Positions 1 to 64,000 of a DNA stretch of 64,000 nucleotides are shown here, in pieces; position 1 is the first letter of the stretch, and each line of letters begins with the position of its first letter. The notes beneath the pieces were generated by a model. It was not told the DNA's origin, made no database searches, and saw nothing but the letters and a program-made list of their open reading frames with translations. Source of the DNA: a candidate division LCP-89 bacterium B3_LCP (GTDB lineage: Bacteria > Electryoneota > B3-LCP). The stretch is from the NCBI GenBank assembly GCA_005223185.1, contig NJBN01000002.1, positions 519,036-583,035 of the forward strand. The letters run 5' to 3'. A program made the translations under genes and the position numbers.

Positions 1-292
1 GTTTCTTATTATCCAATCGCTTTTTCCTCACATAAGCGGGAATTCTGGTGGGAACACGCAATTTGGCAGGACGATGGCGCTCTCGAAGCTTCTTCAGCAG
101 GCGCTCTAAAGCTAACTGACGATTGCGGTATTGGGAGCGATGTTCCCTGGCGATGGCAGTTATCCCTGTAGGTACATGGATAGCCTTGACGCCAGTTGCA
201 CTCCTGTTGGCGTGCTGTCCACCGGGCCCACCGGTAGTGAATGATTCATAACGGATATTATTCTTGATATCCGCAAGGTCAATTGAGTACAC
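1..292 (-). CDS. Peptide chain release factor-like protein (class I RF domain), C-terminus cut off by the window edge
   Basis: Minus-strand reading gives a protein beginning VYSIDLADIKNN and containing TTGGPGGQHANR about 20 residues in. GGQ is the tripeptide that places class I release factors in the ribosomal peptidyl transferase centre to hydrolyse peptidyl-tRNA. The GGPGGQH..R block followed by a basic helix (HRSQYRNRQLALERLLKKL) resembles stand-alone RF-domain proteins (PrfH or ArfB/YaeJ type), not full RF1/RF2, because the GGQ lies near the N-terminus with no codon-recognition domain before it. The start is GTG at 292; an in-frame TAG lies three codons upstream, so no longer N-terminus is possible. 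The 3' end is outside the window. PrfH versus ArfB cannot be decided without the missing tail. Confidence 0.85.
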   Translation of the reverse strand, partial: MYSIDLADIKNNIRYESFTTGGPGGQHANRSATGVKAIHVPTGITAIAREHRSQYRNRQLALERLLKKLRERHRPAKLRVPTRIPAYVRKKRLDNKK

Positions 293-359
293 GATCCTCT
301 AACCGCAAAGTTGGGAAACCAACCTCTGAAAGAAAGCAGATTAACAGTAAATACGCCGC

Positions 360-932
360 TTAGTACTGTTTAATAGTATCGATCAACGGAGTATCTAAGA
401 TAATTCTCTCGTCAGCTTCACGCTCAAGGTCCAAACCTCTAGGCATCTTGGGGCAGTATGCTAAATGAACGACCACGGATTCGTTTTTAGCGATGCGGGC
501 AGCAGGACTGAAGTCATCATCAGCCGCTAAGAGTACAGCATGCTGAATTTCCTTGCGAGCAGCTAAGGATATCAGGTCAATTGACAACTGCACGTCGACC
601 CCTTTCTGCACGTAGTCCGCGTTACCATGATCGTCGTAAACGCGCATCACTTTGCCTTTGCGAACTTCGAATCTTGGGTGAAATTCGAGTGCTTTCAAGA
701 AGCGGTGCTTGTTGTCGAAGCGTTCTCGATCTTGAGGTGTGGGGGTTGTGGGTAAGTAGGGGAGAGCTCCGTAATAGTATGTTCGCAATAAAGCTATCTC
801 TTCTGACGAAGTTTCACGAGCTTGACGCCAGAGGAATTCCGATAGCTTTTTAAAGTCAATTCTTACGTTAGATAAACGAATTTCACGAACTTTTTCAAGA
901 TACTCTCCATCGATGAAGATTGCACAGCGCAC
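360..932 (-). CDS. NYN-domain (PIN-like) putative ribonuclease, LabA/DUF88 family
   Basis: The 190-residue protein has the NYN pattern: an acidic first strand (AIFIDGEYL, residues 4-12), a central KGVDVQLSIDL block (about 110-120) and LLAADDDFSP (about 134-143). These place the conserved aspartates of the PIN-like metal site, so a single-domain RNase of the LabA/DUF88 type is expected; the substrate cannot be told. The start is GTG at 932, preceded by GAGGT at a 6-base spacing. It lies about 70 bp downstream of the RF-like gene on the opposite side of the direction of transcription, that is, it is transcribed towards it, so the two could be cotranscribed and both act on RNA or translation. 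No extra RNA-binding domain is visible. Confidence 0.8.
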   Translation of the reverse strand: MRCAIFIDGEYLEKVREIRLSNVRIDFKKLSEFLWRQARETSSEEIALLRTYYYGALPYLPTTPTPQDRERFDNKHRFLKALEFHPRFEVRKGKVMRVYDDHGNADYVQKGVDVQLSIDLISLAARKEIQHAVLLAADDDFSPAARIAKNESVVVHLAYCPKMPRGLDLEREADERIILDTPLIDTIKQY

Positions 933-1032
933 GATTTTACCTCATAATATGTGTACATCCGGGCATTCCAATAGCATTAATAGCATCCCGGATTTGAGTA
1001 ATTTCAATAACTTCAATCTGTAAACTTGGTAC

Positions 1033-1066
1033 GATAAGCACAGGCAATAGTTTGCCTGTGCTTATC
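1033..1066. repeat. Perfect 15-bp inverted repeat
   Basis: GATAAGCACAGGCAA and its exact reverse complement are separated by a 4-base loop (TAGT). It lies between the NYN gene and tRNA-Pro. It could act as a transcription terminator or processing stem, but neither strand has a clear T-tract right after the stem, so the terminator role is uncertain. Confidence 0.7.
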
Positions 1067-1074
1067 ATTAGTGT

Positions 1075-1128
1075 TTTGTCGGGGCGACTGGATTTTCCCA
1101 TAGGGACTCCTATGGAGGAACCAGCGAC
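1075..1128 (-). pseudogene. Partial, disrupted copy of the tRNA-Pro 3' half
   Basis: Bases 1075-1095 are identical to 1135-1155, which hold the acceptor 3' strand and part of the T arm of the adjacent tRNA-Pro. Bases 1118-1128 then match 1156-1166, the rest of the T stem. Between the two matching blocks, where the T loop should be, sit about 20 inserted bases that form their own hairpin (CCATAGG, 4-base loop, CCTATGG at 1098-1115). This is a tandem partial tRNA copy broken by a small palindrome and not a functional tRNA. Confidence 0.75.
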
Positions 1129-1138
1129 CTCATGTTTG

Positions 1139-1212
1139 TCGGGGCGACTGGATTTGAACCAGCGACTCCATACTCCCGAAGCATGTGCGCTACCGGACTG
1201 CGCTACGCCCCG
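1139..1212 (-). tRNA. tRNA-Pro (anticodon CGG)
   Basis: Read on the minus strand, the 7-bp acceptor stem CGGGGCG pairs with CGCCCCG, followed by discriminator A. The anticodon stem CATGC/GTATG encloses the loop TTCGGGA, giving anticodon CGG (codon CCG). The T arm carries GGTTCAAATCC. The CCA end is not encoded, so it must be added after transcription. A disrupted copy of its 3' half lies directly downstream. Confidence 0.93.
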
Positions 1213-1342
1213 AAATGAAAGTATGAATTATGAAGTATTAATTATAAATAAACAAAATCTGAAAGAATAAATATAACATAATAATCTGACGCAAGCAAGG
1301 ACGATCTATCGCTAACACTCATTGGCATTATGCAATATCAGC

Positions 1343-1849
1343 TTAATGAACCCCCAACAACGCTTTTGTTGCTGTAGATCCACCTACCACCACGCTGGTT
1401 ACTATGATACCTGCTAACAGTATCCCTAAAGTGATAATTGGCAGAGATAACCGGAATCTGACTCCGAAGACGAATGCCGCCAGAGCGCCCGTCCAGGCTC
1501 CTGTGCCGGGAAGGGGCGTTGCTACAAATAACAGTAATCCTAATGCTTCATAACGCTCTATCAATTTCCCCTTGCGCCTGGTGCGAGCGAACAACCAGTT
1601 AAAGAACTTATCGAAGATCACCCAGCGGCGCAGGTAATTCGCTGATGGTTCCAGCAGCAGTAAGATCGGTATTACCGGTATGAAATTACCTATTACCGAC
1701 CACACGAAAGCCCCCTGCCAACTCATTCCTCCAGCTAAGATAGCCCAGGGAATCGAGCCGCGCAGTTCCAGAATAGGCAGTGAAGCCAGACTTAACGCAA
1801 TCCAATGTGAAGGAATCCCTGAGAAAAACGCTGCAACCTGTTCAGCCAT
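1343..1849 (-). CDS. Small multidrug export protein family (COG2426) membrane protein
   Basis: This 168-residue, very hydrophobic protein has about four membrane segments (near residues 13-37, 45-65, 98-125 and 135-158). The ELRGSIPWAI block near residue 28 and the VATPLPGTGAWTGALAA block near residue 108 are hallmarks of the Sm_multidrug_ex family. Its name comes from weak export phenotypes; the real substrate is unknown. The start codon overlaps the end of pcm by 8 bp, so it is probably the last gene of the glycosyltransferase-pcm transcript. Confidence 0.8.
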   Translation of the reverse strand: MAEQVAAFFSGIPSHWIALSLASLPILELRGSIPWAILAGGMSWQGAFVWSVIGNFIPVIPILLLLEPSANYLRRWVIFDKFFNWLFARTRRKGKLIERYEALGLLLFVATPLPGTGAWTGALAAFVFGVRFRLSLPIITLGILLAGIIVTSVVVGGSTATKALLGVH

Positions 1850-2513
1850 TTGCTGACCAACCTTCCCGCCCTATTAATGGGACGAAAACGCATCCACCTG
1901 CGTTGCGGCTTTCGTATCCCGTTTCGTGGCGATTTATAACCATCAGATCCTGTCTATACCTATCCCCGACGGGGACTACCATGATACCTCCGTCAGCCAA
2001 TTGCCTCTTCAACGAATCGGGCACGTCCGGTGATCCTGCTGTAACGATGATTCGATCATAAGGTGCGAATTCATCCCAGCCAATGGTGCCGTCTCCGTAG
2101 CGCAATAACACGTTTGAATATCCTAACTTTTCCAGTACTTTTCGTGCTTGCTGCGATAAGTTATAGGATCGTTCAATCGTGAAGACTTTTCCGGCAAGTT
2201 CTGCCAATATTGCTGTTTGATAGCCTGAACCGGTTCCTATCTCCAGCACCTTTTCAGTCCCCTGAAGGTTGAGTTCCTGAGTCATAAGGGCTACCATAAA
2301 GGGTTGGCTGATAGTTTGTCCATCACCTATCGGCAGAGGAGAATCGTCATAAGCTCGGCTTTGCAGCGCTTCGCTGATGAATGATTCCCGGCGAACTTCA
2401 CCCATGACCCTGAGAACGCGCTGGTCGCTTATCTGACGGCTTTCCAACTGTTCGACTATCATCCGCTGGCGGGCTCGCCCTACACCTCTAATTTCACTGT
2501 TGGAATTATTCAT
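1842..2513 (-). CDS. pcm: Protein-L-isoaspartate O-methyltransferase
   Basis: This is a SAM-dependent enzyme that methylates L-isoaspartyl residues in aged proteins so that they can revert to aspartate. The sequence has the PCMT signature: substrate-side DDSPLPIGDGQTISQPFMVA, then motif I VLEIGTGSGYQTAIL, then PYDRIIVTAG. The length of about 223 residues is normal for the family. I chose ATG at 2513; a TTG at 2528 would add five residues. It overlaps the end of the upstream glycosyltransferase gene and the start of the downstream exporter gene, so the three genes are translationally packed. Confidence 0.9.
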   Translation of the reverse strand: MNNSNSEIRGVGRARQRMIVEQLESRQISDQRVLRVMGEVRRESFISEALQSRAYDDSPLPIGDGQTISQPFMVALMTQELNLQGTEKVLEIGTGSGYQTAILAELAGKVFTIERSYNLSQQARKVLEKLGYSNVLLRYGDGTIGWDEFAPYDRIIVTAGSPDVPDSLKRQLADGGIMVVPVGDRYRQDLMVINRHETGYESRNAGGCVFVPLIGREGWSANG

Positions 2514-3183
2514 AAAACGAACGAGCAAATAGCTTTAAGAATCGGATCGTTTCCGGTACTTTTCTTAGATAACTGGTTTCACCCTGGTAAACCGCGAGGA
2601 TAGGAATCCAGCCGATTCTGTAGTTAGTTTTCCAGGAACGCAAGATCATCTCAACTTCAATCTCGTAACTCTCTGATTTCAAATTCAGCGGTTTCAACAT
2701 ACTGGTTCTGACTGCTCGGTAGCCACACTGGATGTCCGGTAAATTCAATCCCGTTCGCCAGGAGAGCAGTAGAGAACTGGTATGGTTGGAAAATCGCCTT
2801 AATAAAGGCATGTCACCCTGATCATGAGATCTGTTACCAATAATCAGATCACACATATCGCGAGAAGCTTCCTTCTGAAATGCGGGTATCATTTTAGGGT
2901 CGTGCTGACCATCAGAATCCAGGCAGATGACCCAATCAGAATCCTGTACTACAGAATGCATGAACGCCTCCCGCAAAGCCGTCCCTTTGCCGCCGTTGGT
3001 CAATCGTTGTTGCAGAACAGCACCAGTCTCTTCAACCAGTTTTCCGGTATCATCCTCCGAACCATCATCAACTACCAGAATGCGGTTCTCCTGGATATAC
3101 GCTGATACTCCGCTTACGACCTCTTGTATGGTGTCAGCGGCATTGAAGGCGGGTATAACTGCAGACCAACGATTCGGCTTCAT
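2506..3183 (-). CDS. Family 2 glycosyltransferase (polyprenyl-phosphate sugar transferase-like)
   Basis: This 225-residue cytoplasmic GT-A fold protein starts with AVIPAFNAADTIQEV, followed by ILVVDDGSEDDTG, the nucleotide-sugar site, and CLDSDGQHDP, the DxD-type metal site. It resembles DPM1/DpgA-like enzymes that transfer a sugar from a nucleotide donor to a lipid phosphate, but no C-terminal membrane segments are present, so the acceptor is unclear. It is the first gene of a short operon with pcm and the COG2426 protein and has its own promoter immediately upstream. Confidence 0.82.
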   Translation of the reverse strand: MKPNRWSAVIPAFNAADTIQEVVSGVSAYIQENRILVVDDGSEDDTGKLVEETGAVLQQRLTNGGKGTALREAFMHSVVQDSDWVICLDSDGQHDPKMIPAFQKEASRDMCDLIIGNRSHDQGDMPLLRRFSNHTSSLLLSWRTGLNLPDIQCGYRAVRTSMLKPLNLKSESYEIEVEMILRSWKTNYRIGWIPILAVYQGETSYLRKVPETIRFLKLFARSFYE

Positions 3184-3199
3184 CTTATTAAAAGATTAA

Positions 3200-3228
3200 A
3201 ATGTACAAAAATTATTGGCACTTGTCAA
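3200..3228 (-). promoter_or_regulatory. Sigma-70-type promoter for the glycosyltransferase-pcm operon
   Basis: Minus strand: TTGACA (3223-3228), exactly 17 bp, TACATT (3200-3205), 17 bp upstream of the gene start. Confidence 0.75.
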
Positions 3229-3262
3229 GTCGTTTCCGCAGAATACGGCAATTTCATATCGC

Positions 3263-4270
3263 TCATTTGGAGAATTTACCAATATCCTGATCGCTGTAAA
3301 CCTGATCTATAATGGTTTGATTGATTAAACCCTCTTCACCAGGGATGGGCGCCGGGTTATCTTCCTGAATGGAAGCGGAGAACGCCTCGATCATCCGCGA
3401 ATATGAATTTCCTGTATTCAAGGGAATTCCTTCGTAGCTGCCATTCCTTTCGACTTTTACCAATACGTCCTTTTCAGGCAGTGTGAAAGGCTCAACTAGT
3501 GCTCTGCCAGCGCTGCCCTGAATTTCCAACCTGCTGTAATAAGGACTCTTATATGAACAGAGGATACTTCCCAGCGCTCCGGATGCGAATCTAAGATTAA
3601 CCTGGGTTGATTCTTCAATCCGGTTTTGGGATTTTGGAGGATCAAGCATGCTTTGGACTTCAACAATTTCACCCAGGAGAAAGCGAAGCGTATCCAGGCA
3701 GTGAACACCTATATCGATCATTGCGCCACCGCCAGCCAAATGCGGATCATAAAGCCAACTCCTGGGCGACTTCGATCCATCGTAAGTAAAAACAGTGCTG
3801 CCCGACACCACCTCACCCAGTTGACCGCTGCTGCTGATCCGTTTTATTTCCAGAATTGCCTCTGAATAGCGCAGGTTATGTGCAACCATGAGTTTCACGT
3901 TAGCTTTGTTGCACGATTCGACAATTCTCAAACAACTTTCAGCAGTAATGGACAGCGGTTTCTCACATAGCACATGTTTTCCAGCTTTAGCCGCTGCGAT
4001 CACATGAGCTTCGTGCATATTATTGGCGCTGGTAACGTAAACAGCATCGACGCCGGGATGCTTCAACAAATCTGATAGATCACCGTAACCAGCCGGAATA
4101 CCATATTTCTGCGCTTCAGCCTCTGCTTCCGATTTGGATCTCTTCCAAATAGCAGATATTCTTGCATTATTAGTCTGTCGAAATGCGGGGATCAAGCGAT
4201 TTTGACAGAAACGACCGAATCCCACCAGACCGAAGCCGATAACGTTTGAGGAATCTGATTTCGCAATCAT
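3263..4270 (-). CDS. Gfo/Idh/MocA family NAD(P)-dependent oxidoreductase
   Basis: This 335-residue protein has an N-terminal Rossmann fold (GFGLVGFGRFCQNRLIPAF, residues 12-30), the family motif CEKPLSI near residue 100, and the C-terminal alpha/beta substrate domain with GGAMIDIGVHCLDTLRFLLG, which holds the conserved D and H of this family. Such enzymes oxidise or reduce sugars or inositols; the substrate cannot be read from sequence. The gene follows the PEGA protein gene by 7 bp, so the two are probably cotranscribed. No good Shine-Dalgarno sequence is seen before the ATG, which fits translational coupling. Confidence 0.88.
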   Translation of the reverse strand: MIAKSDSSNVIGFGLVGFGRFCQNRLIPAFRQTNNARISAIWKRSKSEAEAEAQKYGIPAGYGDLSDLLKHPGVDAVYVTSANNMHEAHVIAAAKAGKHVLCEKPLSITAESCLRIVESCNKANVKLMVAHNLRYSEAILEIKRISSSGQLGEVVSGSTVFTYDGSKSPRSWLYDPHLAGGGAMIDIGVHCLDTLRFLLGEIVEVQSMLDPPKSQNRIEESTQVNLRFASGALGSILCSYKSPYYSRLEIQGSAGRALVEPFTLPEKDVLVKVERNGSYEGIPLNTGNSYSRMIEAFSASIQEDNPAPIPGEEGLINQTIIDQVYSDQDIGKFSK

Positions 4271-4277
4271 TTTATAA

Positions 4278-5528
4278 TCAGAGGAGCACTATTTTCTGCA
4301 GATAAAAGAAGCAGCGGCTGGATCCTGAAGCTTGAATTTGGATTTGATTTTTTCCTGAAAGAAGGTAGGAATTGACAGCCAGCGTATTTACGTCAGGAAT
4401 GCGGCTTTTTCCTACGATAGCTGCTGGGTGGTAAGCTGTAACGACCTGCCGGTCGTTCACCTTTACGTCCACCAAAGCCTGTCCTGAAATGACGAAGGGG
4501 TATTTCTTATCTGAAGCGAATCCGAATATCTGCAGTTCTAATGCTTTATTACCATCCCAGTTTTCAGGAAGGTCGAAGTTTATCTCTATGACATCTGAAC
4601 CAGGCGGATTCCTGTTGGAATACGCATAGCCAATCTCCCATACGAACGCACCGATTTCATCGACGTATTTAATTCCCGGACCGATGATTGGATCATCATA
4701 AGTATACGAATTATCGATGTAGTATCCTGAGCGCACTTCGCATTTCTGAGTAATCAATCGCCCAGATTGATCTAAATTACAGGTGATATAAATCAGCGGT
4801 AAATAGAGTCCTTCTAAATTTGCATACGGCCATGATCCTGTCAGAGATGCTTTTTGTGGCTGCGGCGTTCGATAGCCTTCCACCTCCCCGAAACGAATAA
4901 TCAGTTCACCTAAGGACAGATCAGGCATGACAACTTTGCCGATCCCCTTGAAAATGTCATCCACAAAAATCCCACCTTGAATAGGATATGTGTTCACCTT
5001 CAAAGTTCCTCGCTGCTCGCTCGTCTCTAATTCTTTGGCGCTGACTGCAATATCTTCTTCCTTAGCTTCATCCGATCTCGTATTTGTCTCCGGGGAAAAC
5101 TTTTTCTGTTGTGCAAGAGGCTTAACAACGGGTGGCTTCTTGCTTTTAGGGATTTCAACTTCCGGAGGAATGGGTTCAAGTTGAAATGACAATTCTATCG
5201 TCTTACCGGCGGCAACTTCTACAATATCTTCTGAAGGAATAGGATGGTATCCGGCTAAGTGTACGGTAATTGTGTATGTATCAGGGCGCAGGTTTCTTAT
5301 TTTTGTGCCCACCATGGTATTGGTAACTGACCCGTTGATAACCACATAGGCGTCTTCGTGATCAGCCTGAACCAGAAGAGTGCATTTTCGCTCACTTATG
5401 AGTATCACAGACACTATAAGTGCGATTACGACAAGAATAATCGTAACTGTATAGGCGTAGAGCGTTTTTCTGCGGTGAGTGATGAGGGCTTGGTCGCGTC
5501 CTATACCGGTATGGTGCGGTTTTAACAT
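4278..5528 (-). CDS. Membrane-anchored PEGA-domain protein
   Basis: This 416-residue protein has a short cytoplasmic N-terminus, one membrane segment (about residues 26-48) and an extracytoplasmic remainder. Two PEGA-like beta domains are visible: one near residues 50-115 (DAYVVINGSVTNTMVGTK and GYHPI, the pattern of this surface-layer-associated domain) and one near 170-225 (GGIFVDDIFKGIGK). A Pro/Lys-rich linker with acidic residues lies between them. The C-terminal 180 residues look like a beta sandwich of unknown role. PEGA domains are thought to bind surface structures; a more exact function is not supported. Confidence 0.72.
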   Translation of the reverse strand: MLKPHHTGIGRDQALITHRRKTLYAYTVTIILVVIALIVSVILISERKCTLLVQADHEDAYVVINGSVTNTMVGTKIRNLRPDTYTITVHLAGYHPIPSEDIVEVAAGKTIELSFQLEPIPPEVEIPKSKKPPVVKPLAQQKKFSPETNTRSDEAKEEDIAVSAKELETSEQRGTLKVNTYPIQGGIFVDDIFKGIGKVVMPDLSLGELIIRFGEVEGYRTPQPQKASLTGSWPYANLEGLYLPLIYITCNLDQSGRLITQKCEVRSGYYIDNSYTYDDPIIGPGIKYVDEIGAFVWEIGYAYSNRNPPGSDVIEINFDLPENWDGNKALELQIFGFASDKKYPFVISGQALVDVKVNDRQVVTAYHPAAIVGKSRIPDVNTLAVNSYLLSGKNQIQIQASGSSRCFFYLQKIVLL

Positions 5529-5546
5529 TCCTACTACTGATGGTAT

Positions 5547-6176
5547 TTAAAAATTTAAGCTTAGTGTGAAGCCGTTCGGTGATGGTGTAACTCTGATATT
5601 ATTCTTCAGCGGTACTTTCTCATATTTGGGCGTCAGCCCGATAAGTAAACAGGCAACGGCTCCGGCAACGGAAATCTGCCCTAATGTCTGCTGTCTTGCC
5701 GATTGATTACGCTTGGAAGTGAAATCCATGCCCAATTCTTCCAATACCTGAGAATCTTCATATGCTTTAGCGCTTTTACTTAACTGAGTAACGCCAACAT
5801 ACCCTAAAATAGCCGTTCCCCCTAATAAGGGCCACAAGGGGAATTTAATTACTTTGCGGTATTCACCAGTATCTTGACTTAATAACGGCTGTTGGGAAGT
5901 TACTTCTGGATTGATCTTCTGTTGGGGCACATCTGGTGGCAGCACAGGCGATAGCGAACCGTCATAGAGAACATTCCCTGAATCATCCGTTGCCCGAAAA
6001 ACGTCTCCTATATCTATCAGCTTGACGGTACCATCCGAAAGTTTCAATTCGACTGCAGAGCTGTCCAGGCGCGTTATCGTTCCTGCGAATACATCCCCGT
6101 TCTTCAGGTAGATCATATCAGCTATTGCAGGCAAAGGTATGATTATACATAAAATGACTGTGATGAACCACTTCAT
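5547..6176 (-). CDS. Hypothetical exported/membrane protein with an SH3-like N-terminal barrel
   Basis: I set the start at ATG 6176 because GGGAGGA lies 5 bases upstream and the following 19 residues (MKWFITVILCIIIPLPAIA) form a signal peptide; the reading frame stays open upstream but without a ribosome site. After the signal comes MIYLKNGDVFAGTITRLDSS, a small beta-barrel pattern often seen in exported proteins that sense or bind at the envelope. Two hydrophobic segments follow, near residues 115-133 and 165-183. No family is recognised. It is upstream of and co-directional with the PEGA gene (18 bp gap), so the two may form one envelope unit. Confidence 0.65.
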   Translation of the reverse strand: MKWFITVILCIIIPLPAIADMIYLKNGDVFAGTITRLDSSAVELKLSDGTVKLIDIGDVFRATDDSGNVLYDGSLSPVLPPDVPQQKINPEVTSQQPLLSQDTGEYRKVIKFPLWPLLGGTAILGYVGVTQLSKSAKAYEDSQVLEELGMDFTSKRNQSARQQTLGQISVAGAVACLLIGLTPKYEKVPLKNNIRVTPSPNGFTLSLNF

Positions 6177-6260
6177 AACAGTCCTCCCGATTACGTGGGC
6201 GTGATGCTTGCTACAGTACATTAGATGAACACCATAAGGTGATAAATTCCACAACGTAAT

Positions 6261-6289
6261 AAGTTATGCAGGCGTGATATGAAAGTCAA
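6261..6289 (-). promoter_or_regulatory. Sigma-70-type promoter for the 6176 to 3263 gene group
   Basis: Minus strand: TTGACT (6284-6289), 17 bp, TAACTT (6261-6266). It lies 85 bp upstream of the ATG at 6176. Confidence 0.6.
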
Positions 6290-6383
6290 GGGAAATTGGT
6301 AACTTCCTTGGGGTAAGAGAAATATTGGAAGTTCTATTTGAAGGATACTTATGATAGGGATTTAGCCAGTTCAATCACGATCT

Positions 6384-7763
6384 TCAAACTGGTTGAAGTA
6401 CTTCTTGAGGTTTTATGCCTAACTTATTCATCTTCAGGTAAAAGTTCTGCCGCGGGATTCCCACTGCTTTTGCGGCTGCTGACACGTTATAATCGTTCAT
6501 TTTTAGAGCAGATTCGATGAAATCTCGCTCAAATTCGATCTTTGCCTGATTGTACTCCTGTATTCTGATGTCAGATTTTCTTCTATGCTTACCTTCACGG
6601 ATAATGGCAGGCAGGTCATCAGGCATAATGGAATCGCCGCTGCAGAGTGCCACTGTCCGTTCGATAACATTTTGCAGCTCACGGATATTCCCGGGCCAAT
6701 CGTGGGAATTGAGAAGCTCCATCGATGATGACGATAACTCCTTAACCGGTATGTTCATGCGAGCTGAAGAAATGCGGTTGAAATATTTAGCTAAAGTTTC
6801 TACGTCATCGCCCCTCTCCCGCAAGGGCGGTATATGAATCCTGATTACATTCAAGCGGTAATACAGGTCTTCTCTGAACGAACCGGAATCCACCATTGCT
6901 TTCAGGTCCTGGTGCGTAGCCGCCATCACTCTGCATTTAACCTCCAGATCCTTTTCTCCGCCAATTCTGCGTATCGTTTTATCCTGAAGAACGCGCAATA
7001 GTTTAACCTGCAGGTCAGGAGGCATGTCACCGATCTCATCTAAAAAGATGGTGCCGCCTCCAGCCCTTTCAAAGTATCCCTTTATTCGCTTAATTGCTCC
7101 GGTAAATGCTCCCTTTTCATGCCCGAATAAGAGTGATTCTAATAGGTTTGGTGGAATACCGCCACAATTTATAGCTGTGAAAGGTTTTTTGGTCCCTTTG
7201 GAGAGAAAATGGATGCGTTTCGCTAATACTTCTTTACCAGTACCTGTTTCACCGGTTATTAACACAGTGGTATCTATTGGTGCAACGCGTTCGGCAAGCT
7301 GGAGCACTTTGCTAAATGCCTTGCCACCGATCAGTACCGGTTCCTCTTTAAGTTTTTTCAACTCTGATCTCAGCTCGCGGTTCTCTCGTAACAGATGACG
7401 GTTTGTAAGTATTCTACTGACTGCTATATTCACTATTTCAGGATCGTGGAATGGCTTTTCTATGAAATCTTCGGCGCCCGATTGAATCGCACGAACAGCT
7501 GCGGAAATGGAACCTTTTCCGCTCATAAGCAATACGCTGGTGTCACTCCGAATTGATTTGATCTGTTCTAACAGCTCCAATCCGGAAAGCCCCGGCATTA
7601 CCATGTCCGTCAAGACGACGTCGAATGATGATTTACCGATTGCCTCCAGAGCTTCTTCAGCATTAGTGCAGAGTACGATCTCTCTATGCGGTTTCTCCAG
7701 CGCATGCTGGCAAAGTTCACGGCTCGATCTTTCGTCATCAACTATTAAAATTCTCTCTTTCAT
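6384..7763 (-). CDS. Sigma-54-dependent response regulator, NtrC family
   Basis: Domains in order: receiver (residues about 3-120, with the acidic VDDE pocket and phospho-acceptor Asp in VVLTDMVMPG), AAA+ sigma-54 interaction domain (about 140-370, Walker A GETGTGKE, the GAFTGA loop that contacts sigma-54, Walker B FLDEIGD, arginine region), and a C-terminal Fis-type helix-turn-helix (NVSAAAKAVGIPRQNFY). All functional motifs are intact, so it should activate sigma-54 promoters when phosphorylated. The ATG at 7763 overlaps the kinase stop codon (ATGA), which ties it to that kinase; a TTG five codons upstream is less likely. Target genes are not evident in the window. Confidence 0.95.
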   Translation of the reverse strand: MKERILIVDDERSSRELCQHALEKPHREIVLCTNAEEALEAIGKSSFDVVLTDMVMPGLSGLELLEQIKSIRSDTSVLLMSGKGSISAAVRAIQSGAEDFIEKPFHDPEIVNIAVSRILTNRHLLRENRELRSELKKLKEEPVLIGGKAFSKVLQLAERVAPIDTTVLITGETGTGKEVLAKRIHFLSKGTKKPFTAINCGGIPPNLLESLLFGHEKGAFTGAIKRIKGYFERAGGGTIFLDEIGDMPPDLQVKLLRVLQDKTIRRIGGEKDLEVKCRVMAATHQDLKAMVDSGSFREDLYYRLNVIRIHIPPLRERGDDVETLAKYFNRISSARMNIPVKELSSSSMELLNSHDWPGNIRELQNVIERTVALCSGDSIMPDDLPAIIREGKHRRKSDIRIQEYNQAKIEFERDFIESALKMNDYNVSAAAKAVGIPRQNFYLKMNKLGIKPQEVLQPV

Positions 7764-9907
7764 GCCGGAATCTCGCAACTCTTCTCCTCTTCGATAATAT
7801 GGGATTCTCTCTTTAATGGTATAATTAGACTTACCGTGGTTCCGCGCCCCAGTTCACTAGATACGTGAAAGCGCACGCTGTAAGGTTCCAACACCTTACG
7901 GGCTGTGGAAAGCCCCAGACCGGCTCCCGTGGGAGTGCCCTCTTTTCTGCCTCGCTGTTTGGTGCTGAAGAATGGTAGAAATATCTTATTGAGATTTTCC
8001 TTGTCTATGCCAATGCCGGTATCTTGAATATCCACTCGCACTGTAGAATTATCATGCCTGGTTCTGATTGTCATTTCGTGATTGGGGCTTTCAAGCATGG
8101 CTTCGATTCCGTTGACAATTATATTCAGAAGTGCGTGACAATAGTCTCCATAAATACCCTGTATGCAGGGTATGTCAGGATCAAGTTCGAAGCGTTTCTC
8201 TACGTTATGCTTGAAAAACAGGTCTGCTTCTAAGAATTGTACTTCATCTCTGATTAATTCATTCAGATCCAGGTGCTCTGATTTATTAACCCCACTACGA
8301 AGCCATTTCTGTCCCAATAAGGATACTTGATCAGCTATCCGCAAGGCGTCTTCTGAAATACGTTGAGGAATTTCAGCTTCCGGATCATTATGGTTCAGCA
8401 AGCTGGAATATCCGATGATGCTGTTTAAAGAACTGTTCAGGTTGTGAATAATCCCCTGTGAGAAAATCCCTAAGAACGCCATTTTAGACGTCTCGATAAG
8501 TTCGATTTCCAAATCATTTCTTTCAGTTATGTCCACGAAGGTGGATAAGATACCGGCATCCTTTCCAGAGTTATCCTTCAGAAATCCGGACGTTTTCAGG
8601 GCTTGAACGCACTGACCGTCAGGTTTCAACCATTCAACTTCCTCAGTGGTAAAACCCATTTCATCTTCAATACGGTTGCCGGTTGCGGTTATCATCCCTT
8701 CAATATGAAATTTCATATCCTCCCCGCGAGCATCCTCCGAGATGCCTAACATCGCTTCCATGCGGGGATTCATGTACAGGGATTTTCCATTCGTATCCTC
8801 GATTAGCACGCCCTCTTTCATTGCCTGAATCATGGTCCTGAAAGTCATCAGTTCATCCCGATGCTTGGCGAGCTGTTCTAACATTGAATTAAATGAACGC
8901 GACATCGATGATATTTCGCCGCCGCCGGTTACAATTACACGACGTGAAAGATCCTGCGTGTCGCGTATATCTTTGATCGTCGCAGATAAAGTACGGATTG
9001 GTCTTTCTATCCACAAACCCAACATGAGTGCTGCTAATAAAACTGAAGCCACCAGAGGAATGCCAAAATATATCAATATATTATCAACTGCATCTTGAAT
9101 GAAAATCCCCGGCGAAGTCCTAGGTGACCAGCCGATAGCGGCTATCTCTTTCGCTTGAATATTTTCAAGCAGATGAAAACCTATAAGGCGATTTTCATCG
9201 GTTGCTTCGTACAGATATGATCCACTGCATGATACCAATTCAGTAAAAATTTCACCTGGATCAACGTATGGAAGAGAACTGACGGTATCCGTCGTCGCCA
9301 GTAATCTGCCGCCATAATAAACCATGAGGTCAGCTCTATCTTCGGGCATAATATCGACTAAGAATTGATGAGTAAGTCTTTTGCCGAAAACAATGCTGCC
9401 AAAGTGGTTTCCTTCCAGGATTACGTCACCGATGGCGATGAGGTACAGATTCTGCGGGGTTGAAATCCAACCGCTCCTCACAGTATCAATGCCCTTATAT
9501 ATTATGTTCCCTAATTGATCGTTCAGGAGAGAATCTGGTTTCCATTGATACAGGGAATGGTTATCTGTCCCCCAGATCGCCATATAATCCAGATGGTAGC
9601 TTTGCGGCGCCCAATCTGACAGATTTTGATCTGCCCAGACGTTTGATGGATTTTTGTAGAAATCAGCTAAATCTTTCCAGTGTGCAACAGTATTGACAGC
9701 ATCAAGCAATCTTTTTTCAGCAGCAGAAAAGTAACCAGCTGCTTGATCGCTTCCATCGCGTACCTGAAGCTCACGTAAACTGCGGTAACTGTTACCGCCG
9801 AGATGAGTCAATACTCTGGTAGCCAGAATCATGGGAAGCAAACTGACGACGCAGAGAAAGATGAATAATTTTCCTCTGACTGATAACTGGTATTGAAGCA
9901 ATTTCAT
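7760..9907 (-). CDS. Membrane sensor histidine kinase (Cache-like sensor, HAMP, PAS, HisKA, HATPase)
   Basis: This is a 715-residue partner of the sigma-54 activator. Residues 14-30 form the first membrane segment; about 240 residues of periplasmic sensor follow, then a second segment near 275-298, a HAMP linker, a PAS domain (about 358-470) and a dimerisation helix with the phospho-accepting His in GIIHNLNSSLNSIIGYS. The ATPase domain shows the N box (NIIVNGIEAM), G1 (DTGIGID) and G2 (GAGLGLS). The residue after the His is Asn instead of the usual Glu, a variant seen in some kinases of this group. It is the first gene of a two-gene operon with its own promoter. The ligand is unknown. Confidence 0.93.
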   Translation of the reverse strand: MKLLQYQLSVRGKLFIFLCVVSLLPMILATRVLTHLGGNSYRSLRELQVRDGSDQAAGYFSAAEKRLLDAVNTVAHWKDLADFYKNPSNVWADQNLSDWAPQSYHLDYMAIWGTDNHSLYQWKPDSLLNDQLGNIIYKGIDTVRSGWISTPQNLYLIAIGDVILEGNHFGSIVFGKRLTHQFLVDIMPEDRADLMVYYGGRLLATTDTVSSLPYVDPGEIFTELVSCSGSYLYEATDENRLIGFHLLENIQAKEIAAIGWSPRTSPGIFIQDAVDNILIYFGIPLVASVLLAALMLGLWIERPIRTLSATIKDIRDTQDLSRRVIVTGGGEISSMSRSFNSMLEQLAKHRDELMTFRTMIQAMKEGVLIEDTNGKSLYMNPRMEAMLGISEDARGEDMKFHIEGMITATGNRIEDEMGFTTEEVEWLKPDGQCVQALKTSGFLKDNSGKDAGILSTFVDITERNDLEIELIETSKMAFLGIFSQGIIHNLNSSLNSIIGYSSLLNHNDPEAEIPQRISEDALRIADQVSLLGQKWLRSGVNKSEHLDLNELIRDEVQFLEADLFFKHNVEKRFELDPDIPCIQGIYGDYCHALLNIIVNGIEAMLESPNHEMTIRTRHDNSTVRVDIQDTGIGIDKENLNKIFLPFFSTKQRGRKEGTPTGAGLGLSTARKVLEPYSVRFHVSSELGRGTTVSLIIPLKRESHIIEEEKSCEIPA

Positions 9908-9942
9908 AGCGCGGTTACTGCTGGGTAACAGTTCAGTTATCC

Positions 9943-9971
9943 AGTATAATACCGTTAATTGCTTAAGTCAA
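9943..9971 (-). promoter_or_regulatory. Sigma-70-type promoter for the kinase-regulator operon
   Basis: Minus strand: TTGACT (9966-9971), 17 bp, TATACT (9943-9948), 36 bp before the kinase ATG. Confidence 0.75.
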
Positions 9972-10048
9972 GGGAATAAGAACGTGCTGTAGGGGGATTA
10001 CAGGTTGGATTGTCTGCAGGGGTGTTTTTAGCCGCATGAATTGCCAAA

Positions 10049-11512
10049 TCAGGGCTGGCAGCGAACCTGGAAAAAGCGTTGATTTTCCAGTGATGTGAGG
10101 TTGACCGGAGGTGTTGATACAGTTGTAATTGAATCACCATGCAGACGGTTATAGAAAGGTTGATCTGATGCGTAAATGGTGTATTGTGTAACGGTTAACG
10201 TTCTGCCGAAAACATCCTCCTGTACCGGCTGCCAATCAAGTTGAATTTCATTCACCGATTGCGGAATGATAGCGACCTCAGGTGTCTGCGGCGGTCCCCA
10301 GGCGTCCATTTCTGACAGAGCCCAGGTGGCGATACTATTCTGGAAGTCTTCTACTGTTCCAGCAACCGGTATCCCCTGATTGCGCCATATTTCTAAAGCC
10401 GAATCAGCGCTGGCGGCAGCCTGATTTTCAATAATAAGCAGGTTTGGAAGAAGTCCCTGACCTGCATCATCGATCACCCTCCAGGTATCGATCACGTCCG
10501 AACCAACGTCCCAGTCGTAGAGATAATCCCTCTGTTCTTGCGAACGGACATTTATAGCAGAATATTCAGGACCGTCAAATTCGACGGGTGTAGAACCTGC
10601 ATGAACCCACAGTGGCAATGCGACTGTGGCAATCGGTTCACCAGCCATTGCCCATACTGTGCACAGTAATGGGTCTTCGGTCGGGAAGATTCCCTGTACC
10701 ACGTATGCTGATCTGGTAATATCTCTATTTATGGCATCGTGGGTATGCAGAAGCCCGTAGGGAAGTTCACGTTCCTGACCCTGAAAGGGTAGGGGATAGG
10801 GGTTGGTTTCTTCGTTGACCAGGTCTCTAAATATCGTCTGGAAAATGTACTGCTGGGTGATATAATCACCTGTATAGGCAGTATCCAGAAAAGCCAGCAT
10901 GCGGTCGTGGCGATGTTGACCTAAATGGTAGGAACCACCTTCGTACGCAAAGTTAGCTCGGACCATATACCCATCTGGGGCTGCAACAGGATTATCTAAA
11001 TCAAAACGGTAATGCTCGTAAGCAGCGCATTCGAAAAAGGCTCCATCGCCGTTAGCATCTATGACGCCGTAAATAGCAGGGAGGGTTCGCCCAACATCCG
11101 TAGAATCCATTATCGCCTGAAAATCTTCCACAGTGGTACAGGTCTGCAACGCCAGACGAATTATGTATCCATCATCATCCTCACCTGGTACCGGGTCGCT
11201 GAAATTCCAGGCGTTGGCATTCTGAATGGCGAAACCGACTTCATTTACCCCGCCCCACGCCTGATCGATTACTCCTGCATAGGTGACTGATACGTAGGGA
11301 AAAAGACCGTTACTATCATAGACAAATTCCTGGTCGTCATTGGATACGTCTCTGGATTTTACTAAGAGAGGTCTCCCGTCCTGAGTGGCGCTTCCAGCGA
11401 TCAAGGCGACCGTGCACTGGTCTTGACATGGACCTTTAATCGGTAAGAAAACGCCGCAAATTGAAAAGCTTAATACCAGGGTAGTGAAAGATCTCGTTAG
11501 ATAACTTTTCAT
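10049..11512 (-). CDS. Secreted C45-type NTN hydrolase (acyl-CoA:6-APA acyltransferase-like) with C-terminal FnIII-like domain
   Basis: A signal peptide (residues 1-32) ends just before Cys33. In this superfamily the N-terminal Cys exposed by self-cleavage is the nucleophile, and here it opens the matching block CTVALIAGSATQDGRPLLVK with KSRD shortly after. GGVNEVGFAIQNAN near residue 100 and a later ASADSALEIW region fit the C45 family of linear amide hydrolases. The last 85 residues (from about 400) look like a fibronectin type III or other beta-sandwich domain. It probably acts in the periplasm or outside the cell on an amide bond, with the substrate unknown. Monocistronic, with its own promoter. 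Confidence 0.75.
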   Translation of the reverse strand: MKSYLTRSFTTLVLSFSICGVFLPIKGPCQDQCTVALIAGSATQDGRPLLVKSRDVSNDDQEFVYDSNGLFPYVSVTYAGVIDQAWGGVNEVGFAIQNANAWNFSDPVPGEDDDGYIIRLALQTCTTVEDFQAIMDSTDVGRTLPAIYGVIDANGDGAFFECAAYEHYRFDLDNPVAAPDGYMVRANFAYEGGSYHLGQHRHDRMLAFLDTAYTGDYITQQYIFQTIFRDLVNEETNPYPLPFQGQERELPYGLLHTHDAINRDITRSAYVVQGIFPTEDPLLCTVWAMAGEPIATVALPLWVHAGSTPVEFDGPEYSAINVRSQEQRDYLYDWDVGSDVIDTWRVIDDAGQGLLPNLLIIENQAAASADSALEIWRNQGIPVAGTVEDFQNSIATWALSEMDAWGPPQTPEVAIIPQSVNEIQLDWQPVQEDVFGRTLTVTQYTIYASDQPFYNRLHGDSITTVSTPPVNLTSLENQRFFQVRCQP

Positions 11513-11547
11513 CGATCAGTCAGTGTTTAGTGGGGACTTCTCCTAAT

Positions 11548-11576
11548 AAGATACGAATATTTTAGCCATTTGTCAA
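11548..11576 (-). promoter_or_regulatory. Sigma-70-type promoter for the C45 hydrolase gene
   Basis: Minus strand: TTGACA (11571-11576), 17 bp, TATCTT (11548-11553), 36 bp before the ATG. Confidence 0.72.
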
Positions 11577-11626
11577 GTAGCTTATAAAATAAAAGTAAAT
11601 TATTTTACTTTTTTACAAATTTAACC

Positions 11627-12973
11627 TTAACCCGCGCCCTTAATCTCTATGTAATATCTCTCTTTTAAATCACTCAACCAATTCGTAAAAGCCAATTCGC
11701 GCTTAGCAGCAAGCGTACGCTGAGATACCAATTCCCAATCTTGGTCTAAGGTAATGGCGCGCGCATCCCTTCTTGATAAGACTTCTACCAGATGATACCC
11801 GTATTGCGACTTGAAGGGCTGACTGATTTCGCCTGCTGGTAAATCTTTTAGGCTTTCCTTAAATTCAACCGGCATGTCCTCTAAGGCAAACCAGCCCAAA
11901 TAACCGCCGTTTTTAGCGCTTTCCAGATCGTGAGAATGCTCCTCTGCCAACTCTTCAAAGGGTTTACCTTCGGTCAATTGAGTGCTTAGCGATAACAGAA
12001 AATCCTGGATTGGCAAATCGTCATCTTCTACTTGTTCGGGCACAATCAGGATATGAGAAGTATGAATCTTTTCTTCGCGACGACTGTCCAGGCGAATGAT
12101 ATGGTAACCATAGCGAGTAAGCACCGGACGTGATATTTCTCCCGGTTGCAAAGCGAAAGCGATTTCTTCATAGCTGGCGATCAGGTCGCCTCGTTCAGTC
12201 CAGCCGATAGCTCCACCAAGCGGTACGGTGGTTTGATCATCAGAAACTTTAACTACCAGGCTGTCAAAAGATTCACCTGCCTTGATGGTTTCATAAATTG
12301 AATCGGCAAAGGCAGATGCTCGCGCTTCCGCAGCGTCTGAACTACCGGTTTCCCTGAGTATATGAGCTATCTCAATGGCGTCTTCCATCTGCGGAAATTC
12401 ATCGGGATGATCTCTGAAATACTGCTCTATCTCTGCACGGGTTATGCGTATGTCCTGCAGATAGGCATACTTCACCCTGTCCACCAGTAAACCCTCTTCG
12501 ACGACAGAGCGGAACTCTCTGCGTATGCGGCGGATTGAATAACCGTAGAGTTCCTCTAACTTCTCTTCGGAGCCCACATTCTGAATGATGCTCTGGAGTC
12601 GATTTTCCAGTTCGCGGTCAATCTCACGGGAATCGATAACAATGGAGTCCTCACGTGCTTTAGCCAGCAGAATCTTCTGGTTGATCATCTCCTGCATGAC
12701 TTCGGTCTTCAACTGATCCATCTTTTCGGGATCCCGCAAGACATGCTGTCCCTGCTGTAAGGCAATGGTTTGCGCATTCTGAAACACCTCACTCTCCAGG
12801 ATTACCTCATCCCCGATAATAGCGATCAGTCTGTCAATTACATCCCCGGAGGATTGAGTTTTTCCGGTATTGAATGCCACTAAGGTGAAAGTGTACGCTA
12901 TCAGAATAAATAACGAGTGCAACCATCGTCTTCTGCTTATTGATAGCCAGTCAGTTTTTAGCATTTTAATCAT
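11627..12973 (-). CDS. SurA-like periplasmic peptidyl-prolyl isomerase with two parvulin domains
   Basis: This 448-residue exported protein has a hydrophobic signal (about residues 18-40), a SurA_N-type chaperone region (about 45-200, starting VIDRLIAIIGDEVILESEV) and two parvulin domains: one ending GYHIIRLDSRREEKI near 310, and one from ILIVPEQVE to GYHLVEVLSRRDARA near 420. This is the SurA layout, so it should escort unfolded outer membrane proteins across the periplasm. It lies 27 bp after the second parvulin gene and is the last gene of the operon. A second in-frame ATG three codons in is equally possible as the start. Confidence 0.87.
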   Translation of the reverse strand: MIKMLKTDWLSISRRRWLHSLFILIAYTFTLVAFNTGKTQSSGDVIDRLIAIIGDEVILESEVFQNAQTIALQQGQHVLRDPEKMDQLKTEVMQEMINQKILLAKAREDSIVIDSREIDRELENRLQSIIQNVGSEEKLEELYGYSIRRIRREFRSVVEEGLLVDRVKYAYLQDIRITRAEIEQYFRDHPDEFPQMEDAIEIAHILRETGSSDAAEARASAFADSIYETIKAGESFDSLVVKVSDDQTTVPLGGAIGWTERGDLIASYEEIAFALQPGEISRPVLTRYGYHIIRLDSRREEKIHTSHILIVPEQVEDDDLPIQDFLLSLSTQLTEGKPFEELAEEHSHDLESAKNGGYLGWFALEDMPVEFKESLKDLPAGEISQPFKSQYGYHLVEVLSRRDARAITLDQDWELVSQRTLAAKRELAFTNWLSDLKERYYIEIKGAG

Positions 12974-13000
12974 GTAATAAATTTGCGTTTGTTCTGATCT

Positions 13001-13876
13001 TTAGTCAGCGTTTACGTTTATCTGTGGTTTATATACAGCCCAGAGACTGTCTCGAAGAGCTATCTCGGCATTTATTCTTTTTCGTGATAAAAGGCGTTGA
13101 TGTATTTTTTTATAAACTTCTTCTAAGGGAAGAACAGTACCTGACTGTCTTCTTTCCCTGCACATCATTACGATATATCCGGCGTCGCCTTTTAGCTTCA
13201 AGGGGTAGGATATGCCCCCGGGGAGTAGGGAGAAGGCGGTTTTGGCTATTTCTGAATCGAGATCGCTCTTCTCGATCCAGCCTGTTTCTTCACCTGTAAA
13301 GCTGTCATCTGTTGCTATTGCCTCAGAAATTTCAGCTCCACTTTGTAACGAACGACGGACTTCCTGGGCTTGTTCCCTGTCAGGGGTTATGACATAGAGG
13401 AAGTATATTTGGTCACTTGCAGTAGAATAAACTGTTCGGTTGGCGTCATATTCGTTTCGTATTTCTGTTGAATCGACAGAGACCCGCATGGTATAATGAT
13501 CATAAAGCGACTGAATGAGCATTTCACGCCGAATTGCAGCTAAACGCTCGTTGAAAAGTTGATCCTGATCCAGATTTAATTTATCCCCTTCCTGCATCAG
13601 GATCTGTTCAAAAGCCCATTTACGTGCTGCTTCTCTGAGCATTTCTGAGGATACTTTGCCCGCGGAATTGGAGATAAACTCTTCTAAATTATACCTGCTT
13701 ATCAAGTCAGCTTCACTTACAGAGCTATTCTTTACCGTAGCAATGGGGGGCTTATCATCAGCCTTCTTTCCGCACGAAATCACTAATGGGATAAGCAGCA
13801 GGAGCAGCAAGAATATACCTGCTGCTCCAGTTTTAAGTTCAAGAAATACCATGCCAACTGATGTTTTCAGTTTCAT
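13001..13876 (-). CDS. Parvulin-like peptidyl-prolyl isomerase lipoprotein
   Basis: The 291-residue protein has a long hydrophobic leader and a lipobox (LVISC, Cys near residue 35), so it should be lipidated and anchored to a membrane facing the periplasm. The body holds a SurA-N/trigger-like helical part (LISRYNLEEFI) and a single degenerate parvulin domain (about 140-255) that lacks the usual GGxLGW motif but keeps TGWIEKSDLDSEIAKTAF and a GYIVMMCRERR ending. It may be a chaperone with little isomerase activity. It sits between two larger parvulin genes in one operon. Confidence 0.75.
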   Translation of the reverse strand: MKLKTSVGMVFLELKTGAAGIFLLLLLLIPLVISCGKKADDKPPIATVKNSSVSEADLISRYNLEEFISNSAGKVSSEMLREAARKWAFEQILMQEGDKLNLDQDQLFNERLAAIRREMLIQSLYDHYTMRVSVDSTEIRNEYDANRTVYSTASDQIYFLYVITPDREQAQEVRRSLQSGAEISEAIATDDSFTGEETGWIEKSDLDSEIAKTAFSLLPGGISYPLKLKGDAGYIVMMCRERRQSGTVLPLEEVYKKIHQRLLSRKRINAEIALRDSLWAVYKPQINVNAD

Positions 13877-13931
13877 GCGTACTAGATTGTTTAATCAGTG
13901 AAGAACAACTATGTTACTGACCGCTGCTGAA

Positions 13932-15797
13932 TTAGTTGCCTTCACCTTTCTTAGGTTTAATGGGGATCTGCTTCATTTTCGGTTCAGGGGCTTTAGGCTT
14001 GGGTGTTTCTGCCACAGCTTCCTGATCCTTTTCCGGTTTTGGTAAAACCTTCATCAACTGGTCATCGTAGATGGTTACGGGATATCGTTTCTCCAATTCT
14101 GCCATCCATTCTTCTCGCAGTTTTTCTTCTTTAGTCTGGCGAAGTTGACGTTCAACCTGCGGTTTGGCGACATCGAATTCCTTGGGTACTGACGGAGTTT
14201 TCTTCAGCAGCTTGACAATGGAATACCCATTCCTTCCCATTTTTATGGGATCGCTGATTTCACCCTTTTCCATTTTGAAGGAGTGTCTGCCAATAGCGCC
14301 ATACTGACGGCTGGTGATCGGGCCTATTTTGCCATTCTTACTTGTCGTTGATTTACGGTCACTGTATTTTTTAACCAGACTGGTGAAATTCTCACCCCGC
14401 TTGGCGCGTTTGGCGATCTTGTCGGCGTATTTCTTGTCCTTGCCCTTCTCTTCATCTATTACAACATAGATTTCCTGTATTTCGACGGTGGAATCAGTCA
14501 TGAAGTCTTGGAGATTGTCATTGTAATATTCCAGCATAGTGGTATCGTTTACTTCTATTTTTTCCTCAATCTTGATCTCTTCAACTCGACGAATCATGGC
14601 AATTTCTAAGGAACTCTTGTAGTTCTTCTTAACGCTCTCTGACTTATATAATCCCAATTCCTCGGCATGGTCTGCCAGAAAATCGGGAAGAACCATGCGT
14701 TCAACTAACTGGATTATACTCTTCTGATCCCTCCATTGAGGTGGTCTGCCAATCTTCGCTATCTGTTCGTCCAGATCCGAAACTGTGATGGTATCGCCCA
14801 CCAAAGTAGCCACAACCCAGGCTTTTTCATCTTCGGCGAAATCTGCGAAATAGGAGTTATTGCGAGGTACTGACGGGTCGCTGACCTTGTCTAAAATCTT
14901 CTGGATATTGGCGTAATTATAGCTTAGCTCTTTCCCTTCTTTTATCTCCTCAAGGTACATCTCTGCAGCCTTAGTCAGTTCATCCTGAAAAGTGCGGCGC
15001 ATGGTCTGCATGATGTTATCTTTTTCCTCATCGAAGTCCTTGCGGGATTGTGATTCCCTGCGACCTTCCAGCAGAATGATGTGGTACCCATAAGAGGATT
15101 TAATGAGCTCACTTATTTCTCCGATTTCAAGCGCGAAGGCAGCCCCCTGAAACTCATCGACCATCCGACCCCAGGAAAACCAACCTAAATCGCCACCATT
15201 TTGAGAAGTAGTGCCATCTTCGGATACTTCCCGAGCCAGAGAATCGAAATCTGCGCCGTTTTTTAGGGCTTCCATTGCTTTATTTGCATTGGCTAAGACC
15301 TCTTCGATCTCGGATTCTTCCAGGTCTGGTATCGTTCTGAAGAGCATGTGTCTCGCCTTTATTTCTTCACCCATTTTGTCATAGTGTTCGCGCACGGCTT
15401 CCGGCGGAACCACTTTTTCCATGATAGCCACTCGATATAGTTCCTGGATGGCTGCCTGTTTGCGGCTTTCTTCTGCAGACGCTACAATAGTTGAATCCTG
15501 ATCCAGTCCCATACTGTATGCATCAAGGGCTTTGAGCTTATTGTCTGCGATATTTCTGGCTAAGGTGCGGCGGTCTTCAAGTTCACGCAGAGAGGCAAAT
15601 TCTACGTTGCGGTAGAGTTTGATCATCGCATCCTTGAATTCGTCAGCGTAAATGTACTCAGATCCTACCTTGGCGATTTTTCCTTCTTTCTTACCGCAAC
15701 CGGCAAATAGAATAATAATTGCCAGTAGAACTGGTACAAGCACAGAAATGGTCTTGATAACTGTTGTTTTATTTGATTTGAGCGAGGCGGGGAACAT
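13932..15797 (-). CDS. Large two-domain parvulin isomerase, probable lipoprotein
   Basis: The 621-residue protein starts with a hydrophobic leader ending in a lipobox (FAGC, Cys near residue 33). Two parvulin domains are visible: about 165-265 (ARHMLF, NGGDLGWFSWGRM, GYHIILLEGRRESQ) and about 435-540 (QEIYVVI, NGKIGPITSRQYG, GYSIVKLLKKTP). Helical regions before and after each domain resemble PrsA/SurA chaperone parts, and the C-terminus is a Pro/Lys-rich tail. GGAGGAG lies 6 bases before the ATG, a very strong ribosome site. It is the first of three consecutive parvulin genes, probably serving outer membrane and secreted protein folding. Confidence 0.85.
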   Translation of the reverse strand: MFPASLKSNKTTVIKTISVLVPVLLAIIILFAGCGKKEGKIAKVGSEYIYADEFKDAMIKLYRNVEFASLRELEDRRTLARNIADNKLKALDAYSMGLDQDSTIVASAEESRKQAAIQELYRVAIMEKVVPPEAVREHYDKMGEEIKARHMLFRTIPDLEESEIEEVLANANKAMEALKNGADFDSLAREVSEDGTTSQNGGDLGWFSWGRMVDEFQGAAFALEIGEISELIKSSYGYHIILLEGRRESQSRKDFDEEKDNIMQTMRRTFQDELTKAAEMYLEEIKEGKELSYNYANIQKILDKVSDPSVPRNNSYFADFAEDEKAWVVATLVGDTITVSDLDEQIAKIGRPPQWRDQKSIIQLVERMVLPDFLADHAEELGLYKSESVKKNYKSSLEIAMIRRVEEIKIEEKIEVNDTTMLEYYNDNLQDFMTDSTVEIQEIYVVIDEEKGKDKKYADKIAKRAKRGENFTSLVKKYSDRKSTTSKNGKIGPITSRQYGAIGRHSFKMEKGEISDPIKMGRNGYSIVKLLKKTPSVPKEFDVAKPQVERQLRQTKEEKLREEWMAELEKRYPVTIYDDQLMKVLPKPEKDQEAVAETPKPKAPEPKMKQIPIKPKKGEGN

Positions 15798-15874
15798 ACG
15801 TAACTCCTCCAGTGTAAAGTATTTGTGTTTTTCTTTGCTGAATTTTTTAGACAGAGCAGGATTAATTCATCAAT

Positions 15875-15883
15875 ATTATACCA
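15875..15883 (-). promoter_or_regulatory. Extended -10 promoter candidate for the parvulin operon
   Basis: Minus strand TGGTATAAT (TG-N-TATAAT), 78 bp before the ATG of the first parvulin. No good -35 sequence is seen at 17 bp, which extended -10 promoters can do without. Confidence 0.55.
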
Positions 15884-16062
15884 TTAAACCTCAGGAATGA
15901 TCCCGCATTTATGCAGATGATTTACGTTTTATTCATACTGATTTTCGCGGTAAAAATTTTACTTCATTAACTATTTTTATTCCAGGTCTCTTCTGATTCC
16001 CATTTCAGCAGGATTTCGGGAGGCTCATTGTCAGAAATTCTACAGTTGTGTTGTGAAGTAAA

Positions 16063-16104
16063 GTAGGGTGGACTAAGTCCCGCCCAGGCGGGATGCAGTC
16101 CACC
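16063..16104. repeat. Dispersed repeat GTAGGGTGGACTAAGTCC, copy 1
   Basis: The outer stem GGTGGACT/AGTCCACC (8 bp) encloses an inner hairpin CCCGCC/GGCGGG. The outer part is shared with 44072-44121, where a different inner hairpin is present. Confidence 0.8.
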
Positions 16105-16161
16105 AATAAATATCTTATAACCCGTAGAGCGAGAATCCAGTTACCATATTGTATATTATGG

Positions 16162-16181
16162 ACTCCCGTTTTCACGGGAGT
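16162..16181. repeat. Perfect hairpin ACTCCCGT / ACGGGAGT
   Basis: An 8-bp perfect inverted repeat with a 4-base loop. It resembles other short GGGA/TCCC hairpins between genes in this window. Confidence 0.7.
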
Positions 16182-16242
16182 GATAGGCTTGCAACATTTA
16201 TACAATAATTCAAAGGTCTCTTCAGGGGGGCAAATATCCGTA

Positions 16243-16264
16243 GCCCAGCGCTTTAGCACTGGGC
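16243..16264. repeat. Hairpin GCCCAG / CTGGGC with inner GC pairs
   Basis: The outer 6-bp stem plus an inner GC..GC stem surrounds TTTA. It is one of the palindromes clustered in this gene-free region. Confidence 0.6.
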
Positions 16265-16458
16265 GTAATCTTTAAAACATTTCCCCCCCCCCAAAAAAAG
16301 AATTTCAGGGTATTGCTCACCCCATCCCAATAAAAAAAGGGTCTGGCAACTACGCCAATCCCTGTCCATATCAGATGATAAAAAGAATTTCTATGGAAGA
16401 TTCCCGAGCTAATTTAATTCAGTCCGTCGGCTGATGGACGAAAAAACACATTCAGAGC

Positions 16459-16476
16459 GTCCCACTTCAGTGGGAC
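16459..16476. repeat. Perfect hairpin GTCCCACT / AGTGGGAC
   Basis: An 8-bp perfect inverted repeat with a 2-base loop; no T-tract follows on either strand. Confidence 0.65.
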
Positions 16477-16712
16477 AGCATAAATTAGCCTGGAAAATTA
16501 TTCCCGGGTAGTGTAAGTCATTTACTCAAAACCATTACTCTGGGTTAATACATGTCAACTTAATTTGTTAATAACCATCTGCAACAGCAAATGCAGAGCA
16601 AAAACGATTATTAAAATTATTAGTTGCAGAAAAAATAGAGTGTTGTTTTAAAGATACTTAGAGGAAAGATATGGTTTTTCGTGGTTCATCGGAGTGATGT
16701 ATGCCACATTGA

Positions 16713-17549
16713 TTAATTTTCCGTGTCATCTATGATAGCGTTTACAGCCTGACTCCAGCCCAAATGTCCAGGATTTTTGGTAAAACGCAACCCGCGCTTT
16801 CCCACTTCACTGTCGAACTTGCCGTCCGGTTTTCGCAGTAATACTGGTTGGTCAACAGCGTGCAGCATGGGAGCATCGATGAAATTATCGCCTAAACCTA
16901 TGGTGATAATTTGCATCTGAGGGAATTCCTCACGGTATAGCTGCACCAAAAAACGAACTGCGCTGCCCTCATCATGATCACCTGTAATGATGTGATAGTT
17001 TCCCCGTGAAATGCAACGTAAGTTCATATGTTCAAGTTCTGCGTGAAAGCGGTGCATCTCATCTGCATCGCCTTCGAAGAGGATCGGTTCAGAGAACCTG
17101 CGCGCCTGTGCCGCACGAATCTCATCTAGGGAAAGTAAACCCATATCGGAAATTTGATCGGGAGACATTTCCGAAAGCCCTAAAACTTTGAAGCCGTTGT
17201 GTGTACGAAGGTCAGCCAGTTTTTCTAAGATAAATTCGTGCTTGACGCCGAACTCTATGATTTTGTAGTTTTCCACCGTATCCTGATAATTGAATTCCAC
17301 GCTGAATTCATCTTCGGGGATGTAAATAGCTCCCCCACTTTCAACGATGAGCGGACCCTTCAGGGACATTCGTTGCACGGTTGAAAATACTTCATCCGCG
17401 GTTCTGTCGGATGTGATAATCAGAGGAATCTTTTCCCCTTGCAGCCTTTCTATGGTGGAAAGGAGATCGTCAATGTCCGGCGCCTCCGGATTAAACATCG
17501 ATCCGTAAAGACCGGAAAAAACGATGAATTGCCTGTTATCAGTAACCAT
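16713..17549 (-). CDS. HAD-fold protein of the mannosyl-3-phosphoglycerate phosphatase type with a lost catalytic motif
   Basis: The 278-residue layout matches HAD-IIB phosphatases of the MPGP group: a core start, a cap domain (about 90-195), and motif IV IGLGDNFIDAPML near residue 222. Motif II (IITSD, about 43-47) is also kept. But motif I, normally DLDGT with the Asp nucleophile and the acid/base Asp, reads FSGLYGSMF at residues 11-19: the nucleophile position is Gly13 and the second Asp is Tyr15. The frame is intact, so the gene is not simply decayed. It is either a non-catalytic binding protein or misassigned. It diverges from lon and has its own promoter. Confidence 0.7.
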   Translation of the reverse strand: MVTDNRQFIVFSGLYGSMFNPEAPDIDDLLSTIERLQGEKIPLIITSDRTADEVFSTVQRMSLKGPLIVESGGAIYIPEDEFSVEFNYQDTVENYKIIEFGVKHEFILEKLADLRTHNGFKVLGLSEMSPDQISDMGLLSLDEIRAAQARRFSEPILFEGDADEMHRFHAELEHMNLRCISRGNYHIITGDHDEGSAVRFLVQLYREEFPQMQIITIGLGDNFIDAPMLHAVDQPVLLRKPDGKFDSEVGKRGLRFTKNPGHLGWSQAVNAIIDDTEN

Positions 17550-17583
17550 GATTTTGCTTACTTATTTCTAATGCCATTGCTAT

Positions 17584-17611
17584 ATATTACAAAAAAAAGC
17601 CAAAAAGTCAA
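17584..17611 (-). promoter_or_regulatory. Promoter candidate for the HAD-fold gene
   Basis: Minus strand: TTGACT (17606-17611), 16 bp, TAATAT (17584-17589), 34 bp before the ATG. Confidence 0.55.
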
Positions 17612-17671
17612 GTTTTTACCCACCTTTTTTACTTATGGTCCTTGTCTGTAGTCGGAATTTCAGAAAAAGTC

Positions 17672-17700
17672 TTGCAGAAAGCCAAAAATTTTGATATTTT
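17672..17700 (+). promoter_or_regulatory. Promoter candidate for lon-engB
   Basis: TTGCAG (17672-17677), 17 bp, TATTTT (17695-17700), about 35 bp before the lon ATG. A TATAAT overlaps just downstream but at poor spacing. No CIRCE element (heat-shock operator) is seen. Confidence 0.4.
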
Positions 17701-17734
17701 ATAATATCAAGAGAAGTTTTGAACTGAGATAAAA

Positions 17735-20101
17735 ATGACCCTTATAGACAAGCATAAAGAAGATCAACAAGGCTCTGTATTTGAATTTCCCCCACGGCTG
17801 CCGGTACTGCCATTACGAGACGTGGTGTTGTTTCCGGGAACAGTCTATCCCCTGCTCATAGGGAGACCTGCCAGCCTCAGAGTTATCGATGAAGCCATAG
17901 ATGAAGATAAACTGGTTCTACTGCTAAGTCAGAAAGATCCTGCGCAGGAAGATATAGACACGAAATCCCTTTTCCGCATGGGTGTTGTAGGTCGGATTAT
18001 TCAGTTACTGCGCTTACCTGCTGGGTTGACCAAGATATTGGTCGAAGCTATCGATCGAGCCAAAATAGACCGGATGACCAAACGCGAAGGTATCATCCAT
18101 GCCAGATTCCAAATTTTTATTCCACTGGAAGAGGAAGAGAAGAGAATAAAAGCGGGCTCAAGAAAGATAAAGGCTCTCTTTAGCGAATATATTGCCTTTA
18201 ATCGCAATCTTCCTGATGAACTGCTCCTGCCTTTAGATAGAATTCAGCATCCGCAGCAGATAGCTGACTATATCTCCGCCTACACTGAAACTGACTATCT
18301 GAAGAAACAACCCATTCTCGAAGCGAAGGATCTCAATCAACAACATCTGCTCATCACCAGTCTACTTAAAGAAGAGAATGAGATTTTAAAGCTGGAAAAA
18401 TCAATCGATTCGATAACACGGGACAAAATGTCCAAGTCGCAGCGGGTTTACTATTTGCATGAACAGATGAAAGCCATTCGCCGTGAATTGGGCGAGGAAT
18501 CTGATGAGGAAGAAGACGATTTAGTTGTAGAATACAAGGAAAAAATCCGTAAAGCCCGCATGACGGCAGAAGCTGAGGAGAAAGCTTACGAGGAGCTTGA
18601 GCGGTTGATAAATATGGCTGAGCTTTCACCTGAAGCCACCGTCGTCCGATCCTATCTTGATTGGTTATGTAGTCTTCCCTGGTCTAAACGAACCCGGGAG
18701 AACATCCACATAGAAAAAGCCCGTACCATCTTAGATGAGGATCACTACGGACTGGAGAAACCCAAGGAACGAATTTTAGAGCATCTCTCCGTATTAAAAC
18801 TGGTGAAAAACATAAAGGGTCCCATACTCTGTCTGGTGGGTCCACCGGGAGTGGGGAAGACCAGTTTGGGAATTTCCGTTGCCCGCGCTATGAACAGAAA
18901 GTTCGTGCGCGTTTCGTTGGGCGGCGTGAGAGATGAAGCGGAGATACGGGGACACCGGCGCACCTATATCGGTTCCCTGCCGGGTAGGATCATTCAATCA
19001 TTGAAGAAAGCAGGCTCCAGAAATCCCGTCTTCCTGCTTGATGAAGTTGACAAAATGAGTGCGGATTTCCGCGGAGATCCCGCTTCAGCGTTACTGGAAG
19101 CGCTTGATCCGGAACAAAATTCGGCATTTTTAGATCATTACTTAGACGTGGATTTTGATCTATCGCACGTACTGTTTATAACCACCGCCAATCATGAAGA
19201 TGGAATCCCGCCTGCTCTGTTGGATCGCATGGAAATCATCCGTTTACCCGGCTACCTGCGCAACGAAAAGCTTCACATCGCCAATATTTTCCTGCTCCCC
19301 AAGCAGATGAAAGCCAACGGTTTGAAAAAGGGGCAGCTTGAAATTACCCGGCAGGCTATGCTTCACATCATCGATGAATACACTCGTGAAGCAGGAGTTC
19401 GTGAACTGGAGCGGTACCTGGCTAAAATATGCCGCAAAGTTGCCCGGAAAACCGTGGAGAAAAAAAGCACATCAAGCACCAGGTTGAAGCTGTCCCATCT
19501 TCGCGGCTATTTAGGTGTGCCGCCCTATCCGGACAGAAAACTATCGAAGGGCAGTAAAGTGGGGCGCGCTACCGGCTTAGCCTGGACGTCGGTCGGAGGG
19601 GATATACTTTCCGTGGACGTGGCGCTTTTGCAGGGTAAGAGTGGGTTGATCATGACCGGCAGGCTGGGCGATGTGATGAAAGAGTCCGCACGAGCAGCTC
19701 TGTCTTATCTTCGCAAGCATGCGGAAACTTTGGGGATTGATAAGGACGCTTTTCGTGGTCGTGAAGTACACCTGCATATTCCTGAAGGCGCTGTGCCTAA
19801 AGACGGTCCTTCTGCAGGTATCACCATTGCGGCGGCATTGTATTCAGCAGCATCGGGAAAACCTCTGCCGCAGGACGTTGCCATGACTGGCGAAATTACT
19901 TTAAGAGGTGAGATTCTTGCCATTGGTGGTTTAGCGGAAAAACTGATTGCAGCTAAACGCAACAGCATCAAAAAAGTCCTGATACCTCTGGAAAACCTCC
20001 CCCAGTTATCTGAAGTTTCATCCGAAGTGAAGCGCGGGTTGAACGTCACGCCTATAGAAAACTTAGATCAACTCTGGTCTATCCTGGTGCCCGGCGAATG
20101 A
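17735..20101 (+). CDS. lon: ATP-dependent Lon protease
   Basis: This 788-residue protein is a full LonA: the LON substrate-binding domain (about 22-210, LPVLPLRDVVLFPGTVYPL), a coiled region (210-300), the AAA+ domain with Walker A GPPGVGKTS and Walker B VFLLDEVDKM, and the Ser-Lys protease domain with the catalytic Ser in PKDGPSAGIT (near 690) and the Lys in GGLAEKLIAA (near 733). The hexamer degrades misfolded and regulatory proteins in the cytoplasm. The stop codon overlaps the engB start (ATGA), so the two genes are translationally coupled. Confidence 0.97.
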   Translation: MTLIDKHKEDQQGSVFEFPPRLPVLPLRDVVLFPGTVYPLLIGRPASLRVIDEAIDEDKLVLLLSQKDPAQEDIDTKSLFRMGVVGRIIQLLRLPAGLTKILVEAIDRAKIDRMTKREGIIHARFQIFIPLEEEEKRIKAGSRKIKALFSEYIAFNRNLPDELLLPLDRIQHPQQIADYISAYTETDYLKKQPILEAKDLNQQHLLITSLLKEENEILKLEKSIDSITRDKMSKSQRVYYLHEQMKAIRRELGEESDEEEDDLVVEYKEKIRKARMTAEAEEKAYEELERLINMAELSPEATVVRSYLDWLCSLPWSKRTRENIHIEKARTILDEDHYGLEKPKERILEHLSVLKLVKNIKGPILCLVGPPGVGKTSLGISVARAMNRKFVRVSLGGVRDEAEIRGHRRTYIGSLPGRIIQSLKKAGSRNPVFLLDEVDKMSADFRGDPASALLEALDPEQNSAFLDHYLDVDFDLSHVLFITTANHEDGIPPALLDRMEIIRLPGYLRNEKLHIANIFLLPKQMKANGLKKGQLEITRQAMLHIIDEYTREAGVRELERYLAKICRKVARKTVEKKSTSSTRLKLSHLRGYLGVPPYPDRKLSKGSKVGRATGLAWTSVGGDILSVDVALLQGKSGLIMTGRLGDVMKESARAALSYLRKHAETLGIDKDAFRGREVHLHIPEGAVPKDGPSAGITIAAALYSAASGKPLPQDVAMTGEITLRGEILAIGGLAEKLIAAKRNSIKKVLIPLENLPQLSEVSSEVKRGLNVTPIENLDQLWSILVPGE

Positions 20102-20703
20102 AAACCAGCATGGAAGCCACTTTTGTGGGGGCTTCGATGAATCCCAACGTACTGCGCCGTAATCCCCTGCCGGAAATTATCTTTTTAGGGCGATCCAATG
20201 TCGGAAAGTCATCGCTGATCAACTGCCTGGTCAACAGGAAAAAGCTCGCCAGAACCAGTTCCACGCCGGGGAAAACCCGGCTATTTTTCTTCTATGAAGT
20301 TGACCAGAAGTTCCTGTTTGTAGATCCGCCCGGTTACGGATATGCCAAGGTTTCCCAATCCCTGCGGGGACGCTGGATGAAGGAGATGGAACGCTACTTA
20401 CGGAAAGCAGAGATGCTGTTAGGAGTGGTGCTCATCATGGATATCCGCCATGCCCCGACTGCTATCGATCGTGATATGGCTCTCTGGCTGGCAGAGAGCC
20501 GCATTCCTGCCATATACGCCTTGAATAAAGCTGATAAACTATCCCGCAAGCAGCGCATAGAAGCATTGAACCGCATCAGCGGCGAGCTTGACTTCGATGG
20601 CGCTGGAGAGATCGTGCCCTTCTCATCTCAGTCCAAAGATGGACGCGATGAACTCTGGAGGATTTTGAACAACTGGATGGAGGGTGACAGAAACGGCGAA
20701 TAA
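20098..20703 (+). CDS. engB: Ribosome biogenesis GTPase EngB/YsxC
   Basis: The 201-residue TRAFAC GTPase has G1 GRSNVGKSS, G2/G3 STPGKTR and DPPGYG (the usual DLPGYG has Pro instead of Leu), G4 NKAD and G5 SSQSKDG. It acts in late assembly of the 50S subunit. It is the second gene of the lon operon, with a 4-bp overlap, an arrangement known from Firmicutes such as Bacillus. After it comes a 500-bp gene-free stretch. Confidence 0.95.
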   Translation: MKTSMEATFVGASMNPNVLRRNPLPEIIFLGRSNVGKSSLINCLVNRKKLARTSSTPGKTRLFFFYEVDQKFLFVDPPGYGYAKVSQSLRGRWMKEMERYLRKAEMLLGVVLIMDIRHAPTAIDRDMALWLAESRIPAIYALNKADKLSRKQRIEALNRISGELDFDGAGEIVPFSSQSKDGRDELWRILNNWMEGDRNGE

Positions 20704-20905
20704 TTCAGGTTTATTTTTTGGTGATGCTGATTTTTCGTGCTGGGCTGATGTCAGATGTGGCGGTCAGAATGTGGCGGACAGATTTGGACGACTTTTTTGT
20801 CAGTGTGTAGAGCGGGTGGTTTTACAGGGTATTTTACAGGGTATTTTAGTGAGTGTGGGGACGGATAAAAGGAATTGAGTGTTGTATATAAAGGGCTATA
20901 TATAT

Positions 20906-20934
20906 AATATACGATACAATTCTCGAAAAGTCAA
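20906..20934 (-). promoter_or_regulatory. Orphan minus-strand promoter
   Basis: Minus strand: TTGACT (20929-20934), 17 bp, TATATT (20906-20911), a near-consensus match. It points into about 200 bp with no open frame, then the 3' end of engB read antisense. A small RNA or the remnant of a lost gene would explain it. Confidence 0.55.
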
Positions 20935-20965
20935 GGGGAGAGAGGGGGAATTGGGAACGAACCAG

Positions 20966-20992
20966 AACATCAAGCTATCCCGGCTACCCGCG
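20966..20992. repeat. Degenerate copy of the AAGCTGTCCCGGCCACCCG repeat
   Basis: ACATCAAGCTATCCCGGCTA followed by CCCGCG matches, with a few changes, the repeat ends at 26595-26615 and 28520-28540. The rest of 20704-21026 holds only short tandem echoes (two ACAGGGTATTTT units, two GATGTGGCGG-like units) and no supportable gene. Confidence 0.5.
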
Positions 20993-21026
20993 AGGTGAGA
21001 ATTTTTGTGTTTTTTATTATTTTAGC

Positions 21027-21055
21027 TTGACAAAGTGATTGCTTCTTGGTATATT
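21027..21055 (+). promoter_or_regulatory. Promoter of the four-gene cassette
   Basis: TTGACA (21027-21032), 17 bp, TATATT (21050-21055). It is the only good plus-strand promoter before the cassette. The leader of about 145 bases holds a 14-codon open frame at 21150-21194 (MKPMWCDKCQIINT, with a CxxC pair), which may be a leader peptide, a gene remnant or chance. Confidence 0.7.
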
Positions 21056-21203
21056 ATGGTAAATTGTGGGATCAGTCAGGTGCTGAGAAGTGATAGTATA
21101 AGAATAGCCGACAAGGTATACCTACTATTCGCATAAGTGGGGACAGGAAATGAAGCCGATGTGGTGTGATAAATGCCAAATTATCAATACTTAGGTTTAT
21201 AAA

Positions 21204-21764
21204 ATGATCTCAAAGACAAGCATACGATCTTCCGGACCAATCGAAAATGGGCTTGATATAGTACTGACACTTCTCTATGCGCCAGGTGGCAGCGGACAAA
21301 AGTGCGAGCCAGTGCGAGGTATTACTCGTTTGCAGAAACTGTTGTTCTTGCTATGGAAGGAAGGTGCCTTTTATGAAGACATTCCAAACCTTTACAATTT
21401 TAAAGCTTACGACTTTGGACCATGCTTGGATGATATATATGATGACCTCGATTTTGCCGAAGACATCGGGCTAATTTATGTTAGCGAAGTGCCTTCTGGC
21501 AACGAGTATGAGGGTGGCGACGAGGATGCGTTTCTGGAGGATTTTGGTTTTAACTTGGTCAAGCGATCAACGCGAAGAGATTTCGAACTTACAGAAGCAG
21601 GGCGGGAGGCTGCAAGAGATATCTACGAAAATCTCGACACCGAACGGTGTCAACGACTTGAACAGATTAAGCGCAGGTTTAATTTCATGCCGTTCTTCGA
21701 CCTGCTGAGGTACGTGTACCGTAAATATCCTGTCTTTGCAAAAAAATCGGTTCTTTCCCTATGA
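21204..21764 (+). CDS. Hypothetical YwgA/Panacea (DUF4065)-like protein, first gene of the cassette
   Basis: The 186-residue soluble, acidic protein shows GITRLQKLLFLL (residues about 39-50), NFKAYDFGPCLDDIYDDLDF (about 64-83) and, at the end, FDLLRYVYRKYPVFAKKS. This order, a helix with RLQKLLFLL, then a Y.FGPYS-like turn and a terminal LLRYVY..YP, is typical of YwgA and Panacea/DUF4065 proteins, which are winged-helix-like antitoxin or phage-response modules. The match is by eye and moderate. The gene ends in ATGA overlapping the next start. With the three following genes it forms a compact unit. Confidence 0.55.
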   Translation: MISKTSIRSSGPIENGLDIVLTLLYAPGGSGQKCEPVRGITRLQKLLFLLWKEGAFYEDIPNLYNFKAYDFGPCLDDIYDDLDFAEDIGLIYVSEVPSGNEYEGGDEDAFLEDFGFNLVKRSTRRDFELTEAGREAARDIYENLDTERCQRLEQIKRRFNFMPFFDLLRYVYRKYPVFAKKSVLSL

Positions 21765-22321
21765 ACGAATTTATAATCGACAATAAGGAAGTTCTATCGA
21801 TTTGCACCTCACTGGCAATAATGTTACTATCTTTGGCCTTCGGTGGGATTCTCGCATGGCGCCACAAGATATGCCTAGAATATGAGAGCCAGAAGAATGT
21901 TGCTATTAGCATTCTCAACGACAGGTTTGTGCAACGTACAAGTGTCCACTATTCAGACATCGAGGAAGAACGGGAGCGAGATAAAACCTCCATTGAAGAG
22001 ATCTACAAGCGACCAGGGCAGCAACAGCTCGTACGAGAACTTGGAAGGGATCTTGAGGATCAAAACCGTGTGAAGCGTTACTTTCGTTGGCTTGTTAAAG
22101 TTAGCGGAGCTTCGTTCGGATTTCTCTGGGCTGCAATAATATTGATAGTGGTTGCAGTTGCACTTCTTTGGGCTGAATCACCCTTTGCAGTGTGGGTAAT
22201 ATGGTTACTTCTTCTAGGGACACTGCTGGTTGGATTTTTCTCGTCTATCACAGCAATGTGGATGCTCGACGGCCGATTCTTTAAGCTGGTTCACCGCGTT
22301 ATTGAACCTGAGGGGGAATGA
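21761..22321 (+). CDS. Hypothetical membrane protein with three hydrophobic segments, second gene of the cassette
   Basis: The 186-residue protein has hydrophobic segments at about 13-33, 117-137 and 141-166, with a charged helical stretch (about 35-110) that could form a coiled coil on the cytoplasmic side. No catalytic motif or known family is seen. The ATG overlaps the stop of the first gene by 4 bp, and the next gene begins 4 bp after its end, so it is tightly coupled to both. In a defence-like reading it would be the membrane partner or effector, but that is inference only. Confidence 0.55.
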   Translation: MNEFIIDNKEVLSICTSLAIMLLSLAFGGILAWRHKICLEYESQKNVAISILNDRFVQRTSVHYSDIEEERERDKTSIEEIYKRPGQQQLVRELGRDLEDQNRVKRYFRWLVKVSGASFGFLWAAIILIVVAVALLWAESPFAVWVIWLLLLGTLLVGFFSSITAMWMLDGRFFKLVHRVIEPEGE

Positions 22322-22324
22322 GGC

Positions 22325-22840
22325 ATGCCAAGAAAGCCATTAAAGGTGGTATTTAGCAGAGAAGTGGATATGTACTTGCCGCTGCTTAAGCTCTTTTCGA
22401 GTGTCGGACTGACTGTTGGGGAAGTACCATTTTTTGGAAAGCGAATCGATCTGCTTTTCGGAACACCATCGCTATTGAGCCTATATGCAGTTGAGACAAA
22501 ATTGCTTGACTGGCGGAGCGCCTTCAAGCAAGCCGCTCTGAATCAGCTCGCTGTTCAGCGGTCGTACATCGCTGTTCCAAGGAGACTCGCGACACGTCTC
22601 GCGGAGCAAGAAGAGGATCTGTTTAAAAAATATGATGTTGGCCTAATAGGAGTTGCCGAGTCCGCTAAAGTCCTTATTCCGCCTAATAAAAACGGATGTT
22701 TCAGCCCACGCCATTATCGCGTTCTCAAAGAGACGTTGAAAAGAACGCAACACAAGAAATCCAGCAAAATAGGAGTCGTAGCTGATGCCATTGCCGATCG
22801 CTCCAAAGCCCTGGTCGTTCTACAGGCTGGGACCGACTAA
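22325..22840 (+). CDS. Hypothetical protein with a PD-(D/E)xK nuclease-like core, third gene of the cassette
   Basis: The 171-residue protein carries GEVPFFGKRIDLLFG (residues about 32-46) followed by LYAVETKLLDWRSAFKQA (about 53-70). The spacing D...ExK, with a beta strand ending in IDLLF and a second with VETK, is the pattern of PD-(D/E)xK nucleases, where D40 and E57-x-K59 would be the metal and catalytic residues. The KQAALNQLAVQRSYIAVP helix after it also fits that fold (the QA helix). GAGG lies before the ATG. The last 56 bases overlap the fourth gene in another frame. Substrate and activity are untested. Confidence 0.6.
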   Translation: MPRKPLKVVFSREVDMYLPLLKLFSSVGLTVGEVPFFGKRIDLLFGTPSLLSLYAVETKLLDWRSAFKQAALNQLAVQRSYIAVPRRLATRLAEQEEDLFKKYDVGLIGVAESAKVLIPPNKNGCFSPRHYRVLKETLKRTQHKKSSKIGVVADAIADRSKALVVLQAGTD

Positions 22841-24074
22841 GGAAAAGGAACTTTTTAAGCGTCATCGGGACACATATGATGGTGTGGTAATTCCTGCACA
22901 CATTGCGTCTTACTATTCCACCTTTTGCGCTGAGTTCGTTGGTTCACTTCGTAAACCCTACTTTATCGATCCAATGACGTACATCTTTTCCAACGATCCG
23001 TCGCACCTCAAACGATTTGTAAAGGTCAAGGGTACGGGCCGCACAGAGCGGGACGGAGTGGGGCGCAAGAAGAAGGGCGACATTAAGCGTTCCTACTCAA
23101 AGCTGATCGATGACGTATACCAAGGGATAGTCAAAGCGGCGGTCGCTAATGACCGGTCGCTAGTGCCGGCCGACTTCACTGATGCCTCCATGAGCCAATT
23201 CGTCCAAAACGTGCTGGACTTCCAAAGAACAAGGCTGGTAGCTATCCCTGACAAATACAAGAAGTATGAGAAATATGTCCAGAAAGCGGATAAGCCAATG
23301 AGTATATCGGGTAACCTGCCCATGTGTCTTGTCGCGCCATACTTCCCAACGGCGACTTTGCACTCGCGAGGTTGGCATTCAACCAATCTTCAGCTGGTCC
23401 GGCAGGCCAAGGCGATGGCCGGCGGACTCCCCATCTTCGCTATGATCCTTGCCAGTCCCCATGTACTGGACAAAGACGTGAGGCAGATCGCCGCCGATTA
23501 TATAGCCACCGAAGTGGACGGATTCCTCTTGTGGCCGGATGGCTTCTCAAGCGACCAAGACCCGGCCGCGCTCCGCGTCGTCTTCAACGCGGTTGATGAA
23601 CTTAGCAGAAATGGCAAGCCGGTCATCCTTATGTACGGCGATGCGTTTTCGCTCGTACTGCACTATGCGGGCTTATCCGGCTTCGCTTGTGGAATCTGTT
23701 ACGGGGAACACAAGCTATCAACCCTGGATATGGATGTAGAAGGAGCGATTCCGCCACGTTATTACGTGCGAAGGCTCAAGAAGAAGTACGTTATCGATCC
23801 CGAGGCGATGCGTATAAGTATCGAACAGTATCCTGACCTTGTGTGTAACTGCGCTATCTGCCAGCGCAAGCCTGATCCCGCGACCTTGGACGATACCGAT
23901 TCTCGTGAGCATTTTATGTTGGTTCGATCCGCTGAGATTAACGAGCTCCGCGACGGCCTCTCACAGGCGGAATTTGCTGCAGCTCTGGACGAAGCATATC
24001 AACTTCACTGCAATGACCCACTCCTCCAGCCAATTACTCGCCTACGAAATTGGGTCTCCTTGTTGTCCTCCTGA
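22785..24074 (+). CDS. Hypothetical TIM-barrel-like protein with CxCxxC...H zinc motif (tRNA-guanine transglycosylase-like), fourth gene of the cassette
   Basis: The 429-residue soluble protein has alternating strand/helix blocks like a TIM barrel: GVVIPAHIASYY (about 32-43), KPYFIDPMTYIFSND (about 56-70), LPIFAMILASPH, VDGFLLWPDGFSSD (about 240-253) and KPVILMYGDAFSLVLHYAGL. Near residue 365 it has CNCAICQ with a His 17 residues later, close to the CxCxxC...H zinc site of tRNA-guanine transglycosylases and DpdA, although the usual gap to the His is longer. A base-exchange enzyme on RNA or DNA is possible. The start overlaps gene three by 56 bp. GC content is higher than in neighbouring core genes. 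The family call is inference. Confidence 0.5.
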   Translation: MPLPIAPKPWSFYRLGPTKEKELFKRHRDTYDGVVIPAHIASYYSTFCAEFVGSLRKPYFIDPMTYIFSNDPSHLKRFVKVKGTGRTERDGVGRKKKGDIKRSYSKLIDDVYQGIVKAAVANDRSLVPADFTDASMSQFVQNVLDFQRTRLVAIPDKYKKYEKYVQKADKPMSISGNLPMCLVAPYFPTATLHSRGWHSTNLQLVRQAKAMAGGLPIFAMILASPHVLDKDVRQIAADYIATEVDGFLLWPDGFSSDQDPAALRVVFNAVDELSRNGKPVILMYGDAFSLVLHYAGLSGFACGICYGEHKLSTLDMDVEGAIPPRYYVRRLKKKYVIDPEAMRISIEQYPDLVCNCAICQRKPDPATLDDTDSREHFMLVRSAEINELRDGLSQAEFAAALDEAYQLHCNDPLLQPITRLRNWVSLLSS

Positions 24075-24106
24075 TTCGCTAACCATGCGGGTACAATTTA
24101 AAAGTG

Positions 24107-24135
24107 CTGTCAGACGCCCTCGTCTGACAGTTTTT
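24107..24135 (+). terminator. Rho-independent terminator of the four-gene cassette
   Basis: A 10-bp perfect stem CTGTCAGACG/CGTCTGACAG with a 4-base loop is followed by TTTTT. A second, weaker hairpin (ATTCCGG/CCGGAAT, 24140-24161) follows directly. Confidence 0.88.
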
Positions 24136-24230
24136 CTGGATTCCGGGTCTTCGTCCGGAATGATAATTCCTGTTCCCACCTAAATTCCAAATTCTGCATT
24201 CTCCATTCAAAATTCTACATTCCCTATAGC

Positions 24231-25841
24231 CTATTCCCCTCCAATCGGATTCCACTCGCCGATATGTTCAGTATATATCTTGCACTTACCCCTGGTTACC
24301 CACTTCTCATCCGAATTGTACGTCCATCCTAAGTACTCGGAATTTCCTCCGCCTCTGGTGGTTATTATGTAGGTGTTGGTAAGATGTCCGATGGAATCTG
24401 CCTGATGTTCAGGTGAAGCTGAATCTCCTCTGGACGCATCCACAGGTATCCAACCGTAATTGGGCAGGTAAACTTCCGCCCAGCGGTGGAAGACGTCATC
24501 TAAGCTGGCATCATCACCACGAATGGCAATTGATCCCGCATAACGCGCCGGCAATCCTGCTGCCCGGCATATAGCGATGAACACGAACGTGTATTCGGAA
24601 CAGGAACCGTTACCTCTCTCCAATACAGCCGGAGCCGTATTCCAACCACCGGACATTTCATAGTATATGTTATCGATCACATAGTTGAAAATCCTGCGCA
24701 TTCTCCAGTAGGGATTGGTTTCATCACCTACAGCTTCCGTTACAGCTTTTTGTATGGTGGGGTGATCAAGGGAGAATTTATCATCATCTTCTAAGTACTC
24801 CTTGCGGATATCGGCGGGAATATCATCCAGTGCCCCCACCTTATCGGGAAAGATGAACCAGCGGGTATCCCATATCTCCGCTTCCACAGTCATGGATACC
24901 TTGTTTATGGTACCTGCCGGGCTGTCCGTAAAGTGATAATGAGCTACCTTTTGCCCCCACCGGTCTTTGAGAAAACCGGTCGGTTCAGGTGAAAACACTG
25001 GTTTCCCAAGTAGTTCCTGATTCGGCAGATTCTCCGGAATGGCGATGTAAACGTCCAGACTTTCCATTATACCCGGTCCGTAATTGCGCACTTCATGAGT
25101 GAACTCAACGCGCTGTTTCTTTCCTTCTTTTCTGATAAAGGCGTCGTCACCACCAACACTTAAGCAATATATTGAATCAGATTGAAAGTCGGCATTCCAG
25201 AGTTTTTCCCCATCCCAGGCTAAGCCGTACGCGTACGGCGCCGGTGCATCGAACATGGCGATCACTTCACCGCCAGTGGGATTGACTAAGTAGATCTTGT
25301 CACTGACCCTGTCTGCTACCCAAAGGTATTTGCCATCGAACGCCAACCCCTGTGGATAGCGCGCAGGCGATGGAAATGAATTGATCGTGGTGCCGTCTTC
25401 CGGATCGATCTGGTGAATTTCACGCGCCTTACGGCTAGCCACCCAGATATATTTACCATCCCAGGCCAGTCCAGTAGGCTTTTCCACCGGTGACTCCAGC
25501 CGATGAGTTACCAATGAAGTTTTAGGTATAATCCGATACAGCAATTCCTCTTCACCGCAGACACACCATAATCCTTCGCCATCGAAGGCGAGACCCAGCG
25601 GTCTGAAGGTCGGAGCTGCGATTTTATCAGTAACCGTCCCGTCCGTTCTATCTATCGCGTAGAGCGTGTCCGTTTTCAGATCCGAAACCCAGAGACGCTT
25701 ACCATCCCAAGATAAGCCCGTCGGACAGGTTCCCGGTGCAGGGAATGCTGCCGTTACATCACCAACGGCGGCAAGAGCTGCTGCGAAAGCGAATTGAATG
25801 ACTATACATAGACAAATGAAAAGCATCCTAAGATAATTCAT
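24231..25841 (-). CDS. Secreted transglutaminase-like protein with N-terminal beta-propeller
   Basis: I chose ATG 25841 because GAGAAGG lies 9 bases upstream; an ATG six codons earlier falls inside that ribosome site. The signal peptide (about 1-28) is followed by five or six propeller repeats of the form GLAWDGKYLWVAD..SD.IY.I (about 30-230, Vgb/NHL-like), a beta domain (about 240-350), and a transglutaminase core with Cys in GNGSCSEYTFVF, His in FHRWAEVYL and Asp in GWIPVDAS: the complete Cys-His-Asp triad. It is probably periplasmic or extracellular and could act as a protease or crosslinker of unknown substrate. Monocistronic. Confidence 0.85.
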   Translation of the reverse strand: MNYLRMLFICLCIVIQFAFAAALAAVGDVTAAFPAPGTCPTGLSWDGKRLWVSDLKTDTLYAIDRTDGTVTDKIAAPTFRPLGLAFDGEGLWCVCGEEELLYRIIPKTSLVTHRLESPVEKPTGLAWDGKYIWVASRKAREIHQIDPEDGTTINSFPSPARYPQGLAFDGKYLWVADRVSDKIYLVNPTGGEVIAMFDAPAPYAYGLAWDGEKLWNADFQSDSIYCLSVGGDDAFIRKEGKKQRVEFTHEVRNYGPGIMESLDVYIAIPENLPNQELLGKPVFSPEPTGFLKDRWGQKVAHYHFTDSPAGTINKVSMTVEAEIWDTRWFIFPDKVGALDDIPADIRKEYLEDDDKFSLDHPTIQKAVTEAVGDETNPYWRMRRIFNYVIDNIYYEMSGGWNTAPAVLERGNGSCSEYTFVFIAICRAAGLPARYAGSIAIRGDDASLDDVFHRWAEVYLPNYGWIPVDASRGDSASPEHQADSIGHLTNTYIITTRGGGNSEYLGWTYNSDEKWVTRGKCKIYTEHIGEWNPIGGE

Positions 25842-25886
25842 GGTTTTAGCCCTTCTCATACATCTTGATTAGATCGCATTTGTGAT

Positions 25887-25915
25887 AAGATACTTCATAT
25901 TTACAGAATGTTCAA
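25887..25915 (-). promoter_or_regulatory. Promoter of the transglutaminase-like gene
   Basis: Minus strand: TTGAAC (25910-25915), 17 bp, TATCTT (25887-25892), 46 bp before the chosen ATG. Confidence 0.6.
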
Positions 25916-25986
25916 CGGTTTTTTACACGATCATTTGAGGGATTTCTATTGGGTGAAGGAGAAGCATGCTTCGTCTCGCAGGGTGC

Positions 25987-26060
25987 CCCGACCTCTTTAG
26001 GGTCGGGTTTAACGGAATAATAGGAGAAACCCGGCTCTGAAGAAGCCGGGCGACCCGACC
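25987..26060. repeat. Nested palindromes built on GGTCGGG / CCCGACC
   Basis: CCCGACC/GGTCGGG (25987-26007) is followed by CCCGGCT/AGCCGGG (26030-26050) and another CCCGACC (26053-26060), so the middle GGTCGGG can pair on either side. This allows two alternative folds. The region 25916-26735 contains no supportable gene; it is a chain of repeats and gene relics listed separately. Confidence 0.55.
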
Positions 26061-26068
26061 GGAAGATC

Positions 26069-26106
26069 TGTAGCTCGTTGGGCTCATAACCCAATGGTCG
26101 AAGGTT
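26069..26106 (+). pseudogene. tRNA-fMet fragment (D loop to start of T arm)
   Basis: TGTAGCTCGTTGGGCTCATA continuing through ACCCAATGGTCGAAGGTT matches the D-stem 3' strand, the anticodon arm with loop CTCATAA (anticodon CAT) between TGGG/CCCA stems, the variable loop GGTCG and the T-stem start of initiator tRNAs. No acceptor stem pairs around it and the T loop is missing, so it is a relic of about 38 bases. Confidence 0.7.
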
Positions 26107-26406
26107 TTACCATAGGCATCACTACGTGAAAATCCTTCCCCGGTGTTTTTATTTTACACTTTTGGGTACCGTCAGATTTGACGGTGGGGGCGGCGTGAAT
26201 TTTCTTATTTCGTGCGGGGAAGCGACATTTTGTGTCGCCGTCCGTGCTGGGATTTTCAAATTCCGTCATACTTGTCGTTTTTAGTGGATAATTGCATGTA
26301 TTTCAGTGGATTAGGTTGTCGGGCAGATTTGTCGGGGGTGACAGATGTGTCGGATGTCAAGAAGTTTTTTCAGGATTCAGGATTCGGGATTCAGTACAGG
26401 GATTGT

Positions 26407-26446
26407 GAGATTGCTTCGCCCGGCTGCGCCGTCCTCGCAATGACGG
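26407..26446. repeat. Hairpin repeat ending in ATGACGG (GAGATTGC...GCAATGAC)
   Basis: GAGATTGC at the left and GCAATGACGG at the right flank an inner hairpin built on CGGC/GCCG. It shares the layout of 26663-26702, 28622-28646, 28829-28872 and 32552-32590. The AGGATTCAGGATTCGGGATT stretch just upstream (26371-26396) is a short imperfect tandem. Confidence 0.65.
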
Positions 26447-26464
26447 TGGAATATTCATATATAC

Positions 26465-26493
26465 AATATACAACAAAAAGCGCGGAGAGTCAA
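26465..26493 (-). promoter_or_regulatory. Second orphan minus-strand promoter
   Basis: Minus strand: TTGACT (26488-26493), 17 bp, TATATT (26465-26470). No gene follows within 380 bp on that strand before the repeats and the tRNA-fMet relic. Its flanks resemble those of the orphan promoter at 20906-20934 (CCCTTGACT and TATATA after the -10). Confidence 0.5.
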
Positions 26494-26532
26494 GGGATAT
26501 GTTGAGTATTTGAATAGCCGTTAGATAAGAAA

Positions 26533-26550
26533 CCCACCCCAAGGGGTGGG
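26533..26550. repeat. Perfect hairpin CCCACCCC / GGGGTGGG
   Basis: An 8-bp perfect stem with a 2-base loop, directly before the composite repeat at 26563. Confidence 0.65.
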
Positions 26551-26562
26551 GCACCCTGCTTA

Positions 26563-26615
26563 CCGGGACATCCCCAAAGGGGTGGCTTCGCCACAAGCTG
26601 TCCCGGCCACCCGCC
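26563..26615. repeat. Composite hairpin repeat CCGGGACATCC...AAGCTGTCCCGG, copy 1
   Basis: The outer stem CCGGGACA/TGTCCCGG surrounds a variable inner hairpin (GTGGCTTCGCCAC) and is followed by CCACCCGCC. The outer frame recurs at 28486-28540 with a different inner hairpin; a degenerate copy lies at 20966-20992. Confidence 0.75.
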
Positions 26616-26662
26616 AAAATGTTGGGTTGCGCTGTGCTTAACCCAACCTACAAATTATTATC

Positions 26663-26702
26663 GAGATTCTTCACTGCGCCTTCGGCTTGCTCAGAATGAC
26701 AA
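26663..26702. repeat. Hairpin repeat ending in GAATGACAA
   Basis: GAGATTCT at the left and CAGAATGAC at the right flank a GCGCC-TTCG-GC-type inner part. Same family layout as 26407-26446. Confidence 0.6.
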
Positions 26703-26735
26703 TTTAGCACAACCTACCCCTAAAAATCTCCCCAC

Positions 26736-26764
26736 TTGACTTTTGGTGATTTATTTTGTATATT
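26736..26764 (+). promoter_or_regulatory. Promoter of the T9SS-type secreted protein gene
   Basis: TTGACT (26736-26741), 17 bp, TATATT (26759-26764), 56 bp before the ATG at 26821. Confidence 0.78.
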
Positions 26765-26820
26765 GATTATCATCACTCTTTTCCAGTCTGAAAATTTGCA
26801 TTTTGCATTTGGAGGATGCC

Positions 26821-28434
26821 ATGCGCTTCAAAATATTCTTGTCATTAATTCCCGCCTTAGTGCTCACCCTGACAGGCACAACCCACGCCTGGTGGTTTGA
26901 ATATGACACCATTGAAGAAAACATGCCCGTAGCAGCAGACTCCGGTGTGTACCAGGGATACCCAGTTGCATTGCCATTTATAAATGGAAGTACTATTATC
27001 CTATATCACGAAGGACAACCGCTTTGTGGAAATTACTATCAAATCATAGACAAATATGGTCAACCTGTATTAACTGAACCGCAAAACTTAATGCCACAAA
27101 CTACCACCGGTCAATACGCCTTAGTAATACCTGACGAGTATGGTGGTGTATTTGCGACTGCTGCCAAATTAGGATCCGATGAAGGGATTTGGGCGCAGCA
27201 GATCGATTCCTTAGGTAACCGGATGTGGGGTGATGCCGGCATAAGAGTTTGTGATGAACAATCTGGTGGCGTTTCTATGGGCATTAGTACTGATGGAACG
27301 GGCGGTTTTCTAATTACCCATTCCGCTTCAGTTGATATTCATGTCTTTCGCATTGACGGATCAGGGCAACACATCTGGAGTGAAGATGGCGTAATTGTCT
27401 GCGATAATCCTGACCAGCAGAGCAATCCTCGAATAACGCACGATGGTAGTGGTGGTGCTTACGTAAGCTGGCGTGATTACCGTTCACCCTTTGGAAATTA
27501 CGGCTCACTCTGGATGCAGCATTTGGATTCTGAAGGTAATGAACTCTGGCAAAATAACGGAATATTAATTCATAACACAGGTCCCTGGTTTCACCAGTTA
27601 ATACCGGATGAGGCAGGAGGGGTAATAGCACAAACAGGCAGCGGAATAGGCAACACTGTTCGCCGAATAGATCCAGCAGGTCATATATTATGGTCTTACT
27701 ATGGTGCGAGCTATAGACCTGAGGCTAAAATAATCAGAGGTGAACCTGGATTCTTTTACCTGGGCTGGAGTTCTTATGATGAATATACTATTTACGCTCA
27801 AAAGATGGATATGCAGGGTAATTTCTATTGGAATGGGCAAACAGGTGCAGTTATGGGAACCTTCCGTGATTATCATACCTATAGCCGTCATAATTTCGCC
27901 TATAGACACCCGCATTTCTACGGCGTGTTTGAGTTTTATGATTCATGGCTGCCTGATTACCTCTTTGCTCAACGCTTAGATTCGTTGGGAAACAGAATGT
28001 GGGGGGAATCTGGTGTTATGGTTGCATATGAGGATGATGAATACATTAATTACCCGAATATAGTACCAGATCCTGATGAAGATGGCGGCGCTGTTATCGT
28101 CTATGAGTCGTATTGGGGTCATGATATTTTCGGCAAACACGTTAATGCTAATGGGTCATTAGGAGGCCCTGATCCGCGTAAAAGACCTGCGGAACTTCAT
28201 CCCGTTATCACCGGAGTTTCAGATAACCTGATATCATACAGTATCATAGAGGCTGGATTTGTTAGAATAGAGCTTTACAACCTGTTGGGCCGCTACATAA
28301 AAACCATAGAAAATACATACCTTCCAACCGGCAAACATACAACTCAGATAGATCCATCAGAATTAGTTTCAGGGATCTATTTCCTCAAACTGGAAACACA
28401 CACCGGCAGCATGTTGCCAAGATGGTGGTGGTGA
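26821..28434 (+). CDS. Large secreted protein with a frameshifted T9SS-type C-terminal sorting domain
   Basis: I set the start at ATG 26821 (GGAGGATGCC immediately upstream, then MRFKIFLSLIPALVLTLTG, a signal peptide); an earlier in-frame start adds only six residues without a signal. The body (about 30-450) is a series of beta repeats of the form W.Q.LDS.GN..WG..G, like a propeller. The last 80 residues are a sorting domain (SYSIIEAGFVRIELYNLLGRY ... SGIYFLKLET). It then ends GSMLPRWWW, while the next frame reads HVAKMVVVR-stop over the same bases, the usual end of such domains. So a one-base shift has damaged the signal. Confidence 0.8.
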   Translation: MRFKIFLSLIPALVLTLTGTTHAWWFEYDTIEENMPVAADSGVYQGYPVALPFINGSTIILYHEGQPLCGNYYQIIDKYGQPVLTEPQNLMPQTTTGQYALVIPDEYGGVFATAAKLGSDEGIWAQQIDSLGNRMWGDAGIRVCDEQSGGVSMGISTDGTGGFLITHSASVDIHVFRIDGSGQHIWSEDGVIVCDNPDQQSNPRITHDGSGGAYVSWRDYRSPFGNYGSLWMQHLDSEGNELWQNNGILIHNTGPWFHQLIPDEAGGVIAQTGSGIGNTVRRIDPAGHILWSYYGASYRPEAKIIRGEPGFFYLGWSSYDEYTIYAQKMDMQGNFYWNGQTGAVMGTFRDYHTYSRHNFAYRHPHFYGVFEFYDSWLPDYLFAQRLDSLGNRMWGESGVMVAYEDDEYINYPNIVPDPDEDGGAVIVYESYWGHDIFGKHVNANGSLGGPDPRKRPAELHPVITGVSDNLISYSIIEAGFVRIELYNLLGRYIKTIENTYLPTGKHTTQIDPSELVSGIYFLKLETHTGSMLPRWWW

Positions 28435-28485
28435 GGTAGGGATAAGAGAACAGAAGACAGAGAACAGAGGACAGAGAAAACCAGT

Positions 28486-28540
28486 CCGGGACATCCTGAC
28501 TTCGTCAGTCCCTTCGGGAAAGCTGTCCCGGCCACCCGCC
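28486..28540. repeat. Composite hairpin repeat CCGGGACATCC...AAGCTGTCCCGG, copy 2
   Basis: Same outer stem and CCACCCGCC tail as 26563-26615, but the inner part holds two hairpins (CTGACTTCGTCAG and CCCTTCGGG). Confidence 0.75.
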
Positions 28541-28553
28541 ACTACTGGCCAGT

Positions 28554-28583
28554 CAAGTCGCCAAGATGGTGGTGGTGCGGTAG
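28554..28583 (+). pseudogene. Orphan T9SS sorting-tail fragment (QVAKMVVVR-stop)
   Basis: Bases 28554-28583 read QVAKMVVVR followed by TAG. The DNA is nearly identical to 28403-28436 (about 30 matching bases), where the same peptide is encoded out of frame at the end of the secreted protein gene. It is the last nine codons of a sorting domain with no gene in front of it: a duplicated or left-behind gene end. Confidence 0.65.
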
Positions 28584-28621
28584 GGGAAGTGTTATCCCTT
28601 TCCAAATGCAAAGCATTTGTC

Positions 28622-28641
28622 ATTCCCGCGTACGCGGGAAT
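28622..28641. repeat. Perfect hairpin ATTCCCGCG / CGCGGGAAT
   Basis: A 9-bp perfect stem with a 2-base loop. With the flanking TGTC and CCAGAG it forms the left, inverted end of a segment closed at the right by 28829-28872. Confidence 0.75.
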
Positions 28642-28688
28642 CCAGAGAACTAGAAGTGTAAAAAGTACGTCATTAATATTAATCTGTA

Positions 28689-28871
28689 GTCTATCACGAA
28701 GATTTTAGCGATATAGAACATGCCATTAAGCAAGAAAAACAACTAAGAAAATAGAAGAAACTCTGGAAACTGAAACTAATAGATCAAATAAATCCTGAAT
28801 GGGAAAACTTATATGACGTTTTGAATACCTCTGGATCCCTGCGTCCGCCCCGAAGGGGCAGGCAGGGATGA
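28689..28871 (+). pseudogene. GIY-YIG nuclease relic (C-terminal half, internal stop)
   Basis: Frame from 28689 reads VYHEDFSDIEHAIKQEKQL, then RK, a TAG at 28752-28754, then KKLWKLKLIDQINPEWENLY and DVL. This is the well-known C-terminal half of small single-domain GIY-YIG nucleases (E.AI.REK.LKKW...LI...NPEW.DL); the stop sits where the conserved Trp (TGG) should be. A TAA lies three codons upstream of the frame start, and the GIY-YIG catalytic half is missing. Reading continues through the hairpin repeat to TGA at 28869, as if the repeat supplied the end of the gene. Confidence 0.75.
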
Positions 28872-28872
28872 C
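28829..28872. repeat. Hairpin repeat CTCTGGATCCCTG...CAGGGATGACA
   Basis: It carries an inner GCCCC-GAA-GGGGC hairpin. The outer ends CTCTGGAT and ATGACA are the inverse of TGTCAT and ATCCAGAG at 28618-28647, so the two flank the GIY-YIG relic as imperfect terminal inverted repeats. Confidence 0.65.
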
Positions 28873-28941
28873 AGGACGGGTAGCGTTTGCACTACTCCAG
28901 CGGGAGATGGGAACAGCCCGATATCCAGACACAATTGAAAT

Positions 28942-28971
28942 AAAAAAAGACGACTCTCACAAGCCGTCTTT
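28942..28971 (-). terminator. Terminator of the outer membrane barrel gene
   Basis: Minus strand: AAAGACGG, loop, TCGTCTTT followed by a T-run, about 28 bases after the stop of the gene at 28999. Confidence 0.75.
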
Positions 28972-28998
28972 ATCATTTGGTAACTATTAATAAGCAGT

Positions 28999-30303
28999 CT
29001 AAAACACCAACCGCTGCGACAGTGCGAAGTTGATGCCCTTGGAACCGTTGAATAACCCCCTCTGGTTGGCGATGGCTATGTCGAACTTATATGCCCCCAG
29101 ATCCAATCCAATTCCACCTGCGAACATGGTTCCATGCAAGCCGCCCAATCCTAAACCGATACGTATGGGAAGTACCGGTAAATAGCGTAGTTCCGCTCCC
29201 ACCGCCAATCTCGGTTTGGTAGTTCCTCCCGCAACATTATTGAGTCCCTGTTTGTAATCCGCTTCGATAACAACTTCCGGCCGAAGCTGGTACGTCCCCG
29301 ACATGACGAAATATTTCGGCATGACGTAGGTCAATTCTTCAGATGAGGTGAATGAGGTATCCGTATCAACCGCGGTGCTGTCTAAATAATCACCAAAATT
29401 ATCCAACTCATCTATGTTGATTCCCGGCTGATTGAAGGCGAAACTCCCCCAATACTCTTCATATCCTTTAAACTTGATGCTACCGAAAATGTTATGCAGG
29501 GAAAACCCGACGTTCAATTTCTCGTTAATTTTGGCAGCAGCGCCTAAATCCAGACCCAATCCATGACCGACTTCGCCTTTGTCATCGAAGGGATTAACCA
29601 TCATGGCGCGATAGCTGCCGTTGATGGCAATGGAATCGGTACTTGACAGCAGAGTTCCACTTGCCTGATCAACTACGGCATAGAACTCTCCGATAAGGTA
29701 TTTTATGCTTCCGCCAACCGCCAGATGTTCCATCCATTGCCATTTGGTGTCGATTTTTCTGGCGTAGGACGCGACAATTTCGCCACCACCTATAGCTTCA
29801 CCGTCCATGTCATCCAGATAGACAGGATCGGCATTTAATCCCATCAAAGGTACGGTCAATAAATCCTGCGGCAGAGTTGCTGTCATATATCCAAATACAT
29901 TGACAGCTACGGCAAATTCGTTAAAGGAAACCGCTACCGGGGTTACCTGTATCTGAGTGTAACCCTCAAGACCACTGGAGTTGATATGATCGACTATTTC
30001 CTGTTTCGCTGCCAAATCCCAACTGCCGTTGGCATCAAAGTAGTCCTTACTGAAGTAGTCGTTGTACAGATTTATATTCAAGCTGTTATTTCCGACGCTC
30101 AGTCCGATGTTGAGAAGGTCAATACTGATACTGGGTCCTCCAGGCATGGCTAAGTTGGCCGGATTCCAGTTGCCAGCTTCAGCGCCGGAGGCCATACCTT
30201 GATAGGCATTTGCCATTCCCATGCTGCGAGCGTTTATACTTGTCTGTCCCAACGCTATCGACGAAGACAGTACTATATGAGCAATGATGAATATTTTCTT
30301 CAT
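28999..30303 (-). CDS. Outer membrane beta-barrel protein, PorV/FadL-like (DUF5723-type)
   Basis: A signal peptide (1-19, MKKIFIIAHIVLSSSIALG) is followed by NARSMGMANAYQGMASGAEAGNWNPANLA, a start shared by FadL/PorV-like barrels and DUF5723 proteins, in which the N-terminus plugs the barrel. Many amphipathic strands follow and the protein ends in Phe (ALSQRLVF), as outer membrane barrels do. GAGGAGGAATAAATC before the ATG is a very strong ribosome site. It is 3 bp after the lipoprotein gene stop and has its own terminator. It may transport hydrophobic molecules or work with secretion; PorV itself is part of the type IX system, but identity with it is not claimed. Confidence 0.8.
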   Translation of the reverse strand: MKKIFIIAHIVLSSSIALGQTSINARSMGMANAYQGMASGAEAGNWNPANLAMPGGPSISIDLLNIGLSVGNNSLNINLYNDYFSKDYFDANGSWDLAAKQEIVDHINSSGLEGYTQIQVTPVAVSFNEFAVAVNVFGYMTATLPQDLLTVPLMGLNADPVYLDDMDGEAIGGGEIVASYARKIDTKWQWMEHLAVGGSIKYLIGEFYAVVDQASGTLLSSTDSIAINGSYRAMMVNPFDDKGEVGHGLGLDLGAAAKINEKLNVGFSLHNIFGSIKFKGYEEYWGSFAFNQPGINIDELDNFGDYLDSTAVDTDTSFTSSEELTYVMPKYFVMSGTYQLRPEVVIEADYKQGLNNVAGGTTKPRLAVGAELRYLPVLPIRIGLGLGGLHGTMFAGGIGLDLGAYKFDIAIANQRGLFNGSKGINFALSQRLVF

Positions 30304-30306
30304 GAT

Positions 30307-32346
30307 TTATTCCTCCTCATCGTCTTCGAAATTGATGTCCACTAATATTGTAGCGTGAGCGCCCACGGTTATGTAATCAGAAGACAGAGCTTGCACTGTC
30401 TGTCCATTCGTTGAATTTATAATTACCAACGTTTCGACAAACAGCGGATGATCTTCCGTTGCTCCAGCAAACATAGCGATCTGATTATCATCCAGGAAGC
30501 ACGCCACATCAGATAGCCCGGATTCTGATACAAAGCCGCTGATGCCTAAAGTAGGCTGGGGAAGGACAACCTGGAAAAAGGTGTCAACTTCCGTGCTGTA
30601 GGGATTATCAAATTCAGTCGAATCGTAACTCGCCCGAATGATCGCCTCTCCGCTTAAAGGAACGTGGTTTTCCAGGTGAAGGGTCAGGTGCACTTCATTC
30701 AGGAAATCGTCAAATCCATCTTCTATGCTGGTGATCTCCGGTTCCAGACTGCTTTCACCGATAGCCAATGAGAATGGCGAATACATGTGGTAATCACCGG
30801 TAGTCCACTGGGTGTCTTCAATATCGACCTGACCGGTTATGGTTGTCGTTCCAGTTGTTATGATGCTGTCAGGCAGGATGTTTACAATCGTTTCAAGTCC
30901 GGTGACGGTAACATCAGATATGCTTGGATTGCCCTCACTCCCCGCTGGTATTTGAATGGTGGGAACACTAAAGCTGGATTCTATATAACCACCCTTATAT
31001 GCGTTGAAAACCAGATCGACACTGATATTCCCATTGATGACATTGATAATATGCAGATCCACGTTTGCCGTAGCGGCATCCAATGAATCCAATCCTCCCG
31101 GGATATCCTCTATGGCGATGGATTGTGGCTCGATATCGATCACGGTGTTGCTCAACCACCCTTCGAAATGATTGAAGACTAAATCGGATACTTCGAAAGC
31201 AGCTTCCACCGTCTGGTTGGAATCTATTACAACGTAAGCTGGCGCTTGCGGGTATATCGGGTCATTGGTATCTATTATATCCACCACTATTTCGCCATAG
31301 ACCAGATTATCCTGTTCAGGGCGGTAGAATTCATAACCTTCCAGGGGAAAATCAGTAATTGTGATGGAACTAAGCGCCTGGATAGTATCGATATAGGTAA
31401 AAGGTATATCGTTTAAGGTGAAATCGGGCAGGGTGAAGGTCGCTATCGTTATCACAGGTGTGTTATTAGAAATTGTGCAGTTGACTGAACCTTCCATTAT
31501 CTGAGCGGTACGGATCGAATCCTCTTCCTCTAAAGTATAGAGGCTGTCACTGCTGAAAGTTTGCACTGGTATATGAGCACGAGCACTCTTGACTCCTAAT
31601 TCGGATAATTCCACAGTTACCCAAATTGCATCATCTATCCCTATTGTCACCGGATTAACTGGCGAACCCGGAGAATGACCACTGATGTAAACGCTCATAT
31701 CGTTGTCAATTATGTCTTCCGGGCCGTTAGGCAAGTTCATAGGTGGAGAAATATAGACGTCAGAGGGATTTAGCAGTTCAGTCACTTGCAGGGATACGAT
31801 AACCGTGTTGTTATCTCCGTATGAATTCAAGACCACTATGTTCAGTATATCAATCGGTACTGCCAGATCGTTGCGAACGGTTATAGTTACAGTTCCCCAG
31901 CTTAAATAAGCCCAATCATATTCATCGAAAGGATCCAGATCCTGCTGCGTTGAATCGATAGTGAACGGTGGAATTATGGTATAACCCGGTACTAATTGAT
32001 CAGGCTGGAAGGATACAGAGTCAGCTCCGGGGGAATCGACCGTACGAATTCCTAGATAAGCTTTCAGGACGTCATCGATCCCTTCTGACTGGAGATTATC
32101 TTCCACTTTTACAGTGTCGAGATCACCGCCAAAATTCAGATAGAGAGTGTCCCCGATGTTGGATACCCAGTTGCCTGAAGAATCTATGACGGTGGAATCA
32201 TCTATGATTTCAGCTAACCCGTAAACGCGATCCGCCAACGGAACTGTGAACTCGACTTCCCATTTGGGCGTCCCCGGCTCTTTTAGGCTGCAACCGTGGG
32301 TGGTGATCAGCGCGGATAGCAGCAGAAATGTCAAGATCTTGTTCAT
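30307..32346 (-). CDS. Large outer-envelope lipoprotein of beta repeats
   Basis: ATG 32346 is chosen over a TTG four codons upstream, since ATTGGAG sits 7 bases before it. The signal peptide ends in a lipobox (ITTHGC, Cys near residue 19). The rest (about 660 residues) is acidic, Thr/Ile/Val-rich and predicted to be mostly beta strands, with repeated blocks of the form LP..T.N.I.....I..I.DIP. and a closing DINFEDDEEE. No family is recognised. Translation is nearly coupled to the barrel protein gene (3-bp gap), so the two probably form an outer membrane pair. Confidence 0.72.
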   Translation of the reverse strand: MNKILTFLLLSALITTHGCSLKEPGTPKWEVEFTVPLADRVYGLAEIIDDSTVIDSSGNWVSNIGDTLYLNFGGDLDTVKVEDNLQSEGIDDVLKAYLGIRTVDSPGADSVSFQPDQLVPGYTIIPPFTIDSTQQDLDPFDEYDWAYLSWGTVTITVRNDLAVPIDILNIVVLNSYGDNNTVIVSLQVTELLNPSDVYISPPMNLPNGPEDIIDNDMSVYISGHSPGSPVNPVTIGIDDAIWVTVELSELGVKSARAHIPVQTFSSDSLYTLEEEDSIRTAQIMEGSVNCTISNNTPVITIATFTLPDFTLNDIPFTYIDTIQALSSITITDFPLEGYEFYRPEQDNLVYGEIVVDIIDTNDPIYPQAPAYVVIDSNQTVEAAFEVSDLVFNHFEGWLSNTVIDIEPQSIAIEDIPGGLDSLDAATANVDLHIINVINGNISVDLVFNAYKGGYIESSFSVPTIQIPAGSEGNPSISDVTVTGLETIVNILPDSIITTGTTTITGQVDIEDTQWTTGDYHMYSPFSLAIGESSLEPEITSIEDGFDDFLNEVHLTLHLENHVPLSGEAIIRASYDSTEFDNPYSTEVDTFFQVVLPQPTLGISGFVSESGLSDVACFLDDNQIAMFAGATEDHPLFVETLVIINSTNGQTVQALSSDYITVGAHATILVDINFEDDEEE

Positions 32347-32551
32347 GAATGGCTCCAATGATGATCTCTATTCTATATCCCTGAAGAGAAGGGACGCGTA
32401 GATTAGATTATGTTTACCCCATTTCGAAAAGTAACTATTCACTTGATATAATCCAAAGAAAAAGACCGAAAATTATCACCCTATTGTTTATCAGTAGTAT
32501 CCATTAGGAATCTTTTACGGAACGAGGAATGTTATCAGGATGATCTAAGGC

Positions 32552-32590
32552 TGTCATTCTGGCAAACGAAGCGCGTCCAGAATCTGACAG
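32552..32590. repeat. Inverted repeat CTGTCATTCTGG...TCCAGAATCTGACAG
   Basis: Imperfect palindrome of about 12 bp per arm; same TGTCATTC/GAATGACA family as 26663-26702 and 28622-28646. Confidence 0.6.
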
Positions 32591-32604
32591 CTTTGATTGT
32601 TGCA

Positions 32605-32640
32605 TCAGGTCTTGTCAATCGGCTGACTGAAATGACCTGA
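32605..32640. repeat. Inverted repeat TCAGGTC...GACCTGA
   Basis: A 7-bp perfect stem with a 22-base loop that itself can pair in part. Confidence 0.5.
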
Positions 32641-32914
32641 CGCAGATTAAGAAGCAATACGGATGCCAAAACCATTATGTCTCGTTGTACATTGATTATT
32701 AAGGATTTATAAAATACGAAATAACCTCGAGTGCTGAGATAATTGACAGAGAATTAGTTATTATGAGGTATTCAAGAGGGCTTTTTTTGACGGGGTGTTA
32801 ACCTCACGAAACAGTCACTCCCGCGAAAGAGCATAAGCCCCCTTCTCTGTAGCGTCAGGTCCTTAGTGTAACGGAGACCAGAAGCTTTTCTAATTCAGAA
32901 CTGATAAGCGGATC

Positions 32915-32975
32915 GACACAAGATCGACCCCTACGCACGTTGGGAGCGCCTGCCCCTTCGGGAACCTTGTGTCGC
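32915..32975. repeat. Inverted repeat CGACACAAG...CTTGTGTCG
   Basis: A 9-bp perfect stem enclosing about 43 bases with a small CCCCTTCGGG hairpin. Confidence 0.55.
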
Positions 32976-33011
32976 CCCCCTATCCCCATCTTTGCCAGCC
33001 CAGAAAAACGC

Positions 33012-33040
33012 TTGACTTTTATCCGGATACTTCGTACCAT
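33012..33040 (+). promoter_or_regulatory. Promoter of the OPT transporter gene
   Basis: TTGACT (33012-33017), 17 bp, TACCAT (33035-33040), 32 bp before the ATG. Confidence 0.6.
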
Positions 33041-33072
33041 AGGACACCCATAAAAAATTCAAGGTAACCTCG

Positions 33073-35052
33073 ATGAACGACCGCAATAGCAGTAACGATT
33101 TCCAACCCATAATTCCTGCCTCCCAATCGCTTCCGGAAATAACCGTAAAAGCACTGATATTGGGCGTTCTACTATCAGTCGTGCTCGCCGGCGCCAATGC
33201 CTATTTAGGTCTTTTTGCTGGTATGACAGTCTCAGCATCGATACCTGCTGCCGTTATTTCCATGGGCGTCTTAAGTCTCTTCAAGAAGCACAACATATTG
33301 GAAAACAACATCGTACAGACGGCGGCATCATCAGGTGAGTCGCTGGCTGCTGGAGTTATTTTCACGCTGCCCGCTCTGGTTCTGATGGGATATTGGACTA
33401 CTTTTCCCTGGGTGTGGGTTACCCTGATAGCCGGTTTAGGGGGATTGATCGGAGTGCTGTTCACCATCATTTTGCGCCGAGCATTGATCATTGAGGGCAA
33501 GCTCCTTTACCCGGAGGGAATCGCTACTGCTGAGGTTTTGAAAAGCGGCGAAGAGGGTGGATCTGCTGTATGGTACATAGCGATAGCCGGGTTGATCGGA
33601 GCTTTCTTCAAGTTATGTGAGACTGGTTTTCATTTCTGGGCTGCTACTTTGGAAGGCGCTCGCAGAATGTTCGGCAGCATCTTCTATTTCGGAAGTAACC
33701 TCTCCCCGGCGCTTGTTTCTGTGGGCTATATCGTGGGATTGAATATATCCGTATTAGTCTTTTCGGGAGGATTCTTAAGCTGGGTGATCTGCATACCCAT
33801 TTACTACGCTCTTAATGGAGCTCCCCCTGGAGATTTCACATCTGCCACCGATATCGCCTATGAGATCTGGTCGGAAAAAGTGCGCTATATAGGAGTAGGC
33901 TGCATGGTGGTTGGCGGTCTATGGGCGTTGGTAAGTCTGAAATCCGCCATCACTAAGGGTATACGTGCTGGTCTGAACGCCTACAGTGGATCACAGGATG
34001 GCACCGCAATAGATCGAACTGAAAGGGACGTTCCCACGAAATGGGTTTTCATTCTTCTGGCAGCCAGCATGGTTCCTCTTTACGCTTACTACCTGATCGT
34101 GATCAAAGGTGTGGCGATAACCCTGTTTCTGACCATCTTCATGCTGATAGCCGCGGCGCTCTTTTCCGCTGTAGCTGGTTACATGGCTGGACTGGTAGGA
34201 TCATCCAATAATCCCATCAGCGGTGTCACCATCGCCACGATTTTATCTACTTCCCTGCTGCTATTAGTGATGATGGGAGCCGGTCATGGGGAAGGACCAG
34301 CGGCAGCGATTCTGGTCGGAGCCGTTGTCTGCTGTGCAGCAGCCATTTCCGGGGATACTCTGCAAGATCTGAAAGCCGGATACTTACTTGGCGCAACACC
34401 GTATAAACAACAGATCATGGAGGTTGTGGGCACATTGTCGGCAGCCTTAGTCATGGCTCCGGTATTGCTGCTCCTGTTGAAAGCTTACGGATTCGGAGAA
34501 CCCACCGCCGCTCATCCCAATCCGTTGACAGCTCCTCAGGCGACGTTGATGGCTTCCGTCGCAGAGGGAGTCTTCACCGGCGACCTGCCCTGGGATATGA
34601 TTTTAATCGGAGCGTTAATTGGCGTTGGTATAATCTCCTTCGACAAATACCTGGAAAGGCGAGGTTCCTCGTTCAGAGCGCCGATATTGGCGGTTGCAGT
34701 AGGAATTTACCTGCCCATCGAACTATCCACACCGATATTCATAGGAGGTTTGATATCATATTTCCTGCGCAGGCGCAGCCGAAAGTTTACGGGATTACCC
34801 AACTTCAGCAAGCTTAAGTCGAAATCCGATCAAGCAGGTTTGCTGTTCGCATCGGGGTTGATTACCGGTGAAGCGATAGTCGGCATCCTGATGGCGATCC
34901 CGATAGTGATATCCGGAAATGCCAACGTTCTGGCGCTGATGGATTCCCCTTTAGGAGGATGGCCCGGTTTGGTTCTGTTACTACTGGTATGTTACATCCT
35001 CTTCAAAGCGGCGGCTAATCATTACCGGAAAAAAACTTCAGAAGTCACATAG
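33073..35052 (+). CDS. OPT-family oligopeptide transporter
   Basis: The 659-residue inner membrane protein has about 14-16 membrane segments. The start (LILGVLLSVVLAGANAYLGLFAGMTVSASIPAAV), the ENNIVQTAASSGESLAAGVIF block near residue 78 and the YPEGIATAEVLKSG block near residue 147 are the marks of bacterial OPT transporters, which import di- to tetrapeptides or metal chelates with protons. It is the first gene of a plus-strand run; the next gene follows after 8 bp. Such transporters fit a peptide-feeding way of life, in line with the secreted protease and the M24 peptidase nearby. Confidence 0.92.
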   Translation: MNDRNSSNDFQPIIPASQSLPEITVKALILGVLLSVVLAGANAYLGLFAGMTVSASIPAAVISMGVLSLFKKHNILENNIVQTAASSGESLAAGVIFTLPALVLMGYWTTFPWVWVTLIAGLGGLIGVLFTIILRRALIIEGKLLYPEGIATAEVLKSGEEGGSAVWYIAIAGLIGAFFKLCETGFHFWAATLEGARRMFGSIFYFGSNLSPALVSVGYIVGLNISVLVFSGGFLSWVICIPIYYALNGAPPGDFTSATDIAYEIWSEKVRYIGVGCMVVGGLWALVSLKSAITKGIRAGLNAYSGSQDGTAIDRTERDVPTKWVFILLAASMVPLYAYYLIVIKGVAITLFLTIFMLIAAALFSAVAGYMAGLVGSSNNPISGVTIATILSTSLLLLVMMGAGHGEGPAAAILVGAVVCCAAAISGDTLQDLKAGYLLGATPYKQQIMEVVGTLSAALVMAPVLLLLLKAYGFGEPTAAHPNPLTAPQATLMASVAEGVFTGDLPWDMILIGALIGVGIISFDKYLERRGSSFRAPILAVAVGIYLPIELSTPIFIGGLISYFLRRRSRKFTGLPNFSKLKSKSDQAGLLFASGLITGEAIVGILMAIPIVISGNANVLALMDSPLGGWPGLVLLLLVCYILFKAAANHYRKKTSEVT

Positions 35053-35060
35053 CCAGAACA

Positions 35061-35540
35061 ATGATAAAACTACCGGACTGCTTAGAGTACGAAGAAATAC
35101 CACTGGATAAGCGCTACAGGAGCAACCTAAAAGGGCTATTGACGCGCATTCGTAAGCTGTACGAAGCCATCGAAGACCGCTTCGGTGAGGAAGGATTGCA
35201 GCTTATCAGGCAGGTCAGCATCGATTACGGTCAGGAAATCGCCAGGCGTGTCCGTTCGCGCCAGGGTGATATGGATCTGCAGCAGGTGGGGCTCTTTTTG
35301 GTAAAAATATTCAACGGCATGCGTTCCGATGGTGAAGTTACGGAGTGGACTGATGATCGCTTCGTCATCACCGTACCAAAATGTCCTTATCCGTTCACTC
35401 GCCCGCAAACGTGCGCGGCTCATACGGCGATGGAAGTGGCCCTCGTGAAAGGACTTAACCCTGCTCTCGATTATACCATTGAGAAGTGCATTCCTCGTGG
35501 TGACGAGGAGTGTTGGCATGTGTTGAAGAGAGGAAAATAA
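35061..35540 (+). CDS. Hypothetical small cysteine-containing protein (V4R- or ATC-hydrolase-like)
   Basis: The 159-residue protein has helical N-terminal parts (SNLKGLLTRIRKLYEAI) and a C-terminal half with conserved-looking cysteines: VPKCPYPFTRPQTCAAHTAM and YTIEKCIPRGDEECWHVL. This Cys/His-rich ending resembles V4R-type ligand-binding domains and L-2-amino-thiazoline-4-carboxylate hydrolase-like proteins, but the resemblance is loose. It lies 8 bp after the OPT gene, so a role linked to imported peptides or thiols is conceivable though unproven. Confidence 0.55.
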   Translation: MIKLPDCLEYEEIPLDKRYRSNLKGLLTRIRKLYEAIEDRFGEEGLQLIRQVSIDYGQEIARRVRSRQGDMDLQQVGLFLVKIFNGMRSDGEVTEWTDDRFVITVPKCPYPFTRPQTCAAHTAMEVALVKGLNPALDYTIEKCIPRGDEECWHVLKRGK

Positions 35541-35572
35541 GCCGACGGATTTCGATTCGTTTCATAATCCCG

Positions 35573-36274
35573 ATGAAGGTGAAAGAACTAAAAATTATCT
35601 ATGACGATTTAATCGGGATTCTCATACCTGATACTTGTATTTTCTGCAGTGATTCCTTAAACGGGAGTAGTTCCTACCTGTGTGACTCATGTTGGGCTGC
35701 ACTTCCGGTTTTTCCTGACCGCAGCGGTACGCCTTTCCGCGCCTTAAGAGGCGTATTAGATAGGTTGTGGATCGGTTGGGACTACGAAGAAAGACTCCGC
35801 AGGATAATCCATCTCTTCAAATTTCACGGTCGCCCGGAGTTTGCAGAGCTGTTGGTTGATCAGTGGATTTCTGCTCTTCCGCATCCGGATAAGATATTCT
35901 GCGCAGATCTGTTAGTGCCTGTGCCCATACATCTTGCCAGGCAACGGTCGCGTGGTTTTAATCAAAGTGAACTCATTGCGGATGTAGTTGCACAAAAGTA
36001 CGGTATTGATGAAATCGACGATGAAGTGCTGCGGGTCATAAACACGCCGCCGCAATTTGCATTGGGGCGCAGTAAGCGCTGGCAGAATTTGAAAGACGCC
36101 TTTCAAGTAGCTAATCCTGCTATTATTCGTCAGAAGCGAGTATTGATTATTGACGATCTGGCAACTTCCGGTGCAACTCTGCACGCAATTGCAGTTAAAT
36201 TGAGGGAGAACGGTGCTGGAGAGGTCTCTGCTGCCGTTTTGGCCTCACCTGCTTATGGGGGTCAAGCAATGTGA
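35573..36274 (+). CDS. ComF family phosphoribosyltransferase-like protein
   Basis: From ATG 35573 the protein has 233 residues: a short helix, a zinc finger of CIFC and CDSC pairs, and a type I phosphoribosyltransferase domain with ARQRSRGFNQSELIA and the PRPP loop RVLIIDDLATSGATL. ComF proteins serve DNA uptake for transformation in competent bacteria and are also found in non-competent ones with unknown role. A GTG at 35510 would add 21 residues and overlap the previous gene; I prefer the ATG because ComF proteins start shortly before the first Cys pair. comM/yifB, another uptake-related gene, is at 52.6 kb. Confidence 0.85.
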   Translation: MKVKELKIIYDDLIGILIPDTCIFCSDSLNGSSSYLCDSCWAALPVFPDRSGTPFRALRGVLDRLWIGWDYEERLRRIIHLFKFHGRPEFAELLVDQWISALPHPDKIFCADLLVPVPIHLARQRSRGFNQSELIADVVAQKYGIDEIDDEVLRVINTPPQFALGRSKRWQNLKDAFQVANPAIIRQKRVLIIDDLATSGATLHAIAVKLRENGAGEVSAAVLASPAYGGQAM

Positions 36275-36283
36275 AAAATAGAC

Positions 36284-36312
36284 TTGACATTCATCCTTGA
36301 TTAGCGTACATT
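36284..36312 (+). promoter_or_regulatory. Promoter of the acidic TPR protein gene
   Basis: TTGACA (36284-36289), 17 bp, TACATT (36307-36312). Transcription would begin near 36320, so starts before that are excluded and the ATG at 36339 is supported. Confidence 0.75.
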
Positions 36313-36338
36313 TACGGTGTGAAAATGCGGATAGTGAC

Positions 36339-37928
36339 ATGTTTGATGAAGATGCGAAAGTAAAGATTGAAATAAAACATCTGCAGAAGCAGATGAAGAA
36401 ATCTCCTCTGCTTTTCGCCCGGTTGGGCGAGTGCTATATCCAGCTCGGCGATTGGGAGAAGGCTGAAAAAATCCTAAGTTCAGGGATCGAAGATTACCCG
36501 GATTATGTCTCGGGTCTGATGATCTTAGGTGAGAGTTACCTGCTTAACGGCTTTCACAGTGACGCCGAAGAATGCGCCATCAAAGGTCTGGACAAAGATC
36601 CGACCCATTTGGGGCTTTTGCGTCTGATGGAGAAGATAAAGAAACAAACCGAAGAGATAGATGAACTGGAAAAGGTCAGGGAACGCATTACCTCTATAGA
36701 TCCTCTGATGATACCAGAGGTTATATCAAAACCGGCAAGAGAACCTGCCGTTATTGCACAGAGAGAAGAACCAGAAGGTAAGCAAGAAACGCTGTCAAGC
36801 GAGATAGGCTCCGACCAGAAAGTAGTTGATAAAGAAACCGCTGATATTGCTTTGCCTGAGCCGGATAAGGATACCGAAGTCCCTGCTGAAACTGATAAAT
36901 TAGAGGAAAAGATTGAGGTTACCGATCAGAAAGCAGGTGACGAAGAAACCGTTGATATTACTCCGGCGGAATCAGATAAAAATACAGAACCTCCTATTGA
37001 AGCTGACAAATTAGAGGATGAGATCGAAGCGGAGTTACTATCTTCAACTGATGAAATACTTGCGGAAGATGATATTGACGCCGCGGATATCGATAAACTT
37101 ATTAATGAAGTAACTGCTTCTACAAATAGCCTCAATGAAGAGGGTAGTAAATCACCTTCTACTGCAGAAGGTGTGACAGAGCCGGAGGAAGTTGATGCTT
37201 TAGAACCAGGATCGGAAAAAGCTGAATCTGATAAGGAACCAGAAGATGAATCTGCTGTTGATTCACCTCCGACTGAAGACGAAAAAGAGGTTTCCTCGGT
37301 TGACGTTGACGAAACAGAAAAGATCATTAAAGAATTGACTAATAATGGCCAGGTCGAGACAACTGAAGAACTTGACAAGATAAAAGAAACAGAAACGGAT
37401 AAAGTCAAAAAAGCAAAGACTAAAGACGTCCCGCCAATAAGTGAAGAAGCGGTTGAAAAACCCCAGGCGCCATCCAAAGTCTCAGATAGTGAATCCGAGG
37501 ACGCTGAAGTGATAGCTGAAGCGAAAGAGATTGCAGATGCTGAAAAGGTAGAAGATGACGAAGATCCCTTCGGTTTAGATGCAAAACCCGATGACAATCA
37601 AACAGAAGAGACGTCCCAAACCATCGAAACTACCCAAACGGATGAAATCCTAAATGATTCTGTTAAGGAAGAAACATCGCAAGCAGACGTGGAATCCGAT
37701 GAGAATTTAGATAAAATAGATGAAGTAACCGCAGAATCCAAACGCCCCAAGAAGAAAATCGCCACAAAAACTCTCGGCGAATTATACGCCACTCAGAAGA
37801 AGTTCGACGAAGCAATTGAGATCTACCAGAAACTTCTTGAAACTGATCCTGATAACGAATCATATCAAGAACGTTTAGCTGATCTCGAAAGCCGCCGGGA
37901 TAACGCTGTGAGCGAGAAAATGGAATAG
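36339..37928 (+). CDS. TPR protein with a long acidic disordered middle
   Basis: The start is the first ATG after the promoter (36339), giving 529 residues. Residues about 1-115 hold three TPR units (LLFARLGECYIQLGDWEKAEKIL, then SGLMILGESYLLNGFHSDAEEC). Residues about 120-465 are a Glu/Asp/Lys-rich, low-complexity stretch with an internal duplication (two blocks around DKLEEKIEVTDQ and DKLEDEIEAELL). A last TPR pair (about 475-525, LGELYATQKKFDEAIEIYQKLL) closes it. No signal peptide, so it is cytoplasmic or peripheral: a scaffold with two binding ends on a flexible acidic tether. A FimV-like role is possible but not shown. Confidence 0.75.
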   Translation: MFDEDAKVKIEIKHLQKQMKKSPLLFARLGECYIQLGDWEKAEKILSSGIEDYPDYVSGLMILGESYLLNGFHSDAEECAIKGLDKDPTHLGLLRLMEKIKKQTEEIDELEKVRERITSIDPLMIPEVISKPAREPAVIAQREEPEGKQETLSSEIGSDQKVVDKETADIALPEPDKDTEVPAETDKLEEKIEVTDQKAGDEETVDITPAESDKNTEPPIEADKLEDEIEAELLSSTDEILAEDDIDAADIDKLINEVTASTNSLNEEGSKSPSTAEGVTEPEEVDALEPGSEKAESDKEPEDESAVDSPPTEDEKEVSSVDVDETEKIIKELTNNGQVETTEELDKIKETETDKVKKAKTKDVPPISEEAVEKPQAPSKVSDSESEDAEVIAEAKEIADAEKVEDDEDPFGLDAKPDDNQTEETSQTIETTQTDEILNDSVKEETSQADVESDENLDKIDEVTAESKRPKKKIATKTLGELYATQKKFDEAIEIYQKLLETDPDNESYQERLADLESRRDNAVSEKME

Positions 37929-37931
37929 GCG

Positions 37932-38993
37932 ATGAGTCGAATCCTCCGCCTGAAGAGACAACTCACCAAACTCAACTTCGATAACTTTTTAGTTACACAT
38001 CTGTCCAATATCCGTTACCTCTGCGGTTTTTCAGGAAGTGCGGGGGTTCAAATAATAACTCCTAAAAAGGTGCGCTTCTTCACAGATTTCCGCTACCAGG
38101 AACAGGCTGCACAGCAGGTTCATGATGCAGAAGTTATAATATATAAAGCAGATTATTTCAAGGAACTAAAGCGCCATAATTACAAGTTAAAGGGTAGAAC
38201 TGGTTTTGAAGCTGCTTATCTTGACGTTCTGACTTTCAATCTTTATAAGAGTATTTTTCCCAATACGGACTGGATACCTTCAGAGAAGGTCATCGAGGAG
38301 ATTGCTGCTGTCAAGGAACCATCGGAAATTGATATAATCAGGCAGGCAACGGCAATTACCGATCAAGTATTTGCGGAAATACTACCTCTGATCAAGCCGG
38401 GCATCAACGAACTGGACATTTCCGCGGAAATATCTTATCTGCACAAGAAAAAGGGCGCTGACGGTGATTCTTTCGATCCCATAGTCGCATCAGGACCCAG
38501 GTCCGCTTTGCCGCATGGCATAGCCAGTGATCGTAAAATTAAGGCAAACGAACCTGTAACCATCGATATGGGCGGTGTTTATCAGGGATATGCGAGCGAC
38601 TTGACGCGGACGGTCTTCGTTGGAAGAGCCGATTCAAAGTTTATTAACATTTACAATCTAGTTAGGACTGCTCAAAAAGCGGCGATGCGTGCCGTTCGTC
38701 CGGGTATGAAAGCGAAAGATCTTGATGAGATCGCCCGCAAGGTGATCCGGGACGAAGGGTATGCTGATCACTTTGGACACGGATTAGGTCACGGATTGGG
38801 TTTGGATATTCATGGAGAGCCCAGGATAAATTCTCTCTCCAATGACGTTCTTACGACGGGTCATGTGTTCACCATCGAGCCCGGAGTTTACATACCGGGT
38901 TTTGGTGGTGTACGGATCGAAGATGACATCCTGGTTACAACGGATGGCTGTGAAGTACTGACTAAATCACCACGTGAGTTGATTGAGTTATAA
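37932..38993 (+). CDS. M24 family Xaa-Pro peptidase
   Basis: The 353-residue cytoplasmic metallopeptidase has a creatinase-type N-terminal domain and a pita-bread catalytic domain with all five metal ligands in sight: DMGGVYQGYASDLTR (two Asp), GHGLGHGLGLDIHG (His), TIEPGVYIPG (Glu) and GVRIEDD (Glu). It removes an N-terminal residue before Pro or cleaves Xaa-Pro dipeptides, as PepP/PepQ do; the size is closer to the short PepQ-like forms of many bacteria. It follows the TPR gene by 3 bp and probably recycles peptides taken in by the OPT transporter. Confidence 0.92.
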   Translation: MSRILRLKRQLTKLNFDNFLVTHLSNIRYLCGFSGSAGVQIITPKKVRFFTDFRYQEQAAQQVHDAEVIIYKADYFKELKRHNYKLKGRTGFEAAYLDVLTFNLYKSIFPNTDWIPSEKVIEEIAAVKEPSEIDIIRQATAITDQVFAEILPLIKPGINELDISAEISYLHKKKGADGDSFDPIVASGPRSALPHGIASDRKIKANEPVTIDMGGVYQGYASDLTRTVFVGRADSKFINIYNLVRTAQKAAMRAVRPGMKAKDLDEIARKVIRDEGYADHFGHGLGHGLGLDIHGEPRINSLSNDVLTTGHVFTIEPGVYIPGFGGVRIEDDILVTTDGCEVLTKSPRELIEL

Positions 38994-39044
38994 TATCACC
39001 TGAAAAGACATAAACAATCCCCTCATTAGACAAATAGAAAGACA

Positions 39045-42000
39045 ATGACTGTGAAGATAAGAGCTATCAGTTTCATACTCGGAATTCTGTTCATTCTATG
39101 TCTGCCCATTACCTCCGGAGCGCTGGATTCACCGCGCGAAATTCTCCTGGAAGCCGACCAAATCATTACTCTTACAAGAGGAGCGGCTGAGACTCGTACC
39201 AGCATCCCCGATTTAGATGCTTTGATAAACCGCTTCCCGGGCACATTGACAGAATACGCTGTCGGTTCTGCTGCTCAAAGACATGAAACGTTCGGGCGTT
39301 ACCTGCTGATACGTCTTCCGCAAGATAAAGACGATCAGGTTTCAGCCTTCCTAGACGATTTGAATCTACTATCGTCAGTGCGCTGGGCACAACCGAACCG
39401 GTTACTCAGGTCGCATTTTATTCCCAACGATCCTCAATATTATAGCCAATGGGGTCTGCAGAAAATTCATATTGCCGGCGCCTGGGACGTCACCACAGGT
39501 TCTGCAGAGATTCCCATCGCTATTATTGACACGGGATGTGAGATGGATCATCCTGATCTGCTGGATAATTTCTGGCGCAATGAATTGGAAGTCAACGGAC
39601 AGCCAGGTATCGATGACGATGGCAACGGATTTGTCGATGACAGTTTAGGTTGGGATTTTGTGGATGCACCCTCCTTTCCCTCAGGTGGGGATTATCTGGA
39701 GAGGGATAATGACCCATCAGATGAGATGGGGCATGGAACTGCTGTCTCCGGCGTATGCGGTGCTGTAATGAATAATGGCGTCGGAGTGGCTGGCGCCGCG
39801 CCCAACTGCCCGTTGATGATACTACGAGCGGGGAACATGAGTGGTTTCCTGCAGGAAGATGACGTAGCTTCTGCGCTGTTGTATGCCTTGGATAACGGTG
39901 CTCGCGTGGTCAACATGAGCTTCGGGGATACACAGGTGAGCCCCATGCTTGAGGACGTGATCAACTATGCGGCAAATGGAGGGCTTTTGATGGTCGCTGC
40001 TGCCGGCAACAGCGGTTCAGCAGCGATAATTTTCCCCGCAGCTTTTGGTCCTACGTTGTGCGTGGGCGCTTGCGATGAGAACAGCCAGAAGACAACCTTT
40101 TCGAGCTTTGGGACGTCGCTGGATTTGCTAGCACCGGGAGCTAATATTGTGTCAGCGATCAACGGTCACGATTACGGTATGTTTCAGGGTGGAAACGGGA
40201 CGTCATACGCAGCTCCCTTTGCTTCTGCGGTGGCGGGATTGGTCTTTTCCCAGCATCCTGACTGGAATTACAACGAAATCCGTTCGGCGCTATTAGGCAG
40301 CGCCGAAGACGTCGGAATCCCGGGGTGGGATCCGGAAAACGGACAGGGGATTTTGCGAGCGGACAATGCCGTCTTAGTGAACGAAGCGCTTATCGCGGAC
40401 ATAACCAGTCCGATAATGTCTCAAGGTTTCACGGAATCCGATACGCTTGAAATTATAGGAACAGCAGGAGGCGTTTATATTCAGGATTTCAAGGTTTACA
40501 CCGGCGCGGGTGAGAATCCATCTCAGTGGAATTTGATCAAGGAATCGGAAGGATTTCAGATCATCAACGACAAATTGGTGAGCTGGGTTAACAGCGAACC
40601 GCTGGATACCGCTTACACCATTAGACTGGAAGTAAGCGATATTTTCGGTAATCATGTCGATGACCGCGTGGTGGTATATTTCGATCCATCGCCACCGATC
40701 ATTTCTGACCTCACCGTTGTTCCTATCCTGGATGCTGATAGACCATCATATCTGTTAAGTTTTACCACCGATGATCTCACTACGGGTAAAGTATGGTTAT
40801 TGGGATCGGGAACTTCATCGTGGATATTTCAGACTTCCGGTTACGAGACAACGGAGCATATAATACTTTTAGGAAATAACTTGTCGCCAAATATATATAG
40901 TTATTATGTCTGGGTGATAAACTCAACCGGTCTGATGGACAGCACCGCCGTCTTCGGCGTTATCGATCTCACAGTTATGTCCATGAATACCAATTATTTC
41001 GTCGAGCTTCCAGCGCCGGAAATACCTCCCAGTCATTTTTTGGAAGATATAACTGATCTCGATAATGACGGCTTTTTAGAAGTGTGGGCAGATACCATTG
41101 ACGAAAACGGCGCTAAGGCTGATCTCCGAGTTTATGAGGCTGCTTCAAACTGGGTATTTGACGATATAGACTTAGATTTTGGCAAGGAGATACCCAAATC
41201 CATCGGTGATAGCGATGCGGATAATAAACCGGAATTATTGACTCTGTACGCAGGACGAACGAAGATATTCGAAGCGACGCAGGTGGATGGATTTCCTCAA
41301 CCGGACAATGTTGCATGGTCCGATTCTGGGGACGTATGGGGAACGAAGCTCTTAGATATAATTCCGGGTGGGGGGCAGGGGGAAGTTATCCTCCGTTCAG
41401 GAGGTCAATACCAGGTGTGGCTCAACTGGGGTGGTGGGGTGATCCAATGGCAGCAGAACCTGACAAATCCCATAAACCCTACGCCAAATTCTACGGTGCC
41501 GTATTGCCGGGCTGCCGACTATGATGATGACGGTTTGACGGAGTTATTATTCGGTGATTACGATGGCAACCTCTACACTTATGAACGCCAGTCCAACGGT
41601 TCTTTCCAGGTAAACTGGTCAACCTCTCTTCCTCTTCTGGATACCGGCGAGTTCTTAACTGATGGCGATTTCAACGGCGATGGAAACATACAATTTGCAA
41701 CGTTGGCACACACTGAGACAAATATCACCGGGGAGCATGAGGCAAATAAGCGTTACTGGGCACTTTACATTTTCGAGAACGATACCAACGATAGTTATAT
41801 CCTCGTTGACACCCTGTACTTCTTCGGTGCGGAAAGCCCTTCCAATCATGCATCCGGCGTTTCTTCCGGAGACGTGTATGCTGGACCTGAAGACGAGATT
41901 ATCGTGTGTGTTTATCCGGATCTATACGTAGTAAGCTGGAATGAGATAGACGAAACATACGAAGTGATCTGGTATTATCCCGAATGTGAAAGCAATAACG

Positions 42001-43331
42001 CGTTAATTGGTGATTTCGACAGGAACGGTCACAACGAGATCATGATTAACACCGGCACTGAAGTCAGGATATTTGAGGAAGTAGGAAATTGGTCATCGGG
42101 CCCACCGCCGCCTTTAAATTTCAGAGCTATACCTGAACCGGACAGGATCAATCTCTTCTGGACGCCCATCCAGTCTGCAGATGCTTATAATATCTACAAA
42201 TCCACATACCCCAATCCGGATAGCCTTGAGTTTTTAACGGAGATCACCAACCCTAACCTTTCGGATTCCACCTTCACCGATTTTGTGGTAATCAAAGATA
42301 CCACTTACTACTACGCCATATCGACCTACGACCAGAGCGGTTACCAATCGCCGGATGGCCCCAAATCGGTGATGATAAGCGCCACTCCCAACGAACCGCC
42401 CTACGTCGTCCAGGATACCGCCATCTTCATTTCGCCTGCGTTCGTCACGGTGCAATTCAGTGAACCCATGGGATCATCATTCATCGATCCCAACAACTAC
42501 TGGATCAAAGACATTTTAGTCCAACCCAATTCCATCGTTTCAGATGCTAATGATACCAGAGCAGTGCTCACCTTTGATAAAGCGATTTTTAGCGTACCAG
42601 AGGACACTACTTTCAAGTTGGTACTTAGTGGAATCCTTGATCAGCAGGGATCCCAACTCACGGCGCTATCGGATACTCTGAGATTTATCGTACTCAAGGA
42701 TTTCTTAGATCCTCCCTATTTAATGGCTGCTCATCCAAGTTCAACCCTCGACGAAGTTACAATGTTCTTCTCTGATGAAATGGATTCCACTGAATTGGTG
42801 GATAAGGGCAATTATCAAATAACGGCTGACCCTATTTCGGGATTGGATGCGCCCGATCAAATTATTATCACATCCGCAGATGTGGATAGTTCCATTAGCA
42901 GCAGCGTCCGTTTACAGATTAGTTCACAGACGCCGATCGGTTCGATGGGGAAAATCTATCGCGTTACTGCTTATGATCTGCACAGCAAAGGTGGTATTGC
43001 GTTGGACAGCCTGCATAATTCGGCAACGATTAATTTCACTCAACCAAACCTGCAGCGAACTTTCGTTTACCCGAACCCATATAGGAATGGCATACTGGTG
43101 GATGGTGAGGAATGCGTGGTCTTTTCCAATCTCACCCAGGACGTTGAAATCCGCATACTGACACTGCAAGGCATCTTGATTAGAACCTTGAGGACGACCG
43201 GAAACGTGAGTGGTGGATTACGCTGGTATCTGGACAACGAATACGGTGAGCAGGTTGGGTCCGGGGTATATTTATACTACGCTTCCGGCGCCGGTGATAC
43301 CTTCTGGGGAAAATTAGCGGTCGTACGCTGA
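39045..43331 (+). CDS. Secreted subtilisin-like (S8) protease with FG-GAP, FnIII-like and T9SS-type sorting domains
   Basis: The 1428-residue protein has a signal peptide (1-26), a propeptide region (about 30-125), and an S8 domain with Asp162 (IIDTGCEMDH), His230 (GHGTAVSG), the oxyanion Asn near 322 (AAGNSG) and Ser387 (GNGTSYAAP): a complete catalytic set. Then come an Ig-like region (about 450-630), FG-GAP/VCBS-like repeats (about 660-1010, with D.D.DG.. signatures), an FnIII-like domain (about 1025-1110), Big-type domains, and an 85-residue sorting domain (VYPNPYRNG... ending SGVYLYYASGAGDTFWGKLAVVR-like). The C-terminus is intact, unlike the protein at 26.8 kb. It overlaps coaE by one base. 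Confidence 0.93.
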   Translation: MTVKIRAISFILGILFILCLPITSGALDSPREILLEADQIITLTRGAAETRTSIPDLDALINRFPGTLTEYAVGSAAQRHETFGRYLLIRLPQDKDDQVSAFLDDLNLLSSVRWAQPNRLLRSHFIPNDPQYYSQWGLQKIHIAGAWDVTTGSAEIPIAIIDTGCEMDHPDLLDNFWRNELEVNGQPGIDDDGNGFVDDSLGWDFVDAPSFPSGGDYLERDNDPSDEMGHGTAVSGVCGAVMNNGVGVAGAAPNCPLMILRAGNMSGFLQEDDVASALLYALDNGARVVNMSFGDTQVSPMLEDVINYAANGGLLMVAAAGNSGSAAIIFPAAFGPTLCVGACDENSQKTTFSSFGTSLDLLAPGANIVSAINGHDYGMFQGGNGTSYAAPFASAVAGLVFSQHPDWNYNEIRSALLGSAEDVGIPGWDPENGQGILRADNAVLVNEALIADITSPIMSQGFTESDTLEIIGTAGGVYIQDFKVYTGAGENPSQWNLIKESEGFQIINDKLVSWVNSEPLDTAYTIRLEVSDIFGNHVDDRVVVYFDPSPPIISDLTVVPILDADRPSYLLSFTTDDLTTGKVWLLGSGTSSWIFQTSGYETTEHIILLGNNLSPNIYSYYVWVINSTGLMDSTAVFGVIDLTVMSMNTNYFVELPAPEIPPSHFLEDITDLDNDGFLEVWADTIDENGAKADLRVYEAASNWVFDDIDLDFGKEIPKSIGDSDADNKPELLTLYAGRTKIFEATQVDGFPQPDNVAWSDSGDVWGTKLLDIIPGGGQGEVILRSGGQYQVWLNWGGGVIQWQQNLTNPINPTPNSTVPYCRAADYDDDGLTELLFGDYDGNLYTYERQSNGSFQVNWSTSLPLLDTGEFLTDGDFNGDGNIQFATLAHTETNITGEHEANKRYWALYIFENDTNDSYILVDTLYFFGAESPSNHASGVSSGDVYAGPEDEIIVCVYPDLYVVSWNEIDETYEVIWYYPECESNNALIGDFDRNGHNEIMINTGTEVRIFEEVGNWSSGPPPPLNFRAIPEPDRINLFWTPIQSADAYNIYKSTYPNPDSLEFLTEITNPNLSDSTFTDFVVIKDTTYYYAISTYDQSGYQSPDGPKSVMISATPNEPPYVVQDTAIFISPAFVTVQFSEPMGSSFIDPNNYWIKDILVQPNSIVSDANDTRAVLTFDKAIFSVPEDTTFKLVLSGILDQQGSQLTALSDTLRFIVLKDFLDPPYLMAAHPSSTLDEVTMFFSDEMDSTELVDKGNYQITADPISGLDAPDQIIITSADVDSSISSSVRLQISSQTPIGSMGKIYRVTAYDLHSKGGIALDSLHNSATINFTQPNLQRTFVYPNPYRNGILVDGEECVVFSNLTQDVEIRILTLQGILIRTLRTTGNVSGGLRWYLDNEYGEQVGSGVYLYYASGAGDTFWGKLAVVR

Positions 43332-43918
43332 TGAAGGTGGGTCTGACAGGTGGATCGGGATGTGGGGTTTCCGAAGCTGCGAAATGGCTGAAATCTAAGG
43401 GGATACAAGTTATTTCCGGGGATCAGTTGGGGTATGAAGCCCTTAGAGAACGGTCAATAAAGAACTTGATCATTGAGGCTTTCGGTGATGACGTCCTGAA
43501 CGAAAATGGAGAGATAAACCGGCAGAAATTGGGAGTGGTTGTCTTCAGCGATAAAGATACCTTGCTTCAACTTAACAGATCCACTCATCCGTTTATCGTT
43601 GATAACATTAAAAATAGAGCTAGTAAAATTGAACACGAGCATGGCATCGTTGTAGTTGACGCTGCACTAATATTTGAATGGGGTCTGGAGGACTTTTTTG
43701 ATAAGATTATCGTGATAAACGCACCGCTGGAATTGCGCATTCAGCGAGTAATGCGGCGAGATGAGTTCCCACGTGAGACAATCCTTCAGCGCATGGCAGC
43801 GCAGATGCCGCTTGAAGAGAAGGTTAAAAAGGCAGACGTTGTTGTCTTAAACGATACGACAGTGGATGTTTTTTTGGGTAGGTTTGAGGAAGCGTGGGGT
43901 GGAATAATAAAAGTATAA
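43331..43918 (+). CDS. coaE: Dephospho-CoA kinase-like protein with an altered P-loop
   Basis: The 195-residue length, the start MKVGLTGG and the later VVVDAALIFEWGLEDFFDKIIVI and LRIQRVMRRD blocks fit CoaE, which phosphorylates dephospho-CoA in the last step of CoA synthesis. The Walker A motif is normally GGIGSGKS; here it is GGSGCGVS, so the catalytic Lys is Val. The frame is intact and the rest of the fold is preserved. Either another residue fills this role, the protein is inactive and a second coaE exists, or it is a different P-loop kinase. The ATG overlaps the protease stop. Confidence 0.8.
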   Translation: MKVGLTGGSGCGVSEAAKWLKSKGIQVISGDQLGYEALRERSIKNLIIEAFGDDVLNENGEINRQKLGVVVFSDKDTLLQLNRSTHPFIVDNIKNRASKIEHEHGIVVVDAALIFEWGLEDFFDKIIVINAPLELRIQRVMRRDEFPRETILQRMAAQMPLEEKVKKADVVVLNDTTVDVFLGRFEEAWGGIIKV

Positions 43919-43936
43919 GAATAAGTCAACACAATG

Positions 43937-43969
43937 AAAAAAGCCGGACAGCAAACTGTTCGGTTTTTT
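43937..43969. terminator. Bidirectional terminator between coaE and tRNA-Leu
   Basis: AAAAAAGCCGGACAG, loop CAAA, CTGTTCGGTTTTTT: a strong stem with an A-run before and a T-run after, so it can stop transcription from both sides. Confidence 0.88.
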
Positions 43970-43972
43970 CCG

Positions 43973-44056
43973 TGCCGGAGGCCGGATTCGAACCGGCACA
44001 CCCTTGCGAGCGCTACCCCCTCAAGATAGTGTGTCTACCAATTTCACCACTCCGGC
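43973..44056 (-). tRNA. tRNA-Leu (anticodon GAG)
   Basis: Minus strand: acceptor GCCGGAG pairs with CTCCGGC, then discriminator A. The anticodon stem CTATC/GGTAG holds loop TTGAGGG, anticodon GAG (codon CTC). A long variable arm (class II, 84 bases) and the T arm GGTTCGAATCC are present. CCA is not encoded. Confidence 0.93.
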
Positions 44057-44071
44057 ATTTGAGCAGTAATT

Positions 44072-44121
44072 GTAGGGTGGACTAAGTCCGTCCGTCGGTT
44101 AGCGGACGAGCGCAGTCCACC
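44072..44121. repeat. Dispersed repeat GTAGGGTGGACTAAGTCC, copy 2
   Basis: Same outer 8-bp stem GGTGGACT/AGTCCACC as 16063-16104; here the inner hairpin is CGTCCG/CGGACG. Confidence 0.8.
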
Positions 44122-44186
44122 ATATTTTTTAAAGGTAGCCTGTGTTTAATATACCCTACTGATTATCCAGTAGTTCTGATCCTTTG

Positions 44187-44208
44187 CCATCCGAATAATT
44201 TCGGATGG
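44187..44208. repeat. Hairpin CCATCCGAA / TTCGGATGG
   Basis: A 9-bp perfect stem with a 4-base loop, part of the mosaic at 44057-44511. Confidence 0.7.
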
Positions 44209-44223
44209 TCAAATTTTAAGTAA

Positions 44224-44239
44224 AGTCGCTGAAGCGACT
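44224..44239. repeat. Hairpin AGTCGCT / AGCGACT
   Basis: A 7-bp perfect stem with a 2-base loop. Confidence 0.7.
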
Positions 44240-44257
44240 ATCGTAATTAACCAGATC

Positions 44258-44273
44258 AGTGGATTTATCCACT
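44258..44273. repeat. Hairpin AGTGGAT / ATCCACT
   Basis: A 7-bp perfect stem with a 2-base loop. Confidence 0.7.
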
Positions 44274-44291
44274 TGACGTTTTGAAATCGGG

Positions 44292-44311
44292 CATGGGATT
44301 TTAATCCCATG
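44292..44311. repeat. Hairpin CATGGGATT / AATCCCATG
   Basis: A 9-bp perfect stem with a 2-base loop. Confidence 0.72.
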
Positions 44312-44417
44312 GCAACAGCGCAATCGGCCATTTATTATAATGGTAGCCTGCGCCCTCAAAGGCTTAGCCTACCCTACGCTGCTTGCTGTATTAGATGAGA
44401 AGGGGTAAGTAACGGAT

Positions 44418-44457
44418 GCGGGGGTTCCGAAGGGATGGCTTCGCCACAAGCCCCCGC
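44418..44457. repeat. Composite hairpin GCGGGGG...CCCCCGC
   Basis: The outer 7-bp stem encloses an inner hairpin containing GGCTTCGCCACAAGC, a block also found inside 26563-26615 although the outer stems differ. Confidence 0.72.
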
Positions 44458-44511
44458 GCTACCTTTAAATATTAACTGAAGTCCGGGAAAGATTACTCTC
44501 CTGTCCGGGAC

Positions 44512-44922
44512 TCACTCCTCCTGACCCTCTCCGGCGCTCTGATCACCACCTGCAGATTCGCCCGCAACCGGCAGTTCCTGAGCTGGCACTTCACCCATAC
44601 CTAAATCCGCATCACCAGCGACGCGGGGCAGGTTCTGCGCTTCACTTTGAATTGCCTGCTGAGTAACTGACACCGGCGAAGATGAACCGCTCACTATGAA
44701 GGATAAACTGAGCGAATTCAGCATGAAGATTATCGCCAGGATGGTGGTCGCCCGCGACATGAACGTCGCTGTGCCGCGCGCACCTAAGAAGGACGAACCA
44801 CCCGCCCCACCGCCAAAGGCTGAACCGGCTAAACCTCCTCCCTTGGAAGATTGCAGTAAGATCACCACAACCAACAACAGGGATACTACTATATGCAGTG
44901 TTAGAAAGATAGTGTAAATCAT
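44512..44922 (-). CDS. secG: Preprotein translocase subunit SecG
   Basis: This 136-residue protein has two membrane segments (about 4-24 and 55-75) around the conserved loop LLQSSKGGGLAGSAFGGG, with GTATFMSRAT after it, the SecG signature. The C-terminal tail (about 80-136) is a Gln/Glu/Gly/Ala-rich extension longer than in E. coli. SecG assists SecYEG in moving proteins across the inner membrane. It is 18 bp after tpiA, a placement common in bacteria, and ends the glycolysis gene run. Confidence 0.93.
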   Translation of the reverse strand: MIYTIFLTLHIVVSLLLVVVILLQSSKGGGLAGSAFGGGAGGSSFLGARGTATFMSRATTILAIIFMLNSLSLSFIVSGSSSPVSVTQQAIQSEAQNLPRVAGDADLGMGEVPAQELPVAGESAGGDQSAGEGQEE

Positions 44923-44940
44923 GATTGTCTCTATTTGTTG

Positions 44941-45708
44941 TTAAATTAATTCTTCTGCTGAACTGACTATACCCGCGAAGGAATCCGCCTTCAGACTGGC
45001 GCCGCCAACAAGTGCGCCATCGATATCAGCCTGACTTAAAAGATCAGTGGCGTTTTCCGGTTTGACGCTGCCTCCGTAGAGGATCAGCATTTTATCAGCA
45101 ATTGACTGACTGAAAACTTCAGCTAAGAGTTCGCGTATGTACTGGTGCATCTCCTGTGCCTGAGCTGGAGAAGCAGTCTTACCCGTCCCAATAGCCCAAA
45201 CCGGTTCATAGGCTACAACCACCTTGCTGATTTCTGCTTCACTAAACCCCCGCAAGCCTTCCCGGATCTGTTCGCTGACAACTTCCTTTAAAACGCCGGA
45301 TTCCCTTTCATTTAAGGTTTCACCGACGCAGACTATGGGCAGGAGATCCGCTTTTAACGCTGCTTGGGTTCGAAGTCTGACGGTTTCGTTGGTCTCACCG
45401 AAGTATTGACGGCGTTCCGAATGTCCTATGATCACATAAGTACATCCGGCGCTCTTTATCATTGGTGCTGAAATTTCGCCGGTAAAAGCCCCTGTTTCTT
45501 CCCAATACAGGTTCTGTGCTCCTACAGCGATATTAGTATCCCTGAAGGCTTCATTCACCATGCCCAGCCCCACAAATGGCGGACAGACGGCGATCATAGT
45601 TTTGGAAAATGGAGCTAACCGCGCTTTAAGTTGTCGGCAGAGATCCCTCGCCTGTTGTCCATCGACAGGATTGAGCTTCCAGTTTCCCGCGATAAATTTC
45701 GTTCGCAT
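44941..45708 (-). CDS. tpiA: Triosephosphate isomerase
   Basis: A 255-residue TIM barrel that interconverts dihydroxyacetone phosphate and glyceraldehyde-3-phosphate. It has the catalytic Lys in FIAGNWKLN, the His in GHSERRQYFGE, the catalytic Glu in VAYEPVWAIGTGKTASPAQAQ and the phosphate-binding GGSVKPENA. It sits 71 bp downstream of pgk and 18 bp before secG. A TTGACA lies 24 bp upstream of the start but the matching -10 position is poor, so it is probably read from the gap-pgk transcript. Confidence 0.97.
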   Translation of the reverse strand: MRTKFIAGNWKLNPVDGQQARDLCRQLKARLAPFSKTMIAVCPPFVGLGMVNEAFRDTNIAVGAQNLYWEETGAFTGEISAPMIKSAGCTYVIIGHSERRQYFGETNETVRLRTQAALKADLLPIVCVGETLNERESGVLKEVVSEQIREGLRGFSEAEISKVVVAYEPVWAIGTGKTASPAQAQEMHQYIRELLAEVFSQSIADKMLILYGGSVKPENATDLLSQADIDGALVGGASLKADSFAGIVSSAEELI

Positions 45709-45779
45709 ATTTGGTAGTTTATGACTTAGGTGTCAAGCAACTGCACTTGATACCACTATACAGTTGTTAGTTTATGTTA

Positions 45780-47989
<2,210 letters not shown>

Positions 47990-48055
47990 TTAAATGGACT
48001 CCGTCGGATCTGACCCCCCATACATCACCGAAGCCATTGACGGAGAATTTCTGTT

Positions 48056-49126
48056 TTATCTTACCTTCTCCTTTAGCAGTGAAGCTGATCCAACCGCGCG
48101 GAAAGCCTTAATATGTTCGCAGGCTTCCCGGTAAGCATGTTCCTCTATTTCACGGCGGTAGCTCTCACCGATAGAATCGATTCTTTCTTTAAACGGTTTG
48201 GTGGCTTTTTTAATGTCTGACTTGTTATCTTCCACCCATTTTTTGATCTCTGTCATCAGGTCTTCCGGCAGGTGCGCGTGAGCAATATTCTGCCAGAGAG
48301 TCCCCACGTTACCCTTGCGGATGCCGTATTCGGTGAACTTCCCCATCATGTGTAGTGGCGTGCCGGTTATGCCGTGCTGAGCGATACATACTCCATGCCC
48401 TTTAATCGCCCGGAATATATCACCGGTGCGCTGCAGATCGATGTGAACCTCTTCTCCGGGTTTGTAGTTCCCGTGCTTCGATCCGTTATTGATAGCTAAA
48501 AGATCGGGATTCAGTCCGTTACTTTTCAGCCCATCGATGAAGGTGGTGGCTTCTTCTATGGTGGTTATCTCAGCTTCCTGTCCGGTAGATTTGACTTCAC
48601 CGACTTCCACTTCCAGACCGATCTGCATATCGCTTAAAGCTTTCGCCAGCCTGGTGGTAATGCTGATGTTGTCATTCAGTTCGTTGAAGGATGCGTCTAT
48701 GGCGAAGGAGGTATAACCGGCTTCCAATTCCGTCTTTATCAGCGCCTCTGAGGATTGAATCTCCTCTTCGGAAGTGTCCTTGACGGTAATGTGATCACCG
48801 TGAATGAAGAACGGTTTACTGAAGTTAATCTGATCAGCATAGCCTACAATCGTGTCAAAGTAGATCTGCGGCGTCTGACCGGTGTAACCGCCGTCGATGT
48901 GTCCTTCGGTCTTTGCCAACTCAAAACCGATAATTGCATCCAATTCTTCAGCGGCGCGCATTATTCCCGGAATCACGAGCTTGATGCGAGTGTTACAGGC
49001 CATGACCATGACGTTATCATCACGCAAAGCGCTGATGATCGGATGGCTGCCAATTAAGCATATATTGCTGTTTTCGCCTAACTTGTTTTTTATGTAATCA
49101 GGGCGCAGGTCAAGTAGAGATGGCAT
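48056..49126 (-). CDS. Class II fructose-bisphosphate aldolase-like protein
   Basis: ATG 49126 follows CAGGA by a short spacing; a TTG six codons earlier is possible. The protein of about 356 residues shows the zinc site PFFIHGDHI (near residue 110), GYTSFAIDASF (where FBP aldolases have G(F/Y)xSVMIDxS), GLEVEVGEV (the second zinc-ligand region), LAINNGSKHGNY (for the usual IGTxHGxY) and AQHGITGTPL. It cleaves fructose-1,6-bisphosphate or a related sugar bisphosphate. The motifs are diverged but all in order. The position between pfk and gap supports glycolytic FBP aldolase. Confidence 0.82.
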   Translation of the reverse strand: MPSLLDLRPDYIKNKLGENSNICLIGSHPIISALRDDNVMVMACNTRIKLVIPGIMRAAEELDAIIGFELAKTEGHIDGGYTGQTPQIYFDTIVGYADQINFSKPFFIHGDHITVKDTSEEEIQSSEALIKTELEAGYTSFAIDASFNELNDNISITTRLAKALSDMQIGLEVEVGEVKSTGQEAEITTIEEATTFIDGLKSNGLNPDLLAINNGSKHGNYKPGEEVHIDLQRTGDIFRAIKGHGVCIAQHGITGTPLHMMGKFTEYGIRKGNVGTLWQNIAHAHLPEDLMTEIKKWVEDNKSDIKKATKPFKERIDSIGESYRREIEEHAYREACEHIKAFRAVGSASLLKEKVR

Positions 49127-49147
49127 GGTTTCCTGAAATTTCAAAGT

Positions 49148-50173
49148 TTACCCGAAGAACAGTTCAGCAATCTCGTACAGGTCCATATCCACGACCTTGT
49201 TCTCTAAGACTGCTTCCTCGAGTTTTATGGTTATGATGTTTTCAGAACGCAAAGCGACCATCTTGCCGAAATCACCTTTTTTAACCGCATCCACGGCACG
49301 TACACCGAAACGCGTGGCTAAAATGCGATCGTAAGCAGTGGGGCTTCCTCCGCGCTGTGTATGACCCAGCACCGTCAACCTGGTTTCGATGCCGGTGCGT
49401 TCTTCGATTTCATCCGCCACAATGCGACCGACTCCACCTAAACGTACATGTCCGAAAGCATCTTTCTTCTCACTCTGGAGTATCACATTACCCCCTTTGG
49501 GAACAGTGCCTTCGGATACAACCACAATAGAGAATCGTTTGTGTTCGTGGCGTTTTTTGAGCTGTTTGCAGAGGTCTTTTATGTCAAACGGCACTTCAGG
49601 AATTAGAATAGCATCAGCGCCACCGGCAATTCCGGCGTGAACTGCAATCCAGCCTGAATGCCGTCCCATAACCTCCACCACCATGATGCGATGATGGGAT
49701 TCCGCAGTGGTATGCAGGCGGTCTATAGCTTCAGTGACGATGGAAACCGCAGTGTTAAAACCAAAAGTGTAATCGGTGCCCTTGATGTCGTTATCGATAG
49801 TCTTGGGCACGCCGACGACTTTCATTCCATCCTGATGCAACTGCAATGCAACCGAAAGCGTGTCCTCACCGCCCACTGCGACTATGGCATCGATAGAATA
49901 TTTCTTCAGGTGATGTTGGAGTTTGGACCAATCATCACGGTTATCCTTGGGATTGGTGCGAGATGTACCCAAAATTGTACCGCCGCGATGCAAGATTCCA
50001 GAGACAGAATAGAGAGAAAGCGGCTCGACATGACCCTTTATCAACCCACTCCAACCATTCTGGATACCTAAAACATCCCAATTATAAGTCACTATTGCAC
50101 GGCGAGTAACACTCCTGATGACAGCGTTTAAGCCCGGGCAATCCCCTCCTCCTGTGAGTACTCCAATTCGCAT
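49148..50173 (-). CDS. pfkA: 6-phosphofructokinase, probably pyrophosphate-dependent
   Basis: The 341-residue protein has the PFK start GVLTGGGDCPGLNAVIR, GGTILGTSRTNP, the catalytic PKTIDNDI block and MGRHSGWIAVH. ATP enzymes carry Gly at positions 104 and 124 (E. coli numbering); here the residues are Asp104 in GGEDT and Lys124 in VPKTIDND, the pair tied to pyrophosphate use, as in the Amycolatopsis group of enzymes. It therefore probably uses PPi and works reversibly. It is the first gene of the run pfk, fba, gap, pgk, tpiA, secG, with a promoter directly upstream. Confidence 0.92.
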   Translation of the reverse strand: MRIGVLTGGGDCPGLNAVIRSVTRRAIVTYNWDVLGIQNGWSGLIKGHVEPLSLYSVSGILHRGGTILGTSRTNPKDNRDDWSKLQHHLKKYSIDAIVAVGGEDTLSVALQLHQDGMKVVGVPKTIDNDIKGTDYTFGFNTAVSIVTEAIDRLHTTAESHHRIMVVEVMGRHSGWIAVHAGIAGGADAILIPEVPFDIKDLCKQLKKRHEHKRFSIVVVSEGTVPKGGNVILQSEKKDAFGHVRLGGVGRIVADEIEERTGIETRLTVLGHTQRGGSPTAYDRILATRFGVRAVDAVKKGDFGKMVALRSENIITIKLEEAVLENKVVDMDLYEIAELFFG

Positions 50174-50200
50174 TACTTCCTCTATTGATTTGAAACTGTA

Positions 50201-50229
50201 AATTTAAGGTATAAAGTTCCTTAAGTCAA
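50201..50229 (-). promoter_or_regulatory. Promoter of the glycolysis gene run
   Basis: Minus strand: TTGACT (50224-50229), 17 bp, TAAATT (50201-50206), 28 bp before the pfk ATG. Confidence 0.72.
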
Positions 50230-50283
50230 GAAAAATGGCTGATATTACGGAAGGTTATGGGTTAAGTAATTAACTAATCCATT

Positions 50284-50334
50284 CAATACCCGAAAGGGAT
50301 AAATTATAGTAGCCGTAGGTGAAACCTGCGGAAT
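50284..50334. repeat. Repeat ACCCGAAAGGGATA + AGTAGCCGTAGGTGAAACCT, copy 1
   Basis: Two hairpins in a row: CCCGAAAGGG and CCGTAGGT-GAA-ACCTGCGG. Copy 2 is at 54220-54266 with the same order and spacing. Confidence 0.8.
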
Positions 50335-50347
50335 TCTCCCCCCACCC

Positions 50348-51871
50348 CTAACTCGAGTTCTTGAGTTTATTCTTGAGTATTTTACCAGAAGGGCTTTCAG
50401 GCAGCTGTTGATAAAATTGGATATAGCGCGGGCATTTGTATTTCGCCAGTCTTTCCTTGCAGTAGGAGGCTAAGTCTTCAGCGGACAGTGTCTCACCTTC
50501 GTTGATGACTATACAGGCTTTTATCTCTTCGCCCTGAACGTAATCGGGAATCCCGATTATGGCGGCTTCTTTAATGGATGGATGAGCACGCAGAAGTTCC
50601 TCTATTTCTGCCGGGTAAACGTTAAAACCGCTCTTTACGATCATGTCTGTTTTACGGTCGATAATGTGAAGGTAACCATCATCGTCAGCGAATCCCATAT
50701 CTCCGGAATGAAACCAGCCATCTTTCACCACTTCACGGGTAGCTTCCGGGCGGTTTAAATATCCCTTCATAAGATAATCACTGCGAATGATCAACTCCCC
50801 AACTTCGCCGCAGCGGACGTCTTCGCCAGAGTCGTCAACTACCCGCACTTCCACGCCATCCACGGGCATGCCTACCGATCCAGCATGACGATCACGATGC
50901 ATATGGTTGAAAGTCGCCAATGCGGTTGTTTCACACAAACCGTAACTTTCTAATATCTCTGTATTGAATTTCTCTTCGAAGGATTTCATCAGATCGGGCT
51001 TCAACGCTGACCCGCCTGAGACGCAGTAGCGCACGGAACTGAAATCGTATTGGTCACTGTTCGGATACGTTAACATCATGCTGAACATCGAAGGATTGCC
51101 CATGAAGATGGTCACTTGGTGCTTTTTAATAGCAGTTAAGGCGTCTTCAGGCTCAAATTCTGGCAAAAGGACCAGGGAAGCTCCAGCACCAATTCCCGTA
51201 TTCATCACAGCCGTTTGACCGAAAGCATGGAAAAACGGCAGGATGCCCAATATTCTATCATCAGGACGCGCCTGGAAGAGGTTGATACACATTTGGGCGT
51301 TACCCAGCAAGGCAGAATGAGTCAGTTCCGCGCCCTTGGGTCGCCCGGTAGTGCCTGCAGTATAGAGAATTACCGCTGTATCATTCGATGAAACATCTGC
51401 TACCATTTCGTCCGGCTGATGTTCTTCAATAAGTCTTTCAAAGTGCAGGACATTATGCGGAACTTTATCACCCTGGATTATCTGGTGCCGTAAGGTTGTC
51501 AATGATTCAGAAGCAGAGAGGACGTCCTCTATCTTCTCAATTCCAGAGATAATTGCGCGTGCTTCGCAGTCATCCATGAGGTAGTGAAGTTCACGCGCTT
51601 TCAGCATCACGTTAGCGGGAACTACCACAGCTCCGGCTGCTAATATGGCATAATAAGCGATGATATATTCAACTGAATTGGGCAGCACTAATATGATGCG
51701 GCTGCCCCTCTGAATTCCGATTTCCTTTAGCGCGGAACTAAACCGGCAGGAAGAATCCCATACTGTTTTTGCTTTGGTCTCTTCATCGCCTGTTATACAC
51801 AGGATCCTAGCAGGATCCGCAATAACGTATTTTTTGAGTAGATTCGCTAAGTTGTTGTCTGTTATTTCCAT
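50348..51871 (-). CDS. Long-chain acyl-CoA synthetase-like AMP-binding enzyme
   Basis: The 507-residue ANL-family enzyme activates a carboxylic acid as acyl-AMP and then as acyl-CoA. Seen: the P-loop ILYTAGTTGRPKGAE, A5 YGLCETTA, A7 GWFHSGDMG, A8 IDRKTDMIVKSGFNVYPAEIE and the C-terminal catalytic Lys in SPSGKILKN. The sequence is close to FadD and similar medium/long-chain ligases; chain length is not readable. No membrane segment. It lies 9 bp after a small gene and is probably in the comM transcript. Confidence 0.9.
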   Translation of the reverse strand: MEITDNNLANLLKKYVIADPARILCITGDEETKAKTVWDSSCRFSSALKEIGIQRGSRIILVLPNSVEYIIAYYAILAAGAVVVPANVMLKARELHYLMDDCEARAIISGIEKIEDVLSASESLTTLRHQIIQGDKVPHNVLHFERLIEEHQPDEMVADVSSNDTAVILYTAGTTGRPKGAELTHSALLGNAQMCINLFQARPDDRILGILPFFHAFGQTAVMNTGIGAGASLVLLPEFEPEDALTAIKKHQVTIFMGNPSMFSMMLTYPNSDQYDFSSVRYCVSGGSALKPDLMKSFEEKFNTEILESYGLCETTALATFNHMHRDRHAGSVGMPVDGVEVRVVDDSGEDVRCGEVGELIIRSDYLMKGYLNRPEATREVVKDGWFHSGDMGFADDDGYLHIIDRKTDMIVKSGFNVYPAEIEELLRAHPSIKEAAIIGIPDYVQGEEIKACIVINEGETLSAEDLASYCKERLAKYKCPRYIQFYQQLPESPSGKILKNKLKNSS

Positions 51872-51880
51872 GTCTCATAT

Positions 51881-52147
51881 TTACGAGTTATCACGTCCAT
51901 CTTCGCAGAAATGCTCTATCCAGTAACGAAATCGCGACCCGTAGATCATATCATATAATTTCATCTGGTCCGGGATGATTGCTTCTGCTGAGGAACGCGT
52001 CTCTTCGGCAAGCGTCAATGCCTGCCTTTTATTCAACTGACCGGTGACAACGCGTCTTCCTGCAGAATCCACCAAGCGCTGCAGAGTGCGGAGTTTCCTG
52101 TCTTCCCGCTGCTGTTCGGGCGTCAGTTGGTTGAAAAAATCATCCAC
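51881..52147 (-). CDS. Hypothetical 88-residue protein
   Basis: A short acidic/basic helical protein (FFNQLTPEQQREDRKLRTLQ then NKRQALTLAEETRSSAEAII). No Cys, no signal peptide and no known family. It overlaps the end of the Mut7-C-like gene by 8 bp and ends 9 bp before the acyl-CoA synthetase, so it is well embedded in the operon and likely real. Confidence 0.6.
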   Translation of the reverse strand: MDDFFNQLTPEQQREDRKLRTLQRLVDSAGRRVVTGQLNKRQALTLAEETRSSAEAIIPDQMKLYDMIYGSRFRYWIEHFCEDGRDNS

Positions 52148-52628
52148 CGGCTTCTCCCTCTCTCCATCCCCAGCTTTCCAGCTTCTGCCTCATCCGTTTC
52201 AGGTGACTGCCCTGCCAGTAGATCCTCTTACAGGAAGTACAATGCTGGAATTTGTTGAAATTCTGAAGAATCCTCTCAGGAACTTTATTCAATAGCTTCT
52301 CTTCAGGTATAGCAGTCAGAAGTAAGTTGCATTTCAGACAGCGAGAAAAGTAGGTGACTCCTTCGCGAATTGTATATTGCTCATCGATCTCATCAAGCTG
52401 GTCAGGCACTTCATCAGTTTCCAGCAAGAAGTATTTGATTCCATAATGAAGACCAGGAGTTGCCGGGCTTTTTAGCACCCATACTCTTCTCTCTTCTATA
52501 GATCTGGCGATGGCATCACGATGAGAGAGGTCACTGCGGCATAGTGCGTCAAATCCTAACATTCTCAACGCCTTACATAACGGAAAAAGCTCCGTTTCGA
52601 GGATAAAACTGTGAGTAGCTAGACTCAC
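52140..52628 (-). CDS. Mut7-C-like (DUF82) protein with degenerate PIN-type half
   Basis: The 162-residue protein ends in the Mut7-C zinc part: YFSRCLKCNLLL, then CTSCKRIYWQGSHLKRM, two Cys pairs that bind zinc. The N-terminal PIN-like half is altered: the usual opening with an Asp ([FL]LVD.ML..L..WLR) reads FILETELFPLCKALRMLGFD, and the LTRD motif reads VLKSP, so catalytic acids appear lost. RNase activity is doubtful. The start is GTG at 52628, overlapping the comM stop (GTGA). Confidence 0.72.
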   Translation of the reverse strand: MSLATHSFILETELFPLCKALRMLGFDALCRSDLSHRDAIARSIEERRVWVLKSPATPGLHYGIKYFLLETDEVPDQLDEIDEQYTIREGVTYFSRCLKCNLLLTAIPEEKLLNKVPERILQNFNKFQHCTSCKRIYWQGSHLKRMRQKLESWGWREGEAGG

Positions 52629-54160
52629 ATTATGTTCTCCCGATCCAGTGAACGATATTGAATGGCTTCAGCTACGTGAGCAGGGAGTATCTTATCAGAT
52701 TTCTCCAGATCAGCTATGGTTCGCCCGACCTTCAGTATGCGGTCGTAGGCTCGAGCGGATAATCCCAGTCGGTCAATTGCAGATCGCAGCAGGTTCATGC
52801 CATCTGCATCTAAAGAACAGTAGGTTTGTAACTCATTAGAGGTCATGTGAGCGTTGGCATAGATACCGTTTAGATCTTTAAAACGCTTAGTCTGGATTTC
52901 ACGCGCTTCCTGCACTCGCTCGCGAACAGCGCTTGATGATTCCCCTTGTGAAAGTGATGCCAGATCTTCAAAAGGCACTGATGGCACCTCCAAATGTATA
53001 TCGACGCGATCCATTAACGGTCCGGAAACGCGCGCGCGATAACGCTGAATAACCACTGGTGAACAGGTGCATTCATTCTTGATATCACCGTAATATCCAC
53101 AGGGGCAGGGATTCATAGCGGCAACCAGCATAAAGCGAGCAGGATAGGTAATAGAGGTCATCGCTCGGGCAATAGTAACGTAAGTGTCTTCCATCGGCTG
53201 GCGCATGACTTCCAGGACGTTGCGCTTGTATTCCGGCAGTTCATCCAGAAAGAGGACTCCATTGTGCGCCATAGAGACTTCTCCGGGGCGAGGATACTTA
53301 CCTCCGCCGATTAGACCCGGCCCCGAAATTGTGTGATGGGGCGACCTATATGGTCTGGTCGCTAATAGAGGCTGTTCAGGCGGCAGAATACCAGCTACTG
53401 AATGTATCTTGGTCGTCTCCAAGGCTTCGTTAAGCGTTAACTGCGGGAGTACGGTGGGAAAACGCTTCGCCAACATGGTTTTTCCTGACCCTGGGGGACC
53501 TATCATCACTAAATTATGACTGCCGGCAGCAGCGATTTCCAGCGCTCTCTTGGCGGCATCCTGCCCTTTAACGTCATTAAGATCAACAGGATATAGTGAG
53601 TGCTGGCTGAAAAGATCGCTGGTGTCCACATGTATAGGGGTTAAGGAAACATCGGCATTCAAAAAATCGACAACTTCAGATAGGGTGGTAACACCATAAA
53701 CGTCTATTCCCGGCGCCATAGCAGCCTCTCCGGCGTTAACCTCAGGGAGAACAATCGCTTTGAAGCCCTTGATCTGCGCTGCTAAAGCTAAACTTAAAGC
53801 GCCGTGAATGGGTCTGATCTTACCCTCCAGAGATACCTCACCAAGCATAATGAAATCATCCAGATGATCGGAATTAAGCTGCCCGGAAGCTGCCAATATT
53901 CCGATGGCAATAGGGAGATCATAACTTGAGCCTTCCTTGCGTATATCCGCTGGTGCAAGATTGATGGTTATCCTTTTCTGCGGGAAGAAAAACCCGGAGT
54001 TCTTTATGGCAGCCAGGACTCTTTCCTTGGATTCCTTCACGGCATTATCCGGCAAACCGACAGTTGCGTATCCGGGTATGAAACCTTCCAGGTGAGTTTC
54101 AACCACTACTATATAGCCGTCAATTCCGTGTGTGGCGGCAGAAAAAACTGTACGAACCAT
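52625..54160 (-). CDS. comM: YifB/ComM family magnesium chelatase-like AAA+ ATPase
   Basis: The 511-residue protein has an N-terminal Lon-protease-like fold (about 20-165, VVETHLEGFIPGYATVGLPDN), a AAA+ core with Walker A GPPGSGKTMLAKR and Walker B FLDELPEYKRNVLEVMRQP, a CGYYGD zinc-like loop and a C-terminal helical domain (SARAYDRILKVGRTIADL). ComM is a hexameric helicase that helps branch migration in natural transformation; YifB homologues elsewhere have no proven role. First gene of an operon with the Mut7-C-like, small and acyl-CoA synthetase genes. Confidence 0.94.
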   Translation of the reverse strand: MVRTVFSAATHGIDGYIVVVETHLEGFIPGYATVGLPDNAVKESKERVLAAIKNSGFFFPQKRITINLAPADIRKEGSSYDLPIAIGILAASGQLNSDHLDDFIMLGEVSLEGKIRPIHGALSLALAAQIKGFKAIVLPEVNAGEAAMAPGIDVYGVTTLSEVVDFLNADVSLTPIHVDTSDLFSQHSLYPVDLNDVKGQDAAKRALEIAAAGSHNLVMIGPPGSGKTMLAKRFPTVLPQLTLNEALETTKIHSVAGILPPEQPLLATRPYRSPHHTISGPGLIGGGKYPRPGEVSMAHNGVLFLDELPEYKRNVLEVMRQPMEDTYVTIARAMTSITYPARFMLVAAMNPCPCGYYGDIKNECTCSPVVIQRYRARVSGPLMDRVDIHLEVPSVPFEDLASLSQGESSSAVRERVQEAREIQTKRFKDLNGIYANAHMTSNELQTYCSLDADGMNLLRSAIDRLGLSARAYDRILKVGRTIADLEKSDKILPAHVAEAIQYRSLDRENIM

Positions 54161-54219
54161 ATTGAAGACTCAGAATATTGGTGGTTAGATGTGTAGTTTA
54201 TTTATAACTTGGTACTTTC

Positions 54220-54266
54220 AATCCCCGAAGGGGATACACTATAGTAGCCGCAGGTGAAACCTGCGG
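54220..54266. repeat. Repeat ATCCCCGAAGGGGAT + AGTAGCCGCAGGTGAAACCT, copy 2
   Basis: Same two-hairpin layout as 50284-50334, with perfect stems here (ATCCCCGAAGGGGAT and CCGCAGGT-GAA-ACCTGCGG). It lies in the leader of comM. Further small hairpins follow up to 54420 (ATCCTGAAGGGAT, GACCCTCTCAGGGTC, GCCTCTACGGGGC). No gene in 54161-54528. Confidence 0.8.
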
Positions 54267-54468
54267 ATGTGTGAAATCACATTGTTTTTTGCGATCCTGA
54301 AGGGATCGAATAACCTAACCTACTTAGTTTGACCCTCTCAGGGTCAATTGGCCACTCGATGTGTGTCTGTGCCACAGGCTGCGTCTGCGGTTACTTTTGT
54401 TACGCCTCTACGGGGCTTAGAATTGATAGCACATGTGACGTAGTTCTCACACGTTATCGTAAACTTAT

Positions 54469-54497
54469 AATTTAGCAAACATTGTTTGAAATGTCAA
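54469..54497 (-). promoter_or_regulatory. Promoter of the comM operon
   Basis: Minus strand: TTGACA (54492-54497), 17 bp, TAAATT (54469-54474). The transcript would have a leader of about 300 bases full of hairpin repeats. Confidence 0.7.
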
Positions 54498-54528
54498 GTG
54501 ATTCTTTGGGCGTGAGCTTTCGTGAAAG

Positions 54529-55443
54529 TCAACTTAGGGTTCGCACGAAACCGCGGCGATAGGCGCTGTAAATTAAATAGGTAAGTAGCGGGGATGGTAT
54601 GAGGAATGACTGACAAAGGGATGCAACTCCAAGTAAGGTTTTGTAAAATACTCCGTTCGTAGCTGCACCCATGAACAGGTGTTTCCAGGTTTTACCAGTT
54701 GGTTGGGTTAAATCATCTAAGTGCAATTCTGCTGATACTTCCGGATGTTTTTTAAGTATCAAAGGGATGCTGTGTTCGCCGTACACTTCCAGTTTACGGA
54801 TGATCTCTTTCAAAGGTCGCAGGTGGTGGTGGTAGGCGACAGCTTGAGGAAGAAAAACCAGTTCCGATCCTGCTTTAACAAAGCGCAGACCCAATTCCAG
54901 ATCTTCGCCGCCGTAAACCGTGAAATTGGTGTCAAACCCCCCTAATTCAACGAAGGTCGATCTGCGGAAAGAAGCCAACCCTGAGGCGAAGTACCTACCG
55001 GGCATAGTTTGTCCAGGTTTCAGGCGGGCTCCGCCACGCTTAATGTAATACCTGCCGAAAGCTTGCTTCGCTAACAAATCCGGAAATCGCTGCGCGCCTA
55101 CCCCAACGGCTTTGTCTTTCTGTTCATGTAATTGTAAATGGGTAGAGACGTAGTCCGGTGTCGCCTCTATATCGCTATCCAGGAGCAGGATGATTTCACC
55201 GTTTGCTTTGTCAACGCCGTAGTTTCGGCATCCGGCTCGACCCCGGTTCTCGTCCAATTTATATATGTGGAGATTAAGATCACCTGAGAATGTTTTCGCT
55301 ACTTGCGAAGTATCATCAATGGAAGCGTCATCCACAAGAACTACTTCGAAATCACGCACATTTTGGCTAAGAAGCCCGCCTAACACTTTCGGCAGCGTTG
55401 ACGAAGCGTTGTACGCGGGGATGACTATTGACGTGGAAGACAT
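54529..55443 (-). CDS. Family 2 glycosyltransferase
   Basis: The 304-residue GT-A enzyme has IVIPAYNASSTLPKVL, FEVVLVDDASIDDT, the DxD-type LLLDSDIEATPD (about 90-101) and the acceptor-side GGEDLELGLRF near residue 185. A hydrophobic stretch near 255-290 may touch the membrane. It probably adds a sugar to a cell-surface glycan. It lies downstream of another glycosyltransferase by 10 bp and of the envelope/poly-gamma-glutamate genes, so it may be cotranscribed with them. Confidence 0.87.
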   Translation of the reverse strand: MSSTSIVIPAYNASSTLPKVLGGLLSQNVRDFEVVLVDDASIDDTSQVAKTFSGDLNLHIYKLDENRGRAGCRNYGVDKANGEIILLLDSDIEATPDYVSTHLQLHEQKDKAVGVGAQRFPDLLAKQAFGRYYIKRGGARLKPGQTMPGRYFASGLASFRRSTFVELGGFDTNFTVYGGEDLELGLRFVKAGSELVFLPQAVAYHHHLRPLKEIIRKLEVYGEHSIPLILKKHPEVSAELHLDDLTQPTGKTWKHLFMGAATNGVFYKTLLGVASLCQSFLIPSPLLTYLIYSAYRRGFVRTLS

Positions 55444-55453
55444 AGATTAAAGA

Positions 55454-56551
55454 TTAAAGCTTGATTCCTGCATCCTGGTAATATCGATACAACTGATCCA
55501 TCACCGCATCCAGACTGTGGTTTTCTTCCACCCATTTACGCCCTTCTTTTCCTAATTGGCGGCGGTGATCCCGGTTTTCGATTAATTCCACTAACTTGTC
55601 TTTCAGACTGTTTTCATCTACATTTACGAATGGGTGATCGGTGAAGAAGGCATCGCATTTATCATTCATGCGGGTGCAGGTGGGGACCCCCATAGCCAGC
55701 GTTTCCAAGGAATTCATACCGTATCCCCAGCCACCGCGATCAGCTATCTGATCGACCGCTATATCCCAGCGTTCTTTGCGGCGCATGCACTCATCGTTGG
55801 GCAGTCCTTCCACCAGATCAAATTTCACGGGGAAGTCCCTTTCAAGTTCATTCATTACTTTAATGATATGGTCTGTTCCCTTGAAATGACGGGCACTTTG
55901 GGCTCTGCATGCATGACCGATGATCAAAGGATCATTTTCGACTTCTTTCATATCAAAGCGTTTAACGTCCAGAGGAAGGTGCAGATATTTGATATTGGGG
56001 TGTTTGTCCAGGAGATCCAGTTCGCTGGTAAGATTCAAGTCGCTGATCTCATCCACAGCGGGTATCACCCCCCGGTTACGCAGGTCGGTGCCGTGGTAAA
56101 AACAGACGATTCTTCCTCCCCTGTTTTTCATCCGCCTGATGAAGCGGGCATTGCGGAAGAAATCCAATCCCTGATCCAGATGATACAGGTCGAACCGGTC
56201 AAATTCAAATTCTCCGATGACACGATTGATCCTACCGGAGATCAGAAAATCACGCAGAAAGAAAAAAACCGCTTCCGCGGCTGTCGAAGTCTGCCAGGTG
56301 GGTGGGTAACCTGGACGATCCGCCTCAGCGCGCATTTCAGGAGCGGAGCGATACAAGATTTTCTTCAGATTCTTCACCCATGCGGCGTCCGGCATGAAAG
56401 GCAGATTTAAGCAGACGTCTTCCGGGAAACTGGAAGGAGAAGGGTAGAAAGTAGCATAACGGCATTCGTTACCGCGATTGCGGTGCCCCTTCTGGAACAA
56501 CGATAAGGTACCGGAAACGTGTTCGGGTGATATGTATAAAATGCGCGCCAC
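55454..56551 (-). CDS. Glycosyltransferase, GT-B fold (GT4-like)
   Basis: The 365-residue protein starts ILYISPEHVSGTLSLFQKGH (first Rossmann half) and ends with YGMNSLETLAMGVPTCTRM and ENRDHRRQLGKEGRKWVEENH, the E...G.P pattern of the GT4 donor domain. The start is GTG at 56551, immediately after the stop of the K+-channel gene. Target sugar unknown; a surface glycan is likely given the neighbouring GT2. Confidence 0.82.
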   Translation of the reverse strand: MARILYISPEHVSGTLSLFQKGHRNRGNECRYATFYPSPSSFPEDVCLNLPFMPDAAWVKNLKKILYRSAPEMRAEADRPGYPPTWQTSTAAEAVFFFLRDFLISGRINRVIGEFEFDRFDLYHLDQGLDFFRNARFIRRMKNRGGRIVCFYHGTDLRNRGVIPAVDEISDLNLTSELDLLDKHPNIKYLHLPLDVKRFDMKEVENDPLIIGHACRAQSARHFKGTDHIIKVMNELERDFPVKFDLVEGLPNDECMRRKERWDIAVDQIADRGGWGYGMNSLETLAMGVPTCTRMNDKCDAFFTDHPFVNVDENSLKDKLVELIENRDHRRQLGKEGRKWVEENHSLDAVMDQLYRYYQDAGIKL

Positions 56552-57550
56552 TTATTTTGCCATCTGTTCTAATTTCTTTATCTGATCGACATGTCCCACG
56601 ACCACGAGTTGATCGCCAGAGCGTATCTGCGCATCGCTGTCGGGATTAGGTATCATATCGCTGCCATCACGAATTAAACCGATGATTAAAGCTCCACCAG
56701 TTTCTCTGCGGATATTTGATTCTTTCAAAGTGTGATCAGCGAGAGGACTCGAATCGCTCACGTTGACCAATTCCATCCGTAGGGAAAGCTCATCTTTACC
56801 GGTCATTACGTCCAGGAAATCGACTATTTCTGGACGAACCAAAATCGAAGCCATACGGCGCCCACCGATCTGATAGGGCAGGATCACGCGGTCGGCGCCC
56901 GCTTTAAGCAGTTTACTCTCTGAAGCTTCATCGGTTCCACGTGCGATGATGAAGAGATCTGGGTTCAATCCTCGAGCGGATAACGAAACGTAAACGTTAC
57001 CCATATCGGTAGGCAGTGCGGTTAGAAGCCCTTTAGCTCTTTCTACGCCTGCTTGTATGAGTACTTCATCGTCAGTTGCATTACCCTGGATGGAAGGCAC
57101 ACCGTCCGACTGATGCTTCTGATAGACCGCCTCATCGGATTCTATTATCACGATGTCCCTGTCTTCTGCAATCAGTTCTTTGACAGCTTCGGAGCCCATT
57201 CTACCTGAACCGCAGACGATGTAATGTTTTTTTAACTTGGATAGTCGCTTCTGCATTTTTCCTACCCGAAATATTTCCTGAATCTGTCCGCTGACTAAGA
57301 ATGCGGTGAAATTTGAAAGACTGAAACCCACCAGCCCAACACCAACTAAGATTATAAAAATCGTATATAACTTACCGGTCTGAGACAGTGGCGCGACTTC
57401 TTTAAACCCCACAGTAGCCACTGTTATCACCGTCATGTACACTGAATCAGCGAAGGACCAGCCTTCAATTAAGCTGTAGCCGGTCGCGCCTGACAGCAGT
57501 ACGGTGAGTAAGAGTGCGGTGAAGAAAAGTAGCTTCTTTAGGATCGCCAT
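56552..57550 (-). CDS. Two-membrane-segment K+ channel with RCK (TrkA-N and TrkA-C) domains
   Basis: The 332-residue protein has membrane segments at about 8-28 and 60-85 with a pore helix and filter between them: TVATVGFKEVAPL where TVGYGD is usual, so the second filter Gly is Lys. A cytoplasmic RCK part follows: TrkA-N (HYIVCGSGRMGSEAVKELI, about 108-230) and TrkA-C (about 250-330). It should gate K+ by ligand binding, but the odd filter makes ion selectivity uncertain. It lies between glycosyltransferases and envelope genes, co-directional. Confidence 0.87.
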   Translation of the reverse strand: MAILKKLLFFTALLLTVLLSGATGYSLIEGWSFADSVYMTVITVATVGFKEVAPLSQTGKLYTIFIILVGVGLVGFSLSNFTAFLVSGQIQEIFRVGKMQKRLSKLKKHYIVCGSGRMGSEAVKELIAEDRDIVIIESDEAVYQKHQSDGVPSIQGNATDDEVLIQAGVERAKGLLTALPTDMGNVYVSLSARGLNPDLFIIARGTDEASESKLLKAGADRVILPYQIGGRRMASILVRPEIVDFLDVMTGKDELSLRMELVNVSDSSPLADHTLKESNIRRETGGALIIGLIRDGSDMIPNPDSDAQIRSGDQLVVVGHVDQIKKLEQMAK

Positions 57551-57588
57551 AAGAGGGGTAAAATTTCAGCGGAACCGGTATTGATGAT

Positions 57589-58665
57589 TTAGAAAACCGT
57601 ATATATCATCGTCAGTTCAATGGTGCGGTGATCGAAGTTCTTGATGCTGGAGACGATGGGATCGGGGGATTCGGTTCTGCGCTGGTCGTAAATAAAGCTA
57701 AATCCTACATTCAAATTCGACGATGGCGTGCAGGTGACAGTAGTCTCTATCCGATCGCGCCGGTCTTTCCTGCCTGCGTGGAATTTATCTATATCGAACG
57801 GTTGTCCGCTCTGATAGTATCGCAAACGCCGGTCGAAATCAATTCCTACCGACCAGTCGAATGCACTTTTAACAGGTAGTTTGTAATCTAAAGTGAACAA
57901 ATAACGGTTCTCTTCGTAGGAAGAATCACCATATTCCGTATCCTCTTCCACCAGAGTAACACCCAGGACGCTCGTTTGATCAAAACCTATATTATCGCTG
58001 ACTTTGAATTCATAGCCAAGTGAAAGATCAAACCCTAACGGTGATTCATAAGCACCTGAAACTCGGGTGAAATAGGCTTCTGAATCATATTCTGTGAAAT
58101 ATTCATTGTAATATATGTATTCCTTTCCGTATCTGACGTCAACCTCAAAGGGTTTGTGCCTGTACTTGATTCTGACGGAAGGGCGGTAGATATTGAAATT
58201 ACAGCTCTGGTACTGGTTTGTATCGCGGTCTTGGTAAATTCGTAGATAATAACCCGGCATGTATGAATATTGCAGATACAGGTATATACGATACCGGTAA
58301 GTCAACCGGGAGAGGAAGAAATGCGACTGACCGTTCTTCAGCGAATTAGAAGCGTACATGGAAAGCCTGCCGGAATAATACGGTCTCCAGCGAAAATACT
58401 TACCTAACTTGAAATCGTGATAAACCCGCAGTCCGAAGCTGTTTATCCAGTCATCAGATGTAGCTATTTCGGAAGGATAGTTTTCAGTGTTGTTTTCAAA
58501 GCGGTCGAGGTCACGCGGGGAATATTTCAGGATGTTATCGTCGTAACCGGAAGTCCAGAATACTTTCAACTTGATCGGTATCTTGTTGATCCCATAAACC
58601 TGTGATGGTATCACTACGCAGACAAGCAGGAGAATGAATATTATCTTCGAAGTAATTCTTTTCAC
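57589..58665 (-). CDS. Outer membrane beta-barrel protein of unknown family
   Basis: A signal peptide (about 1-25) and a body full of alternating aromatic/polar strands (for example RLTYRYRIYLYLQYSYMPGY and FDLSLGYEFKVSDNIG), ending in a strand with terminal Phe (ELTMIYTVF), as in outer membrane barrels; about 16 strands are plausible. It is 7 bp after a periplasmic beta-domain protein gene, which is 33 bp after the poly-gamma-glutamate genes. A pore for polymer export is a natural hypothesis. No family is recognised. Confidence 0.75.
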   Translation of the reverse strand: MKRITSKIIFILLLVCVVIPSQVYGINKIPIKLKVFWTSGYDDNILKYSPRDLDRFENNTENYPSEIATSDDWINSFGLRVYHDFKLGKYFRWRPYYSGRLSMYASNSLKNGQSHFFLSRLTYRYRIYLYLQYSYMPGYYLRIYQDRDTNQYQSCNFNIYRPSVRIKYRHKPFEVDVRYGKEYIYYNEYFTEYDSEAYFTRVSGAYESPLGFDLSLGYEFKVSDNIGFDQTSVLGVTLVEEDTEYGDSSYEENRYLFTLDYKLPVKSAFDWSVGIDFDRRLRYYQSGQPFDIDKFHAGRKDRRDRIETTVTCTPSSNLNVGFSFIYDQRRTESPDPIVSSIKNFDHRTIELTMIYTVF

Positions 58666-58672
58666 GTAAGGT

Positions 58673-59620
58673 TTACAAATTATTGATCAAGTCTCTTCTT
58701 GGGATGAAGAATCGCAGCAGTGCGCTTCTCCCGTTATCGATCACATCGAATTCGTACTGATGCTTGCCTCGAGGTACTTCGATGAAAAACTTAGCGCCCT
58801 CACCCAGGATATATTCGCTCGTCTCCATGTACTCAGCTACGTCAGATGGTTTTGAACGCAGCGGATAGACCTGCTTTTCACTGCCATCTTCAAAAACGCG
58901 AATGCGGAATTTCTGGTTGGTAAACATGTTTGGGGCGAATTCCAGACGTGATAAAACCTTTATGGTAGTTGGTCCGATCACGCTGAATTTAAGGGAATCT
59001 TCGGATCCTATCCGATAATAGGTGACTTCGTCTTCTTTAATTATTAATGGAACCTCCCGGGTAAAGTCGGCAGGTGCAAAAGCCACGTTCTCAGATTTTG
59101 AATCCACGTCTGCCGAACGTTCGTAGAAGCGGAGATACAGTCGATAGGTAGATTTCGAACCTACGTAGAAGCGATATGTATGCTTACCTGACGGTACCTT
59201 TAGATAAACATTCCGACTGCTGCCCATATGGATGTCCGGCTCATCTGCTAACACTGCCGTTGAAGAGGCAGAAGCTACACGTCGAAAGCGGTTCTTCGTT
59301 TCACCATCACGTTCGCAACGAAGGTAATAACTCTTCTCGCCGCCTGGGTCTTCGCCGAATTCGATGCGCATCAGGATACGCAACTTGGTGGGGCCTTCAA
59401 GCGTAAGGAAGATCTCATCTCCCTTTTCCAAGGGGTAATAATTGAGTCTCTTACCCATAACTTCCACTTTAACCGGACCGGGAGCTTTTTCAGGCTTGAA
59501 GGATTTCCATGAAAATCCATTTTGCGCCCAAGCCAGGTTGAAAAGGAGGGAAAGCAATATCGGAATTAAAACAATTCCTGAAGATGTCTTCCCGATTTTT
59601 ATGCTAATTTTCACGTTCAT
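58673..59620 (-). CDS. Hypothetical exported protein with two related beta-sandwich domains
   Basis: The 315-residue protein has a signal peptide (about 1-32). The rest consists of two copies of one domain: about 57-165 (YPLEKGDEIFLTLEGPTKL, then VYLKVPSGKHTYRFYVG) and about 196-300 (YYRIGSEDSLKFSVIGPTTI, then FFIEVPRGKHQYEFDV). In both, a V.GPT.(I/L) strand and a VP.GKH.Y.F strand line up. It is probably periplasmic or outer-membrane associated. No known family. Its position between capB-capC-pgsW and an outer membrane barrel suggests a role in moving or holding the polymer. Confidence 0.75.
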   Translation of the reverse strand: MNVKISIKIGKTSSGIVLIPILLSLLFNLAWAQNGFSWKSFKPEKAPGPVKVEVMGKRLNYYPLEKGDEIFLTLEGPTKLRILMRIEFGEDPGGEKSYYLRCERDGETKNRFRRVASASSTAVLADEPDIHMGSSRNVYLKVPSGKHTYRFYVGSKSTYRLYLRFYERSADVDSKSENVAFAPADFTREVPLIIKEDEVTYYRIGSEDSLKFSVIGPTTIKVLSRLEFAPNMFTNQKFRIRVFEDGSEKQVYPLRSKPSDVAEYMETSEYILGEGAKFFIEVPRGKHQYEFDVIDNGRSALLRFFIPRRDLINNL

Positions 59621-59653
59621 AATTTCAACTTAAGCAGTTATCGAAGCAAACAT

Positions 59654-60772
59654 CTACATCAATGTATCCGGATCGACGCCTTCTTCACGGAGCTTATATT
59701 TATCACGGTCGAGCAGCAGGACCACCAGGAGAGTTCCCATTAATATTATTACTGAAACCCAGGCAACGGTCAAGTTATAGCGTTCTACTGAAAAAATGGT
59801 TCCTGCACCGACAGGGGGCAGAGGAACCGGCGCTCGCGGAAGACCGTATGTATCTGCAATCTCACCAATGTTCTGCAGGTGAATAATGGGCGTGCCCTGT
59901 TCCCAGAATTCGTGTATTAAACCTCTAGCGGGATAATTCTGCTGGATGTAGGTCGTACTTAAACCCGGCTTGATCAAACTGCCGTTGACTGGATGACCCA
60001 AAACTGCAATACCACCACCGATATTGATGAAAGCTCCATAGCCGTTCTTGCCTTCCTGCTGGCGATAAATATCACGGCGCGCTGATTGTGATTCTGTTAG
60101 TGAAGTTGATGTAATGGGTGATGTATCGTTCCGTTGGATGGCGTCTTCAACGGCTACGCGTCCAGCGCCAGAAAGGGAACGACCAATATCCTGCCCGCCA
60201 CCTATTGAAGAAGCCATTGTCCTGTTACTGATGATACCTTCATTCAAGAGAATCGTTTCCATATCTAAGTAGGTAAATTCCGGATTATTAGCTCCCCACA
60301 TGGAAGAACCCACCGAAGTGATTATAACCGGCACTACTTCCAGGACTTCACAAGCAATGATGGTGGCGATATTCAACGAGGGAAAAGATCCGGTGAAAGC
60401 CACAGCCACCTTATCTCCTCTGGTGACGTCAGCGTCCATCAACATCTGTAAGATGACAGCAGCAAAATTGGGATTGATGGCAGTCAGCTTGGCACCTAAG
60501 TCACCTTCGTCGGTGGTAATCAAACTGTACTGCACGCCAATAACGGCGCTCTGGTTGGGATCATTCACTTCATCCAGAGCCCAACCGGCGGCTAAGCGGT
60601 CTTCACGCAGAACGTCTAAAGCCCGCACCATTCGCTGTGCTGCTTCTTTCTTTTGGTCATAGTTTGGTTGCCTGACCTCCTGCCTGCTATGTTCCGCCCA
60701 ATAGTAGAGTCCAGCAGCTAAGATCATCAGCGCCAGGAGGGTTCTTCTGGATTTTATGGAAGGTCTATACAT
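59654..60772 (-). CDS. pgsW: Poly-gamma-glutamate system protein (PgsW type)
   Basis: The 372-residue membrane protein has hydrophobic segments near 12-27 and 335-355 and a large outside domain (SAVIGVQYSLITTDEGDLGAKLTAINPNF, GDKVAVAFTGSFPSLNIA, MWGANNPEFTYLDME). This matches the family that accompanies CapB/CapC in many Gram-negative bacteria. Its molecular role is unknown; it may replace CapA/PgsA. Its start overlaps the capC stop by 8 bp, so it is translationally coupled. Confidence 0.85.
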   Translation of the reverse strand: MYRPSIKSRRTLLALMILAAGLYYWAEHSRQEVRQPNYDQKKEAAQRMVRALDVLREDRLAAGWALDEVNDPNQSAVIGVQYSLITTDEGDLGAKLTAINPNFAAVILQMLMDADVTRGDKVAVAFTGSFPSLNIATIIACEVLEVVPVIITSVGSSMWGANNPEFTYLDMETILLNEGIISNRTMASSIGGGQDIGRSLSGAGRVAVEDAIQRNDTSPITSTSLTESQSARRDIYRQQEGKNGYGAFINIGGGIAVLGHPVNGSLIKPGLSTTYIQQNYPARGLIHEFWEQGTPIIHLQNIGEIADTYGLPRAPVPLPPVGAGTIFSVERYNLTVAWVSVIILMGTLLVVLLLDRDKYKLREEGVDPDTLM

Positions 60773-61220
60773 TGCCGATTATTTCTCCACCAGTGATAAT
60801 CATAAGTAATAAACGAACCGCCGAGGCAGCGATAATGACTCCCGCAATGGTCTGAAACAGCCCCTGTCTCTCCATCCAGTTGGCGATCAATCCCGGAATG
60901 ATGAAGCCAATCGCCTGAAATCTGATATCCACTTCGAAGAGGTTGTGAAGCACAAGCTGCCGTGATAGATATCCCAATATAAATCCGATGAGGATTGCTA
61001 ACACCATCCTGCGTCGTCCGTAGATGAACATGAAATGCGAGGTTCCCCGCAGAACCAGGAAGGTCAGAAAAGCCACAGCAAGCGTACCGATCAACTGATA
61101 GGGATCATGAAGCTGCAGAGCAATATATCCGGGCACCACGATTCCACCTGCAGCCACACCGAAGAATTCATTGAAGAGGAGACTGAATACAACTCCCAGA
61201 CCGACAGCCAGATCAACCAC
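60765..61220 (-). CDS. capC: Poly-gamma-glutamate synthesis membrane protein CapC/PgsC
   Basis: The 151-residue protein with four or five membrane segments starts LAVGLGVVFSLLFNEFFGVAAGGIVVPGY, contains FLVLRGTSHFMFIYGRRRM, and has the normal family length. It is the membrane partner of the CapB ligase in making and exporting poly-gamma-glutamate. It overlaps capB by 8 bp and pgsW by 8 bp. Confidence 0.92.
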   Translation of the reverse strand: MVDLAVGLGVVFSLLFNEFFGVAAGGIVVPGYIALQLHDPYQLIGTLAVAFLTFLVLRGTSHFMFIYGRRRMVLAILIGFILGYLSRQLVLHNLFEVDIRFQAIGFIIPGLIANWMERQGLFQTIAGVIIAASAVRLLLMIITGGEIIGNV

Positions 61221-62397
61221 TCTTTTTCTCCTTTAATGCGCTCTTTTGGCGAAAATAATCCGCTACAGCCATGCCCCCGGCTCCCATATTTCCAACCGCT
61301 AATACCAAAGCGGTTTCTTTTGTTATTTCAAAAACTTTCTTATATACTGCTTCAGCCGACGTCAAACCCAACTCTATTATTTTGGACCGTTCAATGCCAC
61401 AGTGTCTATAGTGCTGAGCCAGCAAGGTCGTTTTTTCACCTATGGATATTACGTAATCATACATTATGTTATCTGCGGTCATTTCTAAGAGTTGCAGGGA
61501 ACGGTCAAAGCGGTCAGCTCGGGTATTTAGAAGGACGATAATCGTTCCGGGATCAGGGTAGATTTGTCTGACTTTGTGCCAGGTGGAAAGCGTTGATTCC
61601 GGATCATTGGCAGCCAGAGCGTTGATAAAACGCACCCGCTTGCCATCGTCTTGCACGCGATAAAGCCTCAGAGCGCCTGCATCAGGATGAACTTTATACA
61701 TGCCATCTAAAGCCGTCTCTTCCGGAATATCAAGATGACGCGCTACAGCCAGCGCCAGGGCAACGTTTTCTCTATATTCAAGATGATCGAAGTTGTTTAA
61801 GATTTCCCGCGGTAAGGATTCCTTGTGCACCTGATGAATTTCAAGCTTATGTTTGCGGGAAAATCCTTCGATGAGCGAAAACATCTGCTGTTCGGCGGTA
61901 AAGGCAACTCCCTGTTTGGGTAAAGAGTTCATTAGTGAACAGGTTACATCCCTCTGGGTAGGTCCCATTTCACGCAGATGATCCGGGCGGGCGTTGGTTA
62001 ATACTCCTATGGTGGATTTCAGCATGCGATGTTCGCAGATCCACTGGTATTCAGGTTGAACTGCCATGCATTCTAAGATAACTGCCTGCGGTTTTCTCTT
62101 ACGCATATAACGGATAACCTTCACCTGCTCGATGATATTGGTCAGGTGCGGTCGCAGTATCGGAACTTCGTAGCCTCGGTCGTCTATTATGCGGGGAATG
62201 GTTCCGGTGGTTTTGGCAAAGGTGCGGATGCCGCCGGCGCGCAGGGCGGCAGCTATCAGGCGGGTAACGGATGATTTACCCCTGGTGCCGTTCACGTGAA
62301 TACGAATAGGGATTGCCCGCAGGTTTCGCTGGTGATTGCGGTATTCCCAGGCACCGTATAGAATGATTATGATGGTGAGTAAAAGGATGACGTGCAT
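61213..62397 (-). CDS. capB: Poly-gamma-glutamate synthase CapB/PgsB
   Basis: The 394-residue Mur-ligase-like enzyme has a short N-terminal membrane segment (about 1-17) and the ATP site VNGTRGKSSVTRLIAA (about 37-52), then FAKTTGTIPRI and LECMAVQPEYQW, hallmarks of CapB. It joins glutamates through their gamma-carboxyl, using ATP, at the inner face of the membrane. It is the first gene of the capB-capC-pgsW set. No capA, capD or capE is seen in the window. Confidence 0.93.
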   Translation of the reverse strand: MHVILLLTIIIILYGAWEYRNHQRNLRAIPIRIHVNGTRGKSSVTRLIAAALRAGGIRTFAKTTGTIPRIIDDRGYEVPILRPHLTNIIEQVKVIRYMRKRKPQAVILECMAVQPEYQWICEHRMLKSTIGVLTNARPDHLREMGPTQRDVTCSLMNSLPKQGVAFTAEQQMFSLIEGFSRKHKLEIHQVHKESLPREILNNFDHLEYRENVALALAVARHLDIPEETALDGMYKVHPDAGALRLYRVQDDGKRVRFINALAANDPESTLSTWHKVRQIYPDPGTIIVLLNTRADRFDRSLQLLEMTADNIMYDYVISIGEKTTLLAQHYRHCGIERSKIIELGLTSAEAVYKKVFEITKETALVLAVGNMGAGGMAVADYFRQKSALKEKKSG

Positions 62398-62563
62398 TTG
62401 TCAGATGTACCTTCGTTTCATAAGCACAACCTGCACCGGTTACGCAATAATTACATGCAGCATTGTCTAATCTTAGGTAAAATGCAGTGGTAAATAAAAG
62501 TAAACGAAATATTCGAGCAAATAGTATTCCAAACAGAAGATAACCTTTTAAGTTTAAAAACAA

Positions 62564-63529
62564 TTAACTCTGATCAATGTGCTCTTCAGGTTCAAGACAA
62601 GCATCTCCGTTCAAGGCCGATTTCAGGGCGAATATAGCAATTTCCCTCTGGCTGTCGTCCGGTGGTCTGGTGGTGAGCCTCTGCAATGCCAAACCCGGAA
62701 CTATCAAAGACCGGAGCAGGGGCGTCGTACTGTAACGATCGGATAGCCTGAGCAGTTCGTACGATAGACCTGCCACCAGTGGTAAAAAGGGCAAATGCAC
62801 TAAAAGACGCACTAAAACATTGGGATAGGAGCCCCAAAGAGCTACCACAATAATATCAAAGATGATGAACAGCAGCATCGTGGAGAGCGCCACAATCAGG
62901 AGAAAACTGGTGCCGCAGCGAGGGTGAAGCCTCGATTGCAGACCAGCATTTTCAGGATTAAGCTCAAGCCCTTTTTCGTATGTATAAATCGCCTGATGTT
63001 CCGAACCGTGATATTCAAACACGCGCTGAATGTCCTTCATGCGGGAGATCAGCCAAACGTAGGCTAAGAAGATCAATATCCGGCTGCTTCCTGCTACCAG
63101 GTGAAAGAGGGGCTGGTTCTCCTCGGTCTTCAGCAGGCTGGCGAGTTGGTAAGGCACGAACATGAAGAGGACGATTGCCAGAATAAATGCCACGACCAGT
63201 GTCAGAGACAGACCGATAGAACTGCGCTTACCGTTCTTTTTCTCGCTCTTTCCCTTCTCATGTTCCATCGCTATATCCGCCGACCAGTTTAAGGTACGGA
63301 TGCCTAAAACCAGCGCTTCGGCTAAGGAAACAGCGCCCCTGATCACCGGTAAACCGGTTATCTTATTGCGCTTTGACCAGGTCTTGCTGATCCAGGTGCG
63401 GTGTTCGATATTACCATCTGGTAGGCGCACGGCGGCGCTGACACGCTCAGGGCTGCGCATCATCACGCCCTCGATAATCGCCTGACCACCCACGCGAGGC
63501 TGTTGATTGTTTCCAGCTTTCTCCTTCAT
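62564..63529 (-). CDS. DUF1385 family membrane protein
   Basis: The 321-residue protein starts VGGQAIIEGVMMRSPERVSAAVR, the DUF1385 signature. Membrane segments lie near 105-130, 140-162, 208-232 and 236-257, and YHGSEHQAIYTYEKG and HPRCGTSFLLIV add conserved His and Cys that may bind a metal. Function is unproven. It begins 5 bp after rpmE, a common neighbour of DUF1385 genes. Confidence 0.9.
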   Translation of the reverse strand: MKEKAGNNQQPRVGGQAIIEGVMMRSPERVSAAVRLPDGNIEHRTWISKTWSKRNKITGLPVIRGAVSLAEALVLGIRTLNWSADIAMEHEKGKSEKKNGKRSSIGLSLTLVVAFILAIVLFMFVPYQLASLLKTEENQPLFHLVAGSSRILIFLAYVWLISRMKDIQRVFEYHGSEHQAIYTYEKGLELNPENAGLQSRLHPRCGTSFLLIVALSTMLLFIIFDIIVVALWGSYPNVLVRLLVHLPFLPLVAGLSYELLRLSDRYSTTPLLRSLIVPGLALQRLTTRPPDDSQREIAIFALKSALNGDACLEPEEHIDQS

Positions 63530-63534
63530 GCCGG

Positions 63535-63747
63535 TCAGCTGGATTTCTGCTGGATCTTGTATTTTCTCAAGAACTTATCCACGCGCCCGGCGGTGTCGAT
63601 CAGCTTCTGACGACCGGTAAAGAAGGGGTGGCATTGAGCGCAGATGTCAATCTTCATATCTCCGACGGTGGACCTGGTGATAAATTCATTACCACAGGCA
63701 CAGCTTATGGTGGCGGTGGTGTACTTCGGGTGAATTTCTTTTCTCAT
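63535..63747 (-). CDS. rpmE: 50S ribosomal protein L31 (zinc-binding form)
   Basis: The 70-residue protein MRKEIHPKY...CACGN...[10 protein letters not shown] has the four Cys of the zinc-containing L31 (C+ form). It bridges the 50S and 30S subunits. It is co-directional with the DUF1385 gene, with its own promoter upstream. The presence of C+ L31 does not exclude a zinc-free paralogue elsewhere. Confidence 0.97.
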
Positions 63748-63778
63748 TTGTATCTATCCTACTTTAATCTAAGTAAAT

Positions 63779-63807
63779 AATATACGTGATTATTTTTCGG
63801 AAAACAA
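63779..63807 (-). promoter_or_regulatory. Promoter of rpmE
   Basis: Minus strand: TTGTTT (63802-63807), 17 bp, TATATT (63779-63784), 31 bp before the ATG. Confidence 0.65.
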
Positions 63808-63837
63808 GTACTTTTAGTACACTTGCATATCTTTTAG

Positions 63838-63865
63838 TTAGGGATTAGGGATTAGGGGTTAGGGA
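63838..63865. repeat. Short tandem of TTAGGGA units
   Basis: Four TTAGGG-containing units of 7-8 bases in a row. It looks like slippage-type low complexity; it is too short for more. Confidence 0.7.
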
Positions 63866-63914
63866 TGTCGAGGTGAATTAGTTACTTACTTACCGGACAC
63901 TTGAGGTATTCAAT

Positions 63915-63954
63915 GTCTGGGGCTTTCCCCAGGGGGAAGGGGAAAGCCCCAGAC
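63915..63954. repeat. Perfect 16-bp hairpin GTCTGGGGCTTTCCCC
   Basis: GTCTGGGGCTTTCCCC, an 8-base loop, then its exact reverse complement. No T-tract follows on either strand, so it is more like a repeat element than a terminator. Confidence 0.75.
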
Positions 63955-64000
63955 CCGGATTCACCTGATAAAAAGGTGGCATGATTGCCTCAAATAAATT

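Follow-up and report, generated by a model that had tools for sequence, protein, structure and literature searches.

Panacea is an antitoxin domain, the toxin partners of which include membrane-depolarising proteins and RNases (PMC8832971), and PIN toxins belong to the same toxin-antitoxin network as Panacea (PMC10440598). The survey of Panacea left out conserved gene clusters longer than three genes (PMC8832971). Two further systems involve homologues of tRNA-guanine transglycosylases (TGT), i.e. the Dpd system, with DpdA and its partners, and the BREX-related HerA/FtsK systems with a TGT component, which have seven components, PglZ, DUF6079 and STAND among them (PMC12839542).

Here, we analysed a window of 64,000 nucleotides (64 kb) from the genome of candidate division LCP-89 bacterium B3_LCP, which contains a cassette of four genes, referred to as A to D. 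Based on the sequence comparisons described below, we conclude that the cassette is one instance of a module, so far unnamed, that is common to bacteria, archaea, plasmids and prophages. The features of the cassette are:

21027..21055, plus strand: near-consensus sigma-70 promoter, TTGACA-17-TATATT, with TG before the -10
21204..21764, plus strand: gene A, 186 aa, divergent SocA/Panacea (DUF4065) family, proposed antitoxin/switch
21761..22321, plus strand: gene B, 186 aa, N-terminal TM segment, ~100 aa soluble, C-terminal TM hairpin; putative occupant of a variable toxin/effector slot
22325..22840, plus strand: gene C, 171 aa, predicted PD-(D/E)xK-fold nuclease with E13, D42, E57, K59 and Q69
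22785..24074, plus strand: gene D, 429 aa, predicted TGT-fold protein with a CxCxxC...H zinc site; inferred nucleophile position non-acidic
24106..24131, plus strand: candidate terminator, stem-loop followed by a T-run; core palindrome dispersed, with 3 copies in the genome

An earlier, sequence-only reading of this DNA gave the four plus-strand genes and all their junctions correctly: A and B overlap by 4 bp (ATGA), B and C are separated by a 3-bp gap, and C and D overlap by 56 bp. Similarly, the near-consensus promoter was confirmed: it scores 11/12 and is the sole match to TTGACA-N16-18-TATAWT in the 64-kb window, for which 0.04 matches are expected. The strong terminator that had been proposed is present as a stem-loop with a T-run; however, the 20-base core of this hairpin is a dispersed palindrome, of which three identical copies occur genome-wide and only one is followed by a T-run. 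A role as the cassette's own terminator is thus plausible, although the signal is not a specific one. The repeats that had been thought to flank the cassette are short tandem duplications at 20755-20782 and 20820-20843, upstream of it, and provide no boundary signal; direct repeats flanking the cassette were not found. The leader also contains a small ORF with a CxxC motif (MKPMWCDKCQIINT), which has no conserved counterpart upstream of relatives.

The nearest relative of the module is locus L087, which was found in a genome set around a Phycisphaerae genome and comes from a distant group. L087 contains the same four genes, with protein identities of 69% for A, 55% for B, 60% for C and 57% for D, and comparison of the window with L087 gave dN values of 0.25-0.40 with saturated dS for the four genes. 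Because the proteins are 55-69% identical at this level of divergence, we conclude from the sequence comparison that the four genes are genuine and under selection. Identity to D is 57% for L087, as opposed to 18-28% for the other D homologues aligned, among them those from the window's own phylum. Moreover, the module was found in 0/5 same-family genomes searched. In these five genomes, lon-engB is conserved while the genes after engB differ in each, and a clean empty site is therefore not obtainable. In total, the close similarity of D to a distant locus together with the absence of the module from same-family genomes leads us to conclude that the module is horizontally mobile.

Relatives of D were gathered from genome contigs, whole genomes, plasmids and viral contigs, and canonical archaeosine-type TGTs in archaea, which match the D profile in many cases at E 1e-4 to 1e-6, were excluded from the counts. 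With these matches left out, the module is present in ~1.5% of roughly 2,000 genomes searched, a rate that is biased because genome sets were chosen around positives, as well as in plasmids and prophages. Its hosts include a Thorarchaeota genome, other archaeal genomes, Phycisphaerae and Flavobacteriaceae; in addition, it is found on Haloarcula plasmids, on one Arthrobacter plasmid and on three prophage contigs, the latter detected with an alignment restricted to the D proteins of L007, L003 and L004. Three D queries detected no relative in known phage genomes.

The search for other genomes that keep these genes together yielded 28 loci, from bacteria and archaea, with A, C and D linked, out of 38 D loci inspected; C is present in 34/38 and A in 29/38. 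C is missing from L051, L057, L058 and a further D locus at a contig edge. D-family loci without A include L051, L058-L060, L065 and L067, i.e. A is not universal among distant D relatives. C and D mostly overlap across loci, by 1-68 bases, and the four-gene unit is found in the window and in most relatives.

In two of the prophage contigs (L019 and L020), the module has a CI-type repressor on one side and a large serine integrase on the other, both of which were identified by scan in L020, and in the third (L021) it lies before a tyrosine-type integrase. In L062, the module adjoins the TdeIII endonuclease and its methylase. Other defence-type neighbours are a DNA methylase (L065) and a DrmMI/type IIG-like methylase (L010), and cas neighbours are Cas6 (L050) and a Cas4-like nuclease gene (L051). 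These neighbours are read as individual examples without a background rate; with them, and with the 28 loci, the expectation of a conserved gene order in the company of defence genes and prophages was borne out. Decayed copies were also observed: D is interrupted in L054, and in L085 the slot gene is truncated and adjoins a transposase. These copies fit with a dispensable, conditionally useful system.

The window A protein alone did not match the Panacea model. Within its family, 4/8 aligned members matched PF13274 weakly (best 1.8e-4, below the gathering score), and the records of the homologues in L010 and L011 carry the annotation DUF4065/SocA. We therefore treat A as a divergent member of the Panacea family on the basis of its family rather than of the window protein, and the suggested YwgA/Panacea-type identity is supported in this sense. 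The A family also matches the PADLOC model PDC-M19A, down to 6.6e-16; none of the PDC-M19 models matched the C and D proteins scanned and, as far as compared, this PADLOC candidate has only the A-type protein in common with the module.

As anticipated for a multi-segment membrane protein, B in the window has three hydrophobic segments. It gave only sub-threshold matches in Pfam, NCBIfam and PADLOC, and the libraries used contain no known homologue of B outside the module. Comparison of the 28 complete loci revealed that the corresponding slot is occupied by a protein with three TM segments (3-TM protein) in 17, by a PIN protein in 6 and by a SIR2-like protein in 4. Thus, exactly one of three occupant types is present in 27/28 loci with A, C and D; the exception is L010, where we recognised no toxin-like gene either within or downstream of the cluster. 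As far as the contigs reach, two occupant types were not seen together in any locus.

In the 3-TM slot proteins, one hydrophobic segment lies close to the N-terminus and two lie close to the C-terminus, with ~65-160 soluble residues in between. This topology of B is kept in 17/18 slot proteins, the remaining one being cut by a contig end, and among many of the 3-TM proteins pairwise similarity is undetectable. The PIN gene is located between A and C in four archaeal loci; in L055 and L056, it follows A in a 4-bp-overlapping pair that is divergent from C-D and resembles a Panacea toxin-antitoxin pair. Pfam identified PIN in L050, L052, L055 and L056; L053 is near-identical to L052, and the slot gene of L054 is decayed. 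The SIR2-like gene lies downstream of D in four loci, in which A and C are adjacent with nothing between them. SIR2_2 was identified by Pfam in L007, L011 and L019, and the L020 protein was assigned via its 54% identity to that of L019.

By eye, L058-L060 also encode proteins that look PIN-like, and L057 one that looks Fic-like. A Pfam scan of the L059 PIN-like and the L057 Fic-like proteins gave no match, and the proteins from all four loci were left out of the slot counts.

In a tree built from 34 D proteins, parsimony needs at least 5 changes between the slot states; the deep branches of this tree are poorly resolved, and the well-supported branches alone force at least 2 changes for the membrane type and at least 2 for SIR2. 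From these sequence data, we conclude that the occupant of the slot between A and C varies, with the toxin-like gene being exchanged while A, C and D stay. This pattern of gene swapping suggests a toxin-based antiviral defence that has not yet been described. The module had been proposed to be an anti-phage or modification/restriction unit. Fold, gene order and context largely agree with that interpretation, except for the modification role; because B appears to be one filling of a variable toxin slot, the reading shifts from modification/restriction to a toxin-armed abortive type.

A Panacea family with PIN, SIR2-like and membrane-protein partners that is found on plasmids and prophages could also represent a selfish toxin-antitoxin addiction module that persists on mobile elements together with two accessory genes and does not function in defence. 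We consider this quite improbable because C and D are more constant than the toxin and stay with A in the linked loci, and addiction has no need for an invariant nuclease and a TGT-fold protein.

Neither C in the window nor D had a significant assignment in Pfam (including the TGT family in the case of D), NCBIfam or PADLOC, and searches of the PDB by sequence with either protein alone gave nothing useful. The AlphaFold model of C (pLDDT 74) matched the PD-(D/E)xK-fold proteins SPO1766 (3dnx, Z 13.4) and AF2093 (2ph7, Z 10.0) as well as PaqCI (Z 10.2), and further matches were to XisH-type proteins (Z 9.4-9.9) and EndoMS/NucS-type nucleases (Z 8.9-9.2). SPO1766 and AF2093 have folds close to that of C at 12-14% identity, and the motif region of SPO1766 is the same as that of C; no comparable system is described around either protein in the sources searched. 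Moreover, E13, D42, E57, K59 and Q69 of C are invariant in 32/32 homologues. Based on the fold match of the model and the invariant motif, we conclude that C is a PD-(D/E)xK-fold nuclease. Of the residues named earlier (D40 and E57-x-K59), E57 and K59 hold whereas the aspartate is D42. Given the invariance of the motif, C is likely an active nuclease whichever toxin accompanies it.

For the model of D (pLDDT 81), the six best Foldseek matches are TGTs. By VIA, Z-scores of D to TGTs are 22-23, the best match being the archaeosine TGT (ArcTGT, 1iq8; Z 23.2, rmsd 3.0, 299 residues, 12% identity). In the PDB, this relation was seen by fold comparison only, i.e. the D profile found no TGT. The zinc-site residues C354, C356 and C359 are present in 27/28 rows of the alignment and H376 in 28/28, and D62 is invariant (28/28). 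In a scan against a small set of TGT loci, the zinc region of D aligned with archaeal TGTs at ~1e-8 to 1e-5, and one of these, L068, was confirmed by Pfam. Altogether, the model and the motif identify D as a TGT-type TIM barrel with a zinc site, as had been noticed from the CxCxxC...H motif. With the archaeosine TGT, D has in common the fold, the zinc motif with matching surroundings and one conserved aspartate (D62); it differs in its non-acidic inferred nucleophile position, its gene company and the absence of a Pfam TGT match.

We take FDCVLPT to be the last barrel strand of TGTs, with the nucleophilic aspartate. At the inferred nucleophile place, D proteins have sequences such as FACGICYGE and VSHGVGYGE, with no acid within one residue, and around residues 300-302 of D, in a register inferred from strand order and motif, Asp or Glu is absent in 28/28 rows. 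Beyond this position, an acidic or Gln residue is conserved at E308. The argument relies on strand order and motif register because global profile-profile alignment of D with TGTs is unreliable outside the zinc region. The lack of an acid at the inferred nucleophile position indicates that D is probably not a base-exchanging enzyme, and binding or altered chemistry is the more likely role. The suggestion that D is a base exchanger or a DpdA-type modifier is thus not supported. Moreover, inspection by eye and family scans of ORFs surrounding the module revealed neither DpdB- or DpdC-like genes nor further dpd genes.

The fold and the zinc-site sequence that D has in common with the archaeosine TGT would be expected of a housekeeping RNA-modification or RNA-repair operon in tRNA metabolism, with A as a regulator and B as a membrane anchor. 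However, a canonical TGT is already encoded elsewhere in the same genome, and the patchy occurrence of the module, including its absence from same-family genomes, the transfer between distant groups indicated by the identity of D to L087 and the swapping of effectors all argue against such an operon, making it highly improbable. Overall, addiction alone and housekeeping roles fit the data less well than abortive infection.

The main rival to abortive infection is type IV-like restriction, in which D would act on foreign DNA (or modified tRNA) by recognising or removing 7-deazaguanine-type bases, C would cut there, and A-B would be a back-up or addiction pair. The retention of the TGT fold, the zinc site and D62 with a non-acidic nucleophile position would suit a reader rather than a writer, the active-site residues of C are invariant irrespective of the toxin present, and 7-deazaguanine-type bases occur in the DNA of some phages (PMC6884629). 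By contrast, restriction leaves unexplained that the varying gene is a toxin, DNA as a ligand of D is purely putative, and the archaeal and bacterial copies would need one common target. We therefore regard this explanation as unlikely.

We favour, with a probability of roughly 0.6, that the module is a mobile toxin-armed abortive-infection system, in which C and D form the core, the Panacea-type protein is the switch and the toxin can be exchanged. As observations, this reading draws on the genes, their selection, folds, motifs, linkage, the swapping at the slot and the mobile and defence context. In the proposed mechanism, D would be a TGT-fold binder of tRNA or another nucleic acid, probably without base exchange, and would partner with C, an active PD-(D/E)xK nuclease working with D. 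A, as a Panacea-type protein, would restrain the slot toxin, which in this genome would be the 3-TM protein B, predicted to depolarise or permeabilise the membrane, and elsewhere a PIN RNase or a SIR2-like NADase. Upon infection, C-D would act by sensing or processing a nucleic acid that is foreign or disturbed, and A would then release the toxin, resulting in growth stop or cell death. In this scheme, we infer the toxicity of B, its neutralisation by A, the target detected by C-D and the role of phage as the trigger. More tentatively, and possible rather than probable in our view, the TGT-fold protein D would act without base exchange as an immune sensor that, together with C, reads the state of tRNA or of 7-deazaguanine-DNA, with the Panacea switch freeing the toxin of the locus; one core would then serve bacteria and archaea with plug-in effectors.

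The combination of A, C, D and a toxin is not described in the literature searched, and no library model covers C or D; similarly, nowhere in the sources searched does a TGT fold occur together with both an invariant PD-(D/E)xK nuclease and a Panacea switch whose toxins are exchangeable. If our reading is correct, the module would represent a new defence family in bacteria, several archaeal genomes (one of them from Thorarchaeota), plasmids and prophages. Like the Dpd system, it combines a TGT homologue with a nuclease in a defence setting, but its D is not predicted to exchange bases. The BREX-related HerA/FtsK systems likewise include a TGT protein, in a cluster that has been proposed to act in defence; PglZ, DUF6079, STAND and the other components of these systems were not seen at the module. 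PanAT systems resemble the module in having a Panacea gene next to exchangeable toxins, including membrane-acting proteins and RNases, in a prophage or plasmid context (PMC8832971, PMC10440598). They differ from it in that A of the module falls below the Pfam cut-off and in that the survey kept clusters of up to three genes, while the module has four, including the conserved C and the TGT-fold D (PMC8832971); this exclusion of longer clusters would explain why the module was passed over earlier.

The nearest known copy of the four-gene module, L087:6317-9201 (locus coordinates here and below are local to each locus), belongs to a set of genomes centred on one of the Phycisphaerae and is 55-69% identical to the copy in the window; this indicates transfer of the module between distant bacteria.

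The DNA on either side of the genes in the window contains several short elements, as follows:

20755-20782 and 20820-20843: two short tandem duplications in the engB-promoter interval, the first of 14 bp and the second of 12 bp
21151-21195: 14-codon ORF MKPMWCDKCQIINT in the long leader 5' of gene A
24109-24128: hairpin core GTCAGACGCCCTCGTCTGAC, downstream of gene D
24140-24224: 3' of the hairpin, another palindrome, ATTCCGGGTCTTCGTCCGGAAT, together with consecutive ATTC-rich near-repeats

Conservation of the leader ORF was looked for in relatives, and none was found. The hairpin core is a dispersed palindrome with three copies in the genome, the others being at L112 and L113, and the three sites are unrelated to one another.

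Other loci differ in composition. Three archaeal loci lack A and encode a distant D followed by proteins that by eye are helical-repeat-like and PIN-like (L058:6851-10103; L059:2210-5603; L060:5673-9055), with C also present in L059 and L060. At L065:3933-4652, the C protein has a large insertion separating the D and ExK motifs and is accompanied by a diverged D, with a DNA methylase adjoining. In a 9-Mb genome, L067:1645-4553 has three genes side by side, listed as C-like, serine/threonine kinase-like and distant D-like; the kinase-like gene is possibly a further effector type. Finally, L057:6499-8901 lacks C and has the order D, A and a protein whose DGNKR motif, recognised by eye, is Fic/Doc-like; the same protein matches PADLOC PDC-S23 at 2.6e-4.

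Follow-up and report, generated by a model that had tools for sequence, protein, structure and literature searches.

Relic and hairpins in the window

The stretch of DNA that was analysed, referred to below as the window, is 64 kb long and contains the remnant of a small GIY-YIG nuclease gene closed in by two hairpins. Only the C-terminal (3') half of the gene is left, the N-terminal half having been deleted. The frame between the hairpins (28686-28832) translates to VVYHEDFSDIEHAIKQEKQLRK*KKLWKLKLIDQINPEWENLYDVL. Its TAG (28752-28754) stands at the position of a Trp that is conserved in homologues, and the next in-frame stop, the TGA at 28869-28871, lies within the right hairpin. The first-pass annotation had located this framed relic correctly to within one base; its description of a C-terminal GIY-YIG half with a Trp-to-stop change was confirmed, as were the imperfect inverted hairpins on both sides, the latter by a motif scan and DNA folding.

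The left hairpin (28619-28642, + strand; GTCATTCCCGCGTACGCGGGAATC, then CAGAG) had a stem of 8 bp, a loop of 4 nt and a folding energy of -8.0 kcal/mol (z -4.1). The right hairpin (28834-28872, inverted) folded with -13.4 kcal/mol (z -2.8), and both folded better than shuffled sequences. Both were of the CGTC-tagged REP kind, GTCAT-stem-ATCCAG with the heads outward; this kind includes dRS3 of Neisseria and RPE-4/RPE-6 of Rickettsia (Di Nocera, De Gregorio and Rocco 2013, PMC3733652). Such REPs were defined here by a GTC head, a stem of 8-9 bp opening with AT, a loop of 4-5 nt and a CCA tail. The left hairpin had all of these (GTC, the arms ATTCCCGC/GCGGGAAT, a 4-nt loop and CCA); the right one had a long loop and the head TGTC instead of CGTC.

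On its own, the relic is not long enough to give a Pfam match. In a protein search of its own genome, it was recovered at C12:547736-547867, which corresponds to window positions 28701-28832 (E 2.3e-24 to itself), and it also matched a second relic (C15:122551) and an intact gene (C7:237713). By this similarity, it was assigned to class A, a type separated from other small GIY-YIG genes by a Pfam search of 118 genomes. The features of the window were as follows.

28619..28647, + strand: left CGTC-type REP hairpin, head GTCATTCC outward and tail ATCCAGAG gene-ward (sequence, motif scan, DNA fold)
28686..28832, + strand: class A GIY-YIG gene remnant (translation, own-genome protein search)
28834..28872, - strand: right CGTC-type REP hairpin, inverted (sequence, scan, fold; near-identical right end in the second relic)
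26409..26444, - strand: solo GTCAT repeat, GTCATTGCGA..GCAATC variant, which frames class A genes elsewhere (motif scan)
26665..26700, - strand: solo GTCAT repeat, GTCATTCTGA..GAATC variant, which frames class A genes elsewhere (motif scan)
32553..32584, + strand: solo GTCATTCTGG..CCAGAATC hairpin of the type found around the intact C7 gene (motif scan, fold)

Related hairpins had been proposed at 26407, 26663 and 32552. All three repeats were present; the one at 32552 folded well, whereas the other two folded poorly as simple hairpins. The relaxed motif GTCATnnn...n'n'n'ATC matched 12 GTCAT repeats in the window, these three included; in 100 shuffles, the mean was 2.1 and the maximum 7. Part of the 12, lying within coding regions, are probably chance matches. 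A second repeat family of about 55 nt (CCGGGACATCC..GCTGTCCCGGCCACCCGCCA) was seen at 26564-26617 and 28487-28541, beside REP-bearing intergenic stretches.

Class A genes between inverted REPs

Class A proteins are about 95 residues long. Intact members scored 45-65 bits against GIY-YIG PF01541 (cut-off 22.6) and thus belong to this family; in the class A profile A1 (YYVYILASKRNGTLYIG..AIxREKQLKKWxRxWKxxLIExxNPEWxDLY), the catalytic GIY-YIG residues Y7, Y18, G20, R28, H32 and E65 are invariant. The class A loci came from 291 genomes (first set, n=89) and from named genomes (second set, n=72), and loci fetched via the REP pattern (L065-L094) were left out of all framing counts. A gene was counted as framed when an outward-headed repeat lay on both sides within 250 nt.

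With the relaxed motif, 95 of the 161 class A genes were framed, compared with 4 of 504 other ORFs at the same loci. The first set contributed 46/89 (Fisher p 7.5e-39) and the second 49/72, the latter set being biased in that its five query seeds were framed or partly framed, a bias that the first set does not share. The stricter hairpin motif gave 81/161 against 1/504 for neighbour ORFs. Since the strict scan misses short loops and bulged variants, the motif was widened and the neighbour control was repeated; the counts became 99/161 and 6/504. Even with the widest motif, 24/161 class A genes had no REP end on either side. Where a class A gene had no GTCAT motif, it was often still bounded by strong inverted ends whose sequence was a variant one (e.g. 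GTCGTTCCGGCG, GTCTCACCCGCG and GTCATCCTGAACGAAGTGAAGGATC), among them GTCTCACCC and GTCGTTCCC in genome G090.

The first-pass annotation had asked whether small GIY-YIG genes lie non-randomly relative to the repeats. This was found by a wide margin, and for class A only. The remaining small GIY-YIG genes surveyed (UPF0213-like and other types) were framed in 0/16 cases with the stricter motif, and the treatment of all small GIY-YIG genes as a single group was rejected on this count. A gene end formed by the repeat had also been proposed, which held for the sub-family of the window relic and failed as a rule. Among 116 class A genes, the stop codon lay before the downstream REP in 101 cases, within the REP in 11 and beyond it in 4, the median gap from gene stop to REP being 7 nt. 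A stop codon within the repeat was therefore rejected as a defining feature.

The REP density was 3.7 per kb within 250 nt of a class A gene and 0.16 per kb beyond. Upstream of the gene, the orientation was '>' in 94 cases versus '<' in 30; downstream, it was '<' in 91 versus '>' in 33. The resulting unit had a median size of 388 bp (347-545 bp, 5th-95th percentile), intact units usually measuring 350-450 bp. Hosts included Brocadia, Bradyrhizobium, Thiobacillus, Nitrospira, Chloroflexota, Omnitrophota, Cloacimonadota, Planctomycetota and CPR bacteria. Away from class A genes, 38 of 61 REP pairs at most 120 nt apart were oriented '> <', as in the unit.

It could be argued that GIY-YIG genes and hairpins merely occupy common intergenic space of low constraint and have no functional link. 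Both are indeed intergenic, and 15 REP-positive genomes had no detected class A gene. However, with the strict motif, the 81/161 framed class A genes stand against 0/126 neighbouring small ORFs, and the inverted orientation is consistent. This explanation is contradicted by the framing counts, as well as by the Y1 control described below (0/39), and is scarcely credible. The association between the class A gene and GTCAT REPs is real beyond reasonable doubt.

On the tree of class A proteins, the type of REP was clustered, with 37 changes versus a mean of 62.5 after shuffling, and none of 200 shuffles was as low. Such clustering would be expected for cognate recognition, but host relatedness contributes and could explain it. 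One class A gene, L326 on pSymB of Sinorhizobium meliloti Ak57, was framed by CTCATCCCTGTG..CACAGGGATCCAG dimers resembling the rhizobial RIME elements, and these RIME-like repeats may be a further family of the class A system.

At the genome level, class A genes also predicted REPs. Among 252 genomes outside the phylum, where a genome with three or more strict-pattern REPs was scored as REP-positive, 22 had both class A and REPs, 19 had class A only, 13 had REPs only and 198 had neither (OR 17.6, p 5e-12). Fewer than three strict-pattern REPs were found in 30 of 72 class A genomes. These mismatches, which were checked in part, as well as the REP-positive genomes lacking a detected class A gene, may be due to variant REPs, incomplete genomes or loss.

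RAYT transposases belong to the Y1 superfamily. Y1 transposases were found in 186 of the 291 genomes and gave 10 matches in the genome of the window, so REPs might be spread by such an enzyme (e.g. Y1/RAYT), with the GIY-YIG gene only inserting into, or being carried between, existing REP dimers. REPs are targeted by some insertion sequences, such as ISPpu9, which lies in REPs (PMC8450116). However, within Y1-positive genomes, class A still predicted REPs (OR 13.9), and Y1 had no significant effect once class A was fixed, in class A-positive or -negative genomes, and added little. From REP-bearing genomes, 40 flanks of Y1 genes were fetched, 39 of which were usable, and the Y1 gene was framed in 0/39. 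Di Nocera 2013 (PMC3733652) likewise found no transposase gene between CGTC repeats. In addition, the GIY-YIG gene tails on solo repeats, described in the next section, indicate that solo repeats derive from gene-bearing units. Spread of the REPs by another enzyme is thus improbable, and Y1/RAYT transposases were rejected as primary owners of the REPs after the search of 291 genomes.

Dispersed copies and occupied sites

The genome of the window (3.79 Mb, 18 contigs) contained one intact class A gene (C7:237548-237829), which was framed by TGTCATTCTGGCTTGTCCAGAATC hairpins in inverted orientation. The second relic, at C15:122551, had the same left hairpin as the window relic and a nearly identical right hairpin; it had kept a piece of the N-terminus (YFVYILASQRNGTLYV) and a piece of the C-terminus (LIDQFNPEWEDLYNSLNTSG). 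When the right end of the unit was used as the query, 22 places were found in the same genome. In 7 of them, which were dispersed and differed in their 5' break points, the hairpin was joined to 30-50 nt of the GIY-YIG 3' end. Because these solo repeats have kept tails of the GIY-YIG gene, at least they are fragments of gene-bearing units. The places with a hairpin only would be what remains once the gene tail too is lost. The feature in the window is one decayed copy of this widespread unit of nuclease and REPs.

The CGTC REP pattern gave 19 strict matches in this genome, and the reversed pattern gave 0. Some of the REPs (C15:122602, C16:4545, C12:247592 and C7:274352) had about 14 nt in common beyond the hairpin head (GGATGGTTAGAGTA-like); the repeated unit may therefore extend past the hairpin, and its true end is uncertain. 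Double-headed palindromes (TGTCATTCCCGCG..CGCGGGAATGACA) resembling two REPs collapsed into one were seen at C12:247592-247633 and at two Sphingobium loci (L333/L334). A small GIY-YIG gene outside class A (C18:106714-107304; L001:1400-1990) lay between two copies of a tRNA-Asp-like 3' half (GGTCGCGGGTTCGAGTCCCGTCGGCCCCGCAAA), with the first part of another, broken GIY-YIG copy coming next. No complete tRNA was found there by ARAGORN, and the locus may represent another kind of mobile arrangement, one that makes use of tRNA 3' ends.

Five genomes had two class A copies that could be aligned at the DNA level. Paired copies were 83-96% alike over the unit. In G041, G090 and G224, the likeness (83-93%) stopped at or near the repeats, and the flanks were unrelated. 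In G091, the likeness reached further than the unit.

Occupied and unoccupied sites were found in two genera. In Azospirillum lipoferum 4B, a class A gene flanked by two REP dimers, one to either side, was located between sufB and sufC, and the corresponding site had neither gene nor REP in A. ramasamyi, A. oryzae, Azospirillum sp. B510 and A. thermophilum, the intergenic regions differing around the insertion. In Sphingobium, the full unit lay between fnrL and a response-regulator gene in TomMM7A, TomTYG73 (frameshifted) and TomTYG46. At this site, TomTYG64 and TomTYG74 had one palindrome with GTC heads at both ends, as would be left by a deletion between the ACCCCGGG repeats of the two hairpins, and TomTYG72 had neither unit nor palindrome. 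Since the 'empty' Sphingobium sites are partly collapsed repeats and the Azospirillum intergenic regions differ, gain and loss are not fully separable here. Neither a target-site duplication nor an exact empty-site junction was recovered at the Azospirillum and Sphingobium sites, and searches for empty sites on Sinorhizobium and Rhizobium plasmids gave only scattered repeat matches.

Copies that are dispersed between unrelated flanks, and sites with and without the unit, are features of transposable elements. They fit a unit that would arrive, copy itself and decay, and they support the earlier proposal of a gene that may spread the hairpins or be spread by them, through a reaction that we infer.

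It should be considered whether the unit is immobile and the enzyme a resident, domesticated Ssn-like single-strand nuclease that acts on the repeats and shapes DNA uptake or repair, its gene remaining next to the sites that the enzyme recognises because of regulation or selection. Ssn (Chenal, Veyrier and colleagues, Nat Commun 2025) is reportedly a GIY-YIG family of site-specific single-strand nucleases, first studied in N. meningitidis; the single-stranded DNA is cut at a repeat that has hundreds of copies, and transformation is modulated. The class A gene of N. gonorrhoeae, located among dRS3/CGTC-1 repeats, was 60.5% identical to L049; this homology links class A to the Neisseria gene, which is probably ssn. 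If so, the cleavage step is already experimentally supported, and a nuclease paired with its repeat is not entirely new. In several Bradyrhizobium species, too, the class A gene is in a similar setting; L181, L196, L203, L207, L214, L234 and L239 share a similar, apparently conserved intergenic position between REP dimers. However, the intragenomic copies are dispersed with unrelated flanks, relics and gene tails are scattered on solo repeats, and one Azospirillum has the insertion inside its suf operon. Nuclease activity on the repeats is, moreover, compatible with mobility. An immobile resident nuclease is therefore considered rather unlikely.

Candidate mechanism and known systems

The best explanation of the feature, and a reasonably probable one, is a decayed copy of a mobile unit, a class A nuclease gene between inverted CGTC REPs, that would have been moved by its own enzyme. 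In the mechanism proposed, a REP hairpin would form on single-stranded DNA during replication, repair or DNA uptake, and the nuclease encoded by the unit would recognise its own REP and nick beside it. Either the whole unit or any two REPs in the matching inverted orientation could then be copied or rejoined elsewhere. Solo REPs and '> <' dimers would relate to the unit as REPINs do to RAYTs, being derivatives that are non-autonomous or have an internal deletion, and copies of the unit would decay through point stops, internal deletion and collapse of two hairpins into one. We know of no GIY-YIG enzyme that acts as a prokaryotic transposase, which counts against the mobile unit.

A broader generalisation is put forward more tentatively, as quite possible though short of probable. 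The CGTC-REP superfamily (including dRS3, RPE-4/6 and the GTCATTGCGAGCGAAGCGAAGCAATC and GTCATTCTGA families of many phyla) could be made up of unit ends together with non-autonomous derivatives, all from a single class of tiny mobile units. These would be mobilised by a GIY-YIG nuclease of about 95 residues acting on single-stranded DNA of the hairpin, and would be a GIY-YIG equivalent of RAYT/REPIN with an autonomous form of about 350-450 bp. CGTC-type REPs are among the commonest short bacterial repeats and occur in pathogenic Neisseria and Rickettsia. The presence of the class A gene inside inverted REP pairs in many phyla provides a named candidate for their missing transposase. If mobility is true, the units would be among the smallest autonomous mobile units known and, to our knowledge, the first prokaryotic unit whose driving enzyme is of the GIY-YIG type and works on the hairpins at its own ends. 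If the enzyme is no more than Ssn-like, a nuclease paired with its repeat is still the prevailing arrangement for class A, decaying into solo repeats.

The repeats described here have the GTC head, the AT-opening stem, the short loop, the CCA tail, the frequent inverted dimers and the spread over several phyla of the CGTC-tagged REPs of Di Nocera 2013 (PMC3733652). In contrast to that account, they frame a specific nuclease gene of about 95 aa. Di Nocera 2013 (PMC3733652) reported no associated gene and found no dedicated transposase, and its list of intragenic elements omits REPs in hypothetical ORFs under 120 aa. Because no dedicated transposase was found there, the class A nuclease is the best candidate for the mobilising enzyme of CGTC REPs.

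A literature search for GIY-YIG proteins linked with REPs found nothing, and found neither framing by CGTC REPs in general, nor REPs as ends or derivatives of a nuclease unit, nor occupied and unoccupied sites. Since the Neisseria gene is probably ssn, the pairing of nuclease and repeat may be partly published already; the mobile unit and its link to CGTC REPs look new. Ssn with its NTS repeat and class A are both small GIY-YIG proteins with a many-copy cognate repeat and a wide distribution. For Ssn, a sequence-specific single-strand nuclease activity affecting transformation is reported, whereas for class A the framing statistics, the decay series, the presence/absence sites and the link to CGTC REPs are given here.

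The spread of a selfish gene via a GIY-YIG nuclease is a principle known from GIY-YIG homing endonucleases. The class A unit differs from these in having no intron or intein, in its terminal hairpins and in its many sites as opposed to one homing site; class A proteins gave only a weak, sub-threshold match to TIGR01453. The likeness to RAYT/REP systems noted in the first-pass annotation is apt. As in RAYT/REP/REPIN systems, a nuclease gene lies between inverted REPs, and inverted REP pairs that appear non-autonomous are scattered in the genome. The architecture is alike and the nuclease is different: RAYTs are Y1 (HUH) enzymes with GTAG-tagged repeats, whereas class A proteins have a GIY-YIG domain in place of the Y1 transposase domain, their repeats are GTCAT-headed, and the Y1 genes of REP-bearing genomes are unframed.
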